Below are positions 1 to 64,000 of a DNA stretch of 64,000 nt, piece after piece. The translations under genes were made by a program, and so were the position numbers. Location: contig OX485804.1 in NCBI GenBank assembly GCA_950295325.1, positions 32,486,001 to 32,550,000 on the forward strand, given 5' to 3'. Positions within the stretch are counted from its first letter, which is position 1. The number at the start of each line of letters is the position of its first letter. The notes under the pieces were generated by a model. The model saw only the letters and a list, made by a program, of their open reading frames with translations, was not told where the DNA came from and did no database searches. Origin of the DNA: Polytrichum commune. Lineage: Eukaryota > Streptophyta > Polytrichopsida > Polytrichales > Polytrichaceae.

Positions 1-113
1 CTTTGGTGCTGCTGTGTATTTGTAGTGTCGCTCCATCCATCCAGCTGGGAGTGGTGTACTGATCTGGAGAGGTCAATTCTGTGCTGTGTCTTCTTTCGGG
101 GAGGCTCAGGAAA

Positions 114-115
<2 letters not shown>

Positions 116-149
<34 letters not shown>
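116..149. repeat. (TG)n microsatellite
   Basis: An uninterrupted run of about 17 TG dinucleotides. It lies upstream of the GWD leader duplication, probably in the promoter or the first untranslated exon. No coding role is apparent. Confidence 0.95.
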
Positions 150-152
<3 letters not shown>

Positions 153-231
153 GCTGTCGTCCATCTTCGTCTCTGTATCGAGGCAAGCAAACCATGATGC
201 CTTGGAGTCATAGAGCGACAGCTAACATCAG

Positions 232-768
232 AGAACAGTTCCTGTTTGACATGTGGAATGTGATTATCGTGTTATGAACTGCGCATTTCTGATGTTACGC
301 AGTTGTCAGAGGATAATAAAGGGTCTAAGCGCATCTGATTGGAACATTTTTTTTGTAATTGAGAACAATTGAATTCTGACGATTTATTTTATTCCTTCCT
401 TTTTCCTTCTTACACAGCTCTGTCTCCGCAGCCAACTAGGGCATCAGCACTGCGGATGCTGTACATTTAGGGCATAGAGCTTGCGGGAGGATTACACAGA
501 TGCAGAACAGTTTGTGTTTGCCATATGGAATGTGATCATACTCTGTGGACTACGTATATCTGTCGATACGCAGTTGTCGAAGGATAATGAACGTTCTAAG
601 TGCATCTGACTAAATTGAACCATTTGATAACAAGTGAACTCTGATGATTAATGGGATTCCTTCTTACACAGTGATCTCTGTTTTTTCTGCAGCCAACTAG
701 GGCATCAGCACCGTGGATGCTGTACATCTAAGGCATTGAGCTTGCGAGAGAGGATTACACAATGCAGA
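232..768 (+). repeat. Tandem duplication of GWD 5' leader
   Basis: Two diverged copies of a ~265-272 bp unit lie head to tail (about 232-503 and 504-768). Shared landmarks in the same order are AGAACAGTT, TGTGGAATGTGAT or TATGGAATGTGAT, ACGCAGTTGTC, the block CCAACTAGGGCATCAGCAC, and GGATTACACA just before an ATG. The second copy ends in the GWD start codon (762). The first has the equivalent ATG at 500, followed by only 11 codons before TGA (533-535), so it can act only as a short upstream ORF. Both copies contain a pyrimidine-rich stretch ending in GCAG before CCAACTAGG, which looks like a 3' splice site of a leader intron. Confidence 0.8.
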
Positions 769-3700
769 GCCACGGTGTACTCTCGAAGCCTAATTCCGTG
801 AAATGCTTGGCCGCTGCTGGTCTCCAATTATCAGAGAGTGGGCGGCGAGCTAGCCGCTGTTCTCTGGAGTTTCCACTCTGCACATGCTCCGCTTCGACCA
901 CCTCAACTACTACTCTGGGGTTTAAGAGCAGCAGCCTACGCAGCAATTTCGTGCCCAGGAATCCTCAGTGGCGGGCACAGAGCTTGTGCGGGGTGGGGTC
1001 GAGAGTGAAACGAGCCGTGGAGGCCTCCCCGAGAGCAGTTGTCGCCACTGCGACTGATGTGGCAGAGGTGGGTCCCTTCCTACCTCCCTTTCTCGGGGTC
1101 TGTGTCAGAACGTTGATGCTGTCGTCGCAAATCAAACCATTGGAATGGAAGAGTCAAAGTGCATCGATCTCGGAACCATGAGAGATCCGGGGAAGTGAGG
1201 CAAGGGAAGCAGAGAGAGAGAGAGAGAGAGAGAGATGTAGGGAGATAAGGAGAGGAAATTGTGGATGATATCTACAACAAGGGCGCAGGATCATCATGTC
1301 ATAGTTTCACCTGGATGCGTGTGCAATTCACGACCTTTAGTCCACAGCCACAGGATCATAGGCACATGTCAAAATGTATCGATCTCGGAGCCATGTAAGA
1401 TCCGGGGAAGTGAGGGAGGGAGATAAGGATAGACAATTGTAGACGATATCTACAACAATGGCGCAGGGTCAATGATATCAAAGTTTCACAGGGATGCGTG
1501 CGCATTTCACGGCCTTTAGTCCTCTTCTTCTGAGTAGGTCTCATAATCATCAAGTTATCGTAACGAGTGCAGAAGGTTTATACTCATGGCGAGGCTGATA
1601 TCTGTACGTCTCTCACTCCTTTCCAACACTTGAAATTCGTCGACGCACTGGACCTCAAGTGTTAGTTATTGAGGTGCACACATATCTGCTGAAACATATT
1701 CAATATTTAAGGCAGATTTTGAATTGCGTAACAGAGAGATACACAAGGACTTGTGATAGGACCTCACAGAAGCAAGGGTTTCAGGGTTATTACTTTCTTC
1801 AGTTACACATTTTCTCTATACCCGCTACACAATATTAGATAGCACAGTGCGCCTCACTTGACTTCGAGGTTTTCTCACGAATTTGAATTTTAGGGCAGGA
1901 ATTGTGTGGTTTTTTGAATTTCCCAGTGCGGTATAGGACAAGCTTTTGGTGAAATTTCACATGTTTCGTCTTGGAGATGAACACCGGAGCTTGTCTACGT
2001 TGGTCGACTGGTGCATTAGACACAGCCCGTTTGGTGTGGGTGGGAAATCTGGATGATTAATTTAACGAAATCTTATGGAGAAAACTTGGATTGAAATCGT
2101 GAGGTATAGCACTGACTTTGTGTACGTGGTTTGAGCAGGTCACAAAAGAGTTCACACTTGATGATGGCACTAACCTAAAGGTATGTTTTTGATTACTCAT
2201 TTGCATTTTGGTCTTTCGTCATTTACTAATTGTTTGGAGGACCTACATTGTCTGATGCTCACTATGATGGTTTTTAGAACCAACTAAAGGTCAACTCAAG
2301 TTTTTAATGCAGTTTGTAACGTTGCAAGTGAGTAGGTGCATGATCTTGTTGCTGCAGGTTCTGTTGACTTCATGCCATGTAGATTGGGATCTTAATACAA
2401 ACATTGAGCTGTTGCTTGAGAATTTGCACTGATTTGGGAATTAGCTAAACATGTGGGTTTTGGTTATAGAAGTTTTGACTGAGTACTTACCAAGATAAGT
2501 CAAAGTTGATGGGGATGATCAAGTATGGCAACTCTTTGGTAATCTGCTGTGAAGCTGTCTGCTAAATAAGTTGTCATCTCATTCTGTGAAACCCTGTAAA
2601 TCTCAGGTGAAAGCAACTGGAGCAGCAGTTGGCAAACCAGCATCAATACAGTTTGAAGTTTCTAATTGTAATGTTGATTCGTTGCGTTTACACTGGGGTG
2701 CACTGCAACCTGGAAAGAGGTAAGCATGGTCTGTATATTCTTGTCTAGTCCTCTGGACCTTGATGTGGTAGCTTGAGTTATGGAGTGTTGGAGTCAATTA
2801 CACTCATCACTACAGTATATCATCTTAGGTTTACTATCTGTCACACAGGATCTTCTTTTGATTAAGTTCTTTTCTTTCTAAAAGGTTGGGAAGGTGATGT
2901 TGACATTGTATTGTGGCTCTTGTCGAAGAAAAATCCAAGTAGTCATTGGAATCATCCCCTTTCTTCTGTTGGCTTGAAATTCAATGCAGCGCTTGGATTC
3001 TCCCTGCGAAACAGCCTGAGGGAAGCAGTGAAAAGTATGGTGCACTACAATCTCCCTTCAAAAAGGTGAGTTTTTTGGGTGGGAGTATGATTTGCAAAGC
3101 TGAAAGTTTGTCTAATAAGTACTTTCATACATCTCAAAGTTTAGAAGGAGAAATGCTAATCCCATTACCTCCAAGTATGTTGATTATGCCCAAACACATT
3201 GTGCCTCACTTTCTAGTCAGGAACCTTTGACTCAGTTTCTCAGGGTTAATATACTCGCTTCCTCATTTATTCCCTAACTTTGATCCATGAATTGTGGAAA
3301 ACTTGAAGTTATACAATGGGTGCAATATTCAATCCCTGAGTGCAGTGTCCTGGGTGCTTTTTCTTGAAGGGACTATGAAGACTGGGTTTGTGACGAAATC
3401 TGAGATAATTCATTTATTTCTTTTGTCATCTGAGATCGTTATAGACATACCCTGTTCTCTGATTGAGCACCGAATTAGTGTATTCTGCTATTAAATTGGG
3501 CCACTTGATTTTGCAGGAAGGAGATACTGCATCCCTTACTGTGGAGTTCTATGACTTGACCCTCAATGCTGTTGAATTTCTTCTGGTTAATGAACAGAGA
3601 AGCCGTTGGTAAGCTTTATGTCAAGAATATGTTTGACTAGTCCAATGGTCTTGCATTTGAGGTACTGTCGACATGTGCAAATTGTCAGCAACAGTCATTT

Positions 3701-6700
3701 ATCAAGTTCGGTGTATGTAAAGCTCAAAGTATTCCAGCCCTAATTCCGTTTGAAGTGTGGCAATGTATAATGACTTCATGGTAACCTTACTGCAGGTTCA
3801 AGCTGAATGGGGGTAACTTCAGAATTGAACTTCCAGAGTCAAATGTGGATCTTTCAGCGTTTGAGATTCCTGAGGACCTTGTTGGTGTTCAGGCCTACCT
3901 GCGGTGGGAACGAATGGGGAAGCATAACTACTCCCCTGAACAAGAGAAGGTATGCATTGGTGTAAATTCATGTCTCAATTGTCTACCTATGTTTATATGT
4001 TATGATTTTCTGGTCTGTATCTATAAATTGCTCTCAGCAGTGGTGATGTACATTAGAGTGGGAACCTGATTTTGCCTCTTTATTTTTTGAGAAAGTTAGG
4101 ATTCACACTCATAATGTGGGTGCCCACACTTGTGATATTCGACTAGGAAGGTCGAAGGAGAAGGTTTGACAATTTGGGTCTTCTCTTGCTAGGCTGAATA
4201 TGAAGCAGCACGAAGAGAGCTTCAGATGGAGGTTGCCCTAGGAGTTCCTCTTGCTGAATTGAGGGCAAAGTTGCTGGGTGGTAAGGTTGAGGAGAATGGA
4301 AGAAGCATTACAGACAGTGGGAATGGTCACAGCCAAACTGTCCAGGCAGACAGTAGTCACCAGCAGCAGAGAATGGAGAGGATGGACCGAATTAACAGGA
4401 AGAAGTGGGGTACTGATGATCTTTTCAATAGATTCACACCAGGCGCCAAAGGAGAGGCAGGGCCGCCTCCTCCCCCAAGAGAACCCACTCCTTTGCAGAA
4501 AGCTGCATTGAAGTTGGAATCTGCCGAAAATACTGAAGTCATTCAGAAGAAAGTCTTCAAAGTTGGTGGAGATGAGCTTTTGGTAAGAATCAGATGGATT
4601 AGATGCTCTCATTTCTCGGCAAGTGGTCAGATTCATATATCCTTGTGTTCTGGATGGTTTTCTCCCCATAACTTCTTTGTTTTTTTAAATGAAAAGGGAA
4701 ACAAGAAACTCTGTGCAAAGCAAGAGTGCTCTGCGACCAACTATATGTAGATTTAACTGAGTTCAGATTTGCAGGAAGATCCTGAGAGGCACCCTTTGTT
4801 TGAGGCTACATTCAAATTAGATTTGTCTAGAGGAACTTAACAGTTCTGAGGCACGTCTGAGATTATTTGTCTTTTGTATTGTAGGTCCTGGTTACAAACT
4901 CGAGTGGGAAGGTCCGATTGCAGCTTGGTACAAACTTCAAGGAGTCTTTGATCATGCGCTGGGCTGTATCAAAGGAACATGCAAGAGAGTGGGCGGTATA
5001 GTTCTACCACACATCTGCGTTGCAGTTGGCGAGTTATGCTGCATGTTCTGAACATATCTTACGTTATTTCTTCTCTTGTGACTTGTACCTTGGAATCTGT
5101 GTCAGTCTCTCTGGATGAACATTTGAGTATGCTGTTATGAGACCTGAACACTGGATTAAAACTTTAAATCATGGGTCACATTATTACTTATTTTGAGAAC
5201 GGAATGGTTAACTAAGTCATTTTGGAACTTTTATTGGTCCTATTGCGAGCATCCATGTAAGAATGAAGGATGTCTATCCGTATGGAACAAGAAGCATGTA
5301 AAGTAGGCCTAGTTTATTATCATATCTGGTTAAGAAATTGATTTCGTACCAATTCTGATGCTGCGCGGGTGTCTATTTATGCAGTCACCTCCAGAGACTG
5401 TCGTACCCAAAGAATCAACAGTACTGGAGGGTATGGTTGACACCGAATTCAAGCATGGCTTTGCTGGGGATGCTTCTCTTCAGGTTTCCATCTACACATT
5501 TTGCCATCCATAAATTTCTAGCTCCTCGTGACTGTTATGCTTAACAGGTATTTTATTTATATTTTAGATTCTAGTATTATGCATTATTGATATCCCTATT
5601 AACTGTCTGGTGGATATGCTTTCAGGGTATTGAAATTGAACTTGAAGATAACAACTTTATCGGGATTCCCTTTGTGTTGCGGAGTGGGGGTAACTGGTAC
5701 AAGGACAATGGATCTGACTACTACATGCCAGTACGACCAGCTGACAAGAAAGCTGTCAAGGTATTCTCAGTTGACATGACTAAGCAACTCTTTATCACCT
5801 CCTGCTTTTCAACCCAGGTAGAAATGTTGATTTGCATTTGTCATGCTACTTCTCAAATTAAACTTCTGGTTTGTTGCTTAAGCTTCTGTTGTCATTTACG
5901 ACTTGTCATTTTTCTGAACTAGTAAGTTGACTTAAGAACCTTAAGGCTAGGAAATTATTACTTCTTAGTTTCTTCTTTTTGTGCCCCCTCAGGCTCTTGG
6001 AGATGGCAAAGGTACTGCAAAAGCATTCTTGGAGGATATTGCTAGTCAAGAAAGTGAAGCTGAACGTTCGCTCATGCATAGGTGGGTAACTGGGAGAGCA
6101 TCCTCACTCAACTTCACTGCGTTACAGAATGCTTTAGATTTCAAGGCCAGTTATATTGGCCTGATAGGCCAACAAGACATGGAATGGCCGTTCTGTAATG
6201 TACTGGGACAATATGACTTGGTGCGAGGGGAGACCTGTAGGGGTCTCTTTGGTTGATTTATCTTTTGGAATGATTATAGGGTTTGTGCATTTAAGAAAAA
6301 TATTTCTGCTTCTGCAAGGGCTATATATTAGGGGTACTGGTGACTTTCTTGCTTTCTCTTGACAGGTTTGCCTTTCAGTTCGTATTGGATAGGCTGCACT
6401 TCACTTATATGACTCTGATAGTTGTGCCTTGCACATTCTAAATCTCGTTGATGCCCATGTCTTAGTTTTAAGACCCAATATTCTTGAAGGTTTTGATTGT
6501 GCACAAAAAACACCTCACAAATGCACTTCCCATGCACACTCTCTAAAGAAAAGTTGGGGGATGAGAGCTCTGCAAAACTTAGAAAATACTGAGTACAAGA
6601 GGGTGGCAAGATATTAATCTTCTGTTCTCAAAGTCTAGAAGGATCATATTTGAGTTGGTACCTCAACGGATGATTTGCAGCATCAAGTTATTTGGTAATG

Positions 6701-9700
6701 TCCTGTGTGAGGTAAAGTTTGAGCCTTTCTGCAGGGGATGTCATCTATTGTCATATAATTATCGAAATCATGAGACACACTCTTTTCAAAAGCTCAATGA
6801 GCCATATAATGCTGTGGATTTCCACATATGGTATTTTTCAAGTGAACAATCCAAAGATATGTGATTATTCACAAAGAGTTCACTTTGCATTTGATCACAT
6901 ACAATGAAAGGTCAAGTGTGACACATTTGTGCATCCTTAATGTGAGAGCAATGATTGGCCTTCAATATTGGTATGTCTTGGACTAATTCAAGAATCTAAT
7001 ATCCTATGTAGAAATGAGGTTGATCTTGGAACATTCACTGTCTGCCAGGTATAATATTGCTACTGGATTAACTGAAAGGGCTAAGAATGAGGGAGAGCTT
7101 GCCCAAGCTGGAATTCTGGTTTGGCTGCGTTATATGGCTACAAGGCAATTGACATGGAACAAGAACTACAATGTGAAGCCCAGGTTAGTTTTTCCAGGAC
7201 CAGCAATGTTTAGGCATCAATGTACCTTCTTTGTGTTTCTACTTTTGTCTTCAAATGGTAGAAATATTGCAGCACTTTTAAGGCAATTTCTACATACAAG
7301 ACTTTGCAAGTGAGTTTCTTAGTCAAATCGTGAAATAGAACTACTAGACTATGTAAACTAGTAGAACGACAATGGAGAAGGATAGGATGAGGATATGGTT
7401 TAGTTCTGATATAATATTTCCACTCTCTTTGAGTTACTTAATGACACTTTGTTTTTATTGAATGGCAAACAGAGAAATCAGTGCAGCTCAAGATCGTCTT
7501 ACAAACCTGCTCCAACACATGTATGCTGAACAGCCCGAAAATAGAGAAATGATTCGACTCATTATGAGCACTGTAGGTCGTGGAGGTCAGGGGGATGTGG
7601 GCCAACGTATTCGGGATGAGATTCTTGTTGTGCAGGTGGGTTGTTTGACCTTAATCAGAGCAAGAATTCAATGTACAGCACATCAAACAAACCACCTCGA
7701 AATCCTTGTCTGCTTACAAAGTATGCGTTTGTCCTAAAGGTTTTGTCTTTTCAGGAGAATCCTGTTCCCACTAGCTGTGGTAATTGTCAGGACACTCATG
7801 GGTGATGTGATTGAAGTCTATTTCTGCTGTGAATTGCTGTGCAGCGCAAGAATGATTGTGCTGGGGGTATGATGGAAGAATGGCACCAGAAGCTACACAA
7901 TAACACTAGCCCAGATGATGTAGTCATTTGTCAGGTACGTCCATCATGCTATCAGTATAGCCTTACAGGGAACATTCTGTTGTATTACTCATTTGAAGAG
8001 TGCTATGTTTCTTTTGCGCCTTTGTGGAAGGGATTGCCTATTTTCAAAGCTGTATATTGCTGGAAACATTGAAAATAACATTGTTTCAATTGACATACAC
8101 AGGCGCTTCTAGAGCACATCAAGAGTGGCTTCAACATGGATGTTTATTGGAAGACCTTGAATGAAAATGGTGTTACCAAAGAACGAATGCGAAGCTATGA
8201 TCGTCCTATTGTGTCAGAACCCAATTTGAGGGCTGATCAGAAAGATGGGCTTATCCGTGATTTGACAAACTACTTGCGAACCTTGAAGGTGGGTACTATC
8301 ATCCCTATTCCTTCATGTCCAGCTGCAACTTTTTCCAGATCTTAAATCTTTTTGGAAGACCAAATTGAATACTAGTTGACCATGTGCGAAGATTCAAACA
8401 GAATCTGCACAGGTTTAGTGGAACAGGTTGGAGATGTATCCTGTTATCTTCTCAGACTAAGAATCATTAACTGGTTGTGCAATGGCAGGCTGTCCATTCA
8501 GGCGCTGACTTGGAATCAGCCATTCAAGCATGCATGGGCTATACTGCACAGGTTGAACACCAAAGAAAGCTTCTTATTTGGATTTTTCCAGTATCTGGAT
8601 CTTTGAGGTAACAATTAGATTTTCTGTCAGATGAATTGTCTAACTGTCAGTTTTTTGATGTCTCCAGGGAAGTGGTTTCATGGGTGACGTTAAGATTCAT
8701 CCAATCAGTGGGTTGTCATCTGCTCTACCTGTAAGTTACATCTCCACCAATATCTGACCTCCTTGACTGTATCTTCAACGTCTTCACAAACTCATAATTT
8801 GTAGATTAGTCTTTGGAGTAAGAATTGTATGGCGATGGCTACCAATGTCACTTTCAATCTGTGAAATCATGTATTAATATATATTGTAATATGTTCAGCG
8901 CTGCATCACCTTTCAGGTCCATGAGATTACAAGCTATGTGCAGAGATTGACACAGTTGAATTGAAGAAGAATGGACTTGCTATATTCATGCTTGTTTCCA
9001 CATCAAGTTAGTTCACATCTGTGTTCATTTAATTCCTGGGTATTATCGAATTCAGAATGTTGTAGGGTGCCAGTTTTATTAATTGGCGGCCCACAAAATG
9101 GTGTATGGATTTCAGAATCTCCTATCTTATGTGCTCCAACATGTGGAGGACAGGAATGTTCTTCCCCTTTTGGAGGTAATCTACTTCCCTTTTTCATACT
9201 ACAATTATGGTTTCTTATCATGATACTCAAATGCTGATATCAGATATGATCAATATTTATATCCTCTATATGTAACTTATTTTAGTTTGTGTAAGCTTTC
9301 ATGGCTGGAGGAATTTAAAATCAATTTATTGAATATAAGTATAGTCTAGGACGTTTGGATAAGTTGATATATAAGCTGTGTCCATCAACCTGCAAAATAT
9401 GACGGGTGTATCAACATGAGAAACTGCCTTACACCCTGGTTCGAAGTTTTTACTTCGAATCAACAAATCAGTTTAATCTGAGGCTCACATCTGAATTTTT
9501 ATTTTGAGCAATACTCAAATACTCAAATTGGAATTAGTAATACTGACATCAAATAATCTAAGGTCTCAAGGTACATGGATTTGGTTGGACGATGTTTTTT
9601 ATGCGGTCATGTGCAGTATATGCTTGATAGTCCAAATATTGATTCATTGGAATTGAATTCTAAAGGGGTTGCTGGAAGCACGGAGGGAAGTTAGGCCTAC

Positions 9701-12700
9701 TCTCTTAAATACCCATGATCGATTGCGAGACATCATTTTCCTGGACTTGGCTCTGGACTCAACTGTTCGAACAGCTGTTGAGAGGGGTTTGGAGAACTTG
9801 ACCAACGCAGGCCCTTCAGTATATTTCTGTACCCTTTTTCTTTCTATTTTCTTTTATCTAGTTGTAGGTTTTGACCAGGAAAGCCTTACCAGCATCTCTT
9901 ACCAATACTTCTACCCATATAAATTTGTTTACTAGCCAGAGCAAAGATATGGACATGATGTCAATGGTTTCACCGATTCAAGCAACTTGAAATTATTGCT
10001 GTCTGTAGGAGCTGGCGCTGATCATCAGCATGGTGGTGGAGAACCTGGCTCTGTCAAGTAACAACAATGAAGAACTGGTCTACTGCCTGAAGGTATGACA
10101 GACAAGTCTTTTATGGGTTCAACAAAAATAATCACTATGCAAATTGTGAGATATTAGATTTCTATTATGCACGTGCCATGGAAGAGGATACTAGAGGGTG
10201 ATTCAAATTATGGAAGACATTGAAAGTAATGCCCAGCAATTTTTCCTGAGATCATAAGCAGCCTATTGAGCAATCTGAGTGATGGGTTTATCTTTGGTTT
10301 GCAGGACTGGTATCATGTTATTGACATTATCAAGAACAAGAGTGACAACTGGGCCTTGAGAACAAAAGCAGTTCTTGATCGCACTCGATTAGCTTTGCAA
10401 GACAAAGCTGAATACTACCAGAAGATCTTGCAACCTACTGCAGAGTATCTTGGAGCATTGCTTGGTGTTGAAGAGTGGGCTGTAAGATTCTAGCCTCCTC
10501 GTTGATTTTTGCCAGGCAGGCCTTGCTATCTTCAAAGGCAATCTAGAAGTTACCCATTCAGAGTATGTAAGTCTGGAGTGGACTTAAGAAGATTGACGTG
10601 GTTTGACTCTTGAGCCACAACTTAAAGCACTTGTTGGAACCAGACTATTTACATGTAGTATTCACATTTATAATCAGGGTATAATTTCTGTTTCAACCCC
10701 TGTGACATAGTTGGTGTATTTGTTGAAAAGGGACAGCTAGTTCAACTCAGGTACAATTATTCTCACCAAAAGACTTGGATGGTGTAGATAAACATTTTCA
10801 CTGAGGAGATGATACGGTCAGGCTCAGCAGCATCACTTTCTCAGCTGCTCAATAGGCTGGATCCTGTGATCCGGAAAGAAGCACACATGGGCAGGTAAAT
10901 GTTGATCTTGCAAGAGTTAATAGTATGAGTCACGAGTATAAAATCCAGAGTGAACTTTAGTTGCGTCAAATATTTCATTTGTGAGGAACAGTTGTATCTG
11001 GGATATAGAGTATGTGCGACCACTTGGCTTTGTGTCATCAAAGTTTCATTTCAGTTTTCTGGTGGTATTGGTGAAACTATTCAATCGTCTAAAATGTTCA
11101 GATTTGGAATTGGCATCTTGGTCCTTCAGTTGGCAGGTAATCAGCCCAGTGGATGTGAAGGGCTTCATAGAGGTGATCGATGCACTGGAGCATGTACAAG
11201 ATAAGGTCTATGAGAGACCCACGATTTTGGTTTCGGGTCGGGTAAAGGGTGAAGAGGAGATTCCCGATGGTGCTGTGGCAGTCTTGACGCCTGACATGCC
11301 TGATGTCCTCTCCCATGTCTCTGTGCGGGCCAGGAATGGCAAGGTGTAAAAAACATCATCCTTATGCTTCAAGATAACATTTTGCAGATCACTTACTATT
11401 CTTGGGACATCCTATTGAAGGAGGAAGCACTTGATGTGGTGTTCTAACGTCTTTTTGTAGTATTACAGGTTTTTCTTGGACTTGTAACAAACTAGACCAG
11501 GCAGCCTTGCAGGGTTCCTTGCGTAAGCATTGTCTTTTGCATCCCCTCCTCTATCTGAACTGTTTCTAACATTGTTCTATGCTGCAGATTTGCTTTGCTA
11601 CGTGCTTTGATCCAGAAGTCCTTGCTGATCTTCGGAAAAAGGATAAGAAAGCTTTATCTATCCAGATCACAGCAAATGCAGATTTATCATATAAGTGAGT
11701 TTGTTTAACAACACATCAGATGTAACATTTCTGTGAGTTTCTTTTTGCAGCAGACATACAAATCTATTTATTTGTTGAAATCTTGGATGAGAAGGAATAG
11801 TGAAGAGTTTAGTATGGTGATCAGTTGACTTACTGTAATTGTTTTGTGGTTCTCTCAGTGAAATTGGGACCTCGGAGGTAGAAAGTGCAATTGCAACAGA
11901 TGAGGATAAGACACCACCTCCAGGAATTACATTGAAAAAGAAGAAATTTGTTGGGAAGTATGCCATATCAGCAGATGAATTTACACCAGATCTGGTATAG
12001 ACATCTCACGTTTTGGTAGTTGCTATGATTTTATCCAGCCTCTTGTATAGTAGCACGCAAAACTACTGTCCTGATCACCTGTCCTTTCTGCCACATTTAA
12101 TACCTAGTAGGAATTACCTAGGTTTGGAGTTTGGCATCCACCTGTTGTAGTGCAGATATGTATTAATTCACATGTTGAGATAAGGTTTTGCTACAGATTT
12201 TCTGCTTATATTCTAGGCTTCTAACTCATCATGAAGAAACATGAGTTCCAGACACTTCATACCGGATTTGTGTCCTCATATTTCAGGTGGGAGCCAAGTC
12301 TCGAAATATTGCGAATCTGAGGGGGAAGTTGCCATCATGGATCCATCTTCCAACTTCTGCTGCTTTGCCATTTGGAGTGTTTGAGAAGGTGCTCGCAGAG
12401 AGCATCAACAAGGTAAATAATCATATATATGCTTTAGAATCTTTGGTTAGTCTATATAATCCCATGGCTATATACTTTATGTATGCAGATGTGATTTTGG
12501 AGAGATTTTGTTCCGTCTTACTATCAGAGCAGTTTGCTCATTGTTTTTGTTGGCATTTGATAACAGGGTGTAGCCACTGAGATTGCAACTCTTAGTAAGC
12601 AGCTGGCTGCCGGTGATTTCAGCAAATTAAAGGATGCTCGCAAGGCTGTGTTGGGGCTGAAAGCACCTAAAGCGCTGGTAAGTTCTTCATACTCCCTCTT

Positions 12701-15139
12701 TTTAGATGGGGACAGTGATTTCTTTGACAGTATAGGAATTCATGGTAGTTTCATGTTGGGATAGAAAAGTTGGTTATCCTTTAGAGCAGTGTGCTCTGAG
12801 GAAGTGAGTTGAAGTTTATATCCACAAGATGGATGATCTCTGGATTGTGGAGTCCATTAAACCGCAGTGATGATTGCATCTTTTTGTTCCTTTCTGATGG
12901 AAAACGATGTGCCTTACAGGTTGAGGAGTTGAAAAAGGTTATGAAAGGCTCAGATATGCCATACCCTGGAGACGAGGGTGAGGAAAGATTGGAGCAAGCT
13001 TGGACAGCCATTAAACGAGTGAGTGTGCCAACTACTTGTAGACATGCTTTTTCCATGTTTTTCTGTTATTTGTGAAAAGATAAGGCAATGACATGAATTC
13101 AATTAGTGTGGACCACACTGATGTTCAAGTTTCCAAAAACGACTGTATTGCATGTGGTGATGCTCCATACAAGACACATGGTATGATGTGTCACATAGCT
13201 TGGCATGTTATATATGTATGTATGGAGAGACCAACGTATTTTAACTCTTTCGTTAAAAACACTTGGTCGCAGTGTAAGTCCGCTTTACACTGAGGTAGAT
13301 AGGTCTTTAAGTGGGTACCTTTTTTACTAGCCCAAGCTTTCTAGGATATGAAATACATGATTAGTACAAGATGGTTAACACATCCTAATGTGAAAGAGTA
13401 ATAGGGTAGTGCCACGTGACTAATAGATGAGATTCTTCTCATTGGACTGAACACATGTTTTCTAACCACAAAAGCTAAGTGTGGTTTTATATTAAACTCT
13501 TCACAAGGGTTATTAGGAATGACTTCGAAGTGCAGAAATTCCTATGGTTGCATCTTAGAACTAGTGTGGGACCATACTAACTTAAAGAAATGGTTCAGGT
13601 GCCTGCAAAGAAAATTAAAGATTCTGGCTACTATTGGCATTTTGGTGCTGTTTTGATGATATATCAGTGGAGGATATTTGGGTGGGACACGTATACATAA
13701 ATAAGAGTTCCATTAAGGTTCCCAGTGACTCAAGGAAGTGGTCACTATTGTGCGTTATTTCTCACTATTGGATCTGTATTCAGGTGTGGGCTTCAAAGTG
13801 GAACGAAAGAGCTTACTTTAGCACCCGCAAGGCAAAGATAGACCACAGTGATTTATGCATGGCAGTTTTGGTTCAAGAAATCATTCAAGCAGATTATGCC
13901 TTTGTCATCCATACCACCAATCCATCCACTGAGGACGAGACAGAAATATATGCTGAGGTGAGTCAGATATAGTTAATATGTGTTTGGTAGGAAAAGGATG
14001 GATTACAAAGCTTGCATGTGTGCAAAGCAGGGTCCTAGATGGATGTCAATTTGCATGAGCTAGTCTATTTGGATGTTTTGTTAAAATACATTTGTTGAAT
14101 GTGAGGTTTATGTTTGTCTATGGCATTGTTCAGTTAAGAAAGATGTAAACGTGTTATAGATCAATACTTCTGTGGACTGACTGAATGTACTAAACAGATT
14201 ATGAAAGATATAGGTTACTCAACAGGACACATTTTTGAGATGACAAAACATGTCCATATTTTCTTGTGTTTCAGAACTTGGAAATTATACTTTTTAGGAC
14301 TCAGCTTATACTGCATATCTGTGAAACATAGGAAAAAAAATGAAAGTTTCAAAATTCCTACAAAAATGTTGTCTGCCAAGGCTAAACTTGAGTGTTTTGG
14401 AAATTGCGAACAGATCGTGAAAGGGTTGGGAGAGACGCTTGTTGGTGCATATTCAGGACGCGCCCTCAGCTTTGTTGCCAAGAAGTCAGATATTAAGAAT
14501 CCAAAGGTGAGATTTCTTGGCGCTGGTAAGAGAATGATTATTCTCGAAATTCCATCCTATTTATAGCTTCCAAACTCACCATGATCATCGTACAAAACAA
14601 ACGAATTATCTCCTGGATTGTCTTTTTCCACATACCTCCTTATCAAGTGCTCGTGACAAGAATGTGACACTATTAAATGTAAATTGTTGTTCACTCTCTC
14701 AGGTTCTGGGTTATCCCAGCAAACGAGTAGGCCTGTTCATCAAGCAATCGGTCATCTTCAGGTCAGATTCGAATGGAGAAGATTTGGAGGGATACGCTGG
14801 TGCTGGTCTCTATGATAGGTATGAACCTAATTTGACACCCTTCCACATGATACAGACAGTCGTGATCAATTGCATAGGATTCAGTGGATACCTTACCTCA
14901 GCTTCTTACGTTGAGGGATTTTTTTCACATGCAGTGTGCCCATGGATGTGGAGGAGGAAAGAGTTGTAGATTATTCGACAGACAAGCTGCTTCTGGATGA
15001 GGCTTTCCAGAAGTCCATCTTGACAAAGATTGCTGAAGCTGGATATGCTGTTGAGAAGCTGCTAGGCTCAGCACAAGACATTGAAGGTGTGATCAAGGAT
15101 GGCGAGTTGTACATTGTTCAAACAAGGCCACAAATGTAG
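762..15139 (+). CDS. GWD1: Alpha-glucan water dikinase, plastidial (32 coding exons)
   Basis: Phosphorylates glucosyl C6 of starch using ATP (beta-phosphate to glucan, gamma to water), priming starch for breakdown in plastids. Exons I could join in frame: 762-1067, 2139-2180, 2607-2719, 2990-3065, 3517-3608, 3796-3949, 4193-4582, 4885-4995, 5385-5483, 5626-5760, 5993-6081, 7049-7183, 7473-7635, 7845-7934, 8103-8288, 8489-8551, 8668-8730, 9116-9175, 9666-9818, 10009-10092, 10305-10481, 10788-10894, 11130-11343, 11588-11694, 11859-11994, 12287-12412, 12567-12677, 12920-13018, 13784-13957, 14414-14506, 14703-14818, 14935-15139. They sum to 4269 nt, 1422 residues, the usual GWD1 length. All introns are GT-AG. 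Residues 1-~100 are Ser/Arg-rich, like a transit peptide. CBM45 starch-binding modules lie at ~103-215 and ~392-506, with conserved Trp (LHWG, RWFK; MRWAVS, NWYKDNG). The phosphohistidine motif is SHVSVRARNGK (His1025). The C-terminal nucleotide-binding domain runs from ~1116 with RSDSNGEDLEG near 1336 and ends YIVQTRPQM. The start is the first ATG of the Ser-rich exon. Confidence 0.96.
1153..1522. repeat. Tandem duplication in GWD intron 1 with (GA)n tract
   Basis: Two diverged copies (about 1153-1342 and 1368-1522) share ATCGATCTCGG, GATCCGGGGAAGTGAGG, GATATCTACAACAA and CCTTTAGTCC in the same order. Only the first copy carries a (GA)n microsatellite (1211-1235), which accounts for its extra length. 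It lies inside the 1071 bp first coding intron. Confidence 0.8.
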
Positions 15140-15323
15140 ACCACTGCCCTGCGCATAATACACAATGATACAGGTATTAGATAATTTGTAGATTGTAACT
15201 TCCGACTACTTTTGATCATGATCATACACGGCTGGAAGCGGTGAGGCTTCACAGGAAGCTAGAAAATATCCACCTTCATGCATAAGTTATGCATTTGAGA
15301 TGAGTAGATAACTAGGCTTTTTT

Positions 15324-15329
15324 AATAAA
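15324..15329 (+). terminator. Candidate poly(A) signal of GWD
   Basis: AATAAA about 185 nt downstream of the GWD stop codon, in T-rich sequence. Position and spacing fit a plant near-upstream element, but cleavage cannot be seen from sequence alone. Confidence 0.45.
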
Positions 15330-16280
15330 GGCACCAGAACACATGAACTGTACCTTAATAAGTTCCGAAACGTGATTTTATAATGTGGAGAATGTTTACT
15401 CGTGATTTGGTACTATTTTTGATATGTTACCTCATAAAATACTGACCCATGTGGAAACTGCACATCCAAGGATTTATTTTTGTCTTTATACTCGTGCAGT
15501 AGAGTATAGAGCTTCGTTACACTCAGTTCTTGAATCAGCACATTATGAGGTTAGCTCATTGTGCTATTTACAAATGAGATTTACATCGCAGATAGGGAAA
15601 GTGGCCTTCACTCCCTACTGTTTGCCTACGATCTATTGAACGATTAGACTCTTTCTCAACATCTTCACTTGTAATGTCTTCTACTTTCCGACATAGGGGA
15701 GTTCCTGAGCTTCTGGAGATTTTGAGAGGCATAAAATTTATGATCATATTGTTTAAGTAGTCAATGATTGGATTTGGTGTACTTGGTCCCACACATATGA
15801 GCTTTAAATCAAAGTGTGTTTAGGAGTGTGTTTTTCACCCTGATCAGCACAACTCATGATTTATGCAAGTTTTGGTTCTCACCATTTGCATTCCCGAGAT
15901 TTACGAAGCATATATTTTGCCCTAAATACATGGTTCAAGCTTAAAGGTTCAAGTGAAGTAAAGCAAACCCCAAAAACAAACAACATAAGCGCTGAGCATA
16001 TTTTCTATTATTAGATTTATCAAATTTATTTACTTCACTTTTGTCAGATCAAGAAAATTCTAACGCATTAAAGTATGCATTGTTTGGACACCGTGTGCAA
16101 AAGTTATAAGGTAGCAAAACGGAAATGGTGAAAATAAGTTGATTTAGATAAGAAAGAGTGGCTTAAAATTTGTGCAATATTTTTAGAGGAAATGATGAGG
16201 AATGGAAGATGTTTTGTAATTTTGTTCTCTTGTAAATAATTATTTACATTTTCCCATAGAGGGAAATTAGTCAAACCCCC
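15330..16280. other. Intergenic, no gene recognised
   Basis: AT-rich sequence following GWD. Only short open frames without family features were found, and no RNA gene or clear repeat could be supported. Confidence 0.6.
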
Positions 16281-16282
16281 TA

Positions 16283-16497
16283 CTACACCGTTTATGGTAT
16301 TTAGTGTCACTTCCTATTCAGAGTTACACATTGCTATAATTTTTGCTTAAAATGTAAAATTTTACCAAGTAAAGTAATTTATGTTGTATATTGTCCATAT
16401 AACCCATTTAATCTTTGTCAGTAACAAATGAAATCTGTAGCAAGAAGTATAGCCTTGCATAATTTCAAATAGTGACTATATATCATAATTGGTGTAA
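16283..16497. mobile_element. Short TIR element (TA-flanked MITE-like), copy 1
   Basis: A 215 bp segment bounded by imperfect terminal inverted repeats of ~30 bp. The left end begins CTACACCGTTTATGGTATTT and the right end reads TTACACCAATTATGATATAT on the reverse strand. Each end is bordered by TA, consistent with a TA target duplication as in Tc1/mariner-like elements. The left half (GTTTATGGTATTTAGTGTCAC through the internal TTTACCAAGTAAAG) recurs at 34.3 and 34.7 kb. There is no coding capacity, so it would be non-autonomous. Confidence 0.65.
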
Positions 16498-18239
16498 TAC
16501 AATAGAGTCTCCCTAATTTGAGCATCAAAATGTCTTCTTCTTCATCTGAATGCACACAAAAATGTTTACTCAATGACACCCAAAAGTGATCCTAACTGGT
16601 TTGAAACAAGACTTGTCCTGTCAAAAATTGCATCTTGCTTACCATTGCTTCCTAAATATTATCAAACTCAAGAAATAAACTCCATTATTTTCTTACAGTT
16701 TTGTTGGCCCTGAATAGAGCAAAATGACTTCCTTCCCTGGTTTTTCTTTATGTCACTAACATAAATGTTGGAAGTAGCAAATATAGGAGATTCCTTCAAA
16801 AAACTTGAATTGATCCCCACTTTTGGTGACTATATGGTTAACTCTATTTTGGTATAAGATTTCTAGGTGTTGACTTTGGGTATACTATAGGAAGATAGTT
16901 GGATAATTATCTAAAGTTCCAAAAGTTGGGTTGGCACTTTTTGACACTTTTTTTGTGATTTTTTTAGTTTTATTTTTGTTTTTACTTTTCCCATTTCAAC
17001 TTGTTCACCAGTATCAAATCAAAAGGTAGTAGGTGTTCACAATGTACATCCCATGGAGGCTAGAGCACTCCACCAACCCTATAGAATCAACTAGCTTGAA
17101 ACCATCTCGATGCACTCTCAATCTCATTAGCCTTTGGGCTTCATGGATTTTTAAATCAATTTCATTTCATCTCATCAAAATAAATTCTAAGATTTATTAT
17201 ACAAGCCCTCTCCATTAGGTGTGCACAATCCATGTGGGAAATATAAACTTGAGAGGTGAAGCCCCGGTAGTCCTCTTGTATGTATTTGTTCATAACAACT
17301 TCAAATTAGAAATTTCTTGTTGGAGGTGGTACTTTAGTTTGATTGTTCAAATTTCCTTAGTTGAACACAACTCCCAAACGAGATTTCTTCTTTGCACAAT
17401 CAAGCTCCAAAAATGAGTTTGTAATAAATTTTCCCTTAAAACCTCATGTACACCTCTTGAAAATGCTTGCGAAATTTTGTTCATATCTATTGCAAGACAT
17501 TCAAATCACAAAATTGTTTTCGGAGCTGATAGTTTGTTTGATATCCCAACTTTTCTTGGTTGGACACAAGTCCAAACAAATGCTTGTTCTATGTATGATT
17601 GAGGTCCAAAAATTTGTTGAGGACATAGACAAAATACTTGGTACTTGGTCTTGCAACTTCATGTCAACCCATATTCTCTGTGATGACTTAAGATGACCTT
17701 GAATATATTGTGAACTCCTTGTGCCTTTAACATCTTGTAATTAACTGCCATCACTAAATAGAAAGTGTGGGTTGGGAGTTCTATCATGTTGGCACAGAGG
17801 AGAGAACGGACAACAAATTCGGAAGAATGATGCAACAACAAGCCCAGCTCAGATCTTGCTTTGAATGTTTGATGTTATGGTTCATAGACCAAAAGATACT
17901 CTCTTAATTTATGCCATTAGTGCGTGTTCTCTGGCTATGGGATCTAGACGTAGGGATCAGGATTTGTCTGAGGGGGGATCCGTGGGTTGCGAACTCGCAC
18001 AACACTTGGATTCACGGTTATTAATCATATGTCTGTCTCCGAAGGAGATCTCCCTATATCAGAAGTAGCAGCAGCAGAAACAATACAAAATGGAGATAGA
18101 CCGGTCGGGTTAGAGCTTGGCCAAGATCCCAATGTTTCGTGAGGAGATGGTTGCTACAACTAGAGGTCACCAAAGAGCTGGACCCAAAGGAGAGAAGAAA
18201 AGAAGATAAGATCTAGACCTAGGAGATGAAGGAGAAAGA
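16498..18239. other. AT-rich intergenic, weak internal duplication
   Basis: No gene recognised. Two stretches near 17345-17430 and 17540-17625 resemble each other (TTAGTTGAACACAACTCC versus TTGGTTGGACACAAGTCC, then AAAAAT and a TTTGT(A/T) end). This may be a decayed retrotransposon or an old local duplication. The sequence turns A/C-rich near 18.24 kb. Confidence 0.4.
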
Positions 18240-18352
18240 ATAGCATCAACATCAACATGCACCATCAACACTAGGGTTTCACCCTTATTCATAACATGGG
18301 TGCTCATAAGCACCATTGCCTTGTGTGCTTACACACACCACAATATTCACCC

Positions 18353-18590
18353 ATCAATGCTAACACCCATAATCTACCCACCAAGCTACCATCCTCCAAT
18401 GCCAAGACCCACAATTTACCCACTAAGTCATCATCTCTCAACCCCAACTCCAACAAAATACCCACAACATTGTCACCTCTCAACCTCAACTCCAACAAAA
18501 TACACACAACAATGCCACCCATCAATGCCAACCCACCAACTCAAATGCCACTCCTCAATACTAACCTATACAAAACATCCCTCAAGCTAT
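18353..18590 (+). repeat. ~42 bp tandem repeats in LINE leader
   Basis: About five or six imperfect units of ~42 bp, each with a CAATGC or CAACC start and a core such as AACTCCAACAAAATAC followed by CCACAACA. The array lies near the 5' edge of the LINE, where monomer arrays often serve as promoters in other LINEs; that function is only inference here. Confidence 0.7.
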
Positions 18591-19575
18591 CACCAACGGA
18601 CGTCCCCACGATCCAAAAGTACTCCACACGCAATATCATCGCCATCGCCACCCACACAACACAAAACCACACACACAAAGGTAAGCAAAACCACTTGTAC
18701 CTACCACCAAACAAATACCCACACCAAAAAACATAAAAAATGCAACTACACATTATTTATAAATTTACCTCCAAAAATGCAATGCCGCCGCTACTCGCCT
18801 CTCCACGCGGCCATATGTCAGCACCACCCATGCCAAATCTCCACAAAAACACACACAAGACAACCAAAATGTTGCCAACCCACCCTAAGAACAGAAAATG
18901 CACAACCCAAATCCACACAACGCCAAAACCCCAACCTTACCCAACAACTACCATGATGACCCCAACAAAGAGAAATTGGCCTCAACCAGCTAACACTCCC
19001 AAAACGAGCAAACCACCAGTCCACAAATCTAAACAATACAGATCACAGCAAACAAAAATACAAACCCCGCCATCAAATCGACCAAACCAGCAAACACCGC
19101 CAGCCACCTGCACCCCCGAATGCCACAAACCAGGATCCCCACCTTAAGCTTTCACAACAAATCCACCTTCAAATACCCCCGCACCTTACATCCCTCATCA
19201 CTCAACTTTCCTCCTCCCCTCACTCAAACATGGCATTCAACAATGTTGAATCCCTCACCACAAAACAGATCCACCGAACACCAGGAGAGACCAGTCAAAC
19301 ATCGGCATGGGAACCGAGAGTGAACAAGAGCACCAACACAAGCAGGTAGGCAGGAGAACTCACGGCACCCAGGTAGAGTAGTGCCGAATGGTCGACGAGG
19401 CGTGGCACCGAGAAGATGGTGAGGAGCAGCGCCGACAGAGCGACTCAGAGCGGCAAAGAGGCCAGGGGAGCAACACGGCACTAGGCCGGGCCCGGGACCA
19501 AGGGCCGAGAACTACAGGTGGCTGCGACTAGCAATAGGAGCATATGCAGAAGGAGGGCTCTATTGCAAAACTACA

Positions 19576-21581
19576 GTGACAAAGAGGAAGAAGATACAAC
19601 CCCCCCCAATGGCTAGCCAACCAACTCCCTTAAAGGGACAAAACACCCCATCTCATGATTTTGACATAGACATGCAGCTCGAAGATGTCTCACCCGAACA
19701 TGGGGGGAATTCCTTCCAAATCTCAACGTCACATGACGAGTACGTAGTTGCCCCCAATCAAATTGCCACATCGTTAACTCGACTAGACACCATCGACCTA
19801 GCTGAAACAACACTCTCATCGGACCCACACAAGAGCCCTAGGAAGAAGACCACAATCGACATCCAAAGCACGAAACGGAGAAGGAGTGAAGTAGGAATAC
19901 ATACAACTAACTCTGGCACAAGCAATTTCCAACATATGCAGACCAAAGAAGCAATTCTAAGCATAGACATTGTTTCACAAATGTGGCTAGGATTCTCAAT
20001 ACACGAAGTCGTTACTTCACAAAGGGATAAGGGGATCATCCGCGAACACCGCACCAATGAAGAATTTGCAAGACTAGGGACCCCCGCAAGGGAAGTCATA
20101 GATTTCAAGACATTCCGACTAGCATTCCCGCGGGTTCCACAAATTTGCTACCCAAGTGAGATGCCGGATGCGGACCCTGGCAACCACCTCCACTTCACAC
20201 AAATCCCAAGACAAGAGATAGTCGACCCCACAACCGGTCTATCCGAAGGCTTCCACATTACCATCCACTTCGACTATGGCTTCAAGAGCATGAGTAGGCA
20301 AGAAGCAAGAGGAACATACCTCGACCCGACAAATGAGCATATTCCTCAGCTCAATATACTCAAACCCAATCAACATTGGAATCAACGCCGTCACAAAAAA
20401 TTGGACGGGGTTTATCAAGATACACCTCCAAAACCCACAACAAGATGATATAGCACCCTTTAGTGGCCATAGAGCATTCGTCATGGAAATGGAGGATATG
20501 GAGAAGGTGATAGGCAAAGTAGAAAATGGATACGAACTAGTCACTAAGGCCTGCAACCTCTGATTGCACCTCAAGGGAGCTTCCGTCACAAACATGCGTT
20601 CACTATCTTCGAAGCACTAATACAAGAGAGCTACTACTCCGGACACCAACATGAGTTCATGGGCCTTACCAAACCGGAACTAGATAAAAATTTTGCATTT
20701 TTCACTCTCACCTCGGAAGAAGAAAGAGATAGGGTATTCAAGGATGGATTCGCCTACAACAACGAGAGACTTCAAGTTAGCATTACATGCGATCGCGGTA
20801 CCGGCAATCCATCAGGACTCCGAATTAACACAACACTCGTTGTCAATAACCTCCCACAACACAAGATGCAAACTGCCATCACAAGGGCCATCAAACAAAC
20901 TTTGGAGCGGACAATATAGTCGGCATTAGCTTCGGCAACACTAACCAAGCCAACACCAATAAACAAGGGGGGTGGTGCCATATCCAATGCCTCAACACCG
21001 CGGTCTACACGGAATGGCTCTACAAGTCTACCTACATCCTTGGAAGATGCATCAACTTCATCCCTCATTGCGGGAGCATTGACAGCACGGACCCCAACAA
21101 AACGGCGATCCGGTTAGCACAAGCCCCCGCAAGAGAAGCCATCGTTGACAAAATCCAAGCTATAGGCAATGCCACCAACCCCAACCCACTCGTCACCGAA
21201 AAACATCTCACAAAAACCATGAAAGCGTTTGAAGACAAGCTAGATGAGAAATTTGGTACGCTTACTACCACAATAAATAACCACACGGATCGAAGACACG
21301 AGGTAACTACGGCAACAATCACTCACCACACCACCAATCTCCAAGTGATTATCGGAACGATTGCCCACGAATTCCAACAATCAAACATCCATATGCAAGG
21401 CATAATCAATGGCCTCTCTGCCGCCGCCCTGAAAATCTTGCAAAGAACCACCCCGCCACCGATACCCCAAGGACTCCACACAACCGCCCCACCTCTCCCA
21501 CTCCCACTTCAAGCCCCCCCCCCCCCCCTCGGGCTTCCATGGCAATCCACCAATGCACCACCAAGGACCTCCCACATTTAA
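19576..21581 (+). pseudogene. LINE ORF1-like nucleic-acid-binding protein, frameshifted
   Basis: Reading continues through three frames: 19576 to ~20340, ~20333 to 20563 (TGA), ~20564 to 20919, then ~20913 to 21581. The shifts occur without loss of sense, so one ancestral ORF of roughly 660 codons is likely. The N-terminal part has a Lys/Arg-rich patch (KRRRSEVG). The middle-to-late part has an RRM-like pattern: TTLVVNNLP resembles RNP2, and GGWCHIQCLN about 50 residues later resembles RNP1. The last third contains a helical stretch (KAFEDKLDEKF) that could form a coiled coil, then a Pro-rich tail (PPLPLPLQAPPPP). This fits ORF1 proteins of LINEs that bind element RNA. The first ATG could lie elsewhere. 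The RRM assignment is a pattern judgement. Confidence 0.6.
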
Positions 21582-22291
21582 TGAATAGTGCCCACATAGC
21601 ATACCACAAATAGCCCCTCTTCCTTATACATTATGTTTTGTCTTTACTACATAATAAAGAGTCCAAACCGTTGGCCTTGTTTTCTTACATGATTCCCACC
21701 TACGTGCATACAATCTACCACCACTTACCCCCCCCCCACCAAACACATACTCACACACGGGTAGATCACTCTAAGGCATTTTTGTGCACCACGTGCGGCT
21801 AGGGGTTTTTTGTTTTGGGGCTATTTACCTTCAAAGGTTGAATTCAAGCCTCCCTATAATTACTTAAATTTCAAAAATGACCCATTTGTTTGCACCCTTC
21901 CATTACTTATATTGTCCAAGTCATTGCAATTTTTTGTACTCTATATTCCTTTTAAGTAATAAATGGGCGTGGAGAAGACAACCCCAATGACGGCGCGTTC
22001 CTTTTTCATCCATTTTTGGACAGACAGAAATCCCAATTATCATTCATCCCCGTGAGTCTTAAACCCATTTACATACCATACTAAACATACCTTCTAGGAT
22101 CCTTATCTTCAGCCCCTATATTAATTTTACAAAAAATAATGGCCCACGTTTTATGTCCATCTAACTTACTTATAATGGGATTGTCTACATTTAATGGCCC
22201 CTTCATTATTTGGAATTTCTTTATAATTTTTGTTTCAAATGATTTTAATCCTCTCTATATTATGTTGCACGTCGTTTTTAAAATGCACTAA
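21582..22291. other. Inter-ORF spacer of the LINE
   Basis: About 700 bp between ORF1 and ORF2 with no readable ORF. It contains a poly(C) run near 21727-21737 and T-rich segments unlike the surrounding A/C-rich coding DNA. A small insertion or a genuine spacer would both fit. Confidence 0.4.
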
Positions 22292-23400
22292 GTGATCTAC
22301 CCATGTACTTACATCACAAAGACTTACCACACAAAATCCCCACTAAACCATCCTATAAACCCACCCTTAAAATACATACTCCTAATACTTGGCATCACAC
22401 TCCTAATACCAAAATCCCCTCCCGATAACAACCAAGCAAACCATATATATAAAAACCTACTTACACCCCCCAACGAAACCAACTCCATAACCTCACAAAG
22501 TGCAATGCTAACCATCACACAAAAGGAAACACTAAACCCCCACAATACGGGTACATTACCATCCACCCCCTTAAACCCACAAACACCCCCAATACCCTAC
22601 CTCCCACTTTGGCCACAAATCCAATACTTAGGCAATGCCCATGTACACCGCACCAATGCCACCTCAATCGCATTTTACATAATAAAGCACACTCACCTCA
22701 AGCACCCAACATACCACAAAGACACCTCATATATAATTGACCTCTAAACGCTTATACTACTTGGAGGAAACATACAACCCAGCCCCGGACCAACCACACA
22801 CATCCTCAATATCCTCCCAAAAGACTACACAAAGAGTAAAAAACAATATTTCATAGCCCACACCCTAAACCTAAAACCCCAATACCAACACCTAGAAGAG
22901 CTCTTTGCCCCATACCTAGCCCAACCCACCTCAACTAACCAACATCCAATCCTACCACATCTCCAAAAGCATAGTCTCCTCCTATCAAGATATCCCCCAC
23001 GTTACCAAATATATGCCCCCATAATCGCCATTAGCCCAATGCCCCACCAATGTAACGACAAACTCTCTAGGCATCTCAACCCAAGGTGCCTCACCATACC
23101 ACAAAGACTCCAAAATAGTGAACCACACCAATACACGGGACACCCCTACCTCTCGCAAACACTTATCAAACAAACATCACAAGTCCCCTCAATAACCCCC
23201 ATACACAACCACATCAACAACCAAATCACACAAGGAACCCCCGTCACACAACAAAGCCTTGCCCAACAAGTCCCCATTATACCTACACAATTGCTCCAAA
23301 ACCTAGCCAAGCGAACCCACCAGATCATTGGCTTCACATTGACCCAGAATAACACACATAACCAACCCCCCCAACCCCCCCAACCACAATATACAAACAC
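22292..23400 (+). pseudogene. LINE ORF2 N-terminal region with 2A-like motif
   Basis: One frame is open from 22292 to 23710 except for a single TAA at 22745-22747. Immediately after it, 22751-22792 encodes LILLGGNIQPSPGP. This resembles the hydrophobic-then-D(V/I)ExNPGP signature seen before the APE domain of many LINEs, where it can act as a 2A-type ribosome-skipping peptide. Here Asp, Glu and Asn of the canonical core are replaced by Asn, Gln and Ser, so activity is unlikely. The remainder is Pro/Gln/Asn/His-rich with no recognised domain. The true ORF2 start is uncertain. Confidence 0.5.
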
Positions 23401-24207
23401 CCACAATACCAACACACACATCATCACATGGAATACAGGGCACATTAGCTCTAGCCTCCCAGGCATCATCAAACTCACGAACACCCTACACAAAAAACCC
23501 AATATCATTATTGTACAAGAAACTAAACTAAACAAAAACAAATCTACCACATACATTGATAATAGGTTCCCAGACTACAAGATAATATACAACAACTCGA
23601 ATACTACAGATTTAAGTAGAAATCGCCAATACAACACAAATGAGCCCCCACACGGAGGGGTGATGGCCATGATTCACAAAAAAAATATATATATACCCCT
23701 GGAAATATAACCAAAATCCCCACCCCAACCAACATTTCCCCCTACCTACAATTACTCAAAATAGCTAACAAACCACTAACACCAATCCTTAGTTTGAACC
23801 TATATATGCCATTGCACACACACGACTTAAACCTCATACCTAAAATCATAACCCAAATCGACATCCTAACAAAACACCACCATGCATACAAAACCATACT
23901 AGCAAGTGACTTCAACAGAGATATCTAACTGCAAGGACACACCCACGAAGGCACAATTCAAGCCCCCACTAGAGAAGACAAGGAATGGGCAAGCTATATG
24001 CAAACTCTCAACCTCTATCCAATCCAAAATACCGAAACCCTATCCCGACAAGGTGGACACAACTATACATTCACCAATCTCGTAGACGGATTCTATACCA
24101 ACACACCACAACACCCAAACATAATATGCACAACCCTACTCCACCAAAATCAAAACTCGGACCATTACCCCGTTAGCCTAGATCCACACAACATACCCCA
24201 AGAATAA
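23401..24207 (+). pseudogene. LINE APE-type endonuclease domain (ORF2)
   Basis: This domain would nick target DNA to prime reverse transcription. The exonuclease-endonuclease-phosphatase family motifs appear in order: THIITWNTGHI (Asn of motif I), NIIIVQETKL (catalytic Glu), HGGVMAMIHK, a NLYMP segment, ILASDFNRDI (Asp/Asn of the GDFN-like motif), and NSDHYPVS at 24154-24177 (terminal Asp-His). The frame changes near 23700, and an in-frame TAA follows DFNRDI near 23928, so this copy cannot make an intact enzyme. Confidence 0.85.
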
Positions 24208-25850
24208 CATATCCCATACCACCAGAATAAATTCAAAAAACACTCACTCAATTCCAAGAAACCACCAATCTTGACATACAAGCACTCATCCAAGAACTAC
24301 GCACCCTACACCTCCATCAAACAAATTGGGAAGAAGCCCAAAGAAAATTCCAAGACATAATTAACACGCTAAGTACGTGCGTCGAGGAAACATGCCTCAA
24401 CACACAAATCATCCATGCACTCCCACACAAAGCTAGCCAACAAGGAGGCTTCCTACCACGCAAACAACAAAAATTATGGAAACACCACCTTAAGATCTAC
24501 CATAGCATCCGAAATGCAGTCCAAATTACACACTCTCTACCACGTGCAAGCTGGCCAAACCACCCAAACATCCAACAAATCTACACACTAAAAAACACAA
24601 CCATCCCCCATACCCCGGATAACGACACAACGGTAAAAAAATGGATCGATGAACTCGCAACCATAGGACGAACAACCAAAATGGAAGCCCATAAAGTTAC
24701 CACTAAACAAACAACCATTAATTGCAAAAAAAAACCATTACAAGATATAGGCTCATACTAAACACCAAACCCAAAAGTATACATTAAAAAATATTCAAAC
24801 CAACCACAAATACACCCTTAGACTGCCTCAGAGATATAGGAGACAACATAATCACAAACCCAATAGATGTTAACCAAGAAATTACACAAACACAACGTAA
24901 CTCCTTTAACAGAAAAACTTCTTTATGCGATGACCCCACCGACCACCCCACAATATGTCACTGCGCAATCCGTAAATACCCATGGCTTGACCATAAAGGA
25001 TTCATCATCGAAAGACGAGGCCCCCATAATGCCAACTATCATAAAACTTCACCCGAGAAGTGTATGATAATAGTTCTAAGCGACTAGCCAAGGGGAAAAC
25101 CCTGGGACCTGACAATATCCCTAATGAAATTCTCAAAGCACTACACCCCGCCTTCCACGATATGTTGTTTTTATTTTTCTAACGATGCTACCACCAAAAA
25201 AACATACCCCAGTACTGGAAACATAATAAAACACTACTCCTTGAAAAAAAAGGCGACCCACAAATGCTCACTAACTATAGACCTATAGCCTTGGCTAATA
25301 CTATATACAAACTATATACTAGCACACTCACAACCCTACTTACAAGCTATGGGGAAAAACAAAAAATCATCCACCTTAGCCAAGAAGGCTTCTGGCCACA
25401 AAGAAACACAACCAGACAAATTCAAATGATAATAGCAGCACTAGAAGACGCACGCTTAATCAATAACGACATAAACCTTACCTACATAGACTTTAGAAAC
25501 GCCTTTGGATTCATAGATCACGCAAGACTCCTTGCACTAATGAAGGACCTTGGATACCCCCGAGATGCCGTTGAATTAATAAGCAATATTTACACAAGCT
25601 CAACCACATCCTTCCATGGTAACCACTTTGGAACAACCCCACCCATACAAATTAATAAAGGCACCATCCAAGGCGATACCCTAAGCCCATATCTCTTTAT
25701 CATCTTCCTAGATCCACTCCTCCGATGGTTAGAAAAAGACAACATAGGTTACCATAGCATATGCGGACGACCTTGCCATCCTCACCGATAACACAACAAA
25801 TATCCAACACAAATACACAAACTCCAAAAATACTCATAATGGCCGCACCT
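24208..25850 (+). pseudogene. LINE reverse transcriptase domain (ORF2)
   Basis: RNA-directed DNA polymerase of the retrotransposon. Upstream linker residues (24.25-24.76 kb) read as an alpha-helical LINE linker. RT motifs follow in order: GPDNIPNEILK near 25.1 kb, NYRPIALANTIYKLYT, EGFWPQRNTTRQI, LTYIDFRNAFGFIDH (first catalytic Asp at 25489-25491), KGTIQGDTLSPYLF, and YADDLAILTDN (catalytic Asp pair, YADD at 25760-25771). The YADD is one frame away from the preceding 175-codon ORF (25264-25791), so a small indel separates motif B from the active site. In-frame stops also lie near 25.18 kb. Fingers, palm and motif order are those of non-LTR RTs. Confidence 0.92.
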
Positions 25851-28180
25851 AGACCTTAACCTCTCTAAGTGCGCAATCACAAGATGCCCGAACAAACCTA
25901 ACCTAAAACCTACTACCTTCAAAGCATACATACAAGCCCAATGCATTCACTTCAAAAACAAACTCTTCCCTACCCTCACACAAAATGAACCATACACATA
26001 TCTCGGTATAAACCTAGTCCCCTCACCAAAATGGAGCATCCAAAAAAACATTATCATAGAAAAAGCCAAAAAACAGAGCAAATTATTAATGACATCCCCC
26101 CTACGATTAAGCCAAAAATACATATTTTAAATTCAATAATGAAACCAGGATTAGCATACACCTACTATGCAATCCCATTTTCTAAGCCAGACATAAAGAA
26201 ACTAGACAATATTCTTAGTAAGTTAACTAAGGAAATATGTAACCTACCCAATAGCACAACAAACATACTAACCCACCTCCCCAATGTGGACTTTGACATT
26301 AATACCACCTCCATCCTCCCCGACTATATCAACTGCATTGGTAAGCAACTACTAAATGCCCTCAACGATCAAGGCCAGCTAGGTCAAGTCTACCAAGGCC
26401 TTACCAAATATATAACAACAAAATATGAAGGATCCTACCATCTCCCACACCTAAATTATCAAACATGTGCAAGATCACCTGTATCCCGCACACTCTATCT
26501 ACTCGAAAGGGAATATGAAATCCATGTACACACCTCCATCAAAAACTTTCCGATTAAACAATCAGCAATAGAGCTTGCATGGACACAAACCGCAGAATAC
26601 ACCCTCTTCTCCCCAGACCAAAAACAAGCTGCTAAAAGGTACCTCAACAAACTACACACGTATAATATCACTACCCTCAACCAAATCCAAAATCCCGACA
26701 CACATGAAATACTATCCCCTAAAGAATTCAAACAAAAATTCAAGGCCGCCCCAAAGCTAATCAAAGAAGCCTTGGCCCAAGCCCAACTACTATTCCCACA
26801 TAGCTCACCAACAATCCACAACCCTCCCCCACAACAAATACCACCCACAATACATAATCCGCCCACAAATACCATCAACCAAGTAGACCCCACGATGGGA
26901 AAACCAATACAAGCCATAAAAATGCCAAAACCACAACATATAAAGATAAATGGGGAGCAAAAGCCGTAAAGCAACACTACCTATGTCAATGGGATACCCA
27001 CCCAAACAGCTCAACAAAATGAGTAGAAACATCACGACTCCTCCACCATGATAATATCACATTAGACCACTCCATATTTGTGCTCCACAAATTTCTACAA
27101 AACCAACACAAACTCAACACCCTAGCCACCTATAACTCAAGTATTAAACTTCTCACAATCTAAAGATCAAAGATTCATTCGTCCACCCATCATCGCCCCC
27201 AACCTTACACTAAACACAAAAGAATGCAACCCAAATAAAGATATCACTGCCACCAAACTCATCATACAAATACGAGGAATAGAAGCCAACATATACGACC
27301 AAAATGAAGCATACGTCCTAACCATGCCAATCACAAGACTACAATGGCTGTGGGAACGATATAACCAAAACCAAACGCACCCCATGATACACTTCTTTAA
27401 CCCCCCGCCCCAAGACTTCGCCACCGAAGTCTTATGGCTGACCCAAAGATATGTCACAATTCTCCCAAAAAGGAAACCAAAAAAACATAACCCAAACAAC
27501 AACCACCAAACCCTACACCCCTCCACCCTACAGACCCTAATCGCAACCTACAACATCACACACTCATACTACTACTCACCCCTCACATGCCCAATAACAC
27601 TCACACAATATAACTCCCCACAAAACAAAGATATAACTTTTGGATCAACCGGTCTCGCTCACGCATCAAAATGGGGAGGCAATGGCCTAGCCCATCCCCC
27701 AAACCTTAAAATTGTGTTGACCTCAATCCATTGGGCCCGAATGGCAACCCAAACATACCACAATGCCACAACCATCATCGTAATCAACCATAAAGAGAGC
27801 ACCCTCCCCATTACCCATGCAGAAATGTACATAATAACCATCCCCCTAACACCATACAATACAACCCCACACTGGAATGGCCAAAATATCTACACCAATT
27901 ATAAAACCAATACACTACCATAATCAAAATCCACAAGCATGGTTATACATCAGTCAACCCTCAAATACCCAATGCACTCATATCCAACATAACTAATCTA
28001 TACAATATTGAAATTAACAACAACCCAACCCAAACTACCCCTCATATATATATATATATATAAATACACCAATGCATGGTAGCAAGCCCCACAATACAAC
28101 CACTTGGAAACCAACTACTCAGCACACCCCCTACCAACAAAACTATAAAATATCCATCCCCTTAAATTCAAGCCTCAACA
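25851..28180 (+). pseudogene. LINE ORF2 region between RT and RNase H
   Basis: Long open segments (26031-26969, 27324-27923) with the same A/C-rich composition encode the RT thumb and an extended connector, e.g. MKPGLAYTYYAIPFSKPD and later helical, Gln-rich stretches. Frame changes occur near 26.97 and 27.92 kb, and a (TA)n microsatellite sits at 28043-28062. I recognise no further catalytic domain. The connector, about 750 codons long, is large for a LINE. Confidence 0.55.
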
Positions 28181-28181
28181 A

Positions 28182-28799
28182 TGCATATACACTGATGGCT
28201 CATTCATACCCCCCGATGAACATGGTATAGGCAACACAGCCGGATCTTGTGTCTACTCCCCCGCCAACAACATTAGGATTGCGGAGAGACTCCCAGGCCT
28301 TCAAAACATCCTCAAAGTTGAACTGAATGCCATCCTAATAACAATCCAAAGTACACAATACCACACGCGAGATTTCCACATCTTTACAGACAACCTTAAT
28401 AATATATACTTGATAAACAACCACATACGACATCCATCATCCCAACACAACCCGGACAAACTACTCATAGTCGCCATAGTCAACTACATAACATGGTCCA
28501 CGCATAAAATCAATATTCAAAAAGTCAGAGCACATACAAGCATAATAGGCAATGAAATAGCAGATCAATTAGCAAATGATGGAGCCCTCCTAAACAAACC
28601 CACCAACACACCCAAAATACATACGGCCCATACCACACCATACTGGCTCAATGGGGTACCAACAGGTTCCCACACGGGGGCCATACGAAACCTACAAACA
28701 TATATCAACAAAGAACATAGAAACCAAGAATTGAGGCTAGCACAATCCAAATTCACATACAATTGGGCAATTCACAATGGACATCCAATGACCAAATAA
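28182..28799 (+). pseudogene. LINE RNase H domain (ORF2)
   Basis: RNase H1-type fold that would remove element RNA from the cDNA hybrid. All four acidic catalytic positions are visible: YTDGSFIP (Asp), KVELNAILI (Glu), FHIFTDNLNNI (Asp), and GNEIADQLAND (Asp), with a KVRAHTSIIGNE lead-in carrying the usual His. The frame is open across the whole domain (28182-28799). It lies between the RT and the zinc motif, the usual place for LINE RNase H. Confidence 0.88.
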
Positions 28800-29632
28800 A
28801 CCACAAACTCTCCAATCAATTTTGGAAAAACCCCGGGACCACAGATGCCCAAATCACACAAACTCTAAAATTTCGTTATGCCCAATACATGGGTAACCAC
28901 TGTAAACATTTATTTTGGCCTAACCTATATCCGAACCCAAATTGTACACTATGCCCCAACAATACCATAGATACATGGCCGCACTTACTATCTACATGTT
29001 CGAACCCACACATAAAGGGTCTACGAATAGCACGCCATAATAAAGCACTACACCAAATCACACACATGCTTCAATCAAACAAACACACAAGATGCTATAC
29101 ACTCGTAAATGCAAGTCACCAAAACTCTAGACCACAAGACAACATTGTCCCACAATGGTTATTTCAGTGCACCTGCCCCACCACATCATGCACATGCTTA
29201 GCTAGGTTGAGACCAGACATACTATGCGTACTTGGTGCTCCCACAAACAGCCAACCTCCCTTAAGGCACACCCCATCACACACCATACAATTCATTGAAT
29301 TCACATATTGTCACGACAAATTCCCAGATAATGCATGCAATGAAAAAGCCGCTAAACACAACCCACTCATAGACACACTTAAAAGAGCCGGCTGGCAAGT
29401 CAACCCTCTCATCACCATTACAGTAAGCGTTAGAGGGGCTATCCACGAGCAACCAATTAACAAGCTAGAAAATTTAAAAATACCCAAAACCGAGGTAAAA
29501 ACACTTATGAAACGCATACACCAAATTGCCATCAAATACCTCACATACCTAATACTAAACAGAAGAAAACTAGACAAGAAACAACCCCCAGTAGACCCCC
29601 CCCATAGACCACCTCTCCTAAGATCCAATTAG
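28763..29632 (+). pseudogene. LINE C-terminal CCHC and restriction-like endonuclease region
   Basis: One 289-codon open frame ending in TAG at 29630-29632. It begins with FRYAQYMGNHC and a zinc motif CTLCPNNTIDTWPHLLSTC (C-x2-C-x9-H-x4-C) near 28950-29000. Further on, LARLRPDILCV (Asp at 29216-29218), QFIEFTYCHD (Glu at 29297-29299) and EKAAKHNPLIDTL (Lys residues near 29345 and 29354) reproduce the order PD ... hydrophobic-D/E-x-T ... K-x3-K-Y/H that characterises R2-type restriction-like endonucleases. A later segment (SVRGAIHEQ) also resembles the tail of that domain. The motif comparison is from knowledge of the family; no alignment was run. If correct, the element had two unrelated endonucleases. 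Confidence 0.7.
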
Positions 29633-29700
29633 ACACCCCCCCCCCCCATACTCCCATGTACCCCCATAGACAATAGAAACTACACCCTCTTGAAAATACA

Positions 29701-29813
29701 GGAGCCCACCTTCCGAGAGGAAGGAAATACTCCTACGGTGACACTTGGTCAAACATGAACACAGTAGAAAGGAACGGGCTCCCATTAATGTCGGAGTACA
29801 ATTAAAACTCCGA
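29701..29813 (+). other. Foldable 3' UTR of the LINE
   Basis: Nested complementary segments: GGAGCCC (29701-29707) pairs with GGGCTCC (29776-29782). Inside, CCTTCC (29709-29714) pairs with GGAAGG (29719-29724) across a GAGA tetraloop. Just downstream TCGGAGT (29791-29797) pairs with ACTCCGA (29807-29813). Such 3' structures serve as RT recognition elements in R2-like and other stringent LINEs; this function is inferred. Confidence 0.6.
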
Positions 29814-29830
29814 TGTTACTTTTTATTTAT

Positions 29831-30751
29831 TTACTCTATCATATTCTAGCAAGTATGTAACATGATTAATTGAAAGCTTGACAAAATATGTTTACATTTT
29901 CTAAATTAATATGGTCTATTTTTAGACTTTGTTGTGCCAGACCGGCTAGCAACCTACGGTACTTACCTTATGTAGTTAAATGGTAGTCCGCTCTTTTTAT
30001 GTTTAATATGCTTGTGCAAAACAACAATACACAATATAGAAATTATAAAAATCAAAATAAAACACACCTCAAGGAGGCCATTTTGATATTGTTCTTTTTG
30101 TTCTTTTTTGTTTGTTTTGTTCTAACATTGTATGATTTGCGAATGAACATTCAAAATCTAGTTGTTCAACAACCTTAACAATATGGTCCATCTTGTTCAT
30201 TGTTGGGTCATTAGTTGAAGGGGTACCATGAATATATAGGCTTCAATTTGCAGTGGCTAATCAAGGGGGAGGATTAAGATAGGTAAGTCATCCTTTGTGT
30301 ATCATATCCTTATGGAAAGAGGTGAAGTCTTAGTAGGGGTAGAGTTTTTTAAAAGTGAGTATTTTCATGTGCCGTTGTAAATACATTAATCTCGAAGGTG
30401 GAGGTGAAGTGTTAGCCAATATCTTTGATAACTATAATCATGAGTATTTCTTTCATTAAGTAGTAGGTACTTGACTTCTACGGTATACTCCTTAAAAATA
30501 TCATTGTTTCTTGGGGGAGAGAGAGAAAGAGAGGGGACAATTATTACTTACTTTGGTTTTGTTACATTTATTTGGTTTTAATTGGATTGCAAATTTTTGT
30601 GTAAGCTTGCTTCTCTCATGGAGGATTTTTTTTAGTATCGGTAAGAATTTACACATGAGAAAGAATCTCTTGCCTTCCTTTGGATGTTTCTCGTCAATTA
30701 GAATGTAGATGTCAGGATTTTTATATTATAAATATTTTTGGTTGCAGCTAA
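29831..30751. other. AT-rich intergenic
   Basis: No gene or RNA recognised between the LINE and the next small element. Only short frames lacking family features. Confidence 0.6.
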
Positions 30752-31197
30752 GAGCAAGCCCACTCTCCTTGTATTTCTATCCACATTTGCACTTTAACAT
30801 CCGCAATGCACATGCAAATGCAAGGAAGTCGCCCACTCATTGATGTAAATATCAAACACAGATGAAATTTCATGCTAGAAGCCTCGAACTCTTTGCTTAT
30901 GTGAGAGATATGCATGGAGGGTTATATGTAATAAGACAAGATTTTTTAAAACCTTTGACCTACTACTTTTCTCTAGTAGCAGCTAGTTTAGACGAATTGG
31001 ATGGAGTTTGAGTTATAACCGGTTGAAGTTCATGACTTCAACAAATTACCAATCAATTTAGAGGGAATTCAAAAGTTGATATTGAAAATAATGCATGATG
31101 AGTGGTAGTTTTGCATGGGTCTACATCTACATACTGAAAGGAAGCCACTTTTGATTCCCGGGTGCAAATGCAAATCCAAGAACGATTGGGCTTGCTC
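30752..31197. mobile_element. TAA-flanked MITE (PIF/Harbinger, Tourist-like)
   Basis: A 446 bp element with imperfect ~40 bp terminal inverted repeats beginning GAGCAAGCCCA at both ends and continuing to TTTGCAC. It is flanked on both sides by TAA (30749-30751 and 31198-31200), the three-base target duplication typical of PIF/Harbinger elements. No transposase ORF. Superfamily call rests on target duplication and general TIR style. Confidence 0.75.
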
Positions 31198-31381
31198 TAA
31201 GCTCATTTTTGTGATGAGATGTATAAGCCTAGGCTTCAGCCACATGTGTACTTATTAAACTATTCACTTTGTTTCCCTCTGAGCGGTCTACTATTGAGCA
31301 CCTATTGCATTATTATCCAATAACATACACATTATTTAATGCAATAATACCTGGTGCATGCACGTTTGGAGTTAACCGAGG

Positions 31382-32044
31382 CTATGTTCGGGGAAAACCG
31401 ACGGCTAGTTCATTATCAGCCGATGGATTTCCCCTCATGGCTGGTCCAAATTTCCAACCATCGGATGGCAATCCGGCTGTAATTTCAATCCTCCGGCAAT
31501 TAGCCGATGAACCATAAAATGTCTTGGAAATGTAGCCGATTCTTCTTGTGAGTTACTGGATTTCAGCCAGAAGCATGCAGAGCGCTATTTGTCTGGGGCA
31601 CCTGATGATGCACTTGAAGAAGCACCCTAAACCTTAAACTTTTTGAATTATGCAACCTTTCCATGACCAAATCCAATTGCTTCTATGAAGAATTGGGGGA
31701 CCCTTGGCCTTCGAGCGGTGAAGGCATTGCTAGGTTTAGTTCATGCCAAGGATATTAACTCTTCAAATTCAAAGTTTTGAACATGCCTTTCATTTCACTT
31801 ATTCAAGATTTTGTACTAAGAAATGATTTCTAATAACTTTTCATACATTTTTTAAACAATTAGTGCCGATATGAATTCCATTTAATCGGATATTGGCCAA
31901 TGAAAACATGAAAATATAGGCAATTGGCCGATTGATGTTACAAAAGACCAGCTCTTGCCGATGTAAATTGGAAAAAATCCGACCCTTCCTAGCAACTACC
32001 GGCAATTAGCCACTAATAAGGCTTCCAAAACTTCCCGAACTCTG
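31382..32044 (+). mobile_element. hAT-like non-autonomous element, copy 1
   Basis: 663 bp, closely matching the copies at 37.5 and 55.3 kb throughout. Left end CTATGTTCGGGGAA; right end on the reverse strand CAGAGTTCGGGAAG. The 8 bp either side do not match, so this copy has lost its target duplication or its flank has rearranged. An 82-codon frame crosses the left end but is not conserved as coding. Confidence 0.8.
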
Positions 32045-32441
32045 CTTGGAAACACTAGGATCTTGACCAACCACATGCATGTGCCTAAAAATATCCCCGG
32101 ACACTGCACTCCCTTTATTTAGCAGATGACTTTCCTTCATTTTTAAGAGGTTGACTTTTCCCTCACGGACCCAAAGGATGAATCAATAAGTCAACGAATG
32201 TCTAGGTGTTCAATGTTCATGTTTGTCCATTGGGAATTAACTTAACTCATGATTCACCCATATATGGCCAAGGCATGCCTCGCCCTCTGTATATTAACCA
32301 CGGTGAAGACGAAGTCAATGCTATAGCATGTATACTAGTTTTAAAACTACTTTGACTTTGGAATTAGTATCATAGGTCTCAAATTACTATAGGAAGGTCC
32401 ACTTGAGATGACTACATTGATTAATCTCAACTAGGGCGTTT

Positions 32442-32994
32442 GATTCTACACCATTTATGGTATTTAAAGTCACATGCGTAAATGGTGTAAGTTACCCTAT
32501 TTCCATGCGTATGCTAGGTTACTCTAATGATCAACAACTCCACCATTAGTGTCACCTTGTGATACTTGGTGTTCGATTGTGTTTTACTAATATCTTGGCA
32601 TGAGTATGTTCAATGGTGTTCTGAGGTATGTGCATATGTTACACAATGGTCTACAAGCTAAGAATAGTGTACACCAATGACAGTGTGCATGAGTATGCTC
32701 AAGAATTTCTTCGTCTTGGATACTAAAATGTAAAGACATGACCCTTGCCATTAGTATGCTCAATAATATCTTCACCTTGCATACTAAAATGCAAAAACAT
32801 TCATCTCTAATATCCCAATGTGCTACACTAAATATCATATCATAAATGCTTTTTCACTTAAAAAGTGATTTATGTTGACAAATAGTTTCATACTAGCAAT
32901 CAGTCGATGTGACACTTTGCGACCTCTTGGCATCTAGTTTAGGCCCTTCGCAAATATTGTACATGATACTAAATATCATAAATGGTGTAATTCT
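32442..32994. mobile_element. TIR element with internal 60 bp tandem repeat
   Basis: Imperfect ~32 bp inverted ends: left ATTCTACACCATTTATGGTA, right (reverse strand) AATTACACCATTTATGATAT. The ends resemble the TIRs of the 215 bp elements at 16.3 and 34.3 kb, but the interior differs. Inside, a ~60 bp unit is repeated (from 32692 and from 32752: AGTATGCTCAA then GGATACTAAAATG, versus AGTATGCTCAA then GCATACTAAAATG). No coding capacity. Target duplication not clear. Confidence 0.6.
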
Positions 32995-33654
32995 CGAAAC
33001 ACGAACTATGTTGCCAAGTCTCAAAATTAGTGAGGGCTAAGTTTTTTTATTGAGTGATATTAAATTCATGAATGCATGCTCGTTTACCATACATTTCAAG
33101 AAAATTAGTCATGTTTAGTTATGATTACTTATGTAAATATTTACTTCAAGGAGATAAACTTTTATGAGAAGTCACCTAGTCCCGGGTTTCAAATGAGACA
33201 TTGATATGTAGGGATTCTGAAGAAGAGGGTGTGCTAAGAAGTGTCTAAGCTTGAAAGAAGCAGTTTGATAACTCTAGGTCAATTTGAGGTCCAGTCTGCA
33301 AACATCACATAGGATTCTCATATAACAATTGTTGATGCCAATGACTTCAAGGTTGTTGACTGATCGCTATCAAGTTACAATATCCCAAGACAATGAAAGA
33401 ATTATCATAATCACAGTAACGAGGTTGAAATCTCTTTACTCTGGCAAAGATAATCGGCAAAGAAATCGGAATCGGGAAGGTGAAGAGAGTGAGTGTCTGT
33501 CTGTCTGTTTGTCTGCACAGGCAGTGGACGGAGGAGATCAGGGGAGGAGGGTTACATCGGTCAGATCTGACGGTCGAGAAAGCATAGGCAACGTGGCCTC
33601 ACCAGAAGCCAGAAGTTGCTTTCATTGTCCATACACTTCTTCTCGAATAAGTGT
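32995..33654. other. Intergenic, nothing recognised
   Basis: No gene found. A short TCTG/TGTC-rich tract near 33495-33515 and a GC-richer patch at 33.5-33.65 kb precede the SINE insertion. Confidence 0.5.
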
Positions 33655-33665
33655 AGAATTGCTCA

Positions 33666-34048
33666 GGCACCACGGGCCTTGGCTTGGTGGTTAAGGCTCA
33701 TGGCCCCCAATGAGGAGGTTGTGGGTTCTATTCCCCATGCCGGCGTGGTGCTCACCACCTTAGTCCACCCAACTATGGTGGGGGGTCCTTGGACCTTGTT
33801 GTATGGGTAGTAGGGTACCTCAAAGCCCTTTGGGGGGATACCATGTCCGGTATCTTCAAGGCACTAGTGGCTAGCTGGGAACTAGTATAGTGTGTCACTA
33901 TAGTGCCCATCCTCGAAAGGGGAGAGTAGTATTGCCCCAATTTCCCCTTGTCCAGTGGGCATCGGGTCATTGACATTACGAACGGACACTTTATTCACAC
34001 CGGCCCCTTGCTAAAAAGGGACCGGAGTTTCTATCTATCTATCTATCT
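33666..34048 (+). mobile_element. tRNA-derived SINE with intact target duplication
   Basis: 383 bp element. Pol III internal promoter: box A TGGCTTGGTGG (33680-33690) and box B GGTTCTATTCC (33724-33734), spaced as in a tRNA. The body is GC-richer than its surroundings and the 3' end is a (TATC)n tract (about 34031-34048). It is bracketed by a perfect 11 bp direct repeat AGAATTGCTCA (33655-33665 and 34049-34059), the signature of LINE-mediated insertion. The perfect target duplication indicates a fairly young insertion. Not a functional tRNA: the body runs well past a tRNA length. Confidence 0.88.
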
Positions 34049-34318
34049 AGAATTGCTCAAGAAATGGCCAACTATCTCTCATGATAGAGAATGGCTTATA
34101 AGGAGCATACCATCAATATGTGTAAGTTTGGGGATCTAAAATCATAATGCATGGGAGCAAATCAACATGTGGTTGATATTATATTTCCATTTTCTCGCTT
34201 TATTGATGTGATTTAAGACGATTGTCCAAAGAGTCAATGGCCAAGGACATAGAATGAACGAAGAACATGCCCACTTGGAGGGGAGATTGAGCCACTTGAG
34301 TTACTGCCAATTAAGGAC

Positions 34319-34543
34319 CAATAAAGTTTATGGTATTTAAGTGTCACTCGTTATTCAAAGTTACACCCCGCTATGACTTTTTACTTATAATGAAATTTTT
34401 ATCAAGTAAAGATGTTTATGTTTAACAATGTCTAAACAACTTAATTGAGCTTACTTGATTGGAATTACAATATTCATACCAAAACATTATAGCATTACAT
34501 GCTTTCAAATAAAAAGTGACACTAAATACCATAAACAACGTAG
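34319..34543. mobile_element. Short TIR element, copy 2
   Basis: Same family as the 16.3 kb element: GTTTATGGTATTTAAGTGTCAC at the left and, on the reverse strand at the right, GTTTATGGTATTTAGTGTCAC preceded by CTACGTT. Size (~220 bp) and internal order (TATCAAGTAAAGATG, then AACAATGTC) match copy 1. The outermost left bases are degraded. Confidence 0.65.
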
Positions 34544-34675
34544 TTATGTTAAGTTAGCTAGAAGTTTTGTGGTTGCATTGGGCTTAGCTGGAGCTAGTAT
34601 TAGTTAAGTATAACCTAATTGGCCTCATTTTCTATTTGTCAATTGTGTGTGGGAGGATGAGTTATACAAAACTGG

Positions 34676-34815
34676 ATTACACTGCTTATGGTATTCAATG
34701 TTATTTCAATGTTATTTCAAATTGCTAGTTTTGATTACATAATGTTATGGTATTTTATTGTTGATGCAAGTTTTTGCCACGTAAAGATGTTAATGTACTA
34801 CAATGTCCAAAACAA
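34676..34815. mobile_element. Short TIR element, partial copy 3
   Basis: Left-end-like TTACACTGCTTATGGTATT and internal GCCACGTAAAGATG plus ACAATGTCC match the other copies, but I found no inverted right end. Truncated or decayed. Confidence 0.45.
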
Positions 34816-34849
34816 ATAATTTGGGATTTGCAGGTAAAGAAAAATCGAT

Positions 34850-35345
34850 CACACATTCAATCACACTTAATTAGTTTGAATGCGTATGAATACATATGAA
34901 AGTAGACAACATTACCTAAAATATTATAAAACATACATACTAAATCAACACACTAATTTAAGTGCCATTTTAGAATGACAAAGACAAATTCAAATTGTAA
35001 GTCACAAAAAGTATAACCTTAGTGGTAGTGAGGGTTTTGTAATATTTTTGACTTCCAAGTCAATTACATGCTTTATTGACGGTTTCACTTTGATAATGAA
35101 ATCCCAGTCAATTGCTTATTTACTTAATGGAAGTGAACATATACATTGGATTTTGGCCCTTGAAGGTGAAGTGCACTCAATATGGGATTTGTAGTCAAGC
35201 GGCCTTCAAGAATGCAAGGGCAATGATTTTTTCGAAGTTGGGCGGGGCGGGCAACAATTTTTGGTCGGTTCAAAATTTTCTTGGGAGGGTTGCCCCCGCC
35301 CAGATCTGACACCCCCAAAGTTCGTAGGGGGGTGTTTAATGTCTG
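34850..35345 (+). repeat. Solo arm of the 1.3 kb foldback family
   Basis: About 495 bp similar to the right arm of the foldback element at 39.43-39.95 kb: TCACACTTAATTAGTTTG at the start, then TTTTAGAATGACAAAG, TTTATTGACGGTTTCACT, AAGTGCACTCAATATGGGA, a GGGCGGGGCGGGCA box, and an end near GTTTAATGTC. No inverted partner lies upstream, so it is a single arm. Confidence 0.7.
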
Positions 35346-36589
35346 CCATAATCGACCCCCCTTTGTACCCATAATTGACCCCATTGACTTTGTAGGCTTG
35401 AATCCCCCCGTCCTGTGAATAGAATGGCCAAAATAGGCATTGACAAGCCACCCTAACACACGCCCGTCACTATGTGGGCCTGGGCACTCCATTTCCATGG
35501 GGAATGGTTCAAGGTAGTAGAGTGTTGGTCATTGGGAGGAGCTATACAATATGTGGGTGTTATTTGGTTTGTTTTTCATGTTCTCCAACTTTTACCGATT
35601 AGATCTACACAACAAAACTCATGGTGCATTAGTAAATCTAAGACGAAACATGTGCAACAACCATATTGAAAAATGGACCTCCCTTGATTTAGTTATGGTT
35701 ATCGAAAGTGCATGTTTGTTGATTTCTTAATTAGATACATAGGTCCTCTCAATTGTGTTCATTGTTGAGTGCGAAGTAGTTATTGGTATTTTGAAGACGT
35801 AGTCCACTATCTTTTAGAAATGGTCTTTATGATGTTTGCTCTTTGCTCCTCACCAAAACACATGCCAATCAATTATAGGGGTCCGATTAAGAAAATGAGC
35901 CACTCAAACCCCATCTAGCTTCGGTGTGGCTTTTTGGGTGGGGTGTTGGTTTTTAACACTTTGTAGCTTAGTGATGCGTATGACATTAACCTTATGAAAG
36001 AATCCCACATGTTGCCAATGGGTACCTCCCATTCACTAATAACCCATCCACGTCTACTAGTGTGGGCCACCAATGAACAAGTTCTCCCAACATTGGTTAC
36101 ATCCAGTGGATCTCACTGGCCAAATTCGAGCTAAAGGCGACCCATGCTAGTAGGAGCCGTTCGCTAGTTGCCCACGCTAGTAAGTGGGGGCATGCTATAA
36201 GGGCCACTTCACACACGGGACTGAGAGCCTGTGACCATTACACTTCAAGCACTCTCATTGGTGGAAAAGGCGGAGCCAGTCCAAGTTCGCTTCACACTAC
36301 GCTTGAGGGACCAACGAAGTATGTGAATGCAAGATGGATGTAAAGCCTACATGCATTCTTACATGGCATTGAATGGATCATGTTTCATGGTCACTTGGAT
36401 TATTTTTCAAAACCACCTCTTGGAGGTAGGCCCAACACAAAACCGGACGACCATGGCACTTTGAACACTCACAACTATTGATTTATTCTATTTCATCATG
36501 TGCAAGGATCCCAAACAAACAGAGTTCCATTGAAATAGCATTTGGTTGAGGGCCCGGTCACAAATGGCTTCAAACTACACTTGAAGGCC
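35346..36589. repeat. Intergenic with repeat shared with 61.4-61.7 kb
   Basis: Positions 35415-35550 and ~35940-35975 match the element at 60.99-61.69 kb: GTGAATAGAATGGC, GCATTGACAAGCCACCCTAA, GGTTCAAGG then GTAGAGTGTTG, and GGGTGTTGGTTTT. The rest (36.0-36.59) is unremarkable intergenic sequence without a gene. Confidence 0.55.
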
Positions 36590-37510
36590 CGTGATTGCAT
36601 CACATGATTTTGGAGGTGTGTTGGGACAACCTTTGGACACTTTGTTTTGGGCTCTCAATTCCATGGTCCTGGCTCTTGGCTCATGTGTGAAGTGGCCCTT
36701 AGTCACGAGGCTGGGGCGAACGAACTTTGGGAACCTTCAAAATCACACACAAATGCTCTCATATTTTTTGTCTTCCCAACACTAGTGAGTTGGTCAAGCA
36801 CAAGTTTTGGGATTGCATCCAAGCTAGAAGAGCGTGGAGCCACCTATATTATGCATGAACTTTGTGGGGTTAGGACGGGTAACTTCGATTGTTTCAATTG
36901 GAAACAAGCTCTCTTCGGGGAAAGGCTCCCTAAGAAGTATGGTCCCAAGATTAAAGTTTGGCACCTACTTAGGGGCATTACTCTTCGGACCATTTGGATT
37001 GAACGTAACGACAAAGTTTTTAACCATGAGCAATGGCATGACACCGGGGTTAAGCACCGCATTTGGGATGAGCTCATCATGTATGCCAAGGCGGCGTGGG
37101 AGCGGGTTCTTAAACAAATTAAGATTAGCAAGTTCTCGACGGTAGGAATGCTCCAAGATTTTGATAAAACATGGGGGGCTAGGAATGTTCTTTGTAGACG
37201 TCACAACCTCCACATTGAGTGGAATTGGAAGAAATGTAATATCCTTAGGTAGTGGGTTGGGTGGTAGGGTGTGGCTCCTTGAGGGCCTTTGGCGGTTTGG
37301 GGGTTGTCCTTGGCCGGTGGGGTGGGGGTGGTCCTTGGCTTGGTGGTCTTGGGGGTTGTCCTTGGTGGTTTTTTGGTCGTGGCGGTGTTCTTACGCCTGT
37401 GGGGTCCCGCCCCCCCTCGGTGGGGGTGTGGGGGGGTTCTTTTTGATGTTATTCATTTTTGGCCTTGGCAGTTGGCCTTCTGTCTCAAAAAAAAAGAAAA
37501 AAAAAAGTAA
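36590..37510 (+). mobile_element. LINE 3' end: zf-RVT-like tail, 3' UTR and poly(A)
   Basis: The frame 36647-37252 encodes a C-terminal fragment with LLRGITLRTIWIERNDKVFN, the W-x-I-W-x-x-R-N-x-x-F signature found at the end of plant L1-type LINE ORF2 proteins. It ends TAG at 37250-37252. A G/T-rich 3' UTR (37.25-37.48 kb) follows, then an A-rich tract (about 37486-37508) that looks like an inserted poly(A) tail. It is a 5'-truncated copy of a LINE unrelated in composition to the 18-30 kb element. Confidence 0.75.
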
Positions 37511-37533
37511 AGACATCGAAAACAAGTGCCGAC

Positions 37534-38197
37534 CTATGTTCGGGGAAAACCGACGGCTAGTTCATTATCAACCGATGGATTTCCCCTCATGGCCGGTCCA
37601 AATTTCCAACCATCGGATGGCAATCCGAGTGTAATTTCAATCCTCCGGCAATTAGCCGATGAACCAGAAAATGTCCCAGAAATGTAGCCGATTCTTCTTG
37701 TGAGTTACTAGATTTTAGCCAGAAGCATCCAGAGCGCTATTTGTCTGGGGCATCTGATGATGCACTTGAGGAAGTACCCTAAACCCTTAACTTTTTGAAT
37801 TATGCAACCGTTCCATGACTAAATCCAATTGCTTCTATGAAGAATTGGGGGACCCTTGGCCTTCAAGCGGTGAAGGCATTGCTAGGTTCAATTCTTGCCA
37901 AGGATATTAACTCTTCAAATTCAAAGTTTTGAACATGCCTTTTCTTTTCACTTATTCAAGATTTTGTACTAAGAAATGATTTCTAATAACTTTTCATACA
38001 TTTTTTAAACAATTAGTGCCGATATGAATTCCATTTAATTGGATATTGGCCAATGAAAATATGAAAATATAGGCAATTGGCCGATTGATGTTACAAAAGA
38101 CCGGCTCTTCCCGATGTAAATTGGAAAAAATCCGACCCTTCCTAGCAACTACCGGCAATTAGCCACTAATAAGGCTTCAAAAACTTGCCGAACTCTG
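37534..38197 (+). mobile_element. hAT-like non-autonomous element, copy 2
   Basis: 664 bp copy with a perfect 8 bp target duplication GTGCCGAC (37526-37533 and 38198-38205). Ends CTATGTTCGGGG and, reversed, CAGAGTTCGG. Eight-base duplications and CAG-type ends point to the hAT superfamily. It sits only ~25 bp beyond the poly(A) of the LINE fragment. No transposase remains, so it would depend on an autonomous relative. Confidence 0.88.
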
Positions 38198-38205
38198 GTG
38201 CCGAC

Positions 38206-38629
38206 TATGAACCATTTAAGCAGGAGGGGAGGTGTTAGGTGCACTATATTCTTTGTTGTGGCCTCCATATAGGCACCTACACCGGGTAACTTAGCTATTC
38301 CTCAAACAACCCCCCCCCCCCCCTTACTGGGTGCCGAGCCCTGGAAATTAGGGGAATGGCATGTCCCGTGGAGGGGGCGTTTCCTTGCTAGCATGTGGGA
38401 ATCATTTAACTTGTTGTCAGAACTCCAGTTTTGGCTATATATATAAATACTTCATTATTTTTTCCCCTTCTAAAGTAGCTCTCTATATACCTCCTTCTCT
38501 TACTTTAGGTCTGGTGCATATTCCCACTTATTTGTACTTGTGGTACACCTTGAACTTGTTCTTTTGTGTACTCGTCTGTACCACTTGAAACCAAGGAATG
38601 CCCGTGCTAAAATTACTTACTAATATCAC
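38206..38629. other. Intergenic with poly(C) run
   Basis: No gene recognised. A pure C run lies near 38310-38324. Confidence 0.5.
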
Positions 38630-39953
38630 GGGAAACGTTAAGCCTCCCCCTACGAGCTTTTCGGGGGAGGTAGATGCGGACAGGGGCAGCCCCCCAGAAA
38701 GAAATCGAGGTTTTCTAGACCCGACCGAAAACTTCTGCCCGTCCCGCCCGACTTTGAAAAAATCATTGCCTTTGTTTTTTTGAAGGCCACTTATCCACAA
38801 ATCCCATGTTGAGTGCACTTCATCTTCAAGGTCCAAAATCCAATATATAAGTTCACTTCCATTGAGTAAAGAAGCTATCAACTAGGACTTCATTTTCGGG
38901 GTGAAACCGTCAATAAAGCATGTATTTAACTTGGAAGTCAAAAAGATTACAAAACCCTCATTTTGCACTAAGATTATGATTTTTGTGACTTACTATTGAA
39001 AGAATCTTTGTCATTCTAAAATGGATTTAAAATTGATGATTTTATTTTTAATATGTTAATATTAAGATTTTTTTTTGTTAATGCCTTCTACTTTCACAAA
39101 GTATCATGCACATGCAAACTAATTAAGTGTGATTGAATGTAATTAAATGTAGATAACCGAATTAGAAGGTAATTGTGCGCAAGGCCTAGATTTCTACAAG
39201 TATTCATACACATTTGAACTAATTTAGTCCGATTAAGTGCAAGCGCATTTAGCCTAATTAAGCGTAATAAAGCCTAAGCAAGTGTAATCAAGCACATCAT
39301 TCCTTATATCTGAATTAAATCATGATCAATTCCAGTAAGTGCATTTTATAATGAATTAGGTTTAGTTAATTTGGTAAGCATACATTATTATTTAGTTGGG
39401 CTTAATTAGGGTTAGTTGGGATTCTAACACGTAATTACATTCAATTACACTTAATTAGTTTGCATGTGCATGAATACTTTGTGAAAGTAAAAGGCATTAA
39501 CTAAAAGACTATTGAATCAACATGCTAAAAATTATAAAAGTCATTTTAGTTAGGTTTAAGAATGATAAAGATCCTCTCAATGGTAGGTCACAAAAATTAT
39601 AATCTCAATGCTAATGAGGGTTTTATAATATTTTTAACTTTCAAATTAATTATATGCTTTATTGACGGTTTCACTCCGAAAATAAAATCCAAGTCAAATG
39701 TTTATTTACTCAATGAAAATGAACATATATATTGGATTCTGGACCTTGACGATGAAGTGCACTCAATATGAGATTTTTGAATAAGTAGCCTTCAAAAATA
39801 CAAGGATAATGATTTTTTTGAAGTCGGGCGAGGCGGGCAGAAGTTTTCGGTCGGGTCCAGAAAATCTTGATTTCTTTCTGGGGGCTGCCCCTGCCCCGCA
39901 TCTACCTCCCCGGAAAACCGGAAAGCTTGTAGGGGCGGGGGGTTTAACGTCCC
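38630..39953. mobile_element. 1.3 kb foldback element with ~520 bp inverted arms
   Basis: The left arm (38630 to ~39148) is the inverse complement of the right arm (~39430 to 39953), with a ~280 bp AT-rich spacer. Landmarks: GGGAAACGTTAAGCC at the left end against GGTTTAACGTCCC at the right end; TCGGGCGAGGCGGGCAGAAG in the right arm and its complement in the left; TTAATTAGTTTGCATGTGCATG near the inner ends. Very long arms with a non-coding centre suggest a MULE-like or foldback transposon. No matching target duplication was identified. Solo arms occur at 34.85 and 56.6 kb. Confidence 0.75.
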
Positions 39954-41207
39954 TCGTCAAGCGCATTCTCTTTGTTGGAGTCAATGGTGAAGGTTGAGCT
40001 TGAATTTGTACCTGAAACTTGTACGATGTCCTTAAGCATACCACCATTGCTGCGCAGGTGGCATTGCAGGAAGGAGGATAGGTGTCTTAACTTCAAAATT
40101 GTTACTCCAAGTCCACGGGGAGATGAGCGACAGCTATTCAATCACGGGAAAAGCAATAACTCAATGGTGAATTTTCACTGACCTGCAACCGCGGCAACCT
40201 TCAAGATCCTATGATACAATGTCATTCTTTCCGTTCGTTTCGGCAGGCGATCGAGTAACGTTGTGGGAAAGAAAATAACTTTCTAAAAGTTTACTACTCA
40301 GGCGAGGAAGAGAGTATGTATCGTCATCATCATGATTACCATCACTGACTCTCACTCTTGGAACCTTCGTGACGACGCTGTCATCTGCAAGTGCGGCAGC
40401 CGTAGATCTCCGGCTAAAGTACCATGGCAGCTCAGCGGATTCCACGGAATCACTCATCAGGCAGCCTGCAGAGGATGAGTAAGAACAAGTTTGCCCCTTT
40501 GAAGGCACCGCCAGGTCACACATCGCAGTGAAACCAAAACCAAATACCGCAGATCATCAGCTGGCGACTTACGCGCATTCCTACATTCTAAATTCTCAGT
40601 CCTGCAGGAGTCAGGATCCCCAGGTGCGTGATCAAGAGATCCGTGCTGATGAGTTCAAACTTCACCGTGTGCCCCAGATAATTGCCAGGGTGTGAAAAGC
40701 GAAACGAAGAGAAGGAATGAGGATATTATAAGTAAAATGAGGTAGGTTCAGGTTAGGCGTATTCGGCGCCTTGCCTCTTAGATCAAGCCTAGAATCCGGG
40801 TGTACGCGGTTACAGGGTGCAGCTGGGGAGGAGCACTCTAGTTCCCACTCGTCTTATCCCGCTACCAAACCGCCCCTCCATCGAGCTTCAAAACCATTGA
40901 GGCTCCATCCAGTCGAGCATCTCCAAGTGAGATCACCATCCTCACTTGGCACAGAGAGACAGTTCGAGACGCTACCAAAAAAGCAAGTAAGTGAGGAAGG
41001 AAAAGGCCCTCACCAGGCCAATTTGTAGAACAAAAACAGTGGTGGTAGACACTCGGTAGTACTACTTGGATTTGCCGATCGATACCTGAACAGATTCATT
41101 CAGCAGCCGGGTTCAGGAATCTTAGGTTTGATTATCGAGAAACAAACGTGACAGAGGGGGAAGTGCAGAGGAAAAGTGTGGTATTGTCGAATTGGACATT
41201 TGCAGCC
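39954..41207. other. Upstream region of pectin methylesterase, GC-richer
   Basis: About 1.25 kb of higher GC and CpG content between the foldback element and the PME start, likely promoter and leader. A minus-strand frame at 40209-40523 (105 codons, with VPRVRVSDGNHDDDD) and a plus-strand frame at 40771-41028 are open but match no family I know. I do not call either a gene. No clear TATA box could be fixed. Confidence 0.4.
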
Positions 41208-43597
41208 ATGTCGGAGGATTCCGACTCGAAGCCTTTGGCCGCGTCGTACAGGCCAAGGAGCCGGAGGTGTTGCATCTTCACCGTAGCAGGAATCACTCTC
41301 GCAGTCATTCTGATTCTGGCGATCACCATCCCCGTAGCCATCAAGAACAATAAGTCTAACTCTAACAATGCACCAGAAGGACAAGCTGCGGTGAACGCAG
41401 CGTGCCTCGCCACTTCGTACCCGGATACTTGCAACCAGACTCTTGCGGGAAGTGCACCAACCGACGCAACGGGATACACCAAAATGCAGCTAACGGCCGC
41501 AACGGCATCTGTGAACACTACCAAGGACATTGCGAACCAGGGCAACATGACCGACGACCTTATTGCAGCTGCGGCCGAGGTTTGTAACGAGGTTCTGGAC
41601 GATGCTTACGACCAGCTTACGACCGCGTTTGAGTTTCTGGCCAACGCCACGAACGAGGACGGGACATTCGACAGCATCAAGGCGTACGTGAGTGCCGCAC
41701 AGGAGGATGTGCAGACATGCTTGGAGGCTTTTTTGGAGTTGGCACCGAGCAGCAACACAAGCAACAACCTGCAGACACATGGATCCACCGTGGACGCATT
41801 GATCAGCAATGCGTTATGTTTTGTTAACAATTTGGCTGAGTTCGGTAACGATGTCGCCAAATGGGCCAACTTAATCTTCAACATGCCCGACGGCTTTAAC
41901 GTCACCGACCTTACCAATGGCGTTCGCAACATCTTCCACCGCAGGCTCCTCAATGAGGAAGCGAGTGATAGGGATGAGGACACCCCAGGTTGGATGGATA
42001 GCGCATCTCGAAGGCGGTTGCTGGCTGCGAGCCCTTACGATGTTATGGTGGCTGCGGATGGCTCTGGAAAGTACAGAAGAATCATGGACGCCATCAACAA
42101 TGCACCCAAATATAAGGGCACTTACACGATCTACATCAAGGCCGGGAGGTACAACGAGCAGGTCATCATCCCCAAGAAGCTTACTAATTTGGTGATTTAC
42201 GGTGACGGCCAAGGCAAGACCGTACTCACCGGAAGCAGGAACGTCGCATTGCAGAGAGGCATGACCACTTTCAAATCGGCAACCATGAGTAAGTCCGCTC
42301 TATTTCAATTGCTTCTTCACTGATCCTGTGAAGTACAACTGTATGGTTGGTGCATGAGATGAGAGATTTCAGTCCCTCTCTTCGAAAATGTTAAATGTGC
42401 GTGTATCTTTGTTGTGTCCGCTATTCTGCCTCGTGCTCCGTGAGTGAGATGAAGCTCTATTCGGCAATTTCAGTTCCCCTCCCCGAGAATGTCAAATATG
42501 TCTCTGTAGTGTTCGCTATTCTCTCTCTAATTGGGCGAGTGAGATTAAACTCAGCAACTCTAGATCCTCTCAAATATGTAATTCCTCTCTGTAGTGGTCT
42601 GCTATTCTGTCTTTAGGTCAGTGAAAATGGCGGTATTTCTAGATCCCTCAGAATTGTCATGTGTCTGATCTGTAGTGTCCACTATTCTCTCTCCAGGACG
42701 GTGAATGTTGTTGAACTCTATTCTGCAATTCTAGTTTCTCCGAAAATGTCAAAAGCGTGTCTCTGATCTGTAGTGTCCGCTATTCTCCCTCCAGTTCGGT
42801 TAACGTTTCGAAAACTAACCAAAAATTTAGTTCTCTCCGAAGATGTGAAATGTGTGCGCGTCTACACTTTACTGATGACTTTGTGGGATGCTGATGGTGC
42901 AGTCGTGAGTGCCAGCGGCTTCGTCGGAAAGTACTTTACCGTGCAGAACACGGCCGGATCAGCAGGCCACCAAGCCGTAGCACTCCGAGTGAGCGCAGAC
43001 AAGGTCTCCTTCTTCCGCTGCACTTTCGACAGCTTCCAAGACACACTATACGCACACACATTTCGCCAATACTACCGAGAATGCACGGTGATGGGAACCG
43101 TAGACTTCATCTTCGGCAACGGTGCCGTCGTCTTCCAAAATTGTGACATCACCGCCAAGCTCTCCACTCTGATCGGCCAGCAAAATACCTACACCGCACA
43201 AGGACGCACCGATCCTCATCAACCAACAGGGCTGTCATTCCAGGACTGCAATTTCTTGGCCACACCCGACTTGCAGAAGAATACCAATATCTTTACGACC
43301 TTCCTCGGCCGCCCTTGGAAGGCTTACTCTGTATGTGTGCATCTTAGGTCAACATTGCAAAGCCATATCTCTCCGCAAGGATGGATGCCATGGAACACCA
43401 CCAATTTCGGTTTATATACATCCTTCTTCGCTGAGTACCAAAGCAAGGGCCCCGCTTCAGACCCTTCCAAAAGGGTGAAATGGTCACACCAGATCACCAA
43501 CAAGAAACAAGCTAATAGCTACCAAGCTAACACATTCATCGACGCCCCCAGATGGGTGACATCAGCTGGCCTTCCGGTTGCATTGAATTCGGTGTAG
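41208..43597 (+). CDS. Pectin methylesterase with PMEI pro-region (type I), two coding exons
   Basis: De-esterifies cell-wall homogalacturonan, releasing methanol. Exons 41208-42288 and 42903-43597 join in phase (GT-AG) to 591 residues. The ATG at 41208 (GCAGCCATGTC context) starts just ahead of a basic patch and a signal anchor at ~23-45 (ITLAVILILAITIPVAI). An in-frame ATG at 41148 would add 20 residues. The PMEI-like pro-region (~60-235) holds the four family Cys (ACLATSYPDTC, VQTCLEAF, ALCF). Two dibasic RRLL motifs (from residues 245 and 269) are subtilase-type sites for release of the catalytic domain. Catalytic residues have correct spacing: Gln384 (HQAVALRV), Gln406-Asp407 (QDTLY), Asp428 (VDFIFGN), Arg497 and Trp499 (LGRPWK). 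Odd: the usual YSRTV after GRPWK reads YSVCV. Many N-glycosylation sites (NTT, NMT, NAT) lie in the pro-region. Confidence 0.95.
42366..42860 (+). repeat. ~90 bp tandem repeats filling the PME intron
   Basis: About five diverged units share the core TGTAGTGTCCGCTATTCTCTC (seen near 42414, 42507, 42590, 42674, 42770), a GTGA segment, AATTCTAGATCC or AATTTCAGTTCC, and GAAAATGTCAAA(T). Unit length is ~80-95 bp. Several units carry a pyrimidine tract followed by CCAG, resembling the intron's own 3' splice site. Confidence 0.8.
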
Positions 43598-43710
43598 AAA
43601 TTGTTTATCCAGCAAGCGAATTTCAGTCGAGATTTGTGACGGTTTTTGGTTTTGGTCCATGAATTTTTCTTTCATTCAATTTTCTCCACTGGCCTTCGAA
43701 GGCCATTTGG

Positions 43711-43716
43711 AATAAA
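43711..43716 (+). terminator. Candidate poly(A) signal of PME
   Basis: AATAAA 114 nt after the PME stop codon, at a typical distance for a plant gene. Confidence 0.5.
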
Positions 43717-44540
43717 GTAGGTTAGCATTGTGGTACTTACTGCATTTTGTTTCCAGTTTGCCACTGCGAGAGTCTTTCTGTGAGATTCCCTACGGGGTTT
43801 GACGATAATATTTTTGTCCCCCCCCCTCAATGTAAGACACATCATCTTATACAACATCAAATCAATTGTACGCAACAAAATTCTTCAATTTTAATGCGGC
43901 GTCCAATTCTTCTGGAACACCCAAGTATCACAGCTAGATTGTTTCTTCCTTTCGTTGATGCAAACCGGGCTTCCGGTAGCCCTCCGTTTTGTGTATAAGT
44001 TGCACAAATAATTTTGTAGCTCGGTGAATGTGAATTGAGGTTCGTAATGGTGTTTGATTCTGCTCCACTGGCTTCCAATTTTTCTGCCATCAGATGCGTT
44101 TTCTTCCGTTGATGTGATTGATGACTTGTGGCCACGATTTCCGACCTTAGCTGCTCTGGCGTGGAATTTGATCACCTACTTATCAGTTGAGCCGCACTTT
44201 CGGTTGAATGGATCACGAATATACGACTTGGTGTGTCTATTGGGTTATTGCAAATCGGTGAATGTGTTAGTGATCTAGTTTGGTGTGAATTTCGGAGAGA
44301 GGTTAACATTTCTGCTACTCCTACATTCTGTAATCTAAGTTCTGGTTGATTCTGAAGGCAACGCAGTTCTTGTGAACACATGAGGTGTGTGAAGTCACTA
44401 TTCTTAATTGGACACCTCCAAAAAACAAGTGCTACAATATGTTGAGATTGTCCTCCAGACCCGAAATGTAGACACAATTCTAGCATCAATAGTGCTAACC
44501 TTTAATTAAACTGGAGAATTGGTCAGGACTTGGTTGGTAC
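43717..44540. other. Intergenic after PME
   Basis: No gene recognised. Open frames on both strands lack family features. Confidence 0.5.
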
Positions 44541-44760
44541 ACTTTCCATGTTCAGTAAGTTTTTGATGCATGCTTGAAGTTTGTGTAGAGGTTTGAATGA
44601 AAAATATTTTATAATGGTACACTGAGGGTTAAATTCATTTTAGCTCCTCTTGGCATGTCAAGAAGAGTTTGAGCCTTAATGAACTTATATAGAATGTTTG
44701 TCATTCAAACCTCCATACCGATTCTAAACATACATCGAGAACTTACTGAACATGGAAAGT
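44541..44760. mobile_element. 220 bp foldback hairpin element
   Basis: Arms of ~72 bp (44541-44612 and 44688-44760) are inverse complements with about 80% identity, outer ends ACTTTCCATGTTCAGTAAGT and inner blocks GGTTTGAATGA. A ~75 bp loop separates them. It resembles a MITE with long TIRs. No target duplication is clear. A transcript would fold into a long hairpin. Confidence 0.65.
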
Positions 44761-44912
44761 TTTATATGCAAGCCAACCTATTCTTGACCAAAATTTTGGG
44801 TGATTTGAAGAAAAACTCTAATAGTTCAACATAGTTGGGAGAGCATGTGAGATATTTGAAAGAGAAGGATAAGCTTCAACTGACCTCCTAATTGTGACAG
44901 TGACACACATGG

Positions 44913-45002
44913 TAAAGTAATGTCCGATGTTGGTGTTAAGCAAGGATGTCCCCTTCCCCTCACACTATTTAGCTTGTACATTGAAGAGCTCTTGAAACAT
45001 AA
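44913..45002 (+). mobile_element. LINE reverse transcriptase fragment
   Basis: A short open stretch encodes MSDVGVKQGCPLPLTLFSLY followed by IEEL, the RT block just before the active site in plant LINEs (the V-x-Q-G-C-P-L-S-P-T-L-F type motif). Downstream reading is broken by stops. A small decayed fragment of a LINE distinct from the 18-30 kb element. Confidence 0.65.
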
Positions 45003-46839
45003 TTGGATAAGATCGACGAAGATTCTCCATGTTTATTAAACACAATGGTTGCCATTCTAACATAGTATTCGTGAAAATGTCACATTCACATTCACATTCC
45101 ACTAAAGTTATGTTCACAAATAAATGACTATATTTGGTTCTAAAAGGTACTTTTGTAGCCCTAAATGTTTTAAAGTTGATATACCTAGTTTTTAATATAC
45201 CTTGAGTTCATGATAAACTTGTGGGCTCCATCACTTCCAACGTCCAAGAAAAGATCACGTTCAACTTGATAGTCCAATTAAAAGAAATAATTGAGACTCC
45301 CTAATACTACCTTTTCAAATAGTGATTGAATCTTTTCCTTAATGGAGTTATATAGGGGACACTCCAACATAAAGTGTGCAACAATTGTAACTTTGATTAA
45401 TTTCATTATTTATTTATATGGGGTTTAGCATAAAAATTTGATTTTTGATTTTTTGCATCATATCTTAATAGCATAACATTCAAGTAATCACTAAGGATTC
45501 ACATATCTCTGATTGCATTTTGGTATATTAGAAGTGTATCCATGATTCCATTGATAGCATTTAAGCAACCAAAAGTCTACAATTTGAAGATATGTTCACA
45601 TTAACATGAATGCATCATCCTTTCAAATGGTGAGTCACATAATTATCACCTCATTGTTAATAAGGATCTTTCCATATCTTTAACTTCCAAGTTAATTACA
45701 TACTATATTGATGGTCTTACTTCTAGAAAGAAATCATAGTCCATTGCTTATTTACTAAGTGGAAGTTAGTGACATGTTTTATAGAATTTTCACAATGAAG
45801 AATCATGGAAAAAACCATAATTCCACAATGATAAGAAATTGTTGAATATGAGAGTACCTCTTGTTTATCCATTATAACATTCTACCTTTTCTTTAGAAAG
45901 GATATGATTAATTTATTTCAAACCCGGGGGTTGGACTATTCATTGGAAACCTAAAAGATGTGCATAAGTCACTATGAGATTATACCCCCTATATACAAGA
46001 AGTTTACAGAGAAAATCAAATGTATACGTACTAATGCCATGCTAGAAAATGGACTCATGTATTTTACAAAGCTTTTCAATTTAATGTGATAATTGCCTTC
46101 ACTACATATATGAACTAAAAATCATGAATGAAGTAGGCCTTTATTACTTATAAAAGCCACTTTTGCTTTTCCAATAAGAAAGTCATTGAACGTTTTTTCA
46201 TTCATAGGTTGCAATTGAATGATTACATTGAGCAAAGAAAGGCAAGAGCACAATAACTTAGCCACAATTCCAAAAAAAACACTTGGGAGCTTATGAGCAC
46301 TCCAAGAGCCTTCAATTTGTAAAATCTAAAACCCGAATGCAAACCCTAACAAGAATGAACGAAAACTGTTACCATATGGATGAAAACACAAATTGGATGA
46401 AACTCTCACATTTATTGTTTTTGTTTTACTCTAAACCCTAGGACCTCCTTTTGTACATCTACCTTTATATCAACATGCTTAGTGGTCTTTATAAATGTAC
46501 ACACTAGAGAAAAATAACACCTCTCCCTGTTGTGTACTTTCTATCCTAATGCGTCAAATAATACCCCTTCTTACACTGACGTTAACTAGTACATTGTATG
46601 AAGAGTCCAACCCCCATGGGAGTTGAGCTTCTTGTTTTTTAGAATCAAGATGGATATCTCCTATATCATTGAATTAAAAGTACAAATGACCTAAATTATA
46701 ACATTGCTGAGCCTCAAGCTCCTTCACCCAACTAGAAATTGGATTTTTGCATTAAATTTGGCCGGTCTTGATTGCAAATATCGACATCAAAGCACGTGCA
46801 ATTGTCAACAACAAACCATCAAACTCCTGAAATCAGGTT
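45003..46839. other. AT-rich intergenic with partial foldback-arm copy
   Basis: Positions ~45600-45775 match the foldback family arm in part (TTTCAAATGGTGAGTCACA, TTTAACTTCCAAGTTAATTAC, TTGCTTATTTACT then AAGTGGAAG). Otherwise no gene or structured element recognised. Confidence 0.5.
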
Positions 46840-46845
46840 TTTATT
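46840..46845 (-). terminator. Candidate poly(A) signal of the dioxygenase gene
   Basis: AATAAA on the minus strand about 250 nt beyond the stop codon of the dioxygenase gene. Position is plausible only. Confidence 0.35.
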
Positions 46846-47091
46846 GCATAGCTACATGTGACTTGACATGATAGAATAGGAAAATGGGTCACTTGTATTT
46901 GTGTTCTCTTCTATTCATGGGGGGAATCGGCGACAGTAGTGCCGCATCCAGCGTTTCAATTCTTGTAGGGGTAGAATGTTTTCGCTACAGGTATGAATTC
47001 TCTGGGTACCATGGATATATATAGCTCAATAATCAAACAAGAGACAATCTCTCCTTCTAAGCCTTGGTGTCCCTCAAAAGAATTGCTCAAG

Positions 47092-50000
47092 TCATTCTTC
47101 TAGAGGTTTGAGTCTGTATTTGTCCATCCACTTGGCTCCCTGCTTAGACCCAGTGCTGAAGAGCTTTTTCAAATGCTCTCCAAATACCACTTCCTTGAAA
47201 AGCCTGGGATGTTCTGCATCAATGCACATTGGGGCAGGATTGACAGCTTGGTCCTGGCTCAAGTTGTAGAAAGTGGCTACTGATTGCCTCGATTTGTCCT
47301 TGTGGACGATCCCCCTATGTATCACACTTCTGTATTTATTGTTCGTCAAAAGCTGTCAATCCACAAGTGCAATTCTGTCAATTCATAATTCCACACAAAA
47401 CAACAACAAATCCTCAGTTGTGATGCATCCCTATCTGTTACAAGGGTAGGTAATGGGTTTACATTAGGGTCCCAGACCAAAGAAACTCAGAAATTGAGCC
47501 ATCTTCATTGGTAGGGAGTAAATCTTTGAGTTTCTGTTAGGGTCTGGGTCCAAGGTATGGAAAAATGAAGTGGTGATATTGTGGCATCACTTTCCCATCA
47601 AATCTCTTCACCCCACCCAAGAAAATACTCCTAATTTCTGAAATCAATCCTCAAGCATGGTCCAATCTGAAGTCCTAAACTGAAGCCTAGTAAGAGGTGT
47701 TTTGAATCCCAAGATTGTTGGACCCGGATTCTAATGGAAACCCACTCTTAATGATCAGGATCTTTAGAACCAGGTTTGAAGCTGCTAAACATCATTTTCA
47801 AGAAAAAGAAATATTTGTGTGCTAATGAAGTACATTGTTATAAGTGAAAACAATATCGAGGGGGTCTGGATGGTTCACAAACTCTTGATTCTACTACGTC
47901 ATAGAAATGTGAACATGTGAAAGTGGCACCGTTAGTTTTCTACCTGATTTTTTTGTGAATAGGCAACTCATCAATCTTTTGGATGCATTAGTAGTAGTTA
48001 TATAGAAGCTATGTCTTTGGGGTAGAGTATTTAATCATCCAAGTACCTGGATCATGTCACCAATATTGATCACAAGAGCTCCGGGGATTGGCGGCACTGT
48101 GAACCACTCTTCTTTGTGCAAGACTTGCAAACCAGGCACGTCATTTTGCAGCAAGACTGTGATTGCTCCATTATCCGAGTGTGCCTGCCAGGAATTAAAC
48201 CAATCTTCACTTTGAAATCCTCCAACCCACATAATCAACATAAGTCATACATTTTGGCCATCTAATAAAATTATTATAAATTATTTCATAAATTATTCAT
48301 GACATGATCCAAACCTCTCACACTAATCTGATGACAAGGGGAGAGTGCTCCTGATTACAGATATTAACACACATACAAGATTGGATTCCAAATATTTTAG
48401 CATCATTAGTCAAAAGCCTTGTAAGCTCGGTTCCTTTCTATTTAGACATACGAAATATCCTAGAACAAAAAATCAGGGTCCTTATTTCTAAGCCTTCACA
48501 CATTCTCAGATTTCGAAGGATTACAATTGCACAATCTTCTCTTATATAGCTTTTGATGCAAGTGCTTGGTTGTAAGTTCTCGACCCCATGGAAAACAAAT
48601 GTTAATAATGCTATGTTAGGCTGCAACATACATTGTTCAATGAAGTCCAGACTGGAAAATAAGTATTGACATATATTAACTCGGACTCACCATGAGGCCG
48701 AGGGCAAGTTCGGGTTGTGGGCATGGGCAGTAGTAGTTCATGAGAATGTTCTGGGATGGCTCTCCGAGCGCCTCTTGCACATACGTGGTTTCTTCACCAA
48801 GGCTCTCAGAGATACACCCCAACAAGCGCTGCGCTAATTTCAAAGCTTCGTCACTATACTTCAAAACTGTGCTCCTGTAAAACATACATACATGTGGGGT
48901 TCAATATAATCATGAATTTAAAACTGGGCATTGCTCGACTTTTGGTACTCAGAATATAGAGTAAGGGCATGTTTACACACGAATGTCATTAGGCCGTGGA
49001 TCTTGAGAATCCTTGCATTCGCATTGGTTGAGTGTCAAGGGCCCTGCTTTAGGTTTACATGAGGGTAGTTTTGGACCACCTTGGATCCCACGTAAGAAGG
49101 CCTATTCGATATTAGTAGTCCATGAGACAAAGTCACGTTACTTCCTACGCCATGAACAGTGCTGATGATTCCAGGACTAATATACGGTAAGCGATTTCAG
49201 TTACTCGTCTTACAAGGACACCTACATTTGAGCAGTATGTGGTTGGGTGTGGATCTAGGAACGGACACCAAAACGACATTTGTTTAAAATACGTTCAGAC
49301 TGTACGTTCAAACAAATTTAACCATTCTCGGCTCAACATGATCAAGGGCACCTATACATTAAGCATTCAATGAGAAGAAGAATGTTCACTTTTATAATGG
49401 ATAAGATATGCATATGGGTTCACAAAAAATTAGGGAAATGGCTACAGGCACGATTTGAACCTGCTCATCATCATGCACTACTTGCATGTTCCATATCTTA
49501 TGTCAATAAATAAGTGCAGGGCGGAAAGTGTGGGTTCAACACCAGCTTATTATCTTAACTCTAATGAAGTATAGATACTTTAATTACCTGTAATCTTTAG
49601 GGTTCGCCGGCCAGCGTTCAGGGTTGCAGCGAGAGCGGGGGAGGCAGTAGTGAGTGAAGTAGTCCTTCCAGTCTGCGGTGGCCGACCCTTGGAAGTACCT
49701 GCTGCCATATCCGTCCGAGGGTGGTTGCCCATCCTTGGCCGAGGTGCGCGCGTAGATGAGTTTCTCCTGCACTGGCTTCAAGTAGAACTCCGCAGTCAGT
49801 TGAAGCATCCGCTCCAACAACTCCAATGGCACTCCGTGGTTCACCACCTGCAAATAATTGCAAAACATGAATCTGAACATGAATCTTAATGCTTTAAATC
49901 CAAATGGTCGTGATTCTACATTTAAAGCATTACTACACCACCATGCACCTGTATATTATCCCAAGCTGGGCGTATATAGGGGTGTAGGGGGTGTTCTCCC

Positions 50001-50883
50001 TAGATAAGCATCTTATAGAGTATACACTCGTGAGATTCTTATTGGCAAAGCCATGAGGTTAAATTTTTGGGAATGAGAGAAGGCTTTGTCCGAATTATTG
50101 GTAACAATCACTTGTTGGGTAATGAGAGCTTCTCGGGTCATGAAAAAATTGCTTGGCATTCATGCATTGAATTAATTCTTGAATTTAGATTAGATAGAGA
50201 ACATTTTGCACATGCTTAAGAATGCCAAGATGGACTGGTATTTAGATCTAATCGGAGGAGCGACACTACACCACCTACTATGAGCTGCCAATGAACTAGA
50301 AGTTAGGGTAGCCTCAATCACAATAAGATTTGGTGGCGTGGTGTCACTCAGTGATCCAAACGGTCCAGATGGCCTGCTCTCTGGATCTACTGGCAGGTAT
50401 GAAGAAATCATGAACACATTCAGCCATCACTACTAGAATCCAGTGGGTTTAATGTCATATTAGTTTGTCAATTTGTGACATCCTTAGTTTCCACTAAGAT
50501 AAAGTGCTCAATAAGTTGACACATTATCAAAAGTGGTCAAAACGCATTACTGTATCGTTCGGCCAGTTATAAGAAATAAGAACCTTTTGCCAACTGAAAC
50601 AATGTGAATGCTGCAACTCAGGTCTTAGTAATTGTTAGCCGACTGTAACAAACTTCATCAAGCACCCATATACCTGGAAGAATCCCCACTCACGGCAGGC
50701 ATTTCCAATTTCCTCACTCAGACTGGCAGCCTCCTTGGACATGTCAATCACAGGAATGTTTGTACCAAGCGACTCCTTAAGGGTGCACCTCTCATCTTCC
50801 CTTCGAATGTAAACAGACGGAATCTCAGTAACACCTTGCTCCACCATGGCTTGCACTCTATTACTGTCAAAGTGAACCCCCAT
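47092..50883 (-). CDS. 2-oxoglutarate/Fe(II)-dependent dioxygenase, plant DOXC type (5 exons)
   Basis: Minus-strand exons in transcript order: 50883-50674, 49847-49588, 48874-48691, 48184-48047, 47352-47092. All junctions are GT-AG and in phase, 1053 nt, 350 residues, the usual size. The N-terminal half has the DIOX_N pattern (IPVIDMSKEA, CREWGFFQVVNHGVP). The catalytic jelly roll carries the iron triad His220 and Asp222 (AHSDNG) and His276 (YRSVIHR), plus the 2-oxoglutarate-binding Arg286-x-Ser288 (RQS). NYYCPCPQPELALGL is the family's conserved segment before the HxD motif. I chose ATG 50883 because MGVHFDSNRVQAM matches the family N-terminus; the frame is open further up to 51039. Such enzymes hydroxylate or desaturate specialised metabolites or hormones in the cytosol; relatives include flavonol synthase and salicylate hydroxylase, but the substrate cannot be told from sequence. 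Confidence 0.94.
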
Positions 50884-51360
50884 TTGGGCCGACTCGGTTC
50901 CACCAATTTCCCTCCCCATCTCTACTAGTAATGCAAGCCACAGAGCTGATACTAGCCGCGATGTTGTATCCACTAGTCTGATGTTCCGAAGCTGAGCTAA
51001 TAAGTCTGCAGCACAACTGTCTAACAGGCTAAGTGTCACCTGTTCAGGTTCTGTTACTACACCAGCAATGATCCTCGGGATGATTGCTTCGTTCGAAGTC
51101 TGGTCGCCACGGCCACTGGGTTATAACAGATTTGTGAAGCTGAGGACATGTAGCGCTTGGCCACGATTCGCATGTGCCGAGAAGCACACAAGTCATGTGG
51201 ACTTGGACCCATTTGACAATTATTACGCGTGCTCTGACATCCTTGTCGTCCAGCTATTTTTGCAAAATGTACCTGGAATCTAGTGCAGAACATTAGAAGA
51301 CTTTGCCAGCTTCTAGGCCGCATACACATACTGCTGGTGGGCAGCAGTGAAAGTGTGGGT
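50884..51360. other. Upstream region of the dioxygenase gene
   Basis: Probable promoter and leader of the minus-strand gene. The in-frame extension to 51039 contains no recognised motif. Nothing else supported. Confidence 0.4.
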
Positions 51361-51396
51361 CTATGTTCGGGGAGCCCGAATCGGCCGTTAGGTACA
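51361..51396 (+). mobile_element. Isolated hAT-like terminus
   Basis: CTATGTTCGGGGA followed by GCCCGAATCGGCC resembles the left end of the 663 bp hAT-like family. The rest of the element is not recognisable, so this is a remnant or a more distant relative. It lies ~480 bp upstream of the dioxygenase ATG. Confidence 0.4.
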
Positions 51397-51924
51397 GATG
51401 AACTGGTTGAGTTTGAAAAATAACCAGATTGAAGTTTGAGCTTTCAAGAGAATTGCCAATCTGGCTCGAGTCTATAGAATATATATAAAATAAATAAAGA
51501 AAAACTGGAAGATGTCAACATGTAACCGAAAGATGTCAACATGTCAAACAACAAAAACACATAAATTTTACTTTTTTGAAATTCATTATTTTTTATTTTT
51601 TATTTCATCATGAAAAAGTTTCATGAATAGAATCATGATGGTCGCATAATTAAGAGAGTGGTGTTATTGATCTGCACGAGATTGTGAAAACTCCACTAGA
51701 GAGGACTGCCAATTGCTATCGTTGCCTTCGAAACAAAGACGACATATCGATGTTGTTGTGTTATTATGATTCTACATTCTAATGGTGAAGAGCTCATTGT
51801 TGAACAACTCCATGGTGGTCAAAGATTCAAAACTCCTCTTAAAAAAGTTGGTCGGATGGTTAAGCTTAGACCAAGACCTACTTGGTCTATGATTGTAATT
51901 AGACGTAACAAGACGACCATTTTT

Positions 51925-52110
51925 GGAGTGGTCTAACTCCAATGCACCTCATCGAGAGCTATCTAACTCATGTGCACATGTTCTCAATATGGAATGGTCT
52001 AATTCCAATGCACTAAATGTGGAGCTGTCTAACTCTAGTGCATATGTTGTCAATCTGGAGTTGTCTAACTCCAGTCCATTCATCTTCAATTGGGAGTTGT
52101 CTAGCTCTCA
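51925..52110 (+). repeat. 30/36 bp tandem repeats, in-frame
   Basis: Six imperfect units each starting GGAGT or a variant, then GTCTAACTCC or a variant. Unit lengths are ~30 or ~36 bp, multiples of three, so an open frame (51923-52132) reads through as alternating WSNSNA and ELSNSS blocks. Each unit has a small palindrome (GGAGT ... AACTCC). Whether it is translated is unknown; no flanking gene was found. Confidence 0.75.
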
Positions 52111-53290
52111 TCATCTTATGCTCACACACTAGCACATGTGGTTAGAATATTCAATCATTCATCACTATTTCTAGTTACCTTACAACATAGTACTAAATCG
52201 TCACTGAACTTGAACCCCTACATTGATAGAGTGCATGTTTTTATCTCTCACAAGGTTACCACTCTCTCTTAGTCATTAACCTTTGCTCTCTTCTTCTTTC
52301 TCAAATTGAAAGGTGTATTCCTCATTACTTGCCTCTCCAGCTTGATTCGTCACTCAAATATATTGCCAAGAAACTTATTCAAATAATTCTAAGTCTTGAA
52401 GAATCTCTTATCTCATTCCTCTCATATGAGTCAATTGCCCTTCTTGAACTCCAATGATTCTTGATCTTTTGTGGTTCGATTTGCTCATGTTTACTCTCAA
52501 CGACTCTCATTTACATATTATACACTTAAGTTTGACTATGGCTCTCATAGCCTTTAATCTCTCTTTCCTCACTGACATGCAACCCTCCCTCAAGCTATTG
52601 CATTCTCATCAATTCTCATGACTAATTCAACAAGCTAATACAACTGATATTGCTTTTGCAATCTTCCGCTCAAATTTCTTCTTTCTTGCTAGGGCTTGCT
52701 TACTTACACTCAATTTTGATTATTTCAATCTTCAATGATCCCTCTCATGCACTTCAAAATACAACCGCCACAACCTATTTGCCTACATCCCTAGGGGGTG
52801 GACTCTTCAAACCACGTATGAACTGACATGAGTTTAATCGGAAAAAATTTCATCTATAGCATGGCACTCAACGATCGCATCAAAGAAACAAAGACAATTG
52901 CACAATTACTTAACCAAAATTTGGAGAGCAAAACTGAGGGAATCTAAGACATAAGCAAAGAACGGCGAGCATTGAGCAATGAGTAATAAGCCGTGAGTGA
53001 GACACATGAGTAGTGAGTAATAATGTGAGCAATAAAATCAAATACAGTAAATTCCCACAACTATAGGGGTCATAACCTACATTTGGTACTACATTTATTA
53101 ATTTTATCAAGTATAGTATTAACATTTCAAAACATGAGAACATAAGGGGCCTATTGCCATGGACTACTAGAATAATATTATGTCAATTGTTGATTTTATT
53201 GTAATAATCCAAAACAATGTTGCATGCAACCAAAGTAGATTAGAAATAATCAATGCTATCAACGAACATTTTGCAATGTTCAATGGACAC
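52111..53290. other. Pyrimidine-rich then AT-rich intergenic
   Basis: 52.2-52.8 kb is C/T-rich on the + strand, similar in style to 59.8-63.6 kb. No gene recognised. Confidence 0.5.
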
Positions 53291-53563
53291 TACCGTAGCA
53301 CCATAGTTCGTTCGTGCACCTCAAAACTTGTATGTATATATATATTGAGAAATAAGATTCATTAGCTAAAAATGTAATTTTAAAGTTTTTGTCTACCCTA
53401 TGATTAAAAAAGTGTAATTCATTTTTTCCGGTAAGGTCCAACAATTTTTTTATTATTAAGTATAGATTTTCGCTTATTCGTTTGATTGGGCTCATAATTT
53501 TTGGTTTTTTACAGGTTTTTTGGGGGAATTATTTTTGCATGAACCAGCTATGGTGCTATGGTA
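53291..53563. mobile_element. 273 bp TIR element, TA-flanked
   Basis: Terminal inverted repeats of ~27 bp: left TACCGTAGCACCATAGTTCG, right CTATGGTGCTATGGTA with an inner GCATGAACCAG matching the left GTTCGTGC on reversal. TA at both borders could be the target duplication (Tc1/mariner-like) or part of the repeat. No transposase. Confidence 0.6.
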
Positions 53564-55280
53564 TACTAGCATCACTATTTGTGTTCAACAACACTGACAA
53601 GCTCAAGTGGTCACATGACCTTATTATAGGTATATGTTGGAGCGTGGATGAACTTGTTATTGTAAATCATCTTGGATAGAAATTTAAACTCATAGTACAA
53701 GTGTTTGCAATCCACCAACTTTCCTTTCTTTCCCAAAAGCCATGGAAGTCAATTTGATGAAGTCCAAGCATGTGCATCATAGGATGTCATCAATTATGAC
53801 ACATTAAGAGTTATCCTCCTTGGAGACAATGTTGATGAATACTCCAAATCTTGGATACGGAATGGTAATGCCTCCAACAACATAGTATATGTCCATAAGT
53901 CCGTCATTCTCCCATTTGTTTATGTGATACGTTGTTCATGATGTTAGATTAAGATGCCTTAAGTTTTAAAAATTGGAAGTTGAATGGACGTCACGGTTTA
54001 TTGGGTACACAAAAATGATATGAAGTTATGAGGAATGTCCCAATTGCTGAGAGCCTACAACAAGACAAAAATGTCTTCCTTTGCTACAATTCATGCATGG
54101 TGTACTCTACCGCCAATACCTTCTCCCTTGAGATATTGATTTCTATCTTTAGCAAGCATGTATTCAATACTATAGGGCAATCCATAAGATATTCATTTTG
54201 GTTGCCACTCACACAATGCTTGATGTTGTCAACCATGAACAGTTCCATGGTTATTCATGTTAACCTCAAAATTGAAGAGAGTTTATAGATCTTGCTAGTA
54301 GGCTTTGGCACAGGGAATATTGAGGAGTGTAAACCAATCTCACCATTCACATACACGAAACTGTCAAAATGCAACGCCATGACCTAAACCAATCTCTTCC
54401 ACATTGCTTGCCTAAATATGTTATCCAACTTTCTTCAACCATTTTTTTCATTTATTGACAAATTTTCATCCACTATGGGCAGGGGACATAGGAATGTATA
54501 GACTATAAACCTTTTGCAAAATCTTAATTTAATGATACTTTTAAAATGATATAGGCCTATTTTCATGTAACATATAACACCCTACATTATTTTGAACTCA
54601 AAGTCACACATTGTGTAGGACCTATATTATGTTGAAACCACTTCAACTATTTGATACCACCATTAAAAAAAAGTCCCTATCTTTGGCCACACTTGGTTTC
54701 TAAATTTTGGAGACCGCCGGCCCCATGGTTGTGATAGATTGAAACAATGAGGGTCACGGCTTAAGAACAAGAAATGCGGAGGAAGAAAGCCCTCCACCGT
54801 CAGATCATGAGATTTCCTCACACGCACTACCTTCTTGACAAGATTTAGCCAAATCCAAGCCGTCCGATGTAACCCGCTTTCTTTTAACGGTCAAGATGTC
54901 CTACTTGGGGACCTCAAATGTCAAGGACGCAGGACATTGAATCTTCAAACTAGTGATTACATGGATTTTTTTTTGGGCATATGTGTGCATTTCATGAATT
55001 TTAGTCTTCCCATTTGAGTTCATTAATGCATAAGACAAATGTCTCATGACTCAAATTCAGTGAGGTTAACAAGCCCTTTTCCTTGAAGCCCCAAAAGTCC
55101 TTGGAAAAAGTGCCTTGATAATGTGATGTGAGGTAGTCTTCATAACATTAAGTAGCAATGCTAGGAGGGTACCCTTTGAGTACCCACAAATTTACCTCAA
55201 CAAGAGAAACGTTTGCAAAGCAAGGGTGAATGAATGGATAATTAATCAAATATAGAAGCTTCAAAAAGATATCAAAGAGG
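53564..55280. other. Intergenic, no gene recognised
   Basis: Short open frames only (for example 54028-54288) with no family resemblance. Possibly decayed transposon sequence. Confidence 0.5.
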
Positions 55281-55288
55281 TTTCCAAT

Positions 55289-55949
55289 CTATGTTCGGGG
55301 AAAACCGACGGCTAGTTCATTATCAGCCGATGGATTTCTCCTCATGGCCGGTCCAAATTTCCAACCATCGGATGACAATCCGACTGTAATTTCAATCCTC
55401 CAGCAATTAGCCGATGGACTAGAAAATGTCCTGGAAATGTAGCCGATTCTTCTTGTGAGTTACTAGATTTCAACCAGAAGCATCAAGAGTGCTATTTGTA
55501 TGGGGCATCTGATGATGCACTTGAGGAAGTACCCTAAACCTTAAACTTTTTGAATTATGCAACCTTTCCATGACCAAATCCAATTGCTTCTATGAAGAGT
55601 TGGGGGACCTTTGGCCTTCAAGCGGTGAAGGCATGGCTAGGTTCAATTCTTGCCAAGGATATTAACTCTTCAAATTTAAAGTTTTGAACATGCCTTTCTT
55701 TTCACTTGTTCAAGATTTTGTACTAAGAAATGATTTCTAATAACTTTTTATAAAAAAATTTAAACAATTAGTGCCGATATGAATTCCATTTAATCGGATA
55801 TTGGCCAATGAAAATATGAAAATATAGGCAATTGGCCGATTGATTTTACAAAAGACCGGCTCTTGCCGATGTAAATTGGAAAAAATCCGACCCTTCGTAG
55901 CAACTACCGGCAATTAGCCACTAAGGCTTCAAAAACTTCCCGAACTCTA
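55289..55949 (+). mobile_element. hAT-like non-autonomous element, copy 3
   Basis: 661 bp copy with a perfect 8 bp target duplication TTTCCAAT (55281-55288 and 55950-55957). Same orientation and internal sequence as the 31.4 and 37.5 kb copies, with a small deletion near the right end (CACTAAGG instead of CACTAATAAGG). Confidence 0.88.
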
Positions 55950-55957
55950 TTTCCAAT

Positions 55958-56606
55958 GCGGGTGTCGGGAGACTTTTCCAAAAAGTGCAACTACCTTCTA
56001 ACCTCATCAATTATAGTGATTTAGATTTGTTTATATCTTAATTTAGCCTAGATTATAACCTTTATCACCACTTGACATTAGTTTTGTCCTAGAAATCGAC
56101 ATAATTAATTCTAAGCATTGAAAGTAACCACTCAAATATATTTAAAACTCAAACTTAGTGTTGCCTTTGCTCTTGAAAGAGCATCAAACTGGCACGCGCA
56201 TTATAGGTTTTTGCTTGATGGAAATAGGACTATCAAATTATCAATCATGCATACACCTAGAAAAAAAAATTGTCTTTTGAGTACCTCTAATCATGCATGC
56301 ACCTAGAATAATTTTTGTTAAATCCACCCTCTTTGAATCTTTCAAAAACCCATGCAATTCTCGCATAGTCAAGTAGACCAAGCCATATGTTTCCTTGCAT
56401 TTTCTTCACGTCCCACTTATTGTTGTTAAAGATAAGATCATTCTGCTCAATCCACATGTTCCAAAGGGTAATACCTCTAAAAAAAAGCCAAATCCTTGGA
56501 ACCTTACTAAGAGAACCAGGGAATTTTTTCTCAAAAAGTCCATGATGTCAATCTAGTTCTTCCCAAGGCCCTCTTTGGTCACCCTTGGCCATCATCATAT
56601 TGGTGA
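55958..56606. other. Intergenic
   Basis: No gene recognised; AT-rich with a duplicated CATGCATACACCTAGAA / CATGCATGCACCTAGAA pair near 56245 and 56290. Confidence 0.5.
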
Positions 56607-57128
56607 CTTCATTACATTTAATCACTTTTAATTAGTTTGAATGTGTATGAATACTTGTGGAACTAGAAGGCATTAACTAGAATATTATAAAATAAACATA
56701 CCCAAAAAAAAACGAAATCTAGTTCCATTTTAGAATGACAAAGATCCTTTTAAAGGTAAGTCACAAAAATTATAACCTCAATGCTAATGAGGTTATTGTA
56801 ATATTTTTGACTTCCAAGTTAATTGTATGTTTTATTGACAATTTCATATCGAAAATGAAATCCCAATCACTTGTTTATTTACTCAATGGAGGTGAACATA
56901 TATATATATATATTTGATTTTGGACTTTGAAGACGAAGTGCACTTAATATGGGTTATATGGGGAAGCAACCTTCAAGGAACTCGGGCGGAGCGAGCAACA
57001 ATTTTTGGCCAGGATATGAAAAGTTTAGATTAGTTTTGTGGGGGCTGCCCGGAGGTGCTGGATCACAGGCCCCGGCCCCTATCCACCTCCCCCTGAAAGT
57101 TCATAGGGGGGGGGGGGGGGTTAACGTC
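56607..57128 (+). repeat. Solo arm of the foldback family, copy 2
   Basis: About 520 bp matching the 39.43-39.95 kb arm from TTACATTTAATCAC through GAACATATA (expanded here to a (TA)n tract near 56900), GAAGTGCACTTAATATGGG, a GGGGCTGCCC box, a G run near 57107-57120 and a TTAACGTC end. No inverted partner. Confidence 0.7.
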
Positions 57129-57521
57129 TTCTCAATGAAAGGGCACCCCCTTGGAGATAGGATAGATTACCTTATTGGTAGTGTGCACACAAGAATTGTG
57201 GGTGGTCAGAAATAGTGGTCTTCTTTGGGATGCATGTATCACACTCCCTCCCATGATTACACAATGTCATCCTTTGTCAGCTTTTTGCTCAGAATTGTTG
57301 TTTCCAACCACAATCATGGCCATTTGCATACTTGCAAGGGTGGCCCATTCATGCTTCACAACTCCGTCAAAAATTGGATAACTCCCACCCTAGGCTTTTC
57401 CCTTTGAGCAATTTAAGAAGATGCATCCATTTTGACATTTAAAGCAATCGAGATTATGTATGCAAATATTGAATCAATCTGGAGTCAAATTTATGTGAAA
57501 CGCGAATACACAAGGAATTCA

Positions 57522-57752
57522 TACCAGGACCACATCAAAAACCCAGCAGCTCCAGTAGCCAGAAACACTAGTCCTACGTATTCTTCGGAAATACAGGGCT
57601 GGGATTTCAGATGGCTGGAGCTGCTAGTTGCATGCTACCCATCTTCTTCCAGTCACTCCAGTAGCTCCAGCCATCTGAAATCCCAGCCCTGTATTTCCGG
57701 AGAATACGTAGGGTTGGTATTTATGGCTGGGCCGCCCGGTGTGGCCCTGGTA
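57522..57752. mobile_element. 231 bp foldback element, near-palindromic
   Basis: The two halves are inverse complements over about 100 bp each, with a ~35 bp loop (57625-57659). Outer ends are TACCAGGACCACA and TGTGGCCCTGGTA. The inner arm is the strongest: CCTACGTATTC(T/C), GGAAATACAGGGCTGGGATT, TCAGATGGCTGGAGCT pair nearly perfectly. A TCA on each side could be a 3 bp target duplication. It is GC-richer than its surroundings, so recent. Confidence 0.75.
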
Positions 57753-60236
57753 TCAGTTACACAAACAACACATATTTTGAACCCACGATGAATATCTCAT
57801 GAACTTTGAAGTTGAGAAGCGGAGGGACTTATTCCAATCATTTTGGGTGTCCTTAAATTCATCACCATCAAGATTCTAGAATATATGTATGGTATCACAA
57901 GCTTCCCACAAGCTAATTGGGTTGTTTAAACTTGTAGGTGATGTGTTTTGAACTCACATGCCATGTGTGACAATGGGTGCATTTATAGAGGACAACATAA
58001 AGAACATAGCATAAATGCAGATGAAGGGAGCTACTATGTTCTCTGCATATCAATTGTTGATAACAAGGACAATCGATTTGAGTTGAGTGTTGCAATGGAA
58101 TCAACTTGGAATGACATCGGTGTGTAGCTATCACACTCTAAACTCTGTAGTATCACACCTGTGGCAACCAAAGTGCACGTGATGTTACGGAGTTTTGTAG
58201 TGTTAACATGGGTGCATGATACTATAGAATTAGTGTAACATGTGACACTATGGAATGACACAAAGTGCAACATTTTAATGGTGTGGTGTGGTCCACTCCA
58301 CTTGGTCTTCCCAGGCGATGTGGCATATGAATGCACCAACATTCAACAAGTGGCATAAGAAGAAGAAGAAGAAGTATAAGAATAAGGAGGTGAGCAATGT
58401 TCAAAGGACGATGATCATGAAATTTCAGAGACAGTCAATGCCAAATTGTGCACTATAGTATGGTCAAGCCCCCTCTAATTTCTTGTTGTTGTTGTTGTGA
58501 TAACTTGGATTGTTTTTTCAAGGCTACAATAAGAGCACACAAACAAGGTTGATTACCTGCTTCTATAAGTTGCTATTGAAAGCAATATTGCCAAAAATCG
58601 CTAGTTGCAGAGAGTGTAGTTAAACTTTTGCTATCACTCCAAACTAACCCAAGGAAAATAACTAGGGCACTAGGTCTTAGGGAAGATTGAGTTACTATCT
58701 ATAATGATTAATATCACATTGGATTAAGGTTTCTAATATTAGGATGAAAACATGATAAAGTGGACTAAAATAGTGCTTTGGTATACTAAAACTTTTTTTT
58801 TGAGGGTCTAAGGCCTAAAAGTGGTAGCAAAATATTGTTTGCATTGGAAGATCTTTTCATGCTGACCTCTATTTTGTGTTAAATACTCAAATGTAGAATA
58901 TCAAGTTAAGATCTTCAAAACTTATCATTAAAATTGACGTTTAAAAACACATGGTTAAATATGGATTTGAACTATAATTTTGATGACTTTAAATATTTGA
59001 AGTTGGATTTTTTTCATATTCCTTGATTTCATTATATAATTGAGGTCATCATCATAGAACTTTGTGGAAAAAACCAATTTAATATAATTTTATCATATTA
59101 TAAACAAATTTTAGTTGATTGATTGTTCAATATCACCTACTTGCACACCACTTGCACCGTTTTCTAGAATATGTAGTTTTTCTTGGAATTGTTTTTCTCA
59201 TCATAAATTTCTTGGCTTTGTAGTTCAATATGTTTTTTTGAATGTCTATGATTTTTTTCTTCACAAAATTCAAAATCCATGTATATTTTTGAATCACTTT
59301 AACTTGAACATAGGCAAGAATCAGGAGTTGTCCACTTTACCCTGCTTGCACCCAACAATCTATGTTTAATATTCCTTCATTGCTTCTTCATTGGGCTTAA
59401 TTAATACTCTTAGGGTTAATTGGTGTTTTCTCAACTTGTGTGGTTTTGTCCTATGTGTGTGGGCTCCTATCACTCTAATACCATCCACCATGTTAGTCGT
59501 GAAGTTCAAGAATTTGGGCAATTGTCTTTGTATCGGCATTTGTTTTTCACATTGGCCATAGTCTTCCAAAGGATTCTCATCCATTTGGGGTTAGTAATCA
59601 TTTCTCAATTATAATGACATTTAATCCGAGTACACATTAAACTGCTTCTACATTTTATTGATATTTCTTTAGTTTTAATTAAGAATTATATTTATTCCAT
59701 ATTCTTCATTGCCACACAACACACAAATGTTTGCTCAATTTCTTGCAATAACTCCAAAGTAACCATATAGGTTTATAGGCTATAGCCATTGCTTTGCCTA
59801 ACCTAATTCCAATCATCACACAATTAGTTTTATAATCATATCAGAATATGTTCTTTGTCGACTAGACTATTTGCCCACCAAATATCATCATCAATCTTTA
59901 GTTTTCATCATGTCTCAACAATCTTCAACATGTCTTAATCATCATAACTATGATGGCCCCTATCAAATTCATCACAACTCAACAATATCTTTCATTGGAG
60001 TTTCTCGCCTTCTCATCTTAGTTCGTTGTCACTCACTCAAACTTCTCTCTCTCTCTTTCTCTTAACACTCTTGTTGGCCTTCAACTATCTTCTTATGTTT
60101 CTTACCGTTCCTTTGCCACTCTTGTTGTTCATTCCTCTATGTCATCAACTCTCACTTGTTTGAGGTTATTCATCAATATTAATGTCTCTAGACTATTGCT
60201 CAACAAGATTCCCTAGCCCAACTATAGGCATTTCAA

Positions 60237-60276
<40 letters not shown>

Positions 60277-60992
60277 GATTTTCATTCGTCATGGCTATAG
60301 TCAAGATACTTCCTCCAAAACCTTCTTCTTTAATCAACATAGGTTGCGGATTCCACCAAGTTTGCCTTTGATTCCACCCAAAGACTATAGCCTCTTTTCA
60401 ACTCCTCATCTATCAAACATCAACATTTTTATCTCTCATGCCTCACTCAACAACTCTTCCTACATTGTATTAATTCCAATCACTAGACTCAAAAACAAGA
60501 TCATACTTACAACTTGCAAGTTCATTAACTGGATTCTACAATGCTTTTGCCTATGGCCTATCTCTGTATGGCTATGGCTTAGCAAATATAATTAGAAGTT
60601 TTGTCGTCCTCATGCAGTAGTCTTCTTATCACTTCGGGGCTTTAGGTTAGTTGTAACCTCCGAAATTATTTTTCTGAGACTATCGCCTCATAAACTCATC
60701 CTAGGACATTTTCATCTTGTGTTTCATAAACTTTATCATCTATGAAGCATTCTTCTACTTATTACAAGGCTATGGCCAAAAAAAAGTATCACAACAAGGT
60801 TATTGCAATGACCTCTCACACTGTTCTCCTAGACTCTTAAGTTGCAACCAAACTACTCATCTACAGTGAGAGGAGAGAGGAGATTACAAACTCCGTGCTC
60901 AAGCAAAGACAAGACTCACTTGCCAACACAATAGGTAGCCTACATGGGACATTGGAAAGAGCTGGCGAGTCATCATCCTCGAAACTGTACTA
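57753..60992. other. Intergenic, AT-rich then pyrimidine-rich
   Basis: No gene recognised. An (AAG)n tract sits near 58360 and a (CT)n microsatellite at 60241-60274. From ~59.8 kb the + strand becomes C/T-rich. Confidence 0.5.
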
Positions 60993-61687
60993 AGGTAGAG
61001 GGTGCTTAAACCAACACTTTAAGCTATTGCACATACATATGGCTATGTGGTTGATATAAAAAATCTATATTCATATTAGCCTTTGGGCCAAACATAGGTA
61101 TCAATGAAAGAAAAAATATTTTTAGTCTCAATTGAATATTTGATGAATATTCAAAGTCAAAACTACTAGCTTCCTTGAACCGATCCATAGGCCCCTTGTA
61201 TGGCAACCTTGCATATGATGAGGACCCCCACTTTTATTGCCTAGAACCAACACAACATAGTTGGGTACTAGACCCAAGCTACATCAAAGCCCAAGTAGTA
61301 ATGGTATGCAAAGCCACATGGCTACCTCCATGATCCCACCCAGTTCGCTTGCAAAACCATCACCTTGCATCCCAGGAACCGAGCCTCTTGCATCCTGGGC
61401 CTACCTCCTTGGCGTTGTGAATAGAATGGCTAGAATATGCATTGACAAGCCACCCTAATCCCACCTTGAACCAACCCGAGATACAGTGGAACCCGTTACC
61501 TACCCTACATGGAGGTAGTGGAGGCCGCTATGAAGTGGCACCACTAATGGCACCTAAAACCGTCACTCCGTGGGCCCAGACACTCCTACACCACTGGGTA
61601 CGGTTCAAGGTTGTAGAGTGTTGACAATTGGGAGGCTATTATAGATGTTGGTTTTGGATAGGGTGTTGGTTTTAGCACCCTCTACCT
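60993..61687. mobile_element. ~695 bp TIR element, TA-flanked
   Basis: Left end AGGTAGAGGGTGCTTAAACC, right end (reverse strand) AGGTAGAGGGTGCTAAAACC, giving ~27 bp near-perfect inverted repeats, bordered by TA on each side. The interior shares blocks with 35.4-35.97 kb (see the repeat there), so a second, damaged copy lies in that region. No transposase ORF recognised. Confidence 0.65.
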
Positions 61688-64000
61688 TAAACATGTAAGT
61701 TTTGAGCTCCAAATTACTACGGTTAGTTTTTTATTTCTTCAATGTTGTATTCATGTGGGCATCTTCTGGCTTTCGATGCTTAAAACATTTGAGCCCTCTT
61801 GCAAGCAAACCCACATCCAGGATGGCTAGGCTCAAACTTGTGGCGAGATGTGTCTTTGGTAACCATTGGCCAATGCATCTTCAAATCACAACAACTCCTT
61901 CATTAATTGGTCAATGTTAATTTCAATACAAGACAAATTGTTTATTTCTTAATTCCAAGCTTTAATCATTACTCACAACTTATGCAACTAACAACAATCA
62001 TCAAAGTCAAGCTATAGTCTTGATTGTCCTGTACAATCTGTAACAACAACAACCAAGGTAACACACAAGACAATAATTGATCTGGTTAACTTGCACTTTA
62101 TATTCAAAGATCTTGTCTCTAGAATATGTAATCATATAAAACTCCAATGGAATCTAGGATAACCTATGCCTTGATCTCCTTTATAATCCAAAGTTTATCC
62201 AAATTCAGAACACTTAATCAACTTAATCTCTCATTTCCACCATTAATCAACTGATCAGATGTGATTCCTCATCACTTCAGTTGATCAAGGATTCTCTCAT
62301 TACACTGACTTGACTAATTTCACTTCTACCACCCTATAGTGTTTGCTTCAACTATAGTCACACTTGGTTGAACAACATACTCTTTCTTCTTCCTCATTGC
62401 CTCTCACATGCTCAACAATAGTCAATCGCTTCACTTCACGGACTGACACTTGGCCGTTCGTCTTCCCTACATTGCCTATCACAGGCTACCAATAGTCCAT
62501 AGTTTGACTCTCAGCTTACCACCCAGCCTTCCGACTCCCTCTCTCAGGGTTTATCTCTCACTGGACTTTTCCTCTCTCTCAACTCTCTTGGTCTCTTTGT
62601 GCCTCTCTTTAAGGGCTACTTAGATTATCATTCAACCATGCCCTTTGTTTAACAATTATCTCACTCGATGATAGTTCTACTTCTTCACCCTCTGCTTTAG
62701 GTTAACACCCTATGCTCATAGTTCGACTCAACTCGTCATTCTTCCCATTCAGAAGGTAATTCCGCGCTCGGATCATAGTTCGCTCACATAACAATCTTCT
62801 CGTTCTTGGTGCACCGTTCCAGTAGGCTCAATTGTGTTTGAGAACTCTCGCTTCTACAATGATTACACAATATTCACTCTCATCCGCCAATAGTTTTCAC
62901 TCTGAATCTCCCTCTCTACTTCCTCATTCCTCTCAGATTTCTCCACTATCACTCACTTTCTCATTGCTTATTCATCTTTCTCATTCGCAACCTCTTTCAC
63001 TCAAAGGTTGATTAATTCTCTCTTAATTTCTTGCATTGCTCCCCGCAATTTATACGCACTTAATTTCACTCACAATGTCAGGCTTAGTCAACAACAATTT
63101 TAACAACTGACAATCGTCTACCACATTGCTCTTTTTAATTTTGCTTCACGCTCTGACTCGCTCAATTACACTCACAAACTCATGCTCTCACAATTCTGAT
63201 TCACTCGTTTCCTCTCACGATCTCAAACTTAATCAATTGCAATTACAACAGCAATAATTTCTCATTTCTCATTCACTCAATCAACTCAGATGCACACTCT
63301 GACTTGCTTGACTACGCTCGCAAACTCACACATACAATTGCAACTTCGACAATGACAAATAGTTTCACGATTCACATTACTCTTTTGAAACATAAAATAG
63401 TTCGACCTACTTTGGCTGTTCAATATACTCAAAATCCAAAATAAACAACGTTCTTCAATAGAAACCAACGTCCCACAATCACTGCAGTAATCACTAAGTT
63501 TTACTCAGAAGATAGTTTAACAATGAACCTCGCCTGCTTACGGTGCTGAGGGAGACAAACCTATGGTTTAACTTTTCGCTCAATGAAATCAGAGAATGCT
63601 TGCATTCCTCCCTCTCACCAACCCTCTTAGCTCGGCGGGGAAGATGACGATAGTTTCTATAACTGACTAAGGGTGCCTAAGCCCGTACTAATAGTTATAA
63701 CTACCTTCCTAGCCTATAGTTTAACTATTTTCATCCATTCGGATGTTATTTCATTCATCTTTCACTATCAACTCATAGTTAAACTATTTGACCAAAAATT
63801 TGGCTCACATGGATCAACCCTAGGAGTTGGAGAGATGCTCCTAAGTGAGGAGCCTCTCCTTGGCTTGACATTCTTGCCAAGTCAAGCCTTGTGAGTGAGT
63901 GTGGAGAGAGAGCTTGTGTGAGGTGAAGATTGCATGTTGTTGCAATAAAATCTTGAGTTCTTCTCCCCTTATTTACACTCTTGGATTCTCATGTGATGGA
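61688..64000 (+). other. Pyrimidine-rich, low-complexity intergenic
   Basis: A long C/T-rich run (about 62.2-63.6 kb) with frequent variants of CATAGTT, CTATAGT and CTCACTCAATT. No gene. The last ~130 bp (GTGTGGAGAGAGAGC, then GCAATAAAATC near 63940) is purine-rich with a poly(A)-like signal and could be the 3' end of a transcription unit or of an LTR lying beyond the window. Confidence 0.4.

Follow-up and report, generated by a model that had tools for sequence, protein, structure and literature searches.

A family of land-plant LINEs very probably (probability of roughly 0.8) encodes an ORF2 polyprotein that has an APE at its N terminus, an R2-type restriction-like endonuclease (RLE) at its C terminus and, between the two, a reverse transcriptase (RT) followed by a PCIF1-like domain and then RNase H, and which would work like that of Dualen/RandI elements. 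The copy in the window, as we call the whole 64-kb stretch of DNA that was analysed, is a dead, decayed copy of this non-LTR retrotransposon family. Dual-endonuclease LINEs are a known but rare kind, and are best known from green algae. We give even odds to a broader reading, that of a high-copy, recently mobile clade of land-plant LINEs in which both unrelated endonucleases are selected, natural 2A sites (sometimes two in tandem) split the polyprotein, and a captured PCIF1-type methyltransferase fold with an altered catalytic motif is fixed between RT and RNase H, perhaps holding the capped 5′ end of the RNA during integration.

Extent and state of the window copy

The interval 23401-29632, which the earlier note on this DNA took as the element, proved too short: the ORF1 remnant and the start of ORF2 lie upstream of it, and the tail runs to ~29834, giving a LINE of ~11.6 kb (Table 1). 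On the 5′ side, nucleotide similarity to the full-length copy C5 begins at 18289 and protein similarity at 18273, and the 3′ end was set by comparing 3′ UTRs and tails between copies. An A/C strand skew was seen at ~18000-30000 of the window.

Table 1 Features of the LINE copy in the window
Feature	Position	Strand	Basis or remark
LINE copy (approximate extent, nested insertion inside)	18270..29834	+	5′ limit uncertain
ORF1 remnant	19458..21579	+	tblastn of C5 ORF1
ATGAATAG, ORF2 start codon overlapping ORF1 stop	21581..21588	+	
ORF2 remnant, with stops and frameshifts	21581..29632	+	
Nested insertion with 16-bp terminal inverted repeats, in ORF2 leader	21755..22306	+	inverted repeat I6, 94%
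Degenerate 2A (StopGo)-like motif GNIQPSPGP	22766..22792	+	GD[IV]xxNPGP in relatives
APE domain, two frames	23420..24180	+	tblastn; Pfam PF03372/PF14529 on relatives
RT including thumb	25060..26375	+	tblastn; PF00078
PCIF1 (cap adenosine methyltransferase)-like domain, FGSxG kept	27282..27803	+	tblastn; PF12237
RNase H, D-E-D-H-D residues	28152..28613	+	PF00075 E 2.9e-14; alignment A10
CCHC zinc knuckle C-x2-C-x9-H-x4-C	28943..28999	+	alignment A7; spacing
Probable RLE: RH, RPD, E, KxxK(H/Y)	29033..29584	+	ordered motifs and conservation
CxCx4CxC loop inside RLE	29168..29197	+	34/34 copies examined
Structured 3′ UTR RNA	29701..29823	+	MFE -44.1 kcal/mol, z -6.0

All the motifs named in that note were found in the window, namely TWN, QET, SDFN and SDHYP of the APE, YADD of the RT (~25760-25771), the acidic residues of RNase H, the CCHC, and RPD ... 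IEFTYCHD ... EKAAKH between 29033 and 29359. Their assignment to a single element held in that APE, RT, RNase H, CCHC and C-terminal RLE follow one another in one LINE copy, but not in the sense of one ORF: the domains are spread over three frames, stops are many, and no single ORF carries all the motifs. Two Pfam matches of the window copy, RVT_1 (E=4.9e-18) and RNase_H (E=2.9e-14), are above chance. Assembly of the motifs from unrelated elements in the window was rejected, as the identical order occurs in copies elsewhere in the genome. The insertion nested in the ORF2 leader is foreign to the LINE; its flanking repeat, searched by script, is just 2 bp (AC). An Rfam search of 17500-30500 gave no matches. 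LEAFY genes of the land-plant type in the same genome agree with the attribution to a land plant made earlier.

ORF1, ORF2 and relatives in the genome

Tblastn with the ORF1 of C5 (~1,290 aa) matched eight stretches of the ORF1 remnant, six at 59-74% identity and the remaining two at 30% and 49%, and no Pfam domain above the cut-off was found in the ORF1 pieces scanned. The stop of ORF1 overlaps the ATG of ORF2 as ATGNNTAG in all five copies with the ORF1 end in hand. The domains of the window copy recur in five other copies within this genome (408 Mb), whose ORF2 is open over 2,372-2,757 aa. Two families, A and B, carry APE, RT, PCIF1-like domain, RNase H, CCHC and RLE, in this order, in an open ORF2, and their RLEs are 41-44% identical to each other. 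The relatives of the window copy moved recently.

Catalytic residues were counted in 34 copies, most of which were selected because of a long frame or a high rank; the near-identical sets L010/L012/L014 and L043/L044 are among them, so that the counts favour well-kept copies. Twenty of the 34 (62-67% identity to the window copy) were hand-picked from the match list, mostly high-ranking and without stops, with the residues unseen at the time. The protein alignments were made without L012 (stop, near-identical to L010), L014 (near-identical) and the decayed L002, L003 and L005-L008. L019 (stops) was left out of the RLE and RT alignments and L018 (stop) out of the APE and RT alignments; L011, L016 and L019 were omitted from the APE alignments because their APE was matched in pieces, and L004 was used in alignment A2 only.

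2A-like motif and PCIF1-like domain

Ten of 11 family-A copies, and the three family-B copies whose stretch covers the site, have a 2A-like motif ahead of the APE, and D[IV]xxNPGP was present in 13 of the 14 copies read. As compared to the StopGo consensus (V/I)ExNPGP, preceded by D or N (PMC12846837, in excerpt), the E is changed to Q, H or K in many copies. The motif is sometimes found in tandem.

The PCIF1-like domain sits between RT and RNase H. All ten members searched, including that of the window, matched PF12237 at E<=1. Scores in the family reached 55.6 bits, against a cut-off of 31.1; two family-B ORF2s (47.1 and 41.6) were above the cut-off, and one family-A member (30.8) was just below it. 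When the profile was widened with family B, PCIF1 was its sole PDB match up to E=10 (E 0.88), and a family-A-only profile gave chance matches only. The catalytic motif of PCIF1 is NPPF. This motif is absent from the family, where its place, as judged by eye, is taken by AFPTD, AFPKD, AHPTD, AHPPN or AHPHN; because NPPF is replaced, the domain is probably inactive as a methyltransferase. No report of a PCIF1-like domain in a LINE was found in the open-licence PMC literature among the matches listed.

3′ UTR, tail and insertion sites

The predicted fold of the 3′ UTR recurred in all five sequences folded (z -5.0 to -9.1). Double changes were seen at 11 of 28 predicted pairs in an alignment made without the window copy, L004 and near-identical or truncated copies, with rows L013, L018 and L011 shortened on the 5′ side. 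The 3′ UTR is followed by a T-rich tail, which is TTTA-like in the window copy and (TTTTC)n in relatives.

Insertions of the family are dispersed. Seven of ten selected 3′-end copies, which were those of 17 pattern matches absent from the earlier copy list, were 5′-truncated with target duplications of 9-17 bp. In L028 and L031 the element reaches or nearly reaches the fetched edge, which limits what their 5′ ends can show; the one repeat detected in L032 was off the junction and was not counted. Of three full-length copies assessed by script, two had no target duplication >6 bp, and that of the third lay in a repeated target.

RT and origin of the family

In an unrooted tree of 13 RT sequences (this LINE family, R2 and plant L1), the family stood apart from the genome's three L1s with a support of 100/100; a plant L1 with an unusual tail was rejected on this placement outside the L1 clade. 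The five PDB sequences that the family RT matched at E<=0.001 were all R2-type (6e-37 to 1.3e-21), and RT identity was 0.22-0.23 to plant L1 and 0.23-0.28 to R2. The original report of Dualen is said to describe a cysteine (OTU-like) protease. The earlier note had seen no OTU motif here, and indeed no cysteine/OTU protease was matched by Pfam in the family ORF2s or ORF1 pieces scanned, in which A/C-rich stretches carry no assigned domain.

Regarding origin, we lean slightly towards a true vertical member of Dualen/RandI that land plants have retained from their green-algal ancestor and that lost the cysteine protease and gained the PCIF1-like domain. Dualen/RandI elements are described, in excerpts of the sources, as having both an APE and a PD-(D/E)XK-like endonuclease (PMC3636483) together with RNase H (PMC4640811), and an RT about equally far from plant L1 and R2 would fit a place between the RLE and APE groups. 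This origin sits less well with the protease result, for which Dualen was compared by description only, and with the 2A-like motif and PCIF1-like domain, which are unmentioned in the excerpts of the Dualen/RandI literature. An independent fusion in the plant line, by which an R2-type RLE LINE acquired an APE and an RNase H (or vice versa), appears unlikely: although the exclusively R2-type PDB matches of the RT, the lack of a protease by Pfam, and the extra PCIF1-like domain and CxCx4CxC loop would suit it, the existence of a green-lineage group that, as described, has the same domain set lowers the likelihood that the set arose twice.

The APE, the probable RLE and RNase H

The APE lies N-terminal to the RT in the family (Pfam PF03372/PF14529), and that of the window keeps the residues N, E, Y, D/N, D and D/H. 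It was detected in 26 of the 34 copies, with all six residues intact in 24 of the 26; the APE profile had no PDB matches at 0.01. PF00075 matched two family-A copies with E-values of 1.3e-14 and 2e-16.

At the RLE, E, K, K and Y were present in 34/34 copies and D in 31/34 (missing in L016, L018 and L048), so that D, E and K were all intact in 31/34; five of the 34 had a stop in the region. The six APE residues and the RLE D, E and K occurred together in 22/34 copies. In shuffles of two family members, the set RH ... PD ... D/E ... KxxKY arose in 31/200,000 and 19/200,000 cases (~1e-4 by chance), and a relaxed KxxK[Y/H] set was found once in the six frames of the window, at this RLE. A chance resemblance was rejected by these two tests, whose patterns were fixed after the sequence was seen, from published landmarks.

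The profile check that the earlier note had proposed gave a divided answer: up to E=10 the widened RLE profile matched only two R2Bm-type PDB chains, with an E of 0.6 that is not significant and over the CCHC-to-RH stretch only. The only nuclease-type Pfam match in the region was HSDR_N (E 0.13, one of ten members), and a single-sequence AlphaFold prediction of the window RLE alone (pLDDT 36.9) was useless as a model. DUF2043 was matched near the CCHC in four of ten RLE rows, below the Pfam cut-off (best 4.1e-5; 17.6 bits vs 25). The D-to-E spacing is 27 in the family vs 13 in R2Bm, the E-to-K spacing 16 vs 17, and the CCHC spacing x9 vs the published x7-8; alignment A7 does not show the GXW that is published as lying beyond the fourth RLE strand, a GW pair standing earlier in it. 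From its ordered motifs and their conservation, the C-terminal domain of the family is probably an R2-type RLE. The LINE with APE, RNase H and R2-type RLE put forward earlier is, thus, retained, one family having APE, RT, RNase H and CCHC, with the RLE probable.

Median dN/dS was 0.157 for the APE, 0.111 for the RLE core and 0.049 for the RT, values that are rough because dS is near saturation. Judged from these rough values, both APE and RLE are under purifying selection. It is, therefore, improbable that the RLE is dispensable and the APE makes both cuts, as the lower of the two rough medians is that of the RLE core; this alternative would accommodate the three copies without the RLE Asp and the dispersed sites with 9-17 bp duplications, which are usual for APE LINEs. 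Least probable of all is an APE-only LINE whose C-terminal region is a chance RLE look-alike, serving as a structural or RNA-binding domain: despite the lack of a significant profile or fold match, the CCHC spacing off by one and the unseen GXW, the RLE motifs are ordered and in place after the CCHC, their residues are conserved into family B, and the E-to-K spacing and the widened profile both point to R2Bm.

Proposed mechanism

The dual-endonuclease polyprotein would be translated from a bicistronic RNA, with ORF2 starting at the AUG that overlaps the ORF1 stop in ATGNNTAG, and the StopGo 2A-like motif, ~170 codons into ORF2 in C5 and C1, may separate a leader peptide from the polyprotein that carries the enzymes. 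The polyprotein would recognise the structured 3′ UTR, with its covarying fold, beside the U-rich tail; as the copies suggest, it would then nick dispersed sites and prime reverse transcription on the nick (TPRT). Frequent early stops of reverse transcription would give the observed 5′-truncated copies with their duplications. The strand cuts are probably shared between the two nucleases, and RNase H would remove the RNA template. With many long-frame copies at hand, the assignment of each cut to one of the nucleases can be addressed.

The 2A-like motif, the PCIF1-like domain, the ~1,290-aa ORF1, the covarying 3′-UTR fold with its (TTTTC)n tail and the true extent had been overlooked in the earlier note, and the truncated copies with target duplications also go beyond it.

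Comparison with known systems

R2 elements are not known to have an APE, RNase H or ORF1. The family resembles R2 in its RT (E 6e-37), in the CCHC followed by RH, PD, E and KxxKY and in the structured 3′ UTR, and differs in having ORF1, APE, dispersed sites with target duplications, and larger RLE loops with CxCx4CxC. R2 inserts in 28S rDNA (PMC10499050, in excerpt). Placement in the R2 clade (single ORF, RLE only, 28S rDNA target) was rejected on account of ORF1, APE and the dispersed sites.

To our knowledge, the non-LTR elements that bear a 2A motif, L1Tc among them, have no RLE. The available part of PMC4981915 reports the 2A-like motif in trypanosome L1Tc and other non-LTR elements; in the present family, by contrast, it is found in a plant element and sometimes in tandem. 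A 2026 survey states, in the part available, that there is no evidence of StopGo use by plant viruses, though StopGo works in plants (PMC12846837), which gives interest to a 2A-like site that occurs naturally in an element from a plant.

The plant L1s of the same genome (L038, L039 and L041) share with the family an APE, an RT, a zinc knuckle (PF13966) and dispersed matches, whereas their RT forms a separate clade. The RLE motif set was not found in their fetched stretches, which end soon after the knuckle. RNase H of the family has His, while that of plant L1 is of the archaeal-like Arg type (PMC4640811, in excerpt).

No relatives were found in viral contigs, searched with family alignments and R2 RT, or in prokaryote contigs, and the literature matches listed (titles and abstract starts) held no report of a moss RandI or a land-plant dual-endonuclease LINE. 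According to excerpts, Dualen/RandI occurs in Chlamydomonas and other core-Reinhardtinia (PMC8226300), green-algal RandI tails are (ATT)n and (CTATTT)n (Table 3 of PMC3747384), and Dualen-type elements are cited as a link in the view that APE LINEs arose via replacement of the RLE by an APE (PMC4640811). Compared by description only, the present family differs from Dualen/RandI in its land-plant host, its (TTTTC)n tail, the 2A-like motif before the APE and the PCIF1-like domain, and resembles it in uniting an APE, a probable PD-(D/E)XK-like nuclease and RNase H in one LINE.

Organisation of the window copy and its relatives

The motifs that the earlier note had named were present in that order on the + strand of the window, within a copy that is broken over three frames. 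Single-frame pieces matched RVT_1 (4.9e-18) and RNase_H (2.9e-14) in Pfam, the APE in the first fragment gave a weak match (0.067), and the sole Pfam match of the C-terminus was HSDR_N (0.13). A and C were enriched on the + strand over ~18000-30000 of the window. This strand bias was strong, with G near 10% over much of ORF2, and was likewise seen in relatives for which composition was obtained.

In the 408-Mb genome (64 contigs), where the window occupies G000:C2:32486001-32550000, three full-length relatives on contigs C5, C1 and C4 were 98.9-99.35% identical across ~11.86 kb. Their common start was ATGAGC, whose ATG is the first Met codon of the C5 ORF1, so that the full-length copies (L010, L012, L014) have next to no 5' UTR in common. 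In the C5 copy, ORF1 (~1,290 aa) had no Pfam domain above the cut-off, and the earliest similarity of the window to this copy lay at 18273-18289. The ORF2 ATG overlapped the ORF1 stop as ATGNNTAG in all five copies for which the ORF1 end was available (the window copy, one each on C5 and C1, and a pair on C4), under a loose filter that two other window places also passed; no such site occurred in the stretches of copies L013, L015, L017 and L018, which all begin further down. The 552-bp nested insertion is probably a small DNA transposon within the LINE leader.

Features of the LINE and other loci (P0001, C5 copy; G000, this genome)
Feature	Location	Strand	Remarks
ORF1	window 19458-21579	+	by comparison with the C5 copy
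Nested insertion, 552 bp	window 21755-22306		16-bp terminal inverted repeats, 94%; only a 2-bp flanking repeat seen
42-bp tandem repeat	window 18417-18519		~2 copies; close to where the ORF1 region begins
CxCx4CxC loop	window 29168-29197
2A-like motif	P0001 ~76-84
APE	P0001 287-535
RT	P0001 841-1270
PCIF1-like domain	P0001 1632-1720
RNase H	P0001 1897-2034
CCHC + RLE	P0001 ~2150-2370
LEAFY locus	G000:C1:40571425-40572195
LEAFY locus	G000:C1:62298386-62299612
LEAFY locus	G000:C7:8635861-8637757

A 256-aa CCHC and restriction-like endonuclease (RLE) query gave 148 scored matches in the genome (6680 rough candidates) at 61-100% identity. Stops interrupted 12 of the 13 other matches of at least 70% identity, and long open frames occurred in many more distant matches. 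Two ORF2 frames of family A, that of the window copy, were each followed over their full length (2,372 and 2,422 aa), and nine further copies were examined in part or whole. A second family, B, was encountered via the PCIF1 profile PF12237: three of the four fetched loci had frames of 2,663-2,757 aa with the same architecture, two of them ending at the edge of the fetched stretch, and the fourth held RT and PCIF1-like parts in a single frame. Within the RLE, the family-B copies L043 and L044 were near-identical, and family B shared 41-44% identity with family A.

An APE and a probable restriction-like endonuclease

Of 34 copies, chosen mostly by long frame or high rank, 26 contained the APE; the fetched stretch of the other eight gave no match, owing to truncation or a frame shift. 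The set of six residues of catalytic type was complete in 24 of the 26, one of the remaining two being partly covered and the other showing Glu to Tyr. The APE and RLE residue sets occurred together in 22 of the 34 copies.

According to excerpts of published work, the RLE residues of R2Bm are Asp996, Asp1009 and Lys1026 (PMC10499050), and RLE landmarks are CX2-3CX7-8HX4C, RH at the first helix, KX2KY, and GXW beyond the fourth strand (PMC5678591). The LINE family carries CX2CX9HX4C, RH, PD, an E 27 residues later and a K another 16 on, inside KxxKY; its x9 spacing before the His differs from the x7-8 in that excerpt (PMC5678591), and alignment A7 of the CCHC-RLE proteins contained no GXW motif. 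P, E, both K, Y and the His of RH were present in 34 of 34 copies, the Arg of RH in 32 and the Asp in 31; the window copy has KxxKH in place of KxxKY. A stop interrupted the RLE region in five of the 34, and the CCHC was intact in all 14 that covered it. The four Cys of the CxCx4CxC loop, as conserved as the catalytic residues (34/34), could form an extra metal site.

Shuffling two members yielded the ordered motif set 31 and 19 times per 200,000. It was absent from three plant L1 frames, which end soon after the knuckle, and from the six-frame translation of 10 other loci (0 in 71,124 residues). When an RLE profile of both families was compared with the PDB at E up to 10, only 8gh6 and 8ibw, which we take to be R2Bm chains, were matched, over the CCHC-to-RH stretch (E 0.6); with an earlier family-A-only profile they stood at 1.7-1.8, below chance kinase and complement matches. 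The C-terminal RLE proposed in the earlier note is likely, judging from ordered motifs and conserved residues, the profile match to R2Bm-type chains being not significant.

Median dN/dS (Nei-Gojobori) was 0.274 for the N-terminus with the 2A, 0.157 for the APE, 0.119 for the pre-RT region, 0.049 for the RT (six of 21 pairs saturated), 0.131 for the PCIF1-like domain, 0.084 for RNase H, 0.095 for CCHC-RLE and 0.111 for the RLE core, values that are rough because mean pS was 0.56-0.69.

RT, RNase H and additional domains

At E<=0.001, the PDB matches of an RT profile built from seven copies were all R2-type and comprised five distinct sequences (6.3e-37 to 1.3e-21). A maximum-likelihood RT tree of 13 sequences separated three groups with strong support: the LINE family, the plant L1 elements of this genome, and R2. 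On the earlier note's suggestion of a plant Dualen/RandI member or an independent fusion, the tree sets the family apart from plant L1 but, being unrooted and containing no Dualen sequence or outgroup, gives no fine placement. All 11 aligned RNase H rows, that of the window among them, share the residues D, E, D, H and D, the His contrasting with the Arg of the archaeal-like type reported for plant L1 (excerpt of PMC4640811).

PF12237 had 150 scored places in the genome (697 candidates), all above the cut-off, the best at 55.6 bits. Many lay in long frames, and the four fetched all lay in retroelements of the same kind as the window LINE. All 10 family-A members matched at E<=1 (best 3.9e-8), one scoring 30.8 bits, just short of the 31.1 cut-off, and two family-B ORF2s scored 47.1 and 41.6 bits. 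A widened profile matched only PCIF1 (6irx) in the PDB at E up to 10 (E 0.88, over a stretch ending at FGSxG). NPPF, the catalytic motif of PCIF1, is replaced in the LINE domain.

Of 11 family-A copies, 10 carried GD[IV]xxNPGP upstream of the APE, with GDIHPNSGP in L018 instead, and all three family-B copies covering that stretch carried it too; the window site reads GNIQPSPGP. The E of the published 2A consensus was kept in some copies and was Q, H or K in others. The first NPGP lay 170 codons past the ORF2 ATG in the C5 and C1 copies, and L010, L012, L014, L016 and L017 had tandem motifs ~440-460 bp apart before the APE. Motif and APE shared an open frame in L009, L010 and L042-L044, and the frame was broken between them in some copies.

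3' end and integration

The 3' UTR gave fold z values of -5.0 to -9.1 in all five sequences folded, and 11 of 28 predicted pairs had changes on both sides in an alignment of 14. Tails were (TTTTC)n in relatives and TTTA-like repeats in the window copy. Seven of 10 copies drawn from 17 3'-end matches had exact target duplications (9-17 bp) where they were truncated, that of L025 (9 bp) being weak on length alone; L032 had none there, and in L028 and L031, also among the 10, the element ran to or almost to the edge of the fetched stretch. For the three full-length copies, the script detected one repeat, which lay in a repeated target, and nothing >6 bp in the other two. This pattern fits TPRT at dispersed sites. 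L027, L029, L030, L032 and L033 were very short copies reduced to the 3'-terminal ~60-125 bp, with target duplications in four of the five, and may be retrotransposed 3' ends or SINE-like pieces.

LEAFY loci

Two of six LEAFY domain matches elsewhere in the genome contained a stop, which may reflect introns read through. For one locus, the best PDB match was 4bhk (FLORICAULA/LEAFY homolog 1; 196.5 bits), presumably the protein of the moss Physcomitrium, ahead of 2vy1 (protein LEAFY; 181.1), presumably that of Arabidopsis. These matches mark the host as a land plant, perhaps a moss.

Comparison with known elements

Excerpts of published work describe Dualen/RandI elements as carrying both endonucleases (PMC3636483) and RNase H (PMC4640811) and as present in Chlamydomonas relatives (PMC8226300), and Dualen is also mentioned in a 2025 cryptomonad paper (PMC12747079). 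In a 2013 table, RandI appears under green algae, and flowering plants have only L1 and RTE (PMC3747384). Among the matches listed from the open-licence PMC literature, no land-plant dual-endonuclease LINE or PCIF1-bearing LINE was reported. A cysteine protease is a defining feature of Dualen. None was found by Pfam in the ORF2s and scanned ORF1 pieces, in agreement with the lack of an OTU protease noted earlier. This protease aside, the LINE family resembles Dualen in its working.
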